DNA of 36,620 nucleotides from a bacterium (GTDB taxonomy: Bacteria; Actinomycetota; Acidimicrobiia; Spongiisociales; JAENVV01). The translations under genes and the position numbers were made by a program. Every line of letters begins with the position of its first letter. Within the stretch, counting starts at the first letter, position 1. Under the pieces are notes generated by a model. It was not told the DNA's origin, made no database searches, and saw only the letters and a list, made by a program, of their open reading frames with translations. Below are positions 1 through 36,620 of this stretch, piece after piece. The stretch is taken from the NCBI GenBank assembly GCA_024641305.1, contig JAHEDI010000033.1, forward strand, positions 1-36,620. The letters are read 5' to 3'.

Positions 1-97
1 CGCTCGTCCCTACCGTGATCGAATCTCCTTGAAAGTTCCAACCGGATGGCGCGATTCTTCCTAGCATCAGCTCACACATTTTGGAGGAAAACACCTC

Positions 98-457
98 ATG
101 CCAACGTACCGAAGAATCACAGTCGTCATGCTTCTCGTCGTAGTGCTTTCCAATTGTTCTTCGGGAAGTGGCGAGCCAACCGATTCAAACACCAGCAACA
201 ACTCGGGAGCGGCGAGCGTCACGATCGACAATTTCGCCTTCATGCCTGACTCGCTCGAGGTCACTCCCGGCTCAACCGTGACCTGGACGAACGCTCAGGG
301 GTCGCCACACACGGTCACCGCCGACGACGGTCAATTCGCCTCCGACAACATCACAACCGATGGGACGTTTTCGTTCACCTTCCAGACGCCGGGCACGTTT
401 CCATACCATTGTGCGATCCATCCCAATATGAAGGCTTCGATCACGGTCAAGGGCTAA
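98..457 (+). CDS. Cupredoxin (plastocyanin-like) lipoprotein
   Basis: A 119-residue exported copper protein. Residues 4-19 form a hydrophobic export signal ending at Cys20. The residue before the Cys is Asn (LSNC), unusual for a lipobox, so lipidation is likely but not certain. A Ser/Asn/Thr-rich linker (21-40) leads to a single cupredoxin domain. The type I copper ligands are visible as His71 (GSPHTV) and Cys105, His108, Met111 (YHCAIHPNM), the arrangement of plastocyanin/amicyanin-like domains. The start is set by GGAGG at 83-87, 10 nt upstream. Likely role is periplasmic or cell-surface electron transfer or copper handling. The gene stands alone; the next gene is 115 bp away and seems unrelated. 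Confidence 0.88.
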   Translation: MPTYRRITVVMLLVVVLSNCSSGSGEPTDSNTSNNSGAASVTIDNFAFMPDSLEVTPGSTVTWTNAQGSPHTVTADDGQFASDNITTDGTFSFTFQTPGTFPYHCAIHPNMKASITVKG

Positions 458-473
458 CGCGACTCACGAGAGC

Positions 474-511
474 GCTGGAACCCAGGGTTCGTACGCCTGA
501 AAACGGCTCCG
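474..511. repeat. Solitary copy of dispersed palindromic repeat
   Basis: Contains the 13-bp palindrome GAACCCAGGGTTC followed by GTACGCC and GAAAACGG, closely matching the start of the units in the array at 3655-3898. It lies in the intergenic space after the cupredoxin gene. A more diverged relative is at about 32200-32265. Confidence 0.75.
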
Positions 512-572
512 CATCCCCATGAAGACGCCTGTAAGCGTTCTGCCTCTGGCGGACACGTAGCATTGCAGGAAG

Positions 573-1148
573 GTGGACGTGGCGACAGGCCCAGTGGTGG
601 ACAACTCAACCGATCAACAGGATCGTTTCGACGACCTCTTTGAGGCCAACTACGTCGCTATCTTCCGCTACTGCGTTCGGCGATTGGGGTCCGCAGATGC
701 GGAGGATGCGGCCGCCGACGTCTTTGCGGTTGCGTGGCGTCGGTTCCACGAGATTCCTGCCGGGGAGGCCAGCCGGGCGTGGCTCTTTGCGGTTGCCTAC
801 CGGGTCATAGGAAATACATACCGCAGTAGACGCCGGCAGAGAAGTTTGTCCGATCGCCTGAAATCCGACACGGCGGTATTGGTTTCTCGCCCGTGGTTCG
901 AATCCGCTCCAACCCAGCAAGTTCGGTGCCTCTACCGCGCACTATCGAGTCTTGGAGTGGCAGATCAGGAGCTCCTGCGACTCTGGTCATGGGACGGACT
1001 CACGAGATCTGAAATCGCCTACGTACTCGGGATCAACGAGAACGCCGTCGACCAGCGACTCCACCGGGCTCGAACCCGACTCCGGACACGCTTCGATCGG
1101 CTGAGCGGTTCATCGACCCAACAGGAAGCCGAGGAGGCCTCGACATGA
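573..1148 (+). CDS. ECF-type RNA polymerase sigma factor
   Basis: A 191-residue sigma-70 family protein of extracytoplasmic-function size. Region 2 lies at about 20-95 (FDDLFEANYVAIFRYCVRR, then AEDAAADVFAVAWRR and AWLFAVAYRVIGN). Region 4 lies at about 120-175 (LGVADQELLRLWSWDGL, then SEIAYVLGINENAVDQRLHR, a helix-turn-helix). Region 3 is absent, as usual for ECF factors. The start may be GTG at 573 or GTG at 579; AGGAAGG at 567-573 suits 579 better. Its stop overlaps the start of the next gene (ATGA), so the two are translationally coupled and the partner is the probable regulator. The partner lacks a recognisable zinc-binding anti-sigma domain. Confidence 0.9.
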   Translation: MDVATGPVVDNSTDQQDRFDDLFEANYVAIFRYCVRRLGSADAEDAAADVFAVAWRRFHEIPAGEASRAWLFAVAYRVIGNTYRSRRRQRSLSDRLKSDTAVLVSRPWFESAPTQQVRCLYRALSSLGVADQELLRLWSWDGLTRSEIAYVLGINENAVDQRLHRARTRLRTRFDRLSGSSTQQEAEEAST

Positions 1149-2986
1149 CGGACCTTATGGACTTGAACGATCCTGCTGCAGAATCCAACACCGACAGGGC
1201 ACGACTCCGGGCGATGGTTGATGATCGGATTGGCGGGTTCGAACGACCCATGCCTATTCCGGCTCAAGCCAAACGCCCCTGGCTGCTGGCTCTGGCTGGA
1301 TTTGCAGTGATAGTCATCGCCGTTGCGATTCCAGCATTCCTCGTGGACGAACCAGGTGACCTACCGATTGGAAACGAGTTCATCGAGCTCCCAGGCGTCG
1401 AGCGTATGGTGCCGTTGGCCTCCGGGGGGGTGCAGACCGGCGCCGTCGATGGGGACACCATCTGGATTGTCACCGCCCTGCAGAACAAACTCCAGAAGAT
1501 TTCAGCCCAATCTGGTGAAGTCCTGGCGATCTACGACATCGGCGCTCATGTGGAGGGGGTCCGCTCGGACTCCGGCTACCTGTGGTTGATGAGCTACGAC
1601 AACGAAGGCGAGGTTCTCCGGTTCAATCCGACCAGCGGGCAGGTTGACAGGACCATTGCGCTCGGAGGGCTGCCGGCGGGGGCCGCCTGGTTCGGCGACA
1701 GCCTGTGGGTGAGTACCGACCGGTCCGAGCTCTTTCAGATATCTCCGGAAGGCGAGATTCTTTCCAGCCAAACGGGCCAGGTGAAGGGCACCGGCTTCGG
1801 TTTTCTCTGGGTGAACGATCCTTCCACCAATCTCATCTCGAGTTTGTCGACCGACGGAGTACTCGGGGAAGTAGTCATTCCAACCGATGGTGTCGTCACA
1901 CCAACCGGGACGGACATCCGCGAAGTAACCGAAGCGTCGGGCTACCTGTGGCTGACGCTGGCTGGTTCCAGCCCGAGCGCCGTTGTCCGTTTTGACCTTG
2001 AAACCTTATCGCTGCAACCCCTCGCCGTTGCCACCGAGCCATGGGCTGCGACCGAATTTGGCGGATACCTCTGGATGACGTCTCGGTTCGACAACCTCCT
2101 GGTGCGAGTGGATCCAACGAGTGGCGATGTCCGCCGTTACCCGTTGCCAGGCAAACCTGGAGCCATTCTCGTTGCCGACGGGGCTCTGTGGGTGGCCCTG
2201 TATCAACCGGGTTCCCTCCTCCGCTTGGACATCACCTCTGATCTCATCGAAACGGCCGAGCCCGTCACATACGGTGGGACCGATGGCCATCACCTCATCT
2301 GCACCGGCGGAGATCCAACCACGACCGCAAGTCCGACGGTCATCCTGGAGCCGGAGGCCTGGATGAACTACGGATCGTGGTCACTGGTCCAAGCTCTCGT
2401 TTCGGAGGAAGGGTACCGGGTGTGCGCGGATGGCTATCTCGACGGCGACCCTCGTCCCGAACAGCGCTCCGCCGACCTGGCGAGAGACCTCGCGGGCCAG
2501 GGCATCGCTGGTCCCTACCTTCTGGTCGGCTTTGGAGACGGCGTGCACACCGTCCGCCTCTTTGCGAACGGACGATCCGACATCATCGGCGTCGTTTTGG
2601 TCGACCCGACCCCACTTGGGTTCCAAACGTTCTATGACTCGCGATTATTCGAAATAGGCGTCGAAGGTGGTCACCCACCATGGCTCGACCTTCCAGTAGA
2701 TGTGTCAACGTCTCTCGAAGACTTCGGCACCATACCGCTGGTTGTGATCGGACAGGACCCCCGAGCAACGTACCTATCGGACCAATTCATGGCGTTCGTT
2801 GGCGAGGACAACGCCAGGTCGATCAACGATTATTGGCAAGATGGTCTGGCATTCTATGGGGGTCTGTCGAGCGACTCGCGAGCAATGACGGCCCTGGGAA
2901 CCGGTTCTTCCGGGATCATTTGGTCCCATCCGGAAATCGTCGTGAGGCAGGTGCTCGGTTTGTTGGATCGAACCACCGTCAAGTAG
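1145..2986 (+). CDS. Membrane-anchored beta-propeller with degenerate alpha/beta-hydrolase domain, putative sigma regulator
   Basis: A 613-residue protein. Residues 1-45 are predicted cytoplasmic and 46-67 form one membrane helix. An outside propeller at about 75-375 has seven recurring [YSFAT][LI]W[LVM] strands near residues 105, 145, 187, 220, 267, 308 and 347, like Vgb/NHL propellers. Residues 376-613 resemble an alpha/beta hydrolase (PYLLVGF, then VVLVDPTP, and a C-terminal SHPEIV helix start). The nucleophile elbow that should read GxSxG is GFGDG (462-466), and the usual SGH motif near the end is SGII, so Ser and His are both missing. The hydrolase half is probably a binding module. ATGA overlap with the ECF sigma gene suggests it senses outside and controls sigma through its short N-terminal tail. 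That role is inferred. Confidence 0.72.
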   Translation: MTDLMDLNDPAAESNTDRARLRAMVDDRIGGFERPMPIPAQAKRPWLLALAGFAVIVIAVAIPAFLVDEPGDLPIGNEFIELPGVERMVPLASGGVQTGAVDGDTIWIVTALQNKLQKISAQSGEVLAIYDIGAHVEGVRSDSGYLWLMSYDNEGEVLRFNPTSGQVDRTIALGGLPAGAAWFGDSLWVSTDRSELFQISPEGEILSSQTGQVKGTGFGFLWVNDPSTNLISSLSTDGVLGEVVIPTDGVVTPTGTDIREVTEASGYLWLTLAGSSPSAVVRFDLETLSLQPLAVATEPWAATEFGGYLWMTSRFDNLLVRVDPTSGDVRRYPLPGKPGAILVADGALWVALYQPGSLLRLDITSDLIETAEPVTYGGTDGHHLICTGGDPTTTASPTVILEPEAWMNYGSWSLVQALVSEEGYRVCADGYLDGDPRPEQRSADLARDLAGQGIAGPYLLVGFGDGVHTVRLFANGRSDIIGVVLVDPTPLGFQTFYDSRLFEIGVEGGHPPWLDLPVDVSTSLEDFGTIPLVVIGQDPRATYLSDQFMAFVGEDNARSINDYWQDGLAFYGGLSSDSRAMTALGTGSSGIIWSHPEIVVRQVLGLLDRTTVK

Positions 2987-3002
2987 CCGCCGCAGGTTTC
3001 CT

Positions 3003-3030
3003 TGAGACCTGAGCTCTCAGCGAGGTCTCA
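3003..3030. other. Inverted repeat TGAGACCT / AGGTCTCA
   Basis: An 8-bp perfect inverted repeat with a 12-nt spacer, 16 nt after the propeller-hydrolase gene. No T-run follows, so it may be a weak terminator or part of the regulatory region of the next gene, with which it overlaps. Confidence 0.45.
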
Positions 3031-3050
3031 GGTTCTCTCAGGCTCCTCAC
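3016..3050 (+). promoter_or_regulatory. Helically phased CTCAG direct repeats
   Basis: CTCAG occurs at 3016-3020, 3027-3031 and 3037-3041, followed by CTCAC at 3046-3050, so the spacing is 11, 10 and 9 bp. Phased direct repeats about one helical turn apart are typical binding sites of OmpR/PhoB-family response regulators. The block lies about 70 bp upstream of the small secreted protein gene at 3121. The regulator is unknown. Confidence 0.45.
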
Positions 3051-3120
3051 AGGTACCAACCGGCATGATGCCCTCATACCGGTCGACACTGAACCGGGCC
3101 CTAGACCAGGAGAACCTTCG

Positions 3121-3570
3121 ATGACAACCGTTCCAAAGACCAGAAAACGCATCTACTCACTCGCCGCCGCCATCGGCCTGGCAATGGCCTCGATGGCTGC
3201 GGTCGCTTCGGCCAGCACACCCACTCCGGTTGCTCCCGCCAGCGTGTCGGTGACGAAGGTCCCCGCGGTGACGGACTCGACCGAAACCACGGCCGAGGTC
3301 GAGACCCCGGGTGACGAAGCCGACGGAATCGATCACCAATTCGAGGGAGAAGAGATTGGCAACAATGGCGACGGCGTAGCCGACGTAAACGAAGCCAACG
3401 AGGTGGAATCGATCAAAGCCGAATCTGATTCGACTGAAACCGAGTCGGTTTCCGACGAAGCCATCGACGGAGTCGATCACCAATTCGAAGGCGAAGAAAC
3501 GGGCAACAACGGTGACGGCGTAGCCGACGCAGACGATGCCAGCGAAGCTGCTGAGACGACCAACGGCTAA
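3121..3570 (+). CDS. Small acidic secreted protein with duplicated DHQFEGEE/NNGDGVAD module
   Basis: A 149-residue protein of unknown function. Residues 1-32 form a Sec signal (basic start, hydrophobic core, ASAS cleavage region), followed by a Thr/Val/Pro-rich linker. Two near-identical modules (about 70-92 and 117-139) each read D-G-[IV]-D-H-Q-F-E-G-E-E-[IT]-G-N-N-G-D-G-V-A, then an acidic tail. The NNGDGxAD core resembles calcium-binding loops of dockerin or thrombospondin type 3 repeats, so metal binding is a reasonable guess. No cysteines, membrane anchor or LPxTG is visible. GGAG lies near 3109-3112, upstream of the ATG. A strong terminator follows, so it is probably transcribed alone. 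Confidence 0.75.
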   Translation: MTTVPKTRKRIYSLAAAIGLAMASMAAVASASTPTPVAPASVSVTKVPAVTDSTETTAEVETPGDEADGIDHQFEGEEIGNNGDGVADVNEANEVESIKAESDSTETESVSDEAIDGVDHQFEGEETGNNGDGVADADDASEAAETTNG

Positions 3571-3593
3571 CCCCAATCTCCCAGCAATAGTGA

Positions 3594-3622
3594 AAGGGCC
3601 GGACCCGATGGGTCCGGCCCTT
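3594..3622 (+). terminator. Rho-independent-type hairpin
   Basis: A perfect 13-bp stem (AAGGGCCGGACCC paired with GGGTCCGGCCCTT) around a GAT loop, 23 bp after the stop codon of the secreted protein. The downstream tail (GGTTATT) is only weakly T-rich. Confidence 0.85.
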
Positions 3623-3654
3623 GGTTATTCCCTACGAACAACCCGCCATGATTG

Positions 3655-3898
3655 CTGGAACCCAGGGTTTAACCCAGGGTTCGTACCCCCCCGAAAACGG
3701 GCGCTGGAGCCCCGAGAACGATGCCGGCCGAGTACTGGAACCCAGGGTTCCTACCCCCCGAAAACGAGCGCTGGAGCCCCGAGAACGATGTCGGCCGAGC
3801 ACTAGAACCCAGCGTTCAACCCAGGGTTCGTACACCCGAAAACGGGCGCTGGGGCCCCGAGAACGATGCCGGCCGAACACTGGAACCCAGGGTTCCAG
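3655..3898. repeat. Tandem array of dispersed palindromic repeat (three units plus a partial)
   Basis: Units start at 3655 (80 bp), 3735 (67 bp) and 3802 (78 bp), with a partial fourth at 3880. Each begins with CTGGAACCCAGGGTTC, whose core is a 13-bp palindrome. Units 1 and 3 carry it twice. A CCCGAAAACGGG palindrome and a conserved segment ending GCCGGCCGA follow. Unit 2 is the shortest because it has only one copy of the first palindrome. The stop codon and last ~27 codons of the EAL gene lie inside the array. Related single elements are at 474-511 and about 32200-32265. Confidence 0.9.
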
Positions 3899-4730
3899 CC
3901 ATCACCGGAAGAGGTCCCGGCCGGGCGAGGTAGAACCCTTGCCCGTAGGCCACGGAGAGTTCCACCAGGGTCACAAGCTCAGCCATCGTTTCAATACCCT
4001 CGGCCACCACCTCAGACTGAGTCGCCTTCGACAGGGCTACGAGGGCCGCCACCATCGCCTGTCGATTCGGATCGGCATCGACGCCGCGCACGACATCAAG
4101 ATCCAATTTGATGGAGTCGTGAGGAAGAAGCACCAGATGTTTCAGGCTTGCCATGCCTGCCCCAACATCATCGATTGAAATTTGCAACCCTCGGCGACGA
4201 AGCTGAGCGAGGGTCGCTCGGAAGCGCTCGTAATCTTCGATCACGGCCTCTTCCGAAATCTCGAGCCGGATACGGCCCGAAGTCAAGCGGGTCAGGATAT
4301 TGGAAAACGGTAGTGACTCCACGACCTCGGGCGACACGTTGACGGTGAGGTAACAGCGAGAGGGGACGTCCCGCAGGCTCTCGACCGCCGCCCGGATCGC
4401 CGCCAGTTCGAGTTCTACACCCAGGCCCATCTGCCGGGCGGTACGAAACCAAACATCGGTAGAAACCGGCGAATCAAACCGAGCCAGAGCCTCGTACCCC
4501 ACCGGCGACTTATCCCCTACGAGCCAGTTTCCCAGTTGAAAGATGGGCTGGAACTGCATTCTCAGACCAGATCCTCCGATGGCAGCCCGGATCGACGAGC
4601 TCAGATCGGGCGAAATAGACTCGTCTGGTGGAATGGGCTCGTCTGGTGGAATGGACTCGTCGGACGCTCCGGCCGGACGGACCGACCCCCCGTCTTGCGA
4701 CGCTACGGGTTCATGGTCAAAGTCGTTCAC
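3816..4730 (-). CDS. EAL-domain cyclic-di-GMP phosphodiesterase-like protein with repeat-derived tail
   Basis: A 304-residue protein, apparently soluble. Residues 1-45 are a low-complexity Pro/Asp/Ser linker with three PPDE-like repeats. An EAL domain spans about 50-275. Catalytic positions look kept: EAL at 80-82, Asn131, Glu157, Asp187-Asp188, Lys208, Glu244 and Gln264. The usual DDFGTG loop reads DDVGAG, so activity may be altered. There is no GGDEF domain. The domain ends with GQGFYLARPGPLP; the remaining ~27 residues (278-304) are encoded entirely by the repeat array, so the original stop was probably overwritten. It lies 105 bp downstream of the histidine kinase gene in the same direction and may be co-transcribed with it. 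Confidence 0.88.
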   Translation of the reverse strand: MNDFDHEPVASQDGGSVRPAGASDESIPPDEPIPPDESISPDLSSSIRAAIGGSGLRMQFQPIFQLGNWLVGDKSPVGYEALARFDSPVSTDVWFRTARQMGLGVELELAAIRAAVESLRDVPSRCYLTVNVSPEVVESLPFSNILTRLTSGRIRLEISEEAVIEDYERFRATLAQLRRRGLQISIDDVGAGMASLKHLVLLPHDSIKLDLDVVRGVDADPNRQAMVAALVALSKATQSEVVAEGIETMAELVTLVELSVAYGQGFYLARPGPLPVMAGTLGSSVRPASFSGPQRPFSGVRTLG

Positions 4731-4835
4731 TGACGCCCCTCATCTTGTCCGATCCAATCGCCGATCGGCCGCCAATGGGCCGCCTCACTACGACATGATC
4801 GGACATAATGAAACAGAGCTTGACAAGAACCTTGG

Positions 4836-7250
4836 CTATGAAACCGCGCCGGCCTCGGATACCTCGGCCCGCGGGGCGGGCAGGACCAGGCGAAAGACGT
4901 TGTAATTGCCGACGCGACCAGCAGTCACGTCGCCTCCCTGAGCTCTGGCGAGCGCCCGGGATACCGTGAGTCCGAGACCGATCGACCCGGGGACCGAGGC
5001 CGGCCCACGCAGCTTTTGATATGGCTCGAAGATCCGATTGGCGTCACCCGGCGGAAAGGGAGGTCCGTTGTCACTGACGTCCACGTACACCCCAGCGTCG
5101 TAGTGGCCGATGTCAATCGAGACCTCGCGACCACCATAACGAAGCGCATTGGTCACCAGGTTCCTGACGATCTGTCGGACTCGTGACGCATCCGCCTGAG
5201 CGACCACCGGCACGTCCGGCTCTTCGACTCGCAAACCGTGGTTGGGGAGAAGGCGAAGAACGGCCGCAACCTCGGCTGCCAGATCCAAGCTTCTCGAAAC
5301 GACCTGAACTTCCCCGATTTCTGACCTGGCGATGACGAGAATGTCCTCGATAAGGTGGGACATCTCTACGCCGTTCTGGGCGATCAGGCTGACGAACTCT
5401 CGTCGCTCAGGGTCGGACAATTCGGTGTTGTCCCTCAGTTCCTGTGAGAAGCCAACCACCGCCGTCAGTGGGGTTCGCAGCTCGTGAGCGACCGACGCCA
5501 GAAAACGGTCCTTTGAAGCCAACAAGTCCTCGAGTCGGCGTTGGGCCTCTGTGAGGCCGGTGACATCGTTGATCGTCAGCATCACCTGCGAGTAGTCGAG
5601 TCCGTAATCCATTTGTACCGGCTGCCACCGGAGGTCGAGGTGAAGCTGGCGACCGTCGGCGGTGATCGGCGACACAAGCATCGATGCAAGTTCGGCACCG
5701 TCCCAGATCGCCAGCAGATTCGCAATGAAGCTCTCCCGTGCCTCGTCGGATAAAAGGTCGCGAAGGTCGTGATCGTCCAAATCCGAGCCAAGCTGTTTGT
5801 TCAACTCGTGCGCCGCAGGGTTGGCATCCGTAACGTATATACGGCCAACGAGATCCGCCAGGACGTCCGGATCTTCAAGCAGCGAACGAAGGTCGGTAAC
5901 TCCGGCCCCCCGGTACTCATCGAGGCGCTGCTTGGCCTCAGAGAAGTCCTCCCGCTGGATGGCAATCGGTGCGGACTGGAAAAGATGTCGATATCGATCC
6001 TCGCTGGCGATCAGGGCGTACTCGGCTGATCGGCGAGCCGTGACATCGTCGATGACCCCCACAAAGTACGATTCGGTCTCGTCATGAAAAGCGGTCATTT
6101 GAACCCGGGACCAACGTTCCTCGTTGTTCCTCATCAGGGGGAACTCGCCCTCGACGACCCCACCGGAGTTCATCAGGCTCTTTGAGACTTCCTCAACCGC
6201 CCTGAGATCGTCCGGGCGGACAAAATCAGCGATCCTCCGGCCGGACATGTCCGCATCAGGATCGAGGCCGACAATACGTTTCAAAGCACGATTGACCGAC
6301 ACGATTTCACCGTGAGAATCCGCAACAAGAATCCCGACGCCGGCATGTTGAAAAGTGGCTTCGTAGCGAGCCTCGGCCAATGCCAAGTCACTGAGTGCTT
6401 TCTCGCGCTCAGCACGCAGCGCCTCGGGGCGCCCTAACAGTTGAAAGAGACCGGCGCCTGCGAGGAGTGCGATCAATGCCCCCGAAACCCACAGAGTGTC
6501 CGTGGTCGGCGCAGAAGTCGGCCATCCGTCATCGGGCCGCATCGCCAGAATCCAGGTGGTCGCGGTCGCCCCAATTTGGAGACTCCGGGTAACCGGATCC
6601 CCGTCAAAGGCCGCGGCAGAGCCCGCAATGATGTTCGATTCGCCAAGACGCTTCACCCCGGATACGACCGAGCTTGAGGATCGGTCCAGGCCGACCTCGG
6701 CGGAAATGGCAGGCCAGTCAAGAACGATGGCTGCAAACCCCCAGAACGCCCCGTCGGGTTTGTATACCGCCCGGCGCACGATCAAACCGGAACCACCCTG
6801 GACGAGATCGACCGGGCCTTGGATCACCGTGTCGCCCGAGACCATGGCTGGCTCGAGAAGCGCTTTTCGATCCGGATCTGCCATCAGGTCAAGTCCCAGC
6901 GCAGCCTCATTGCCTTCCAGTGGAAACACGTATTCGAGGATCGAGTTCGGCCCGAGTTGGACGGACCGGATCTTTGGAGCCACCTCCATCAGGGCGGCCG
7001 CAAATACCGGAAAGTTCGAGGCCAGTTGTTCGGGATCACCCCCACTGAGTTCAACGATGGCTGACAGCGTCTCGACCGACGCAGACTCTCGAACCACCGC
7101 GTCACTCAGCCTCCTGGCCAGTGCGTCGGCGTTGGCCGCAACTTCGGCGCGAACTTGTGCAGTGTTGGCCGAACGGGCGCCGTAATCCACAAACGCTGTG
7201 AGCGAAAGAATTACCAATGCAGTGACGATGGCGGCAACGCTGCGCTTCAT
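4836..7250 (-). CDS. CHASE-PAS-PAS hybrid-less sensor histidine kinase
   Basis: An 804-residue membrane kinase. A first membrane helix is at about 5-24, an extracytoplasmic CHASE-like sensor at about 40-235 (including RSVQLGP, YVFPLEGN and GPVDLVQGG), and a second helix at about 252-272. A short coil leads to PAS 1 (about 292-405) and a second PAS-like region (about 415-565). HisKA holds the phospho-accepting His589 in SVAHELRTPL. The ATPase domain shows an N box (RNLVTNALRYGG, Asn697/Asn701), G1 at Asp727 (DNGPP) and G2 GSIGLGL at 755-761. There is no receiver domain and no response regulator in the window. CHASE domains bind small ligands in known receptors; the ligand here is unknown. The adjacent EAL gene may be a downstream output. 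Confidence 0.93.
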   Translation of the reverse strand: MKRSVAAIVTALVILSLTAFVDYGARSANTAQVRAEVAANADALARRLSDAVVRESASVETLSAIVELSGGDPEQLASNFPVFAAALMEVAPKIRSVQLGPNSILEYVFPLEGNEAALGLDLMADPDRKALLEPAMVSGDTVIQGPVDLVQGGSGLIVRRAVYKPDGAFWGFAAIVLDWPAISAEVGLDRSSSSVVSGVKRLGESNIIAGSAAAFDGDPVTRSLQIGATATTWILAMRPDDGWPTSAPTTDTLWVSGALIALLAGAGLFQLLGRPEALRAEREKALSDLALAEARYEATFQHAGVGILVADSHGEIVSVNRALKRIVGLDPDADMSGRRIADFVRPDDLRAVEEVSKSLMNSGGVVEGEFPLMRNNEERWSRVQMTAFHDETESYFVGVIDDVTARRSAEYALIASEDRYRHLFQSAPIAIQREDFSEAKQRLDEYRGAGVTDLRSLLEDPDVLADLVGRIYVTDANPAAHELNKQLGSDLDDHDLRDLLSDEARESFIANLLAIWDGAELASMLVSPITADGRQLHLDLRWQPVQMDYGLDYSQVMLTINDVTGLTEAQRRLEDLLASKDRFLASVAHELRTPLTAVVGFSQELRDNTELSDPERREFVSLIAQNGVEMSHLIEDILVIARSEIGEVQVVSRSLDLAAEVAAVLRLLPNHGLRVEEPDVPVVAQADASRVRQIVRNLVTNALRYGGREVSIDIGHYDAGVYVDVSDNGPPFPPGDANRIFEPYQKLRGPASVPGSIGLGLTVSRALARAQGGDVTAGRVGNYNVFRLVLPAPRAEVSEAGAVS

Positions 7251-7347
7251 GTGACTCCGCTAGACACGGGCATGGTAGGTGGGGTCGATGAGATCGAGCG
7301 ACCTTTGACCCGACAGAACGAGGCCCAGATTCGTGTGCAGATCTTGT

Positions 7348-8064
7348 TTAACGCGCCACTTCGGGCCGAATATCCCGAAGGAAAGCGAGTATCCACTCAC
7401 CGACTTGACCTCCGTCAGTAACACCTCCCAGGCTCCCGATGCCTGCTTCCGATTCCTCGGCCCCGATGAGATGGACGCGCCGCTCGATCAGCAGCCGTTC
7501 GTAGCCAGCGTCATACTCGGGGTGATCCTGAATACTCAGCATGTGTTCTCCGACCCGCAAGGCCGGGATCTGCGCCGTGGATCCGCTCGCTATGGGCACT
7601 GCGCCCGGTGGCAAATCGAACACCACATCACGATGCATTGCATGAAGACGGACCGTGGCACCCGTGAACCACGGTTGTGATTCCATGTCCATTGTTTGCA
7701 CACCGACCTTCCAAAGGCCTGCCGGACCGACTCGGCCGCCCAGAGCTTCGGCGATCGCCTGATGCCCGAAGCAGATCCCGACAGTCCTGGCCCGCGCCTC
7801 GTCTAGCTCTCTGATGAACTCGAGTAGATCGGCAATCCACGGCTCGCCGTCGTACACCGAGAATCGAGAACCGGTTATGACCCACCCATCACACTCATCA
7901 GTCGATCGGGGAAGCTCGCCGACAAACGAACGGTACGAGCGGATCTCGACGGTCGGGTCGGCGGCCCGGATAAACCGGGTGTAGAGGTCGTCAAGGTCGC
8001 CTCCCGTCAATCGTCGAAGCGACTCATCGACCTCATCGCACAGAAGTAGTCCGATAGAAGTCAT
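7348..8064 (-). CDS. Class I glutamine amidotransferase-like gamma-glutamyl hydrolase
   Basis: A 238-residue class I GATase fold. The nucleophile Cys98 sits in GICFGHQ, with His181 and Glu183 in QDHPEY, so the triad is complete. No synthase domain is attached, which fits a stand-alone hydrolase. Its start lies 6 nt after the aldehyde dehydrogenase stop, so it is the last gene of the leftward operon with a gamma-glutamyl ligase. In the Puu polyamine pathway and in isopropylamine degradation a hydrolase finally releases glutamate from the gamma-glutamyl product. By analogy this enzyme would release the amine-derived acid and glutamate. The exact substrate is inferred from context. Confidence 0.85.
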   Translation of the reverse strand: MTSIGLLLCDEVDESLRRLTGGDLDDLYTRFIRAADPTVEIRSYRSFVGELPRSTDECDGWVITGSRFSVYDGEPWIADLLEFIRELDEARARTVGICFGHQAIAEALGGRVGPAGLWKVGVQTMDMESQPWFTGATVRLHAMHRDVVFDLPPGAVPIASGSTAQIPALRVGEHMLSIQDHPEYDAGYERLLIERRVHLIGAEESEAGIGSLGGVTDGGQVGEWILAFLRDIRPEVAR

Positions 8065-8070
8065 GCTGGT

Positions 8071-9510
8071 TCAGTTGTTGGCGATAAAGACAGATTTCAG
8101 CTCCGAGTAGTGCTCAAGGGCGACCATTCCCTGCTCGCGCCCAACGCCGGACCGCTTCACGCCCCCAAACGGAGCTTCAATGTGCACGGAGGATGAGGTG
8201 TTGATCGAAATCATGCCGGTCTCAATCCGGCGCGCCACCCGAAGCGCCCGGCCAATGTCGCGGGTCCACAACGACCCGCTCAGACCGTAGATCGAGTCGT
8301 TGGCCAACGATACGGCCTCATCCTCGCCATCAAATGGAACGATGGCAACCACCGGGCCGAAGATCTCGTGTTGCATGATGCGCATATCCGGTCGCACGTC
8401 CACGAATACCGCCGGTGTGAGGTAACTACCCGCCGAGAGTGCGCCGCCAGGTCGTTCTGCTCCGCAAACCAGCGTGGCCCCTTCCTGCTCACCGATCCGG
8501 ACATAGTCTTCGACACTGTCACGGTGCCCATTCGAGATCAACGGCCCAAGCTCAGTATCTTCCTCATCCGTAGGTCCAACCACCAGAGTTCCCGCCCTCG
8601 CCGTAAACCGTTCCACGAACTCATCGAAAACCGATCGTTCCACCAGGATTCGAGAACGTGAACAGCAGTCCTGGCCCGTGTTGTCGTACGCTCCAAACAC
8701 CGACGACTGCACGCAGTCGTCAAGATTGGCATCGGCAAAAACGACGTTGGCAGACTTTCCTCCAAGCTCTAGCGAAACACGTTTGATATCTGGAGCGGCA
8801 ATCCTCATGACGTCTGCTCCGACGGCGGTCGAGCCTGTGAAGGAGATCTTGCGCACTAGCGGATGCCCAACGAGTGCGTCGCCTGCGATAGACCCTGGTC
8901 CGGGCACCACGTTAACCACGCCGGCGGGCACGCCCGCTTCGGCACAGATGTCGGCAAGCGCCAGGGCAGTAAGCGGGGTGGCACTGGCAGGTTTGACTAC
9001 AACCGAGTTACCCATTGCCAGGGCGGGAGCCAGCTTCCATCCAAGAATCACCATCGGGAAGTTCCACGGGGTGATGATCCCGCATACACCGACCGGCTCG
9101 CGGAAGGTCAGCAGCGTGCCATCGGCGCCACCAGGAATCGTCTGCCCGCCAAACTTGTCGACGGCACCGGCGTAGTACTCAAAGGTTCGGGCCACCGCGC
9201 CTATTTCTCCACGGGCTGCCGATATGGGTTTTCCCGCTTGGCGGGACTCGAGGCGGGCGAGGTCTTCGCGCCTTTCGCTGATCAGTGCCGCAACTCGTGC
9301 GAGAATCCGCCCCCGTGCCGGTGGTGGGGTCCGACTCCATGTCGCCTGTTCAAATGCCCGATGGGCCACCTCGACTGCCCGTTCCACGTCTTTAGCCGTA
9401 GCCCGGGCGACCTCGGCAACCATTGCCCCGGTTGACGGATCGAGGACCGGGCCCATCTCGCCGTCGTCCGATTCGACTCCGCCGATCAACAATCCCCTGC
9501 GCAACATCAT
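8071..9510 (-). CDS. NAD(P)-dependent aldehyde dehydrogenase (PuuC/BetB-like)
   Basis: A 479-residue aldehyde dehydrogenase superfamily member. Visible are TPWNFP near 148, the TGST nucleotide motif near 225, the general base Glu248 in LELGGK and the catalytic Cys282 in NTGQDCC. The open frame continues upstream to 9918, but that part is antisense-like shadow over the SDR gene. The true start is ATG at 9510, overlapping the SDR stop as TGATG, with GGAG just upstream (a second ATG follows at 9507). It would oxidise the aldehyde made by the coupled SDR. In the proposed pathway that aldehyde is gamma-glutamylated, giving for instance gamma-glutamylglycine. Substrate assignment rests on gene context. 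Confidence 0.92.
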   Translation of the reverse strand: MMLRRGLLIGGVESDDGEMGPVLDPSTGAMVAEVARATAKDVERAVEVAHRAFEQATWSRTPPPARGRILARVAALISERREDLARLESRQAGKPISAARGEIGAVARTFEYYAGAVDKFGGQTIPGGADGTLLTFREPVGVCGIITPWNFPMVILGWKLAPALAMGNSVVVKPASATPLTALALADICAEAGVPAGVVNVVPGPGSIAGDALVGHPLVRKISFTGSTAVGADVMRIAAPDIKRVSLELGGKSANVVFADANLDDCVQSSVFGAYDNTGQDCCSRSRILVERSVFDEFVERFTARAGTLVVGPTDEEDTELGPLISNGHRDSVEDYVRIGEQEGATLVCGAERPGGALSAGSYLTPAVFVDVRPDMRIMQHEIFGPVVAIVPFDGEDEAVSLANDSIYGLSGSLWTRDIGRALRVARRIETGMISINTSSSVHIEAPFGGVKRSGVGREQGMVALEHYSELKSVFIANN

Positions 9511-10289
9511 CACTCCGGGGTGACATAGGCAGCGGTTAAGCCACCGTCGACCATGAACTCGGTACCGGTTACATAGGATGATTCGTCCGATGCCAGGTAG
9601 AGCACGGCTTTGGCCATCTCCTCGGCCTCGCCGAACCGACCCATCGGGACATGTACGAGGCGCCGATTCCGCTTCTCGTCGGTATCGAGGAACTTCATGA
9701 GCAGTTCGGTCCGTAACGGTCCGGGACACAGTGCGTTGACCCGAATGTTTTCCCTGGCATGAATAACGGCCAGTTCCCGAGTCATCGATAGAACGGCACC
9801 TTTCGAGGCGGTGTAGGCGAGTTGGGGGGTGGCCGCTCCAACCAGGGCAACGAACGAAGCCGTGTTGATGATTGAGCCGCCGCCGGCTCGCCGCAACGCC
9901 GGAATTCCGTATTTGCAACCGAAGAACACACCTTTGACGTTGATCGCCATGGTCAGATCCCAGACCTGCTCATCGGTGGAAACCGCGTCGCCATCTTCGG
10001 ACAGCATCACGCCGGCGTTGTTGAACATTACGTCCAGTTTTCCGAAATGAGATTCCGTCTTGGCGACCATCTCCTGACAGTCGGCGGCTTTCGAGACATC
10101 GGCTCGCAGAGTCAGAACGTCGCCGCCGGCCTGGCGAACCAGGGCGGCCGTTTCCTCGTTGTCGTCCGAACTGAGGTCGACTGCGGCGATTCGGGCTCCT
10201 TCACGAGCAAAGAGAAGTGCGGTTTGACGTCCGATCCCGGACGCTGAACCCGTGATTAATGCAACCTTGCCGTCGAGACGCATTCTCAT
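9510..10289 (-). CDS. Short-chain dehydrogenase/reductase, proposed gamma-glutamyl amino-alcohol dehydrogenase
   Basis: A 259-residue classical SDR. TGSASGIG at 13-20 binds the cofactor, and Asp38 at the end of the second strand suggests NAD rather than NADP. NNAG is at 90-93 and the catalytic set is Ser145, Tyr159 (YTASK) and Lys163. The C-terminal YVTGTEFMVDGG is standard. Its ATG overlaps the stop of the ligase gene (ATGA) and its own stop overlaps the aldehyde dehydrogenase start (TGATG), so the three are translationally coupled. In the Puu route this position is filled by the FAD amine oxidase PuuB; an alcohol dehydrogenase instead points to a hydroxylated amine such as ethanolamine. That reading is inference. 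Confidence 0.9.
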   Translation of the reverse strand: MRMRLDGKVALITGSASGIGRQTALLFAREGARIAAVDLSSDDNEETAALVRQAGGDVLTLRADVSKAADCQEMVAKTESHFGKLDVMFNNAGVMLSEDGDAVSTDEQVWDLTMAINVKGVFFGCKYGIPALRRAGGGSIINTASFVALVGAATPQLAYTASKGAVLSMTRELAVIHARENIRVNALCPGPLRTELLMKFLDTDEKRNRRLVHVPMGRFGEAEEMAKAVLYLASDESSYVTGTEFMVDGGLTAAYVTPE

Positions 10290-11665
10290 ATCCTCTCGAA
10301 GTAGCGGGACCGTTCCCAGTCCGTGACAGCAGCATCATATGCCGACTGCTCTACCTCGAAGAAATGGGAGTAGTGATCGACAACCTCATCTCCGAGGGCC
10401 CGCCTGGCGAAGGAACTGGCCTTGAAATCGTCGACCGCTTCGCGCAAGGTGTGTTGGATACGCGGAAGCTCGACCGCCGCATAGACGTCCCCTTTAAATA
10501 CCGGCGGTGGTTCGATCTGATTTTCGATGCCATCGAGGCCGCTGGCCAACGCAGCTGCGTACGCAAGATAGGGATTGACATCGGCTCCCGGGATTCGACA
10601 TTCGATGCGAAGACTCGGTCCGGACCCGACTACCCGGAACCCGGCAGTGCGGTTGTCTTTGGCCCAGGCGATCCTCGTCGGTGCCCATGACCCGTCCTGG
10701 TACCGCTTGTATGAATTGACGGTCGGGGCGTAGCAGACCATCAGCTCACGTACATGAGCCATCCAGCCGCCCAGGAACCATCGGAAAGTGTCCGACGCCT
10801 TGAGGCCGGCGCCCAGGTCCTGGTCACCAACAAATGCATTGCCATCCTTGTCCCACAGACTGAGATGAATGTGACAGCTGCTCCCTGCCTCGGCCGAATC
10901 GGGTTTAGCCATGAACGTGACACTTACCCCCTGGTTCTCAGCCGTTTCCTTCAAACATTCCTTGAAGACCACGTGACGGTCGGCCATTTCCAGCGCTTCG
11001 GTGAACCGAACGTTCAACTCATGCTGACCGCGACCCCATTCTCCCTTCGAGTTTTCGACCGGGATACCCGAGTCCCGAAGGTGACGACGAGCTGCGCCGA
11101 CATAGTCTTCAATCCGAAAACCCTGGAACAGGTGGTAATCATCGATGTACCAACCGCCCGCTTCGAGGGATCGGTAACCCTTCTTGTTGGCTTTTTTGTA
11201 CGAATCCCGGAAGAGAAAAAACTCAAGTTCGGATGCCGCCTTGACCGTCAGACCGATCGCCGCGGCCCGGTCGATCTGTTTCCGAAGAATGCTGCGAGGA
11301 GCCACCGAAACGTTGGCGTGGGTCGCGTCGTCGACCACGTCGCACAAAACCAACGCCGTGCGATCAGCCCAGGCCGCACGACGCAAGGTCGACATATCAG
11401 GGACAAGATGGAAGTCGCCATATCCCAGCTCCCAGCTCGCATAGTCGTATCCGGGTACCGGCTCCATTTCCATATCTACCGTGAGCAGGTAGTCGCAAGC
11501 GTGAGTTCCACTCGTGGCTCCGTCCTCAAGGAAGAAGTCAGCATCGAACCTTTTGCCGAGCTGGCGACCATAGTGATCCGTGAAGGCCACCACCACCGTG
11601 TCGATCGTCCCATCCTCGACCTCTGTTCGGAGTTCGTCGAGCGTGAGCATTCCTCTTCTGGCCAT
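10286..11665 (-). CDS. Glutamine synthetase-like gamma-glutamyl-amine ligase (GlnA4/PuuA type)
   Basis: A 459-residue glutamine synthetase fold protein. It has the N-terminal beta-grasp region (VVAFTDHYGRQLGKRF) and catalytic segments ASELEFFLF, GEWGRGQHELNV and GSSCHIHLSL. Also present are NSYKRYQ and LRIECRIPGADVNPYLA. Context with an amine permease, dehydrogenases and a GATase marks it as a GlnA3/GlnA4/PuuA-type enzyme joining glutamate to an amine with ATP, not a nitrogen-assimilating GlnA. Streptomyces GlnA4 acts on ethanolamine. ATG at 11665 is chosen, with AGGA 7 nt upstream; a TTG codon lies directly before it. It begins about 100 bp after the permease gene. Confidence 0.88.
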   Translation of the reverse strand: MARRGMLTLDELRTEVEDGTIDTVVVAFTDHYGRQLGKRFDADFFLEDGATSGTHACDYLLTVDMEMEPVPGYDYASWELGYGDFHLVPDMSTLRRAAWADRTALVLCDVVDDATHANVSVAPRSILRKQIDRAAAIGLTVKAASELEFFLFRDSYKKANKKGYRSLEAGGWYIDDYHLFQGFRIEDYVGAARRHLRDSGIPVENSKGEWGRGQHELNVRFTEALEMADRHVVFKECLKETAENQGVSVTFMAKPDSAEAGSSCHIHLSLWDKDGNAFVGDQDLGAGLKASDTFRWFLGGWMAHVRELMVCYAPTVNSYKRYQDGSWAPTRIAWAKDNRTAGFRVVGSGPSLRIECRIPGADVNPYLAYAAALASGLDGIENQIEPPPVFKGDVYAAVELPRIQHTLREAVDDFKASSFARRALGDEVVDHYSHFFEVEQSAYDAAVTDWERSRYFERI

Positions 11666-11766
11666 CAAGTCATCCTTTGTTCATTGCCCGCCCGGTTTGA
11701 TTGCGGTACCAGCGCGCTGCGATAAGCCTATCGCCGGAAGTTCCGACAACCTCCTGCGCCGAGGGT

Positions 11767-13239
11767 TCAGATAACTTCCTGCTCTGCCTCCTGAAGCAGC
11801 GCAATTGCCTCCTCGGGCGACTGAGCGACCAGACGATGTCGACTGGCAAACCAGTAATAGAGGAACAAAACGCCAACAAACACGGCTGCGCCCAGAACGC
11901 CGGGTCGATTGTCCTTGAGAGCAACCGTCGCACCAAGCGCAACGACCGAGATAACAGTTCCCAGCCAGGCACCTGGCAGTCCGAGCGGACTCCGATAGGG
12001 GCGGTCCAGGTTCGGATGCTTCTTGGCGAGCGCGATATAGGTGACCATCACCAGCGTGTACGAGATCGTTGCTCCGAATACCGCCATCGTTAAGAGGGCG
12101 GCCCCAACGACACCATCACCGAATCGGTCGATGATCAGCGCCACCACGAAGCCGACGACAGCCCCCAGCAGCAAGGCCCGATGGGGAGTGTGGTTGCGGC
12201 TGACCTTGGAGATCCCGCGAGGAATGTAGCCAGAGCGAGAAGCGGCAAACAGAACCCGTCCGTAGGCGTAGATGATCGAATGAAAGCTGGCAACCAGACC
12301 GGTCAACGCGATCAGGGTGAGGACCGTACTCGCCATCCCCTCACCAAAGACAGCCTTGAAACCGATGTCCAGCGGAGCCCCAGATTGGCCCACCTCGGCC
12401 GCTCCACCGCCAACCGCACTATTGAGAAATAGGGTCAGGACCGACAGACCGAGCAAGGTCATCATCCCCCAGATCAACGCCTTCGGCATGTCGTTCTTGA
12501 CGTCGTGCGATTCTTCGGCGGCCAGCGGGAGTTGTTCGATAGCAAGGTAGAACCATATAGCGAAGGGCAAGGCTGCCAGGATTCCGTACCACCCTTCCGG
12601 GAGGAAGGTCGAGGATCCAAGCGCATCCGGGTTCGGGAGGATATTGCTGAGAAGGCTGAAATCGACTGCGCCTGTGACCACCGCCCCCACATAGAAGATC
12701 GCCAGCACTGCCATGGAGGCCACTGTGACGACCATGGAGACTCTGAAGGTAAGCTCGGTCCCGAGAATGTTGATCCCAACAAAGACGCCGTAGAAGATCA
12801 GCCACCACACCCAGTTGGGGAGGTCGATCAGGGTGTCGGCGTAACCCGAGATACCTACCACGATGACGGCCGGAGTAATAACGTATTCGACCATGTCGGT
12901 CGCCGAGTTCAAAAACGCCCAACCGGGCCCGAAGGCATTCCTCGTGAAGCCATAAAACCCACCCGCGTGCGGAAGGGCCGAGGACATCTCGGCAATGCAG
13001 AAAACCATACAGAAGTACATGACGGCGATGACGACCGTTGCTATGAGCAACCCGCCAAACCCGGCCGCCGCCAGTCCGAAATTCCAGCCAAAGAAGTCGC
13101 CCGATATGACCGCCCCGACCCCGAGCGCCCAAAGAAGGCCCCAGCCGGCGCTCTTCTTGAGTTGCCTGGCCTCGAGGTACGCATCGTCAACATTCGTGTA
13201 GCTGGCACTCCCCGATCGAACCTTCTTGTCCTCTGACAT
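11767..13239 (-). CDS. APC-family permease resembling ethanolamine transporters
   Basis: A 490-residue polytopic membrane protein with about 12 hydrophobic segments. The first helix region reads GLLWALGVGAVISGDFFGWN, followed by YFCMVFCIAEMSSALPHAGG. These closely follow the pattern I know for the ethanolamine permease (Eat) branch of the APC superfamily, including the ISG[DE]xFGWN and ALPHAGG motifs. The loop AIEQLPLAAEES is also typical. Start is ATG at 13239 with GGAGGAGG about 7 nt upstream; in-frame TTG codons further up are less likely. It is the first gene of the leftward operon, divergent from the GntR regulator, and would supply the amine to the gamma-glutamyl ligase. Another small amine is possible. 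Confidence 0.85.
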   Translation of the reverse strand: MSEDKKVRSGSASYTNVDDAYLEARQLKKSAGWGLLWALGVGAVISGDFFGWNFGLAAAGFGGLLIATVVIAVMYFCMVFCIAEMSSALPHAGGFYGFTRNAFGPGWAFLNSATDMVEYVITPAVIVVGISGYADTLIDLPNWVWWLIFYGVFVGINILGTELTFRVSMVVTVASMAVLAIFYVGAVVTGAVDFSLLSNILPNPDALGSSTFLPEGWYGILAALPFAIWFYLAIEQLPLAAEESHDVKNDMPKALIWGMMTLLGLSVLTLFLNSAVGGGAAEVGQSGAPLDIGFKAVFGEGMASTVLTLIALTGLVASFHSIIYAYGRVLFAASRSGYIPRGISKVSRNHTPHRALLLGAVVGFVVALIIDRFGDGVVGAALLTMAVFGATISYTLVMVTYIALAKKHPNLDRPYRSPLGLPGAWLGTVISVVALGATVALKDNRPGVLGAAVFVGVLFLYYWFASRHRLVAQSPEEAIALLQEAEQEVI

Positions 13240-13368
13240 AGCCGCCTCCTCCAAGGTCAAACGTCTGAGGTAGGACCTTAACTCTTTTGAAACGTCGCTT
13301 GCCTCAGAAATCGACTATTCGTACCCGGTCGAATATCAAAGATCGGCGCCTGCCTTATCATTCGACTC
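13240..13368. promoter_or_regulatory. Divergent promoter region between permease operon and GntR/ABC operon
   Basis: This 129-bp space separates the two divergent transcription units. It contains the inverted repeat ATTCG-N8-CGAAT near 13317-13334, a candidate operator for the adjacent GntR/FCD regulator. No clear -35/-10 pair was picked out by eye. Confidence 0.45.
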
Positions 13369-14154
13369 ATGGGATCATTGGTTTCAAACTTGACGAAGGT
13401 GGTATTGCTCGGGCGGCGAAAGCCCGAAGGCAACGCCTACGAGATAGCAGTAGAACGGTTGGGTTCGGCCATAAGACTCGGATTGTTCCGGGTGGGAGAT
13501 CGCCTGCCGGCGGAACGAGACCTCGCCGCTTACATCGGTGTGAGCCGGGCAACCCTTAGAGAAGCGATCCGTCTCCTAAGCGATCAAGGGACACTTGACG
13601 CCCGCCGGGGTCGGAGCGGGGGCACCTTCGTCATGGCCACTCCCGATCCCCTCACGATCTCCGAGGTACAGGACATGTTCGCCGCCCGGAACACGACGCT
13701 CAGAGAAATCCTTGATCAACGAAAAGTAATCGAGGTCGGCGTTGCCGAGTTGGCCGCCATCCGCGCGACTCCCAGCCAGATAGCCCACCTCAAGAGCATG
13801 CTCCCCCGTTTCGCAGAGTTTCGCAGTGTCACGGTCGAGTACCGGCGACTCGATACCGAGTTCCATTTGATGATCGGCGAAGCTGCCGACAGCCCACGCC
13901 TCCAAGAGTTGCTCGCTGAATGCCATCGGGACCTGAGCGAAATGATGTCAACCGTACCGCATTCAAGCGAAATTCGTGGACACTCGACCGTACAGCACGC
14001 TGAGATTGTGAGAGCTCTGACGACCAGGGACCCGGCGGCGGTCAGAGCCGCGATGTCCGAACACGTGGCGGCCACGTCATCGTTTCTAATCGGACTTCTC
14101 GGGGACCCGGTCGTACCTTCAACTTCTGTTGCTCTGAATTCGACAGGCAACTAA
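13369..14154 (+). CDS. GntR-family transcriptional regulator, FadR/FCD subfamily
   Basis: A 261-residue regulator. The winged helix-turn-helix spans about 22-90: LRPAERDL-like segment RLPAERDLAAYIGVSRATLR, then AIRLLSDQGTLDARRG. The C-terminal helical FCD effector domain spans about 105-240, with the metal-ligand style pattern DTEFHLMIG and later HAEIVRAL. FCD domains bind small organic acids, often with a metal. Position between the divergent amine-catabolic operon and the ABC importer makes it the likely local repressor of both. It heads the rightward unit; the substrate-binding protein gene begins 113 bp later. Confidence 0.92.
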   Translation: MGSLVSNLTKVVLLGRRKPEGNAYEIAVERLGSAIRLGLFRVGDRLPAERDLAAYIGVSRATLREAIRLLSDQGTLDARRGRSGGTFVMATPDPLTISEVQDMFAARNTTLREILDQRKVIEVGVAELAAIRATPSQIAHLKSMLPRFAEFRSVTVEYRRLDTEFHLMIGEAADSPRLQELLAECHRDLSEMMSTVPHSSEIRGHSTVQHAEIVRALTTRDPAAVRAAMSEHVAATSSFLIGLLGDPVVPSTSVALNSTGN

Positions 14155-14267
14155 TCCATTGCGGATGCCGCCAGTCGGGGAAATCCATTCCCTGGTTTGT
14201 TCCCAACTACGGCGCAGGCCGCTCAGCCTTGCTCTACGATGGCGTGGACCAAAAGGAGGCCAACCAT

Positions 14268-15407
14268 ATGAAACGTAACCTTGCCCTTCTCATCGCGTTT
14301 GCGACAATCGCCGCAGCGTGTGGAGGAACCTCAACTGACACTACGGCCGCTCCCGGCACAACCGTGGGAGCGACGAATACGACCACTGCCACAGATGACA
14401 TGGCCGGCTTAGTAGCTGCCGCCGAAGCGGAAGGCATGCTTACCACCATCGCCCTACCCCATGACTGGTGCAATTATGGAGCGGTAATCGACGGCTTCAA
14501 GGCCAAGTACCCGAATATCGAAGTCAACGAACTCGTTCCCGATGCCGGCTCAGCCGACGAGATCGAAGCCATCAAGGCCAACCAGAACAACCCGGGTCCG
14601 CAGGCCCCTGACGTCATCGACGTCGGCCTTGCCTTTGGTCCATCGTCCAAGGCCGACGGCCTCATCCAGCCATACAAGGTGTCAACCTGGGATTCGATCC
14701 CCGATGACGCCAAGGACGCAGAAGGATATTGGTACGGCGACTATTACGGCGTGCTGGCCTTCGAGGTAAACACGGCCGTACAACCGGACGTCCCGACCGA
14801 CTGGGCTGATCTGCTCGATCCCAAGTACAACGGCCAGATTGCTCTCGCTGGCGATCCTCGCGCCTCCAACCAGGCCATTTTCTCGGTGTACGCCTCGGCC
14901 CTTGGCAACGGTGGATCCCTGGACGATGCCCAGCCCGGATTGGACTTCTTCGCGCAACTCAACGCGGCAGGTAACCTCGTCCCCTTGATCGCCGAGTCAG
15001 GTACCGTCGCCTCTGGTGAAACGCCCGTCACGATTCGCTGGACCTACAACGCTTTGGCGAACCGTGATGAGAACGGCGATTCCATCCAGGTTGTCGTTCC
15101 CGCTACCGGCCGATTCGGCGGAGTGTATGTCCAGGCGATCAGCGCCTATGCACCCCACCCCAACGCTGCCAAGCTGTGGATGGAGTACTTGTACTCCGAT
15201 GAAGGACAGCTCGGATGGCTGAGCGGCTACTGCAACCCGATCCGGTATGAGGATATGGCTGCCCGGGGCGTGGTCCCGGCAGATCTCGCCGCCAGCCTGC
15301 CCGACACCGTCGGCGCAGTGTTCCCGACCATTGAGCAGATCGAGGCCGCCAAAGCCCTGATCGTCGATGGATGGGACGCGACCGTCGGCCTCAATGTCGG
15401 TGGCTGA
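14268..15407 (+). CDS. ABC transporter substrate-binding lipoprotein (family 1, Fe3+/polyamine/phosphonate type)
   Basis: A 379-residue extracytoplasmic binding protein. A signal peptide ends in the lipobox AAAC with Cys18, followed by a Thr/Ala-rich linker to about residue 45. The body resembles the type-2 periplasmic fold proteins grouped with PotD, FbpA and the aminoethylphosphonate binders, for example the DVIDVGLAFG and PTDWADLLDPKYNGQIAL segments. Start is ATG at 14268 with AAGGAGG at 14252-14258; the open frame upstream of it is not used. The permease gene overlaps its end. The ligand is not readable; context suggests a small amine or phosphorylated amine. Confidence 0.9.
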   Translation: MKRNLALLIAFATIAAACGGTSTDTTAAPGTTVGATNTTTATDDMAGLVAAAEAEGMLTTIALPHDWCNYGAVIDGFKAKYPNIEVNELVPDAGSADEIEAIKANQNNPGPQAPDVIDVGLAFGPSSKADGLIQPYKVSTWDSIPDDAKDAEGYWYGDYYGVLAFEVNTAVQPDVPTDWADLLDPKYNGQIALAGDPRASNQAIFSVYASALGNGGSLDDAQPGLDFFAQLNAAGNLVPLIAESGTVASGETPVTIRWTYNALANRDENGDSIQVVVPATGRFGGVYVQAISAYAPHPNAAKLWMEYLYSDEGQLGWLSGYCNPIRYEDMAARGVVPADLAASLPDTVGAVFPTIEQIEAAKALIVDGWDATVGLNVGG

Positions 15408-16290
15408 GACAGTCGATAAGGACATGGGGGGCGCCAAGCGCCCCCCATTCCGTTTCCGGTGGAACTGGTTGGGAGTCATGCCCTTCTTGCTGTTCGCCGG
15501 TGCGCTACTGATTCTGCCGACCATCGTCCTCGGCGCCCGCAGCCTGGCGGGAGCTGACGGATCCACCACACTCGACAATTACCGCAGCCTGGCTACTCCG
15601 GTCGTGATCGATTCGTTCAGACTTTCGATCAAGATCAGTCTCATCACCGCCCTCGTCGGAGGGATCTTCGGCTTCTTGCTTGCCTGGTCGATGGTGCTCG
15701 GAGGCCTTCCCAAACCCGTTCGGTCACTCCTCAGTACCTTTTCAGGGGTCGCCTCCAATTTCGCCGGTGTGCCATTGGCTGCCGCATTCATCGCAACGGT
15801 GGGAAGGGTCGGCCTATTCACCATCCTGCTCAAAGCTGCCGGATTCGACATGTACAAAGCCGGATTCGATCTCTATTCATTCATCGGGATCTCGGTTGTA
15901 TACCTCTATTTCCAATTCCCGCTCATGGTCCTGGTGATCACGCCCTCCATTGAAGGGCTGAAGGAGGAGTGGCGCGAAGCCTCAGAGAACCTTGGCGCGT
16001 CGACCTACCAGTACTGGCGATACATCGCTTTGCCGGTGCTCATGCCGTCGATCCTCGGCGCCATGATTTTGCTGTTCGGGAACGCGTTCGGGGCTCACGC
16101 CACCGCTTTTGCCCTGACCGGTGGCAACCTTCGTTTGGCGACCATCCTGATCGGCCAGCAGATTTCGGGCGACGTGTTACAGAACCCCGGCCTCGGATAT
16201 GCAGTGGCGATGGGCATGGTGGCGGTCATGGCCGTCTCGATTGGCATCTATTCAATCTTGCAGCGCCGGTCGGAGAGGTGGCTGGCATGA
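15394..16290 (+). CDS. ABC transporter permease, first subunit
   Basis: About 298 residues with six hydrophobic segments. The cytoplasmic EAA loop that docks on the ATPase is at EEWREASENLGASTYQYWRY. It belongs to the binding-protein-dependent permease family used with PotB/FbpB-type systems. The start is unsure: ATG at 15394 overlaps the binding-protein stop by 14 nt, ATG at 15424 is also possible, and no strong ribosome-binding site precedes either. Its stop overlaps the second permease start as ATGA. Confidence 0.9.
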   Translation: MSVAETVDKDMGGAKRPPFRFRWNWLGVMPFLLFAGALLILPTIVLGARSLAGADGSTTLDNYRSLATPVVIDSFRLSIKISLITALVGGIFGFLLAWSMVLGGLPKPVRSLLSTFSGVASNFAGVPLAAAFIATVGRVGLFTILLKAAGFDMYKAGFDLYSFIGISVVYLYFQFPLMVLVITPSIEGLKEEWREASENLGASTYQYWRYIALPVLMPSILGAMILLFGNAFGAHATAFALTGGNLRLATILIGQQISGDVLQNPGLGYAVAMGMVAVMAVSIGIYSILQRRSERWLA

Positions 16291-17153
16291 CCATCGCCGG
16301 GCAATCAGGATCGCTCACCGGGCATGGTGCGACCGGCGGAGCGGGCAAGCCGACCGGACCGACCCCGGTTCCTCCACAACGCAGCCTGATACGACGACTT
16401 TGGCCATGGCTTATTGTCGCCTTAGGTGTTGTGTATTTCGTGACACCCCTGCTCGGGACCATCCGGCTCTCACTCAGGCACAACAAGGGAACTTGGGAAG
16501 CGTGGAGGCTCATACTCGGGAACGAACAAATGTGGCCGGCCTTCGGCCAGTCGATCGTCAATGGATTGGCCACGATCGTGGTGAGTTTGGTCATCATCGT
16601 CCCGACCGCTTACTGGGTGGCACTCAAAATGCCGCGGTTGAGGCCGTTCATCGAGTTCATCACATTGCTCCCGTTCGTTATCCCCGGCGTTGTGCTCGTA
16701 CTGGCCCTTATCCGGCTCTACTCGGCTCCGCCGCTCCTCCTGACTTCCACCTACAACTCGACGCGCATCGTGATGATCTGCGCGTATGCCGCTCTTTCGT
16801 TCCCGTACATGTACCGGTCCGTCGACAACGGTCTCCGCTCGATCGATGTGCGATCGCTGACCGAGGCAGCGCAAAGTTTGGGCGCCGGATGGCCAACGAT
16901 CGTGACGAAGGTGATTTTTCCCAACATCAGACTGGCCATCCTCTCCGGGGCCTTGCTCACGTTCGCCATCGTCCTTGGCGAACTGACGATCGCCCTCTAC
17001 ATGGCTCAGCGGACTCTGGCGCCGTTCATGGCCGACATCGTTCGCAACAAACCGTTCGAGGCCGCCGCGCTGACACTGATCGCCTTCTCGGTCACCTGGC
17101 TCGCCTTGGGCATGATTTCGTACGTCACCAATCGGGCAGGGAGAAGAACATGA
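16287..17153 (+). CDS. ABC transporter permease, second subunit
   Basis: A 288-residue permease. The first ~35 residues are a Gly/Pro/Thr-rich cytoplasmic extension, followed by about six membrane helices. The EAA loop is at LTEAAQSLGAGWPTIVTKVI. Start is the ATG at 16287 in an ATGA overlap with the first permease; the stop overlaps the ATPase start, again ATGA. The coupling of all three transporter genes indicates one complex. It pairs with the first subunit to form the membrane channel of the importer. Confidence 0.92.
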   Translation: MTIAGQSGSLTGHGATGGAGKPTGPTPVPPQRSLIRRLWPWLIVALGVVYFVTPLLGTIRLSLRHNKGTWEAWRLILGNEQMWPAFGQSIVNGLATIVVSLVIIVPTAYWVALKMPRLRPFIEFITLLPFVIPGVVLVLALIRLYSAPPLLLTSTYNSTRIVMICAYAALSFPYMYRSVDNGLRSIDVRSLTEAAQSLGAGWPTIVTKVIFPNIRLAILSGALLTFAIVLGELTIALYMAQRTLAPFMADIVRNKPFEAAALTLIAFSVTWLALGMISYVTNRAGRRT

Positions 17154-18199
17154 CATATCTCACATTGGAAGGTGTCCGCAAGACCTTCGGCGACATGGTG
17201 GCGGTTTCGGACTTCAACCTCTCGGTCGAACCGGGCGAGTTCGTGTCTTTCCTCGGACCGTCAGGTTGTGGAAAAACAACGACGCTGCGGATGGTGGGCG
17301 GCTTCGAACAGCCGACCGCCGGTCGCATCACCCTCGCAGGTGAGGACATCACCCACGCCCGACCCGCCACTCGTGACGTTGGAATGGTGTTCCAGTCCTA
17401 CGCCCTATTCCCGAACATGACTGTCGCAGAGAACATCGGCTTCGGCCTCAAAGTGAAGAACGTCGACAAACATGAGATCCACACCAGGGTCGACGAACTG
17501 TTGGGCCTGATCGGTCTTCCGGAGAAGGCCAAGAGGTTCCCATTTGAGCTGTCCGGCGGTCAGCAACAGCGCGTGGCGCTGGCGCGCGCCCTGGCGATCC
17601 GACCCAAAGTCCTGCTTCTCGACGAACCGCTCTCGGCGCTCGACGCCAAAATCCGGGACGAACTTCGAAACGAAATCAAGCGAATTCAGCGTTCCCTGGA
17701 AATCACCACCATCTATGTCACCCATGACCAGGAAGAGGCAATGGCGCTTTCTGACCGGGTGGTCGTGATGAGCAAGGGCGAGATGGAACAAGTCGGCAAA
17801 CCGTTTGAGATCTATAACTATCCGTCCACCGAATTCGTAGCTTCGTTCGTCGGGCGTCTCAACCGGGTCAGTGCCGCCGTCATCGATGCGGGCCTGGGAA
17901 CGGTCGGTATCGACGAAACCGTCATCACCACCGGGGCGAAGATCGAGAGACCGCAAGGGTCTCTGGTTGACATCATGTTAAGACCGGAAGAACTCGAGCT
18001 GAACGGTTCGCACACCAATCGCATTCCAGGGACGATCGAGACCGTATCGTTCCTTGGCTCGATCGTCCGTGTTGTTGTTGATGCGGGCAAGATCCCGCTG
18101 ACCGTAGACATCTTCAACGAACGGCTTCTGGATATGCCATCGGTCGGGGACATCGTCGAGGTGACGTTCCCGCCTCACGCCTGCTGGGTCTTGAGCTGA
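17150..18199 (+). CDS. ABC transporter ATP-binding protein (PotA-like, with TOBE domain)
   Basis: A 349-residue nucleotide-binding subunit. Walker A is GPSGCGKTT near residue 40, the Q-loop is VFQSYALFP, the signature is LSGGQQQRVALARAL, Walker B is LLLDEPLSALD and the switch His is in YVTHDQEEA. The C-terminal ~110 residues form a TOBE regulatory domain, as in PotA, FbpC and PhnT-type subunits. Start is ATG at 17150, overlapping the second permease stop. It powers the importer formed by the preceding three genes and is followed 24 bp later by the HAD phosphatase gene. Confidence 0.95.
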   Translation: MTYLTLEGVRKTFGDMVAVSDFNLSVEPGEFVSFLGPSGCGKTTTLRMVGGFEQPTAGRITLAGEDITHARPATRDVGMVFQSYALFPNMTVAENIGFGLKVKNVDKHEIHTRVDELLGLIGLPEKAKRFPFELSGGQQQRVALARALAIRPKVLLLDEPLSALDAKIRDELRNEIKRIQRSLEITTIYVTHDQEEAMALSDRVVVMSKGEMEQVGKPFEIYNYPSTEFVASFVGRLNRVSAAVIDAGLGTVGIDETVITTGAKIERPQGSLVDIMLRPEELELNGSHTNRIPGTIETVSFLGSIVRVVVDAGKIPLTVDIFNERLLDMPSVGDIVEVTFPPHACWVLS

Positions 18200-18223
18200 C
18201 ATCCGCTTGACGGTTGAACTTCG

Positions 18224-18952
18224 ATGATCATTAGAGCTGGTGGCGCCCGATTTGACGTCGATGCCGTTATCTTCGACAAAGACGGCACCTTGATCGATCT
18301 ACTCGCTTCGTGGTCTCCGGCCGGGCAGGCATGGATCGAGGTGGCCTCGGGCGGAGACACGAAACTTGCCGAGGAACTTGGAAACGTGATCGGGGTTCAC
18401 AACGGCGAGGTTGTCGCCAACGGGCTCCTAGCGGCCGGCACGATGGGACAGCTCCAGTCGGAGACGAGAGCAGTCCTCGAACACCACGGGATCGTCAACG
18501 TCGCAGGTCGAATCACCCGCGCCCGGGAATTGGCTGCCCGTATCACCAACGAACATCTGACCCCGATCGGAACAGTGGCCGGCACTCTGCAACGGCTGGC
18601 AACCGCCGGGGCGAAGATCGGTGTCGTCACCTCCGACGATCGAGGAGCCACCCTTGACGCCCTCGACCAGCTCGGAATCAGCGAACTCGTCGACGTGATC
18701 GTGGCCGGGGACGATGCCGTTGCTCCCAAACCTTCCCCCGAACCGCTTCGCCTCGGCGCAGCCGGCCTCGGCGTATCGATTGAACGAACCCTGTACGTGG
18801 GGGATTCGAACGTCGACCGGGAAGCAGCGCTCTCGGCTCCAGCTGCCGGTTTTGTACTGGTCGCCAGCGAGCCTCCAAAGAAGTGGCTGCCAGGCGTAGA
18901 CGCCATCGTCAAGTCAATCGACGAACTCATGATCGAGGCCGATAGCGAGTGA
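18224..18952 (+). CDS. HAD-superfamily phosphatase (Gph-like)
   Basis: A 242-residue cytoplasmic hydrolase. HAD motif I is DKDGTL with nucleophile Asp18 and Asp20, motif II is in VVTSDD, motif III Lys is in APKPSPE and motif IV is GDSNVD. A helical cap sits between motifs I and II, as in phosphoglycolate phosphatases. It is not a phosphonatase by motif I, which would read DxAGT. Being last in the importer operon it may dephosphorylate an imported phosphorylated compound, for instance to release an amino alcohol for the divergent operon. The substrate is a guess; housekeeping metabolite repair is the alternative. Confidence 0.88.
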   Translation: MIIRAGGARFDVDAVIFDKDGTLIDLLASWSPAGQAWIEVASGGDTKLAEELGNVIGVHNGEVVANGLLAAGTMGQLQSETRAVLEHHGIVNVAGRITRARELAARITNEHLTPIGTVAGTLQRLATAGAKIGVVTSDDRGATLDALDQLGISELVDVIVAGDDAVAPKPSPEPLRLGAAGLGVSIERTLYVGDSNVDREAALSAPAAGFVLVASEPPKKWLPGVDAIVKSIDELMIEADSE

Positions 18953-19134
18953 CCCTCTCGACCGGGGCCCGAGATGGGAACACTCCACCAATGCCGATGA
19001 GCTTCTGATTCCTATGAACCGCTCAACCGAATTGGCGGTATGTCGTCACCCATCGGTCGGAGCTTCTTCAGTGTCGTCGGACCATATCTTGTCGCGCCGA
19101 CCCACAACGAGCAAAATCCCGATCCCGTCGGTTT
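18953..19134. other. Intergenic space with nothing recognised
   Basis: Between the HAD gene and the convergent mini-gene. A weak 5-bp inverted repeat (TCTCG..CGAGA) lies just after the HAD stop; no convincing terminator or coding sequence was seen. Confidence 0.4.
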
Positions 19135-19269
19135 CTAGCTCCCGGTTGAGCGGTCGAGCGGCTTCTTTACGCCACCGCTCTTCTTGGCTTTCTTATCGAG
19201 GCGTTTCTCCTTCAGGCCCTTCGCGGCGGCTTTCTTGGGACTGCTCTTGCCTTTGTCTTTGTTAGCCAT
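19135..19269 (-). CDS. Lysine-rich basic mini-protein
   Basis: A 44-residue protein beginning MANKDKGKSSPKK and ending KKPLDRSTGS, with 15 lysines and no hydrophobic core. A perfect AGGAGG at 19275-19280 lies 5 nt before the ATG, which strongly supports translation. Similar lysine-rich peptides with a LKEKRxxKKAKK core are common in actinobacteria and usually annotated hypothetical. A nucleic-acid or ribosome-binding role is plausible from charge only. It is transcribed away from the selenoprotein gene, with a 116-bp shared upstream region. Confidence 0.8.
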   Translation of the reverse strand: MANKDKGKSSPKKAAAKGLKEKRLDKKAKKSGGVKKPLDRSTGS

Positions 19270-19385
19270 CAGTTCCTCCTGGTTGGCACTTGTGACGATA
19301 GCCCGGTTGCCGATGGCAAAACGCGCGACCGATCGTGCCTTCTGCGGCCGCGGTTAGAGTCTTCTCACGCTATCAAAGGTACCGC

Positions 19386-20003
19386 GTGGATATCAGCATC
19401 TGGATCGACCCCATATGACCGTGGTGTTGGGTGACGGCCCGGTGGGTCGTCGAGCGAGTACAGCCTGAACGCGACCTCAACGTCACGTGGGAGCCGATCA
19501 GTCTGTTTTTCAAGAACGACCCGGATCCCGATAGCGACTCCTACGAACGGTACTGGCGCACCCACCGCCTGTTGAGGGTCATCGAGTCGGTTCGAACGAC
19601 CGACGGCAACGATGGCGTCTTCAAGCTGTATTGGGAACTGGGCCGGCGAATCCATCACGACAAGTCGTTGATGGAATTGTCTGTTCACGATGCGCTTGAG
19701 TCAACGGGCCTCGCCGTGTCTCATGCCGCTGCTTTCGACGATGAAGCCTGGGACGCCGAGATCCAAACCCGGATGGACGTCGGATTGGAACTGGCGGGCA
19801 CCGACATTGGTACGCCCATCATTGCGTTCGACGACGCGGCCGGTGACCGGGTAGGCATTTTCGGACCGGTGATCACTCGCGTTCCGGAAGGCGACCTGTC
19901 GCTTCAGCTCTGGGATGGCCTGGTCTCGGTGATGACGGTTCCGGGTTTTTGGGAACTCAAACGCACCCGAACCGAGCGCCCGGATTTCGGCCCCCGCCCG
20001 TAA
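19386..20003 (+). CDS. Selenoprotein: DsbA-family, mycothiol-dependent reductase-like, Sec-Pro-Trp-Cys active site
   Basis: A 205-residue thioredoxin-fold protein, read through TGA at 19416-19418 as selenocysteine 11. It starts at GTG 19386 with AAAGG at 19375-19379. The N-terminus reads IWIDPI-U-PWCW, matching the FDPLCPWCW segment of the Rv2466c family from memory, with the first redox Cys replaced by Sec and the second, Cys14, kept. Downstream it follows the same family closely (GRRIHHDKS, ALESTGLA, GTDIGTPIIAF, GIFGPVITRVPEG, FWELKRTRTE), and the total length matches the ~207-residue family size. No other stop or frameshift interrupts the frame. A SECIS-like hairpin follows the TGA. Expected role is thiol/mycothiol-linked reduction of disulfides or electrophiles in the cytoplasm. 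The Sec machinery is not in this window; a point-mutated Cys codon is the alternative. Confidence 0.85.
19416..19451 (+). promoter_or_regulatory. Predicted bacterial SECIS element with UGA(Sec) codon
   Basis: UGA at 19416-19418 is followed after 14 nt by GACGGCCC (19433-19440), loop GGU (19441-19443) and GGGTCGTC (19444-19451). The stem is 8 bp, one of them a G-U pair. The apical loop starts 22 nt after the UGA and has G at its first two positions, both within the usual features of bacterial SECIS elements recognised by SelB. Confidence 0.7.
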
Positions 20004-20043
20004 AACCCGTCGCGCCAATAACCGGCCGTCATCCCCTTTCTGC

Positions 20044-20092
20044 GTCGAGTGTGCCTACAGTTCGCATAATCGAACTTGGATGCACACTCGAC
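20044..20092. other. Nested inverted repeat after the selenoprotein gene
   Basis: An outer 11-bp stem (GTCGAGTGTGC with GCACACTCGAC) encloses an inner 6-bp stem (AGTTCG with CGAACT) around CATAAT. It begins 41 bp after the selenoprotein stop and ends 81 bp before the MFS gene. There is no T-run. It may be a terminator or an operator for the MFS gene. Confidence 0.55.
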
Positions 20093-20173
20093 CAGGAAAC
20101 GGATCACGGGTCGGCCTCCGTCTCTTTGGTGCTAGCTTCTCGAAGTCCCCCAACGTAAGCCGAAGAAACTCTC

Positions 20174-21406
20174 ATGGCCCGGTTCTCCAAACTCGTAGTT
20201 GACACCGAGCCACTCCGCGCCTCGAAGGAGTTCCGGTGGCTGTATTCGGGTCTAGCGGTCGCCGGATTCGGGCGACAGCTGACGGTGGTGGCCGTGCCGT
20301 TCCAGGTCTACGAACTAACAGGGTCAACTCTCCTGGTAGGCCTCCTGGGTCTCGCTCAACTCGGACCACTCCTGCTGGTCTCGGCCATCGGCGGCTCACT
20401 CGTTGACGCCGTCGATCGCCGGGCACTCCTCATCATCGCTCAATTGGCCACCGGGGCAACCGCTGTCGGGTTGGCTATCAACGCAGCCCTCGCCGCGCCG
20501 ATGGTCTGGCTGATCTTCGTGCTGAGCGCCTTGAACGCCGGCATCTCGGCGATCGACCACCCGACTCGAGCCACGCTCGTTTCCGCCATCGTCGGACGCC
20601 GTCTCCTGCCCTCGGCGACTGCACTCACTCAGACGCTTGAGAACGTGAGCAAGATGGTCGGCCCGGCGCTCGGAGGCATCATCATCGTCTCTTCGAGTTT
20701 CACAGCCACCTTCGTCATCGAAGCCATCGCTTTCACCCTCGGAGCGGCATTCATGCTTGGCGTTTCTCATCGACCGGCTGAAGGCGAAATTGCCAGCTTC
20801 GGCCTCCAGTCCATCAAGGAGGGATGGAAGTTTCTCCGGCATCGTCGCCTCCTCCAAGCGAATTTTGCGATCGACCTCAATGCCATGGTTTTCGGAATGC
20901 CAACCGCCCTCTTCCCTGCCATCGGAACGGCGATCCTGGGAGGTGATGCGTCGACGGTCGGCCTCCTATACGCGGCGCCGGGTGCCGGGGCGCTGGCCGC
21001 CGCCGTCACTTCGGGATGGGTCGGGTCAATCCGCCGTCAGGGTCGGGCCGTCATCATCTCGGTAATCGTTTGGGGGGCCGGTATCGCCGCATTCGGACTC
21101 AGCCGGAATGTCTGGGTTGCGTTGGGTTTCCTGGCGATCGCCGGAGGCGCCGACGTCATCTCCGCCGTATTCCGGAACACGATCCTCCAGTTAGCCGTCC
21201 CCGACAATCTTCGGGGACGACTCAGCTCGATACACGTCGGCGTAGCCAGTGGCGGTCCCCGCCTCGGAGACTTCGAAGCCGGCACGGTTGCCTCGCTGGT
21301 ATCCGTGCCGTTTTCGGTGGTGAGCGGAGGCATCGCCTGCATTCTCGGCGCGCTAGTTATCAGAAAGACCATGCCCGAGCTAGACGCCTACGTTCACGCC
21401 GAGTAG
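20174..21406 (+). CDS. MFS transporter, EntS-like exporter family
   Basis: A 410-residue protein with about 12 membrane segments. Early segments read EFRWLYSGLAVAGFGRQLTV and VPFQVYELTGSTLLVG, which fit the MFS_3/EntS-like group that includes enterobactin exporters and many actinobacterial drug or siderophore efflux proteins. The inter-helix motif GGSLVDAVDRR is the usual Asp-Arg loop of major facilitator proteins. It begins with ATG at 20174. The substrate cannot be read from sequence and no siderophore biosynthesis gene is nearby. The next gene is convergent. Confidence 0.88.
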   Translation: MARFSKLVVDTEPLRASKEFRWLYSGLAVAGFGRQLTVVAVPFQVYELTGSTLLVGLLGLAQLGPLLLVSAIGGSLVDAVDRRALLIIAQLATGATAVGLAINAALAAPMVWLIFVLSALNAGISAIDHPTRATLVSAIVGRRLLPSATALTQTLENVSKMVGPALGGIIIVSSSFTATFVIEAIAFTLGAAFMLGVSHRPAEGEIASFGLQSIKEGWKFLRHRRLLQANFAIDLNAMVFGMPTALFPAIGTAILGGDASTVGLLYAAPGAGALAAAVTSGWVGSIRRQGRAVIISVIVWGAGIAAFGLSRNVWVALGFLAIAGGADVISAVFRNTILQLAVPDNLRGRLSSIHVGVASGGPRLGDFEAGTVASLVSVPFSVVSGGIACILGALVIRKTMPELDAYVHAE

Positions 21407-21492
21407 CGGGTCGCTGCTGTAGGTCGGCACACGACTCGCGGGTAAGGGACCGCCCCATGCCGTTTCGCCGTTTAGGACATCCACCGCTGTTC

Positions 21493-22359
21493 CTACGTCA
21501 TCTGATCCAGGTAGATCCGGATCGCCGCTGCGTCGAGCGATCCCAGTCCCGCTTCAGAGGCGGCGGCGAACAAGCTGAGAGCTAGTTCGAGCGCAGGAGT
21601 CTTCGCTCCGACTGCTGAGGCGTGTTCAGAGATGAGTCCGGCATCCTTTTTGATGATGTCAAGACGTCCGGCGGGCGGTTCATATCTCGAAGCAGCCATC
21701 ATCGCGCCTCGAATCTCCCACATCCTCGACGAGGCGACCCCCTCGGAGATGACCTGCTGAACCAGCATCGGATCGAGACCCGACGCCGCCCCGAGGTTGT
21801 GAGCTTCCGCGGCGGCGAGCGTGTGCACCGTCACAAGCAGGTTGGCGATGTATTTCATCACAGAGCCGTTACCGAAGGCCCCAAGATACCGGTGGGTTCC
21901 CAGACGCCCGAATATCTCAGCCTGGCTGACGAACACATCGGGGTCGCCTGAACCAAAAACGACGAGGGTCGCATCTGCTGCCTGTTGGCCAGTGCCGGAC
22001 ACCGGGCAATCGAGCATCGAAACGCCGACTGCGGCGAGCCGGTCATGCGCCATCTGTTTTGTAGCCAATGAGAGGGTTCCCATCTCAATCACGACCAGAC
22101 CCGTCGTCCCGCTCTCCACGATGCCGTCCACAGTTTCCGCCAGGGCTTGAGCACTCGGAAGCCACGTGATGAGTGTGTCGACCGCACCGGCCAGATCTGC
22201 CACAGACCGATGTACCGTCCCCCCGCCTTCCCGATGCTGTCTGCATTTGTCCTGATCGACATCGAAGCCGTGCACTTCGTAGCCCGAAGCGATGAGATGA
22301 CCGGCAGTCGCCCCTCCCATCACTCCCAATCCAACAATGCCAATACGTCTCGCTGTCAT
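21493..22359 (-). CDS. Beta-hydroxyacid dehydrogenase (3-hydroxyisobutyrate/tartronate semialdehyde reductase family)
   Basis: A 288-residue NAD(P)-dependent enzyme. The Rossmann motif GIVGLGVMGGATAGHL is at 7-22. The substrate-binding DCPVSGTG contains Ser121, and the catalytic Lys169 lies in GNGSVMKYIAN. The C-terminal all-helical domain, about 165-288, follows. Members reduce or oxidise short beta-hydroxyacids such as hydroxyisobutyrate, tartronate semialdehyde or succinic semialdehyde. No pathway partner is adjacent. The gene is divergent from the conserved CxxC protein, with 132 bp between them if that gene starts at 22492. The region between contains the inverted repeat ACAACG..CGTTGT. 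Confidence 0.9.
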   Translation of the reverse strand: MTARRIGIVGLGVMGGATAGHLIASGYEVHGFDVDQDKCRQHREGGGTVHRSVADLAGAVDTLITWLPSAQALAETVDGIVESGTTGLVVIEMGTLSLATKQMAHDRLAAVGVSMLDCPVSGTGQQAADATLVVFGSGDPDVFVSQAEIFGRLGTHRYLGAFGNGSVMKYIANLLVTVHTLAAAEAHNLGAASGLDPMLVQQVISEGVASSRMWEIRGAMMAASRYEPPAGRLDIIKKDAGLISEHASAVGAKTPALELALSLFAAASEAGLGSLDAAAIRIYLDQMT

Positions 22360-22491
22360 GTTGATGGTCGTCCTTCGTCGTCATCCGGCAGAACTATTGC
22401 ACAACGATGCCACATATAGCACGACGTTGTGGCCAGGTCGCGTAAGAAATCTGTCGCTCCAGCGCCTGGCCTGATATGCGACACTGCCAGG

Positions 22492-23127
22492 GTGCCCCGC
22501 CGTAATCGTGTCGACCCATTTGGAGACCTCCACGCCGTGTCCGGGCGAGGATTGTTCACGGGAAACCGCGGGTGCCTTGTCGATTCGAACCAACAAATCG
22601 TGCGTCATCACTCCGGCAACCTCTGGATCACTTGCATGCTCACCTACCAGGATTGGCGATCCCCGCTCGCCGCCCCTCACCATTGGACCCCGCTCTTCTT
22701 CCTCGACGATGCGGTGGCACTGGCGGCGGGCCACCGGCCGTGTGGTCTCTGCAGACGGGCGGACTACAACTCCTACAGGCGCGCGGTCATGGTTGCGGAG
22801 GCTCTATTGACACCACCGACGGCGAGCAATCTGAATAGACAACTCGCCTCTGAACGGCTTCGACGAGGTAGGGGGATGGATCGAGCGGCTGACCGCCGGC
22901 TTTGGGTTGAGGACATCAACGAACTTCCTACCGGATCGGTGATCATCGTGGATCGGGTCGCCCAACTGGTCCTGCCCGATCGCCTCGTCGAGTTTGCGTT
23001 CACCGGTTGGACAAGGCCGAGCTCCCGACCAGTTAGGCAAGCGGTCGACGTGCTGACCCCACCCACCTCCGTCGGGGCGCTGCGCCATGGCTTCGTCCCG
23101 GCAATTCATCCGAGTGCCATCCAATAG
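22492..23127 (+). CDS. Conserved protein of unknown function with RPCGLCRR motif
   Basis: About 211 residues if it starts at GTG 22492 (PRRNRVDPFGDLHAV). The frame is open back to GTG 22429, but the extra 21 residues look non-conserved. Recognisable segments are GRGLFTGNRGCLVD, WRSPLAAPHHWTPLFFLD and AVALAAGHRPCGLCRRADY. I recall similar proteins in actinobacteria without assigned function. CGLC could bind zinc or be redox active. There is no signal peptide or membrane helix. The C-terminal part (SVIIVDRVAQLVLPDRLVEF) looks like a beta-rich domain. No useful context. Confidence 0.72.
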   Translation: MPRRNRVDPFGDLHAVSGRGLFTGNRGCLVDSNQQIVRHHSGNLWITCMLTYQDWRSPLAAPHHWTPLFFLDDAVALAAGHRPCGLCRRADYNSYRRAVMVAEALLTPPTASNLNRQLASERLRRGRGMDRAADRRLWVEDINELPTGSVIIVDRVAQLVLPDRLVEFAFTGWTRPSSRPVRQAVDVLTPPTSVGALRHGFVPAIHPSAIQ

Positions 23128-23202
23128 CTGTACTCGGTTTTGCGGCGTTGCCAGGCTCCCCGAGCGCGGCGGACCGTAGAGTAGGCCCCACCCTATCGGG
23201 AG

Positions 23203-23625
23203 ATGCCGTTGGATATCATCGACAGACACTTTGCCGCCGAGAACGCCCATGACGTTCAGGCAACCCTGGACACCTATACCGACGACATCATGTGGGACGA
23301 CGTCACGCACCCCGATGCCCCGTTTCACGGGAAGGCGGCGGTGGCCGCCATCTACTCGTCCATTATTGACGCCATTCCTGACATCGTGCTGACTTCTGTA
23401 AAGCGTTTCAGTGGTGAAGATGACCGCTTCGTCGTAGACGAATCCATCCTGTCGGGCCACGTCCACGGCGAGTGGGCCGGTATGAACGGAGGAGGGGCGC
23501 CGGTGTCGGTACGCATCCTCCACGTGTTCGAACTCCGAGATGGATTGATCTGCTTCGAGAATGCCTGGTTCGATGCCGCCAACGTCCAACGACAGATCAT
23601 CAGTTGGAAAGAGACTCAAGGCTGA
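23203..23625 (+). CDS. SnoaL-like (NTF2 fold) protein
   Basis: A 140-residue single-domain protein of the SnoaL/NTF2-like superfamily: an N-terminal helix with HFAAENAHDVQATLDTYTDD, then MWDDVTHPDAPFHGKAAVAAIY, and C-terminal beta strands with RILHVFELRDGLICFENAW. Such folds serve as small cyclases, isomerases, hydrolases or ligand carriers; the reaction is not predictable. A GGGAG lies directly before the ATG, closer than usual. It stands alone between the CxxC protein and a convergent small gene. Confidence 0.82.
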   Translation: MPLDIIDRHFAAENAHDVQATLDTYTDDIMWDDVTHPDAPFHGKAAVAAIYSSIIDAIPDIVLTSVKRFSGEDDRFVVDESILSGHVHGEWAGMNGGGAPVSVRILHVFELRDGLICFENAWFDAANVQRQIISWKETQG

Positions 23626-23655
23626 CGGACAGCCTGGTCGACTCACCCACGGGGG

Positions 23656-23889
23656 TTAGTCGGACTCGATGCCCAATTCCGAAAAGATCCGGCGCTTTTC
23701 TTCGAGAAGCACATTGTCGCTGATAAGACCGGCGGCATGCTTCTCACTCAGCTTGCGGAACTCATCCATGAGAGCGGCCTCGTCAGGCCCATCGCCTTTC
23801 GAGTCTGCGTCCTGCTGAAGAAGTTCTCGCCGGCGGTTCTTGGCTTCCTGCTTGACCTGACGAGCCTGCTCACGAGCTCGTTTGGCCAT
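23656..23889 (-). CDS. Small charged coiled-coil protein with SHOCT-like C-terminus
   Basis: About 77 residues from ATG 23889; in-frame starts at 23913 and 23943 are also possible and none has an ideal ribosome-binding site. Residues 1-25 are Arg/Lys/Gln rich (KRAREQARQVKQ) and likely helical. Residues 40-75 (ALMDEFRKLSEKHAAGLISDNVLLEEKRRI) resemble the SHOCT short C-terminal helical pair, where a G-[IL]-[IL]-[ST] turn separates two helices. Function unknown. Confidence 0.6.
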   Translation of the reverse strand: MAKRAREQARQVKQEAKNRRRELLQQDADSKGDGPDEAALMDEFRKLSEKHAAGLISDNVLLEEKRRIFSELGIESD

Positions 23890-24219
23890 CCCCTCTTGAC
23901 CTCGTTGCGCCATATCAGTTCTGCAACTGTCGCCGGGCGACAATGGCCGGTCTCGATGTGGTCAATCCCATACGTCTGTGTCCCGTTCGTTTGATGTCCC
24001 GAGCGCCGCCGCCGGGTGATCGAAAGCAACAGAGCTATATGCCAACCTAGCCACTTTGCGAACGACGCATCGAACTGGCGGCGTTGTAGCTCGCAGAGCT
24101 GGGTCGTGATACGGAGCCGGACAATCGAAAAACTGACACGATTCTCGGTGTGTTTGGCCCTGGCTGGGGCCGACGACAGTGCGCCGGCGCCAGCCAGGAG
24201 CTCACTTCATGTTACGTGG
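23890..24219. other. Intergenic space with one hairpin
   Basis: No credible gene. At 24159-24198 a 9-bp stem (CCTGGCTGG with CCAGCCAGG) encloses a GC-rich loop, 22 bp beyond the YceI stop on the minus strand. It lacks a T tail but may act as the terminator of the YceI transcript. Confidence 0.5.
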
Positions 24220-24780
24220 CTAGGCCTGGAGGACAGCCTGCACGTCGAAGTCAACCTGGAGTTTCTTAGAAACGAGCACTCCGCCAGTTTCGAGTGGAAC
24301 ATTCCAGGTCAAACCCCAGTCTTCCCGATCGATACTCCCGGTTGCCGCGAACGCAGCCTTCGTATTGCCGAAGGGATCGTTGGCGATACCTTCGAACGAC
24401 ATCGCGAACGTCACTGGTTTGGTCACGCCGCGAATGGTCAGGTCGCCGGTGAGATCCCAATCGTCGCCCCGCGGAGTGACCCGGGTACCAACAAATGTAA
24501 CAGTCGGGAAGTTCTCTGCATCCAAGAAATCTGGTGAAAGGATATGACCGTCGCGGTCGGCAGATCCGGTGGTGACCGACCCAGCTTGCGCGGTGACACT
24601 TACCGTCGATTGGGTCGGATTTTCGGCAACGACGATGGTGCCGGAAAGGTCGGCGAACGTGCCCCGAACCTTGGTGACCATGAGATGACGGGCCGTGATC
24701 TGTAGATCACTATGGCTGGCGTCGATCTCCCATGTTCCGGCAGCCGGAACGTTCTTGCTTTCGATGGTACGAGCTGACAT
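24220..24780 (-). CDS. YceI-family lipid-binding-like protein
   Basis: A 186-residue YceI family lipocalin-like protein. Recognisable are GTWEIDASHSDLQITARHL, FADLSGTIV, GHILSPDFLDAENFPTVTF, LTGDLTIRGVTKPVTF and EDWGLTWN. There is no signal peptide, so it is probably cytoplasmic, unlike E. coli YceI. Family members bind long-chain isoprenoid or other amphipathic molecules and often respond to stress. The start has AAGGAG at 24787-24792. A strong promoter and a MarR-type operator lie upstream; see those entries. The marR gene 1.1 kb away carries the same operator. Confidence 0.92.
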   Translation of the reverse strand: MSARTIESKNVPAAGTWEIDASHSDLQITARHLMVTKVRGTFADLSGTIVVAENPTQSTVSVTAQAGSVTTGSADRDGHILSPDFLDAENFPTVTFVGTRVTPRGDDWDLTGDLTIRGVTKPVTFAMSFEGIANDPFGNTKAAFAATGSIDREDWGLTWNVPLETGGVLVSKKLQVDFDVQAVLQA

Positions 24781-24800
24781 TTCGATCTCCTTGGAAAGAT

Positions 24801-24816
24801 ACTTGAATGTTCAACA
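24801..24816. promoter_or_regulatory. Candidate MarR operator at the YceI transcription start
   Basis: ACTTGA-N4-TCAACA, the same layout as the ACTTGA-N4-TCAAGT palindrome upstream of the marR gene (25863-25878). It sits immediately downstream of the -10 box of the YceI promoter, where a bound repressor would block transcription. Confidence 0.6.
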
Positions 24817-24844
24817 TCTAACCACACTTTACATGAAGTGTCAA
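24816..24844 (-). promoter_or_regulatory. Sigma-70-type promoter of the YceI gene
   Basis: Read on the minus strand: TTGACA (24844-24839), 17-bp spacer, TTAGAT (24821-24816). The spacer contains the inverted repeat ACACTT-N6-AAGTGT (24824-24841), which also overlaps the -35 box. Confidence 0.7.
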
Positions 24845-24845
24845 C

Positions 24846-24861
24846 TATTGACGGTTCAAAT
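24846..24861. promoter_or_regulatory. Second operator-like element upstream of the YceI promoter
   Basis: TATTGA-N4-TCAAAT matches the ACTTGA-N4-TCAAGT layout in the TTGA and TCAA cores. It lies just upstream of the -35 box and touches the stop of the CoA-binding gene. Confidence 0.4.
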
Positions 24862-25274
24862 TACTCTGGAGGATGCGTATCCAACCTCTCTGACGTCGCG
24901 CCAATACATAGGTCTTCGACAAACGTGATGCCAGCCCGCTTTGCGATCCGACGTGCGTCGGAGGACGAGATCCCCGCTTGGAGCCACAACGCTTTTGCTC
25001 CGACTGCGACCGCTTGCTCAGCGATACCAGCAGCCTCACCTGACGGTCGAAAGACGTCCACGATATCGATCGGAACCGGGACGTCAGCCAGAGTCCGGTA
25101 GGCGGGTTGGCCAAGGATCTCCGCGGCCGCCGGATGAACCGGCACAACCGTATAGCCGGCTCGTATCAACAGGGCTGGTATATGGTTGGCGGTCTTATCG
25201 GGATCGGCCGACGCCCCCACCACCGCGATCGTGGTGGCACCGTCGAGCAACGCCCGCAGCTTCGAATCCTTCAT
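24861..25274 (-). CDS. CoA-binding domain protein (YccU-like)
   Basis: A 137-residue single Rossmann-type CoA-binding protein. It shows IAVVGASADPDKTANHIPA near residue 17, YTVVPVHPAAAEILGQPAY, IDIVDVFRPS and ALWLQAGISS, the order seen in YccU and in the first domain of acyl-CoA synthetases. Start is ATG 25274 with GGAAGG upstream; the longer open frame to 25415 is unsupported. Stand-alone members have no firm function. It precedes YceI in the same direction, but YceI has its own promoter. Confidence 0.88.
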   Translation of the reverse strand: MKDSKLRALLDGATTIAVVGASADPDKTANHIPALLIRAGYTVVPVHPAAAEILGQPAYRTLADVPVPIDIVDVFRPSGEAAGIAEQAVAVGAKALWLQAGISSSDARRIAKRAGITFVEDLCIGATSERLDTHPPE

Positions 25275-25468
25275 CGACCCTACCTTCCCATAGATTTCAT
25301 TTGAGCTAGAACCATACGCTCTTTGGAAAGCCTGCGTACCGATGAGGGAACGAGGCGTTCGCTCGAAACTGGCGGTCGGTCGGCAACTTCGAGTGTCGTC
25401 CACGTGGAGCGGCAATGGGCGCTTATCCTCTGGTCGGCTCCGGCGCCGGTCGTAATGATGGACATGGT

Positions 25469-25642
25469 ATGAGTCGTATCGAAATCACCCGCCGCGAGGA
25501 CCTGGTTGCCGTCTGCCCGCATTGCGAGGCCGAACTTCCCGAGATTTACGTCAATAAGCCCAGGGGACCATTCGGAATCGGACAGGGATACCTGTTTTTG
25601 TGCCCCACGTGTCGCAAGGTCCTGGGTGCTGGGGCGCAGTGA
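25469..25642 (+). CDS. Small zinc-ribbon protein
   Basis: A 57-residue protein from ATG 25469. Two CPxC knuckles, CPHC near residue 16 and CPTC near residue 48, make a probable four-Cys zinc ribbon. The centre is NKPRGPFGIGQGYLFL. Size and composition suggest a nucleic-acid or protein-interaction mini-protein; no function can be assigned. It is too short for most gene callers to weight strongly, but the paired cysteine motifs support it. Confidence 0.72.
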   Translation: MSRIEITRREDLVAVCPHCEAELPEIYVNKPRGPFGIGQGYLFLCPTCRKVLGAGAQ

Positions 25643-25862
25643 TACCGCTTCCCCGCCAGGAATTAATCCCGGTCGTTCGGAGCGACTGGTAGCACCGCCT
25701 TCAAATGAGATCTGCCACGGGATCGCCGGACTGATTGATAACGCCCCACGTCAGAGCCGGACCCGATCAGTACCTCGGTGTCCGATCCGTTTGGCAGCTC
25801 CTCTCTTCGGTACATTTGCCCATCCAGATGAACACTCGTCATTGCCTGCCCATTCGCCAATT

Positions 25863-25878
25863 ACTTGAACTGTCAAGT
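25863..25878. promoter_or_regulatory. Operator palindrome upstream of marR
   Basis: A perfect ACTTGA-ACTG-TCAAGT inverted repeat 23 bp before the MarR start codon, probably the autoregulatory site. A near match lies at the YceI promoter. Confidence 0.65.
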
Positions 25879-25901
25879 GCTGGTGGTTATCGTCTGAGAC
25901 C

Positions 25902-26384
25902 ATGACGGAACCACGTTGGCTCTCCCCGAAAGAACTTGTTGCCTGGCGCAATCTCGCTTTCGTCACGCTGATCTTGCCTGGCCGTCTCGAAGAAGCCCTG
26001 CAATGCAACGGGCTGAACTTCTTCGAGTACTCAACGCTGGCTGCCCTCTCAGACGCTCCGGAGCGAACCATCCAGATGAGTTCGCTGGCATTACTCAGCA
26101 ACGGTTCATTGTCCCGGTTATCGCACGCGGCCACGCGGCTCGAAAAGCGAGGCTGGATTCGCAGGCAGACCTCGCCCGCCGACCGACGCGTAACACTCGC
26201 CACGCTGACCAACGAGGGCTATGCCAAGCTCGTCGAAGTTGCTCCTGCCCATGTGGAATCAGTCAGGCAAGCCATCTTTGACGCACTAACGCCTGAGCAG
26301 GTAGAACAACTCGGCGAGATTTGCGGCCTCCTCATGGAGAACCTCAACCCCGGTGACCCACCCCCGTGGGTGACGACCGGATAA
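25902..26384 (+). CDS. MarR-family transcriptional regulator
   Basis: A 160-residue winged-helix regulator. The DNA-binding core spans about 50-115: QMSSLALLSNGSLSRLSHA is the helix-turn-helix, RLEKRGWIRRQTSPADRRVTLATLT is the wing. Terminal helices form the dimer interface. There is no redox cysteine of the OhrR type; the only early Cys is in LQCNGLNF. The palindrome 23 bp upstream and its match at the YceI gene suggest it represses itself and YceI. Ligand unknown. A convergent gene follows after 19 bp. Confidence 0.92.
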   Translation: MTEPRWLSPKELVAWRNLAFVTLILPGRLEEALQCNGLNFFEYSTLAALSDAPERTIQMSSLALLSNGSLSRLSHAATRLEKRGWIRRQTSPADRRVTLATLTNEGYAKLVEVAPAHVESVRQAIFDALTPEQVEQLGEICGLLMENLNPGDPPPWVTTG

Positions 26385-26403
26385 ACGCATCTCAATAACA
26401 TAC

Positions 26404-27450
26404 CTATTCGGCAACCTCTCGGCTCAATTCAATATTCTTGAGCGCTCGCTCACGATCACGACGGCCGAGTCCGCAGGCGGATCCAACGTCGATGGTCGCC
26501 CCGATAAGCCCTTCGATTCGATCACGAATAAATCGCAGTTGGTCAACTGAGAGGTCCTCATGCACAAACCCACCGGCAAAACGAACGCCCTCGGGAAGCC
26601 GCAAACGCGCAAGAGGCTCGTAAAACACCGGATCAAGTGTCGGCGCAATGCTCCCTCTGGCAAACGGCGCATGAACGAAGTCGAGGCGTTGTCCTTTGGG
26701 CCAGGCCGCAAAGATGGCATTGGCCAGCAGGACGAGAGCGGACGAGTCCGAAGGGTCTGCCATGGACTCGTTGTTCATGTCCCCATAACAAAGATGAATC
26801 CCAAAGCGAGTTCCACCAGGCGATCGGCGCACCACCTTGACAATTTCAGAGGCAAGACGCTTGGCAACGATCGCTTGGGCGGGAGCCGGAACTTTCGTCA
26901 GCAGGATGACCGGAATCGGGATCTCGATCTGAAAGACGACGTCGTCACCTCCGATGGCCTGAATCTTGGTGATCTCCCTGACGGTGGCGTCGCGAAACGG
27001 GGCGAGATTACGGAGTCCTTTGGCCGCCTTGAATCCAAACGCAACGAGCGCCAGATCGAGCTGGCTGGGGATACCGACCTGAAAGATATGGTCGCTCCCG
27101 GCCGCGCTGCGGAACTCCAAAAAAGCCGGCCATGACTCATTGAAATACGACGTGTAGTCGAGTTCGATGTTGGTCAACTTGTGACCGGACTTCACCTCGA
27201 AGGATGGGGTGCTCTCATAATCGCTCCAATCACCATCACGAACCAATTGGAGATCCGGGTGACTACGAAGCCCGTCGACGATTCGTTTGATCCAGTCCTG
27301 GCGATCCCCGGTCTCTCCGTCGGGTATCCAAACGGGTAGGTGGTCACCCGCACCTGCCGCGAAGGTCTCAAAGGCAGCTTGAGCATCAGGAGCCGGAACT
27401 GTTCCCACAAAATGAACGGCCCGATGGCGCGGATCGCTGGAATCACTCAT
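26404..27450 (-). CDS. MetE/UROD-superfamily protein of unknown function
   Basis: A 348-residue protein from ATG 27450 (MSDSSDPRHRAVHFVGTVPAP), with GGAAGAGGA upstream; the longer frame to 27510 is unsupported. Segments WIPDGETGDRQDWIKRIVDGL, VFQIEIPIPV, GTRFGIHLCYGDMN and GGFVHEDLSVDQLRFI fit a beta/alpha barrel of the MetE/UROD type. The zinc-ligand pattern of MetE is not complete to my eye, though CYGD and the C-terminal ACGLGRRD hold conserved cysteines as in that superfamily. I recall similar single-barrel proteins in actinobacteria, all unassigned. No pathway partner is adjacent. Confidence 0.72.
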   Translation of the reverse strand: MSDSSDPRHRAVHFVGTVPAPDAQAAFETFAAGAGDHLPVWIPDGETGDRQDWIKRIVDGLRSHPDLQLVRDGDWSDYESTPSFEVKSGHKLTNIELDYTSYFNESWPAFLEFRSAAGSDHIFQVGIPSQLDLALVAFGFKAAKGLRNLAPFRDATVREITKIQAIGGDDVVFQIEIPIPVILLTKVPAPAQAIVAKRLASEIVKVVRRSPGGTRFGIHLCYGDMNNESMADPSDSSALVLLANAIFAAWPKGQRLDFVHAPFARGSIAPTLDPVFYEPLARLRLPEGVRFAGGFVHEDLSVDQLRFIRDRIEGLIGATIDVGSACGLGRRDRERALKNIELSREVAE

Positions 27451-27720
27451 ACTTCGTGTCCTCTTCCTTCGTCTGGTAGCCGCGCTCCGAGGCGCCCGAG
27501 GGCAGCTCATCGATCAGGCATTGGCACCGCTAGGGCCGTTGCTGCGGATTCACATGGCGGGTCCCCCACCGCTCTTGATGAGCGGATTCAGGTGGTCAGT
27601 ATCGCCCGGGTTGCCGCGAAGTTCAACCTCCGATTCCTCGCCGAGAATCCACGGGCGAGCATCTGAATCGATTGATCGCCTGCTGGCAGCAGATTATCCA
27701 CTCCAACACCGACCTCCCCG
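27451..27720. other. Intergenic space, nothing recognised
   Basis: No convincing gene, hairpin or repeat was seen between the MetE-like gene and the SRPBCC gene; short open frames here look like chance. Confidence 0.4.
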
Positions 27721-28137
27721 CTAGTCGCAAGCCATTCTGAATCCCGAGAACTCCTTCACAAGTGCCCGTTCGACTGCTTTTCTCACCACCGGGCCGAGCA
27801 CCACCGCCATCCATCCCGAAGCGGACACTGAAAGCGTGAATTCGGTGTGACCCACTTGAGACGGTTTGATGATGTGATCGGCGGTCATCGCCATACCGAG
27901 GGGTCGCCCCCGCCACCGGAAGCTCCCGCCGGGTATGAACCGGTCCATCGTCCAAATCGTGGTCGGAAGGCCGAGCTGTGTAAGCGCCGCCGAACTTGCC
28001 AGGCCGAACTGACCCTCGTCGCACCGATCGATCCGGTCGATATGATCCATCACCCCTGGCCATCGCTCGACATCGATCGCGAACGCCCGAACGGCCGCCG
28101 GGGAAGCACCGACCGACTCGTGGCGACTCACCTCCAT
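27721..28137 (-). CDS. SRPBCC-fold (START/Bet v1-like) protein
   Basis: A 138-residue protein with the helix-grip pattern: VSRHESVGASPAAVRAFAID, WPGVMDHIDRIDR, and a C-terminal long helix VVRKAVERALVKEFSGF. It resembles polyketide cyclase/START-like stand-alone domains that bind hydrophobic ligands. The function is unknown. It is followed on the same strand, upstream, by the SDR pseudogene 57 bp away. Confidence 0.78.
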   Translation of the reverse strand: MEVSRHESVGASPAAVRAFAIDVERWPGVMDHIDRIDRCDEGQFGLASSAALTQLGLPTTIWTMDRFIPGGSFRWRGRPLGMAMTADHIIKPSQVGHTEFTLSVSASGWMAVVLGPVVRKAVERALVKEFSGFRMACD

Positions 28138-28194
28138 ACGATCACCGTATCACCAGAGAACGATCCTCGATCAGGAGGACGTTCCTCCGGTCCG

Positions 28195-28695
28195 TCAGGT
28201 CAGGAGCGTGCCTCCATCGACGACCACAATCTCGCCGGTCATGAAATTGGCGGCCGAAGAGGCGAGAAAAACTGCGGCAGTCGCAATGTCGTCCGGCTCC
28301 CCCATCCGCCCCATCGGGATCTTGGTTTTGATGTAGCCGGCTATGAAGGCATCCGTCTCTGCCTGAGACATGCCGGACCCTTCGAGCGGAGCGGCCATAC
28401 CCTCAGTGGCGATTCCCCCTGGGGCGATGGCATTTACGTTGATCTTGTACGGTGCGAGTTCAAGAGCGAAGTTCCGCGTGAACATGACCACGCCACCCTT
28501 AGACGAATCGTAGGCGGCCAGGCCGACCATCGATGGATGCAAACCATCGATGGAAGCAATGTTCACGATCTAGCCGCCGACGCCCTGTTCGACCATTGTC
28601 GTGGCGAAGGCCTTCGAAACGAAGGCCAAGCCTCGCAGATTGATGCGTTGCACCTTGTCCCAGAGGTCAGGGTCATGTCGAGCATCGGTACCTGC
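28195..28695 (-). pseudogene. Short-chain dehydrogenase remnant (5'-truncated, in-frame TAG)
   Basis: The C-terminal two thirds of a classical SDR. The frame from about 28695 reads AGTDARHDPDLWDKVQRINL, then SKAFATTMVEQGVGG, then TAG at 28570-28572, then IVNIASIDGLHP, the active-site Tyr-Lys as YDSSK, and FMTGEIVVVDGG at the end. The N-terminal TGxxxGIG half is missing: the upstream gene ends at 28720 and a palindrome (28694-28709) sits at the junction. Truncation plus stop make it a pseudogene; the open part after the TAG could be called as a 123-residue fragment. Confidence 0.85.
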
Positions 28696-28709
28696 GGGTA
28701 AATACCCGC
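28694..28709. other. Palindrome GCGGGTA-AA-TACCCGC
   Basis: A 7-bp perfect stem with a 2-nt centre, between the membrane-protein gene stop and the SDR remnant. It may terminate the membrane-protein transcript or mark the deletion breakpoint. Confidence 0.5.
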
Positions 28710-28719
28710 GCTCCGAGGA

Positions 28720-29016
28720 CTATTCGTGGCCAATCAAGAGTTCGGCAGCCAGGAACGCGACAACGGCCACCAGTGGCAGGACCGCCACATAAACGAGCAC
28801 GGCCCGATCGTGTCTGCGAACCAATGCCACGAGTGCGGCTATCCCGCCGGCGAACCCGGCGGCGAAGCCCAGCCAGGCACCTCCCGGCAGGATGCTCCAT
28901 GCGAACGTGCCCAGGATATATCCGACGCCCAGTCCAACCGCCCATTTTCCAAGAACGGAATTCGGAACGACTGTTGCCCGGTTCTTTCCAACCGGTGGTT
29001 TCAACTCGACGCCCAT
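28720..29016 (-). CDS. Small membrane protein of unknown function
   Basis: A 98-residue protein with three predicted membrane helices, at about 26-45, 47-64 and 75-94. Start is ATG 29016 with AAAGGAG just upstream; the 16 extra residues of the longer frame are unsupported. Between helices 2 and 3 is a basic loop (VRRHDR). Gly/Ala-rich helices (AGFAGGIAALVAL) suggest tight packing. No family recognised. Confidence 0.7.
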   Translation of the reverse strand: MGVELKPPVGKNRATVVPNSVLGKWAVGLGVGYILGTFAWSILPGGAWLGFAAGFAGGIAALVALVRRHDRAVLVYVAVLPLVAVVAFLAAELLIGHE

Positions 29017-29551
29017 GGTTACTCCTTTCGGATCGTCCCAAACCCACGGTGACAGTAAGGCCACCGCCTAAGCGAAATGTACGGCGGGCTTCATCGCGTC
29101 GTCAGAGTCCAACGGAGGTAAACGCTCCCGATGACAGGACAGGCGATGTCCAGGCCGGTACGTCATTCAGGGGATCGCCTGAATAGCCAGCACCACCGGC
29201 GCAAAGACGTCGGTCACCACCTTGGTGGTCGTATGCGCTCAACGAGAGAACTGGCGAGGCGATGGCGGCGAGTCGTACCAATGCCGGGTCCCGGCCAGGT
29301 CGAACTCGTAATCATTCCTTCCTCGCCATCGGAGTTGGCGACCTCAAACGCCGAAGACGACGACTACCCACTCCTAGAGAAAGGCTCACTCGTCTGCGAT
29401 CTGCATGCGTGGTGTCATAGCCAAACTGGGTCAGGAACCAACGAGCCCGGCACGCAGGGCTAATAACAGTTGACGGGTCCGGGCCTGCCGTCCGATCCCG
29501 GCAAGTCCCGAACCCTTTTTCCAGGCTGTCGCCTAGGTCGTTGCAAAGCGC
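29017..29551. other. Region without a confident gene
   Basis: A 110-codon plus-strand frame (29131-29463) is open and ends 11 bp before a terminator-like hairpin, but its protein (basic N-half, Cys/His near the end) matches nothing I know and there is no good ribosome-binding site. It could instead be an untranslated RNA ending at that terminator. Nothing else was recognised. Confidence 0.35.
29475..29520 (+). terminator. Imperfect hairpin followed by T5
   Basis: GGGTCCGGGCCTGCCG (29475-29490) pairs imperfectly with CGGCAAGTCCCGAACCC (29499-29515), followed by TTTTT (29516-29520). The T-run is on the plus strand, so it terminates rightward transcription, although no confident plus-strand gene precedes it. 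Confidence 0.65.
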
Positions 29552-29989
29552 TTACGAACCAGCGCCCATCCTGGTTCCATTGAAGTGCTGAGATGAGGAA
29601 CTTCCCGATGTCGAACCACCCATCATCGAGCCGTATCCGGCGTTGGTGTCACCATTCCACATGGAATCATGCATCTCGGTCATCCACTCATATCCCGGCC
29701 GCACACCATCAGGACCCCACACCGAATCATGCATCTCAGTCATCCACTCATATCCCGGCCGCACACCATCAGGACCCCACACCGAATCATGCATCTCAGT
29801 CATCCACTCATATCCCGGCCGCACACCATCAGGACCCCACACCGAATCATGCATCTCGTTCATCCAGCCCTGATCGACCCGATCAACACTTTGGTTAGGT
29901 TCCTGCTGATTGCCGACTGCCGAGGCGATCGCCGGTGTTGCGACCAGACCGAGGACCACTGCCGCTACTGCCACATACTGCTTGTTCAT
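29552..29989 (-). CDS. Secreted Met/His/Trp-rich tandem-repeat protein
   Basis: A 145-residue exported protein from ATG 29989, with AAAGGAAG upstream; the longer frame to 30151 is unsupported. A signal peptide (residues 1-26) ends near AIASA. Residues about 41-110 are four copies of a 20-residue unit, WM[NT]EMHDSVWGPDGVRPGYE, the last one diverged. The tail is Gly/Ser/Met-rich (YGSMMGGSTSGSSSS). Regular Met-x-x-Met-His and Trp spacing is reminiscent of extracytoplasmic copper- or silver-binding proteins, but no family is recognised. The repeats are nearly identical in DNA too. The gene is divergent from the K+ channel-like gene. Confidence 0.78.
   Translation of the reverse strand: MNKQYVAVAAVVLGLVATPAIASAVGNQQEPNQSVDRVDQGWMNEMHDSVWGPDGVRPGYEWMTEMHDSVWGPDGVRPGYEWMTEMHDSVWGPDGVRPGYEWMTEMHDSMWNGDTNAGYGSMMGGSTSGSSSSQHFNGTRMGAGS
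29674..29867. repeat. 60-bp tandem repeat inside the secreted protein gene
   Basis: Bases 29701-29760 and 29761-29820 are identical. A partial copy precedes them (29674-29700, one mismatch) and another follows (29821 to about 29867). The unit is in frame and encodes 20 residues, so copy-number change would keep the protein readable. Confidence 0.95.
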
Positions 29990-30247
29990 TGTCACCACTT
30001 CCTTTCTGAACGCAGCATCGACGATGGACATGAAGGAACGACCGGCAGCCTTATAAAGCTTCTGTGAAGATGCGCGGGTGCAACGAGCGGCGCCAAACCC
30101 ACCCGATACTCCAGATGATCGACCCCCACTTGCTCCAAGCGAACGAGGCATGCAATTAGCAAGGACATCGGCGGATAGCAGGAGGTAGGTTCAACGCGCA
30201 ACTAGATCAAGTCGCAGACGACGAGCACCAGCGAAAGGAATCTGATC

Positions 30248-31339
30248 GTGCGTAAGAGGTATCGCCGCCTCTACCGACATCCCCTCATCCAGCGAATCTC
30301 TTGGCATCTCAAACGGATCGGGAAGAACCTCGACCCACACTTCTTTATTGCCCTATTCAGCGGGCTCATCGTGATCGTTGCAGTAGCAGCCCTCGCCGTG
30401 ATGCTCATCGAAAAGGAACGCAGCTTCACTGGTTTCGGTGAGACCTTCTACTGGGCGATCACCACAGTGATGGGTCAGGGGGACGCCTCGCATGTCACTA
30501 CGTGGGGCGGCTGGATTGTCAGCTGGCTGCTTGTACTGTTCGGGGTCGGGATCGTCGCCACCATCACAGGAGCCCTACTGGGTTTTGTTATCGATTTCCT
30601 TTTGAAGGAGGGACAGGGCATGGGTGCATCGGGATACACAGACCACATAGTCATCTGCGGGTGGAATGGCACAGCCCGTTCGCTTGTACAGGAGCTTCGC
30701 TCTGATGATTACAACCACAAAGTGGTGGTACTCCACGAAGCGGATCGCAACCCGTCGGACGGCGACGTCTACTTCGTGCGAGGGGATACCACCAAAACCG
30801 ACGACCTCAAGCGGGCCGGTATCGAACACGCGGCGGCCGCCATTATCTGTCCCAAGGACGCCTCAGACGAAGCCGACATGAGATCCATCCTGGTCGTTCT
30901 GGCGATCGAATCGATTGCTCCGCACGTTCGCACCGTCGCCGAGGTGAACAATCCCAGCCATGCCGAACACTTCAAGCGAGCCGACGTCGATGAGCTTCTC
31001 ATCACTTCGAAACTCACCGCCCACCTACTGGCTCGAACCTCGCTCTATCCGGGCCTCACCGACCTTGTCACGGACCTGGTATCAGGTGGCGAGGGATCCG
31101 AGCTGTATCGCGTCGCATTGCCCGAAACCTACATCGGCATGACGATCGACGAGCTTTCAGCCCGGATGCGTTCGGATCACGGCGCCACCCTGCTCGCCGT
31201 TAGTCGGGACGGAACGACCCACCTCAATCCACCGACCGGATTCGTCCTTGAGACAGGAGATAACGCGGTCGTCGTCGCCGAGTCGCTTGGCACCCTGGCG
31301 CCACTCGTGCATCTCCCGGCATTCGAAAGTCCCGGGTAA
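30248..31339 (+). CDS. K+-channel-like protein with RCK/TrkA-N and TrkA-C domains and atypical filter
   Basis: A 363-residue membrane protein. Helix 1 is at about 34-54 and the pore region at about 62-80, then helix 2 at about 88-115. RCK domains follow: a Rossmann TrkA-N starting at HIVICGWNGTARSL (about 133-270) and TrkA-C (about 285-355, GMTIDELSARM, LETGDNAVVV). The selectivity filter, normally TVGYGD, is TVMGQGD (73-79), with one extra residue and Gln for Tyr. Ion selectivity therefore may differ from classical K+ channels. Start is GTG 30248 with AAAGGAA upstream. Confidence 0.88.
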   Translation: MRKRYRRLYRHPLIQRISWHLKRIGKNLDPHFFIALFSGLIVIVAVAALAVMLIEKERSFTGFGETFYWAITTVMGQGDASHVTTWGGWIVSWLLVLFGVGIVATITGALLGFVIDFLLKEGQGMGASGYTDHIVICGWNGTARSLVQELRSDDYNHKVVVLHEADRNPSDGDVYFVRGDTTKTDDLKRAGIEHAAAAIICPKDASDEADMRSILVVLAIESIAPHVRTVAEVNNPSHAEHFKRADVDELLITSKLTAHLLARTSLYPGLTDLVTDLVSGGEGSELYRVALPETYIGMTIDELSARMRSDHGATLLAVSRDGTTHLNPPTGFVLETGDNAVVVAESLGTLAPLVHLPAFESPG

Positions 31340-31364
31340 ACAAACGCTTGATTGGTGTGCCGGC

Positions 31365-32099
31365 CTAGTAAAGGCCAAGTAGCCGACCAGAGAACGCAAT
31401 CACGGCAACAATCATGACCGGGCGGATGATCTTTTCACCGCCTCGTACCGTGGCGTTGGCGCCGAGTGCCCCACCAATGGTCAGCCCGACGGCCAGGATA
31501 AGCGCAGGTTGCCAATCGACGTTCCCGTTGGCAATGAACGTCGGGAGCGCCACCAGAGTTACGGCCAGGTTGACGAGAACCTTCACGGAATTGGCGACGA
31601 CCAACCCAAGGCCGGTATGGGACAGCGCCACGATCAGCAGGAGTCCTATCCCCGCCTGAAAGGCGCCGCCGTACATACCGATGAAGAAGAACACAACGAA
31701 CGTGACCCAGACCGGCCATGACTTGCCGGCCTCCTTGGGCCTGGGCTTTCTTAGCGACAAGATCAGCACCGGGACCATCAAGAAGCCGAAGACCCTCTCA
31801 AACGTGGCGTCGGCGAGCAGACCGACCAACGACGAACCTGCAAACGAGCCGATCATCACCGGGATCAGGATCGGGGTGGTCTGCTTGAGACTGACGATCC
31901 CCAGCCGACGAAACTCAGCAGCTGCCGCTGCCGTCGACGTCAGGATCCCGACCCGATTGGATCCATTGGCCAGGTTGCCGGGAACCCCTGCAAACACCAA
32001 AAGCGGAACGGTAAGCAGAGAACCACCCCCGGCAATCGAGTTAATCGTCCCTGCCAGCAAGCCGCCCCCAGCGAGCAGCAGCATCTCCCACCATTGCAT
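31365..32099 (-). CDS. TSUP/TauE-SafE family membrane permease
   Basis: A 244-residue protein with about seven to eight membrane segments. The N-terminal AGGGLLAGTINSIAGGGSLL and later FIGMYGGAFQAGIGLLLIVA are the two characteristic repeats of the sulfite exporter TauE/SafE family. Members move sulfite, sulfonates or other organic anions. The substrate is not clear here and no sulfur genes are adjacent. It is convergent with the channel gene. Confidence 0.9.
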   Translation of the reverse strand: MQWWEMLLLAGGGLLAGTINSIAGGGSLLTVPLLVFAGVPGNLANGSNRVGILTSTAAAAAEFRRLGIVSLKQTTPILIPVMIGSFAGSSLVGLLADATFERVFGFLMVPVLILSLRKPRPKEAGKSWPVWVTFVVFFFIGMYGGAFQAGIGLLLIVALSHTGLGLVVANSVKVLVNLAVTLVALPTFIANGNVDWQPALILAVGLTIGGALGANATVRGGEKIIRPVMIVAVIAFSGRLLGLY

Positions 32100-32423
32100 A
32101 TCAGGTCACGATTCCTAACCGGTCGAGGTTTTCTCCATCCAGCAGACTAGAACGCTCGTCGGCCCCGCCGGAACCCACAGTTGAAATGCTCAAGAACGGG
32201 TGATGCCACCCGGGGTTCGAACGCCCAGAAACGGGTGCGGCAACCCGGGGTTCACCAGCGAGAAGCGAGCGGACGAGTAACCTCGGCCAACGTGGGACTC
32301 TGATGAGCCGATACCGAAACTCGATACATCAATCGCGAGTACCCGGTCGATGTATCAAGCAAGGCTCACCTGATGCGGGGAGATCTTCGAGCTCAATCGC
32401 CACGCTGGGCACCAACCAGGGTG
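32100..32423. other. Intergenic region with diverged repeat and inverted repeat
   Basis: At about 32200-32265 two ACCCGGGGTTC-type palindromes flank AACGCCCAGAAACGGGTGC, resembling the repeat at 474 and 3655. At 32323-32330 and 32349-32356 GATACATC and GATGTATC form an 8-bp inverted repeat with an 18-bp spacer. No gene recognised. Confidence 0.55.
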
Positions 32424-33263
32424 TTAAGGAGCAACGGGCGTGCTCGCATCAACCTTGTTCGGCTTAACGAGCGCGGTCCTACGACTGAAGCTGATCCCAA
32501 TCGGAATGGCATAGGCGAGGTAGCCAAATACCTGCAGAAGAGACGGATCGGGATCCCAGCCGAACATGGTCTTCAGGAATGCGCCGGGAGTCGACGTCGC
32601 CGGATCGAGTATATCCAACGCCCACAGGTGTTCAACAAACGTAGGTAGCGCTCCGAACTCCTGAAACTCATGGATTCCTTTTGCAACCAAACCAGCAGCA
32701 AACAGAATGATAAGAAAGCCCGTCCATCTGAAGAACGACCGTAGGTTGATTCGATGGCTGCCCTTATATACGAGATAGCCGATGGCGACGGCGGCCAAGA
32801 GACCAAGCAATCCGCCGACGATCTGGCCACGAACCGATGTCTCGCCGATCGTTGTCGACAACATGAATAGGACCGATTCGAAACCTTCCCTGGCGACAGC
32901 CACAAAAGCCACGGTTCCCAGCGCGGCGCCGCCAGCCTCAAGCGCGGAATCTGCTTGAGATTCAAGTCCTGATCGGAGACCTCGCGCTTGCTTTCCCATC
33001 CAAAAGATCATCCAGGTCAAGAGCCCGGCCGCGAGGACTGCCACGACACCTTCGACCAACTGTTCTGCGGTTCCCTCGAGGGATCCCACGGTCTGCCAGA
33101 CAACGAAGCCGGCCACCAACGAAGCCACAACAGCTGCTCCAGTGCCCCACCAAACGGCCGTATTACGCTCCCGTCGATCGGTCCGATCGAGAAACGCGAG
33201 GAGAATGGCAACAATAAGAGCTGCTTCGACGCCCTCACGCAACATAACCAGAAACGCCGCCAT
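32424..33263 (-). CDS. FTR1-family high-affinity iron permease (EfeU-like)
   Basis: A 279-residue membrane protein with about seven helices. Two REGxE iron-translocation motifs are present: REGVE at 9-13 and REGFE at 125-129, as in EfeU/FTR1. Start is ATG 33263 with GGAGGA upstream. No EfeO or EfeB gene is adjacent. It is divergent from a DtxR-family regulator, and an iron box lies 25-40 bp before its start, so iron-dependent repression is expected. Confidence 0.92.
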   Translation of the reverse strand: MAAFLVMLREGVEAALIVAILLAFLDRTDRRERNTAVWWGTGAAVVASLVAGFVVWQTVGSLEGTAEQLVEGVVAVLAAGLLTWMIFWMGKQARGLRSGLESQADSALEAGGAALGTVAFVAVAREGFESVLFMLSTTIGETSVRGQIVGGLLGLLAAVAIGYLVYKGSHRINLRSFFRWTGFLIILFAAGLVAKGIHEFQEFGALPTFVEHLWALDILDPATSTPGAFLKTMFGWDPDPSLLQVFGYLAYAIPIGISFSRRTALVKPNKVDASTPVAP

Positions 33264-33287
33264 TTGATGTCCTCCGTCAACAAGTTC

Positions 33288-33303
33288 GTTAGGTGTGCCT
33301 AAC
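33288..33303. promoter_or_regulatory. Iron box (DtxR/IdeR-type operator)
   Basis: GTTAGG-TGTG-CCTAAC, a perfect 6-bp-arm palindrome matching the TTAGG..CCTAA core of DtxR/IdeR boxes. On the minus strand it lies just downstream of TTGCAC-17 bp-TACTGT (about 33328 to 33300), a candidate promoter for the FTR1 gene. Confidence 0.8.
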
Positions 33304-33312
33304 AGTATTTCT

Positions 33313-33326
33313 ACTATCTGGATAGT
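33313..33326. promoter_or_regulatory. Palindrome ACTATC-TG-GATAGT
   Basis: A perfect 14-bp palindrome in the divergent FTR1/DtxR promoter region, inside the spacer of the proposed FTR1 promoter. It may be a second regulator site. Confidence 0.4.
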
Positions 33327-33385
33327 GCAAATTCAAGGGGGTGGGTCAGAAACCTGAATCGAAAGCCCGAACGTATACTCAAAGC

Positions 33386-34066
33386 ATGGAAACCTCCGAC
33401 TACCGGATGCCCTACCGGGAATACGCTGCTGCCATTTTTGAACTCGCCGAGGAGGGAATCCCGGTTATTCAGGCGCGCATTGCCGACTGGCTTGGCGTTT
33501 CTCGGGCTTCGGTATCGGAAATGATCAAGCGGATGACCGACGACGGACTCATCACGCTTGAACCAAGCCTGAAACTCACCGGCGAAGGGCGCCATCTCGC
33601 CGAAGTAGTCGTGCGCCGTCATCGACTTGCTGAGCGATTCCTGTCGGAGGTGCTCGGTCTGCCCTGGGTGAAGGTTCATGCCGAAGCCGAGGTCTGGGAG
33701 CATGTGATCTCCGATGACGTCGAGGCCGGCATGTGGGAGGCTCTCGATAACCCGAAGACCTGTCCCCACGGGAATCCGATCCCGGGAGCCGGCTACAAGC
33801 CGCCGCCTATCCAAGCGCTCTCGACGCTTGAACATGGTGAGTCAAGACCACTCGAACGAATCTCGGAAGAACTAGAACTTGACGCTGAAATCATGGGGTT
33901 CCTCGACGAGTCCGGGCTCCGGCCAGGAGCGCTGCTCAGCGTCATCGCCGGCGCACCGGGCGGAGCGATGACCGTGACCATCGATGACGAGAAGCCAGTC
34001 GGAATCGATCTCTTCGTTGCTCAGCGTCTCTTCGTCGCATCCATCGAAGACTCCGAGCGGTCCTAG
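33386..34066 (+). CDS. DtxR-family metal-dependent regulator (IdeR/MntR-like)
   Basis: A 226-residue regulator from ATG 33386 (METSDYRMPYREYAAAIF). The N-terminal helix-turn-helix is IQARIADWLGVSRASVSEMI. The dimerisation and metal-binding domain follows (RHRLAERFLSEVLGLPW, HAEAEVWEHVISDDVEAGM, CPHGNPIPG), then a C-terminal FeoA/SH3-like domain from about 150. His/Glu/Cys metal ligands are at the expected places. With the iron box between it and FTR1, an iron-responding repressor is the best reading; manganese is the alternative. The following cyclase gene starts 24 bp later and may be co-transcribed. Confidence 0.92.
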   Translation: METSDYRMPYREYAAAIFELAEEGIPVIQARIADWLGVSRASVSEMIKRMTDDGLITLEPSLKLTGEGRHLAEVVVRRHRLAERFLSEVLGLPWVKVHAEAEVWEHVISDDVEAGMWEALDNPKTCPHGNPIPGAGYKPPPIQALSTLEHGESRPLERISEELELDAEIMGFLDESGLRPGALLSVIAGAPGGAMTVTIDDEKPVGIDLFVAQRLFVASIEDSERS

Positions 34067-34089
34067 CAGCACCCTGATAGTCTCGCTCC

Positions 34090-34908
34090 ATGCCAATCTT
34101 CATGGATATTCACGAGAATCTGGGCGATGTCACGGAGGATGACATCAAGAATGCCCACCAGCATGATCTCGCCATACAGGAAGAATACGGTGTCCAGTTC
34201 CTAACGTTCTGGTTCAACAGCCCCGATGGTCAGGCCTTCTGCCTCGTTGACGCTCCGAGCAAAGCGGCGGCGATCGCCGTTCACAAAAACTCCCACGGTC
34301 TGGTACCCAACAATATGGTCGAGGTCGACCGGCCAACCGTCAGTCATTTCATGGGCGATTGGGAGAAAAGCGTCCCCAACATGGCCCGCCTCGACGACTC
34401 ACAGGTCGATACTGGGTTGCGGGCCATCATGTTCACCGACCTGGTCGGTTCGACCGAAATCAGCAGTCGCCAGGGTGACGCTCGGGCCATGGAAGTGCTG
34501 GCCCGCCACGATCAGATCGTCCGGGACGCTCTCGGGACCTGTCACGGTCGGGAGGTCAAGCACACCGGCGATGGCATCTTTGCATCATTTACTTACGTCA
34601 GTACGGCCGTCGAGTGCGCGTTGCAGATTCAGCGGGCCTTCGGAGAACCCGTTCCGGATGATTCAGGCGATCCGCGTGTTCGTATCGGCATCAGCGCCGG
34701 GGAACCGGTCAGCCAACATGAGGACCTGTTCGGAGCGGTAGTGAATCTCGCCTCCCGGATCTGTGGACATGCCGGTCCCGGACAAATCCTCGTTTCAAGT
34801 GCCATACGCGAGCTGTCAGTCGGTAAGCCGATCGTCTTTCAAGACCGGGGACCCATCGCCCTGAAAGGTTTTGACGATCCCGTCAGGCTTTTTGAAGTAC
34901 CCGTGTAA
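34090..34908 (+). CDS. DUF4242 domain fused to class III nucleotide cyclase
   Basis: A 272-residue soluble protein. Residues 1-90 form a DUF4242 ferredoxin-like domain (MPIFMDIHENL, VQFLTFWFNSPDGQAFCLVDAP, HGLVPNNMVEVDRP). Residues about 110-272 form a class III adenylate/guanylate cyclase domain. Catalytic positions are kept: metal Asp117 (FTDLVGST) and Asp161, substrate-selecting Lys157 (VKHTGDG), and Asn219 and Arg223 (VVNLASRI). Lys157 favours ATP. A Streptomyces DUF4242 protein has been reported to bind nickel, so metal-controlled cAMP synthesis is conceivable. Its position after a DtxR-type regulator fits metal signalling. Confidence 0.9.
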   Translation: MPIFMDIHENLGDVTEDDIKNAHQHDLAIQEEYGVQFLTFWFNSPDGQAFCLVDAPSKAAAIAVHKNSHGLVPNNMVEVDRPTVSHFMGDWEKSVPNMARLDDSQVDTGLRAIMFTDLVGSTEISSRQGDARAMEVLARHDQIVRDALGTCHGREVKHTGDGIFASFTYVSTAVECALQIQRAFGEPVPDDSGDPRVRIGISAGEPVSQHEDLFGAVVNLASRICGHAGPGQILVSSAIRELSVGKPIVFQDRGPIALKGFDDPVRLFEVPV

Positions 34909-34935
34909 TAGGGCTGCCTCGTGGTGCCCGGTTGA

Positions 34936-35694
34936 TCACGGCGCAGCCCGGTAGACCAACCCGTCCCCACCCATCGAGGTGAGGGTAAGGATCTCGCCAT
35001 CGACCACGGCCCGGAACTCGTCGCCGACCACGGTGACCACCAGCGAATCCTGGTCGGAAAGTTGCTCGGGGCAGTAGCCGTCGGCGGACAACTCAGGCAC
35101 GATCACCACGCCACCGCTCTCATGCCAGCGGCCATTCAGCGTCCGACATCCCGTCGATCCTGTCAGAGAACCGTCGGTACCGAGAAGTAGCGTTGCCGGG
35201 TCCCCGGCAACGCTAGAGGCTGTCTCGCCTTCGATAATGGTCTCAAGCACCCAGGTGGTGTCCACCAGCTCCGCCGTCTGAACTGGCGCGACTGGCTTGA
35301 ACACAAGGTCACCCTCGGGCGACGACAGCACGAGCGCACCTTCGGCGAATTCAAAGTGGGACACCAATTGCAGCACCGTCAAGAACGCATTCTCGGCAGC
35401 CAGCACCGCTGGTTCGCATCCCATGGCGGTCTGGCCCAGCTCGCCGAACGATATGGAAGAACCATTCACCGTGACCGTCCCGAAGTAGGCGTTACACGCG
35501 GCTCTTCCTGTCACTCCGGCGTGGTCGATTGACATCGTGATGGGGTAACCGTCCACCATCGACAGACCCGCGGACAGCTCCCAGACACCGTCTGGCCGGG
35601 GCCACGACGATGTATCGACCGTCACCTCGCCCTCCCCACAAGCTGCCCCAGCCAGAGCTAGCACGATGCAGACAACGAAACTTTTCACGACCAT
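34936..35694 (-). CDS. Lipoprotein with two META domains (HslJ-like)
   Basis: A 252-residue exported lipoprotein: signal peptide ending in the lipobox AGAAC with Cys19. Two META-type domains follow. The first (about 35-120) shows CNAYFG, FGELGQTAMGCEP and AENAFLTVL. The second (about 140-250) shows TTWVLETI, GSTGCRTLNGRW and CPEQLSDQD. Cysteines in each domain probably form disulfides. META/HslJ proteins are linked to stress and novobiocin resistance; no enzymatic role is known. Confidence 0.88.
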   Translation of the reverse strand: MVVKSFVVCIVLALAGAACGEGEVTVDTSSWPRPDGVWELSAGLSMVDGYPITMSIDHAGVTGRAACNAYFGTVTVNGSSISFGELGQTAMGCEPAVLAAENAFLTVLQLVSHFEFAEGALVLSSPEGDLVFKPVAPVQTAELVDTTWVLETIIEGETASSVAGDPATLLLGTDGSLTGSTGCRTLNGRWHESGGVVIVPELSADGYCPEQLSDQDSLVVTVVGDEFRAVVDGEILTLTSMGGDGLVYRAAP

Positions 35695-35934
35695 ATGACG
35701 AGTCTATGCGATGGCCGGTTCCCCGCCAGGCAGCGGGTATCCGACCAGCGAACCCAGGACGATCGATCGTGAGCGATGTGCTACCGAGCAAACGACATGG
35801 TTCGGTAGATCTGCGACCAACCATTGAAGCCCGGTTCTGGCGCCGGAGAACACGCTTTCACGCATCCAAAGGTGCCCCGACTGCCAACGCCAGGACGAGA
35901 CTGAAGCCGGAGCCATCCCGTCCGGAATCGTCAC

Positions 35935-36504
35935 ATGAACCCCGATCACCAATACACCCCAAGGCCCCCAGAATCCGCGGCAAGTGCTCTGCGTCGAATA
36001 GAGGCGCTGGCATTCGATCTGCCGATCGTCGCAGGTTGGGCGATCTTCTCGGGGCTCACGGGCGGGGCGCTGCGTCTCCTCAAACTTGATTTCGACACGC
36101 CTACCGCCTGGGATGTATACGCATTCACCACCCTCGTGCTGCCCGTCGCACTTACCTTCGCATTCTTCGAAGCCTCTCAACGCCAGGCCACCCCCGGTAA
36201 GCGTCGTGTCAGAATTCGGGTTGTTGACGTAATCGGGAACCGGCTCACGCCCCGCCGATCACTGGCACGGTCGGCCGTGAAGTTCGCTCCCTGGCAGTTG
36301 GCCCACACCGCCGTTTTCCAGCTCGTGGCAGGGAGTACCGCCACTGTATTTGCTGTTCTGGCGATCGTTTCCCAACTCGTAGTATTAGCTTCCGTTCTCA
36401 CCATGGCCGTCGACCCCCATCACCGGGCGATCCACGACTACGTGGCCAAAACTTGCGTAGTTGCCGATGTTCGACCTCCCGGCGAGACCGAGCCGTCGGC
36501 CTAG
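35935..36504 (+). CDS. RDD-family membrane protein
   Basis: A 189-residue protein with about three to four membrane helices. The RDD signature residues are seen as RRIEALAFDLPIV (Arg and Asp in the first helix) and TPGKRRVRIRVVD. The segment RRSLARSAVKFAPWQLAHTAV and the C-terminal DPHHRAIHDYVAKT are also typical. Starts at ATG 35935 with no strong ribosome-binding site. Function unknown; some family members act in Na+/H+ exchange or secretion systems. Confidence 0.85.
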   Translation: MNPDHQYTPRPPESAASALRRIEALAFDLPIVAGWAIFSGLTGGALRLLKLDFDTPTAWDVYAFTTLVLPVALTFAFFEASQRQATPGKRRVRIRVVDVIGNRLTPRRSLARSAVKFAPWQLAHTAVFQLVAGSTATVFAVLAIVSQLVVLASVLTMAVDPHHRAIHDYVAKTCVVADVRPPGETEPSA

Positions 36505-36620
36505 GGAGATCGATATCACTTGCCGGCCTATGTCCCGACTAGCCATTTCAGGTATTGCCTCGTCTTCGGTCTTCTATTTGCCTACGGTCAATCGGGTACG
36601 CCAACGCGCGGAACGCCAGA
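36505..36620. other. Window end, nothing recognised
   Basis: No gene or structure was recognised in the last 116 bp. Confidence 0.4.

Follow-up and report, generated by a model that had tools for sequence, protein, structure and literature searches.

The locus analysed here raises the question of whether an in-frame TGA codon, situated where a family of thiol oxidoreductases carries its nucleophilic cysteine, is translated as selenocysteine (Sec). In the window, meaning the whole 36,620 nucleotide stretch of DNA that was analysed, the forward-strand frame opening with GTG at 19386 reads VDISIWIDPI-TGA-PWCWVTARWVVERV... and ends with TAA at 20001-20003, the TGA at 19416-19418 being its sole interruption. 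Read through, the gene (19386-20003) specifies a 205 aa Rv2466c-like (PF22234) oxidoreductase of the DsbA fold, with Sec at residue 11 within the active-site motif DPI-U-PWCW and a resolving cysteine, Cys14, encoded by TGT at 19425-19427. A mechanical list of open reading frames instead opens the gene at GTG 19431, past the active site, which is consequently lost. The sequence-only reading had described both this loss and the recovery of a U-P-W-C motif by extension to GTG 19386, with TGA as the only interruption, and the frames bear it out on each point. The interpretation favoured here, to which we give a probability of roughly 95%, is that the product is an Rv2466c-like thiol oxidoreductase, probably located in the cytosol, in which the attacking cysteine would be replaced by a SelB-decoded Sec.

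With the TGA translated as cysteine, the read-through protein scores 133 bits against the Pfam profile PF22234 (cut-off 27), residues 10-193 matching profile positions 1-180, whereas its score against PF01323 (DSBA) is 24.8 bits, just below the cut-off of 25.6, and covers residues 3-43 only. The best PDB sequence matches (4wkw, 4zil, 4nxi and 5xur) are the Rv2466c proteins of M. leprae and M. tuberculosis; in the alignment with 4zil, residues 11 and 14 fall on Cys19 and Cys22, the attacking and resolving cysteines of Rv2466c, respectively (PMC11841060). The CPWC positions are kept in the window protein, with Cys19 replaced by Sec (UPWC), the TGA lying in the column of the first CPWC cysteine, and this Sec/Cys column is otherwise invariant. 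NCBIfam contains no model for the protein. An AlphaFold model (mean pLDDT 96.5), built from 27 family members, displays the DsbA fold with a helical insert as in Rv2466c structures, and the top ten PDB matches to it are Rv2466c-type chains without exception (TM 0.76-0.84). Far behind these come other DsbA-like proteins and FrnE (E about 1e-5), whose group we take to be COG2761.

This placement bears on the alternative that survives best, namely that the protein corresponds to a selenoprotein already on record under a different name, either 'DsbA-like protein form 1' (PF01323, UxxC) or one of the other DsbA groups covered by surveys. The fold class and the UxxC motif are the same, the 2026 inventory defines form 1 only by PF01323 and one accession, and the 'DsbA 2' group of the 2008 ocean survey (GOS) has only weak PF01323 similarity. 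Such an identity is nevertheless unlikely: the window protein falls just short of the PF01323 threshold while far exceeding that of PF22234, the DsbA-like set of 2005 was assigned to COG2761 (PMC1088965), FrnE is a much more distant structural match, and none of the papers searched names both selenoprotein and Rv2466c. Likewise, neither Rv2466c nor PF22234 appears among the 119 prokaryotic selenoprotein families inventoried in May 2026, the nearest entries being DsbA-like form 1 (PF01323, UxxC) and form 2 (DxxUP) (PMC13188914), in keeping with the initial suggestion that a Sec version of this family is not commonly described. In the papers searched, selenocysteine is seldom mentioned together with Acidimicrobiia or related names. 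The gene appears to represent the Rv2466c type, a family known in its Cys form, in a Sec version for which we found no description; that one was published earlier under another name is possible, if improbable.

Translation from GTG 19431, giving a shortened protein that lacks the active site, is the annotation a standard gene caller would produce, but it is very improbable that this is the true start. The upstream first strand and DPI-U-PWCW show conservation at the protein level and line up with the CPWC of all relatives, and the shorter product would lose beta strand 1 along with the active site. A probable ribosome-binding region at 19370-19385 on the forward strand, judged from this sequence and those of relatives, precedes GTG 19386. 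The ribosome-binding site originally proposed there is present (AAAGG shortly 5' of the GTG), although it is only moderate in this genome and clear in relatives (AGGAGAGG). In the window a further in-frame GTG occurs at 19335, but two relatives (L022 and L024) have ATG at the position of GTG 19386, immediately preceded in L022 by a stop. Divergent from the selenoprotein gene lies a 44 aa lysine-rich ORF (19135-19269, reverse strand; MANKDKGKSSPKKAAAKGLKEKR...). Beyond it, 13369-18952 holds a cluster of a GntR regulator, a solute-binding protein, two permeases, an ATPase and a HAD hydrolase that looks like a phosphonate-type uptake operon, the ATPase being nearest to the 2-aminoethylphosphonate type (PhnT2, 410.6 bits, under its cut-off).

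In one sequence viewed alone, an isolated in-frame stop close to the 5' end is what would be expected from an assembly or sequencing error, or from a nonsense mutation that had turned the gene into a pseudogene. The same TGA is, however, found at the position of codon 11 in 43 Acidimicrobiia genomes from ten families, in genes 57-94% identical that come from many projects. Within the order, 47 of 138 genomes contain a relative, 24 of which have one in-frame TGA, always at the same codon, and the more distant relatives examined in the order have TGT or TGC there; the class beyond the order adds 19 TGA-form genomes from six more families. A separate, partially overlapping named collection has 22 TGA loci (59-92% identity; records labelled Acidimicrobiia, Acidimicrobiales or Acidimicrobiaceae) against 58 TGC/TGT loci, which include Leucobacter, Rothia and Desulfobacterales. 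Across a phylum-wide spread of 396 genomes, high-identity TGA matches came only from the same class. Four weak single-TGA relatives (L133, L134, L139 and L140) were discarded, as their TGA is the ordinary stop codon closing the matched region and lies outside the active site. Downstream of the TGA, the frames of relatives are intact and the protein sequence is conserved. This conservation therefore excludes a lone pseudogene or sequencing error for practical purposes, including the base error at 19418 raised as a possible objection by the sequence-only reading. Gene neighbourhoods have no conserved partner between distant families, and the TGA codon is therefore kept on its own merit.

Following the TGA, the sequence CCGTGGTGTTGGGTGACGGCCCGGTGGGTCGTC contains the SECIS-like hairpin proposed at the outset, GACGGCCC-GGU-GGGUCGUC (19433-19451, forward strand), which begins 14 bases after the codon. 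GACGGCCC (19433-19440) pairs with GGGUCGUC (19444-19451) in an 8 bp stem around a GGU loop (19441-19443), and 22 bases separate the TGA from the loop G. Bacterial SECIS elements are reported to have a small apical loop with a guanosine (PMC1088965), and the window hairpin, just 3' of the TGA, has a G in such a loop. No Rfam family matched it, searches around the gene at E<=10 giving chance matches only. Taken alone the hairpin does not stand out: its z-score is -0.8, and 1.9% of synonymous recodings fold equally well. The strong evidence for this putative element is comparative. Each of the 65 TGA loci, some of which are not independent of one another, retains seven or eight of the eight stem pairs, whereas the 83 Cys loci mostly have three to five, with all eight kept in just one; the hairpin segment has an energy of -11.5 kcal/mol in TGA loci and -3.7 kcal/mol in Cys loci. 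In a set of 27 non-identical sequences, standard pairs occupy 95.8% of the pair cells, compared with 18-60% in slid controls. Changes on both sides affect two stem pairs, a result reached by 0-4 of 500 shuffles: a G-C pair is replaced by A-U in L040 and by U-A in L146, while L137 has the outer pair flipped. Synonymous identity of the stem codons (GTG ACG GCC ... GTC GTC) is 0.89-1.0 in Sec genes and 0.34-0.49 in the same columns of Cys genes. Synonymous-codon identity in Sec genes averages 0.79 over codons +1 to +13 and 0.51 over the remaining codons (P = 0.002), while the corresponding values in Cys genes are 0.47 and 0.44 (P = 0.37).

The genome (3.42 Mb, 97% complete) encodes each component of the selenocysteine machinery that was sought: a tRNA-Sec (76.3 bits; anticodon tca according to ARAGORN), a selA gene on contig 77 that about 20 bases separate from the selB following it, and, on contig 60, selD (L018/L179; G000:C60:41802-42731). 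The selD gene is itself a selenoprotein gene, with an in-frame TGA at GAG-U-ACK and a hairpin with a GGUUC loop about 32 bases after it. Among Sec-form genomes, selA was not found in G032 (96% complete; L032), through an assembly gap or loss, or in G005 (68% complete). As selA is common in the order, being present in most genomes including some that lack the Sec-form gene, its co-occurrence with the gene is weak evidence. TGA is the normal stop of nine of the 23 window genes, and therefore has not been reassigned. That the TGA is decoded as Cys or Trp, or by leaky read-through, would accord with the cysteine found in this column in relatives, but is negligibly probable given the normal use of TGA as a stop, a genome with tRNA-Sec, selA, selB and a Sec-type selD, and a SECIS-like hairpin conserved only beside the TGA.

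The distribution of Sec and Cys forms suggests that exchange between them has occurred. In a maximum-likelihood tree of 106 proteins, 32 Sec and eight Cys rows group together in a supported clade (99/88) that lies within Cys relatives, with one Cys protein (L068) nested among the Sec rows. Another Cys gene (L163; G158:C1:127249-127872), with TGC and a CPFC motif, has kept all eight pairs of the SECIS-like stem, and this hairpin is interpreted as a fossil left by a recent change from Sec to Cys. The nested position of L068 and the retained hairpin of L163 together indicate that Sec-to-Cys reversion has happened. A more distant relative (L137; G373:C14:9608-10228), from a different PF22234 subfamily, has an in-frame TGA at the Sec column in a U-P-F-A-Y context that lacks the resolving Cys, followed by a hairpin similar to that of the window (CACGUCCC-GGU-GGGUCGUG); this appears to be an independent gain of Sec, based on one genome.

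The sequence-only reading had also described the protein as mycothiol-linked. While a Sec protein of the Rv2466c type is supported, the link to mycothiol is unproven. The MshC model (TIGR03447) reached its cut-off in none of the order's 138 genomes, an apparent match in the genome of the window proving to be CysS, which scores 482.6 bits with the cysS model, and the same genome's MshA-like protein (G000:C40:42816-44012; L176 5808-7028) scores 445.5 bits against a cut-off of 462.5. A short ORF after the MshA-like gene looks YbjN-like. An MshA-like gene in an order without detectable MshC suggests an incomplete or altered mycothiol pathway; a published study reports the pathway in Acidimicrobium ferrooxidans (PMC4255298). 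The label 'mycothiol-dependent' is not established for the window protein and should not yet be carried over to it. A broader proposal, for which the odds are somewhat short of even, is that these genes form an uncatalogued selenoprotein family, found widely across Acidimicrobiia, whose Rv2466c-type reductase would operate with selenium and a non-mycothiol reductant, and whose members switch between Sec and Cys, as seen in the fossil hairpin, the nested Cys member and the independent gain in the UPFA subfamily.

If the gene is expressed as a selenoprotein, SelB would bring Sec-tRNA to the UGA at codon 11, guided by the hairpin 14 bases downstream, so that the ribosome would read through to a 205-residue protein and not stop at a 10-residue peptide. 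By analogy with the Cys19/Cys22 chemistry of Rv2466c, Sec11 would attack the substrate, Cys14 would resolve the bond by forming a selenenylsulfide, and the enzyme would be re-reduced by a thiol system of the cell. Substrates of the disulfide or nitro type may be reduced, as in Rv2466c.

These observations add a well-supported Sec form to a family known in mycobacteria for activating prodrugs and for acting as an oxidative-stress reductase. In every carrier genome, standard gene calling would misannotate the gene, shifting its start and losing its active site. Natural Sec/Cys pairs, including the reverted Cys gene with its hairpin, could show what selenium buys in such chemistry. With selA in most genomes of the order, Acidimicrobiia are also marked as a little-described group of selenium users.

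Among known systems, full-length sequence and fold similarity is greatest with Rv2466c (Mrx2), the mycothiol-dependent nitroreductase of M. tuberculosis (PF22234; 4zil, 4nxi, 5xur), with which the window protein shares a DPxCPWCW-type active site and conserved FGPV and ELKR motifs. It differs in having Sec at the nucleophilic Cys19 position and a SECIS-like hairpin inside the coding sequence, and in belonging to an order in which mycothiol biosynthesis is not confirmed. The DsbA-like form 1 selenoproteins (PF01323, UxxC; reported from the Sargasso Sea in 2005, PMC1088965, and listed in PMC13188914 with the representative NIP15863.1) share the DsbA fold superfamily and the UxxC motif with the window protein. 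They were described from ocean metagenomes under COG2761 (PMC1088965), and the window protein, which misses the PF01323 cut-off, probably belongs to a different subfamily. The Sec-containing SelD of the same genome is an unrelated protein, with its hairpin further from the TGA, yet it shares with the window gene both the in-frame TGA and a downstream hairpin with GGU in the loop.
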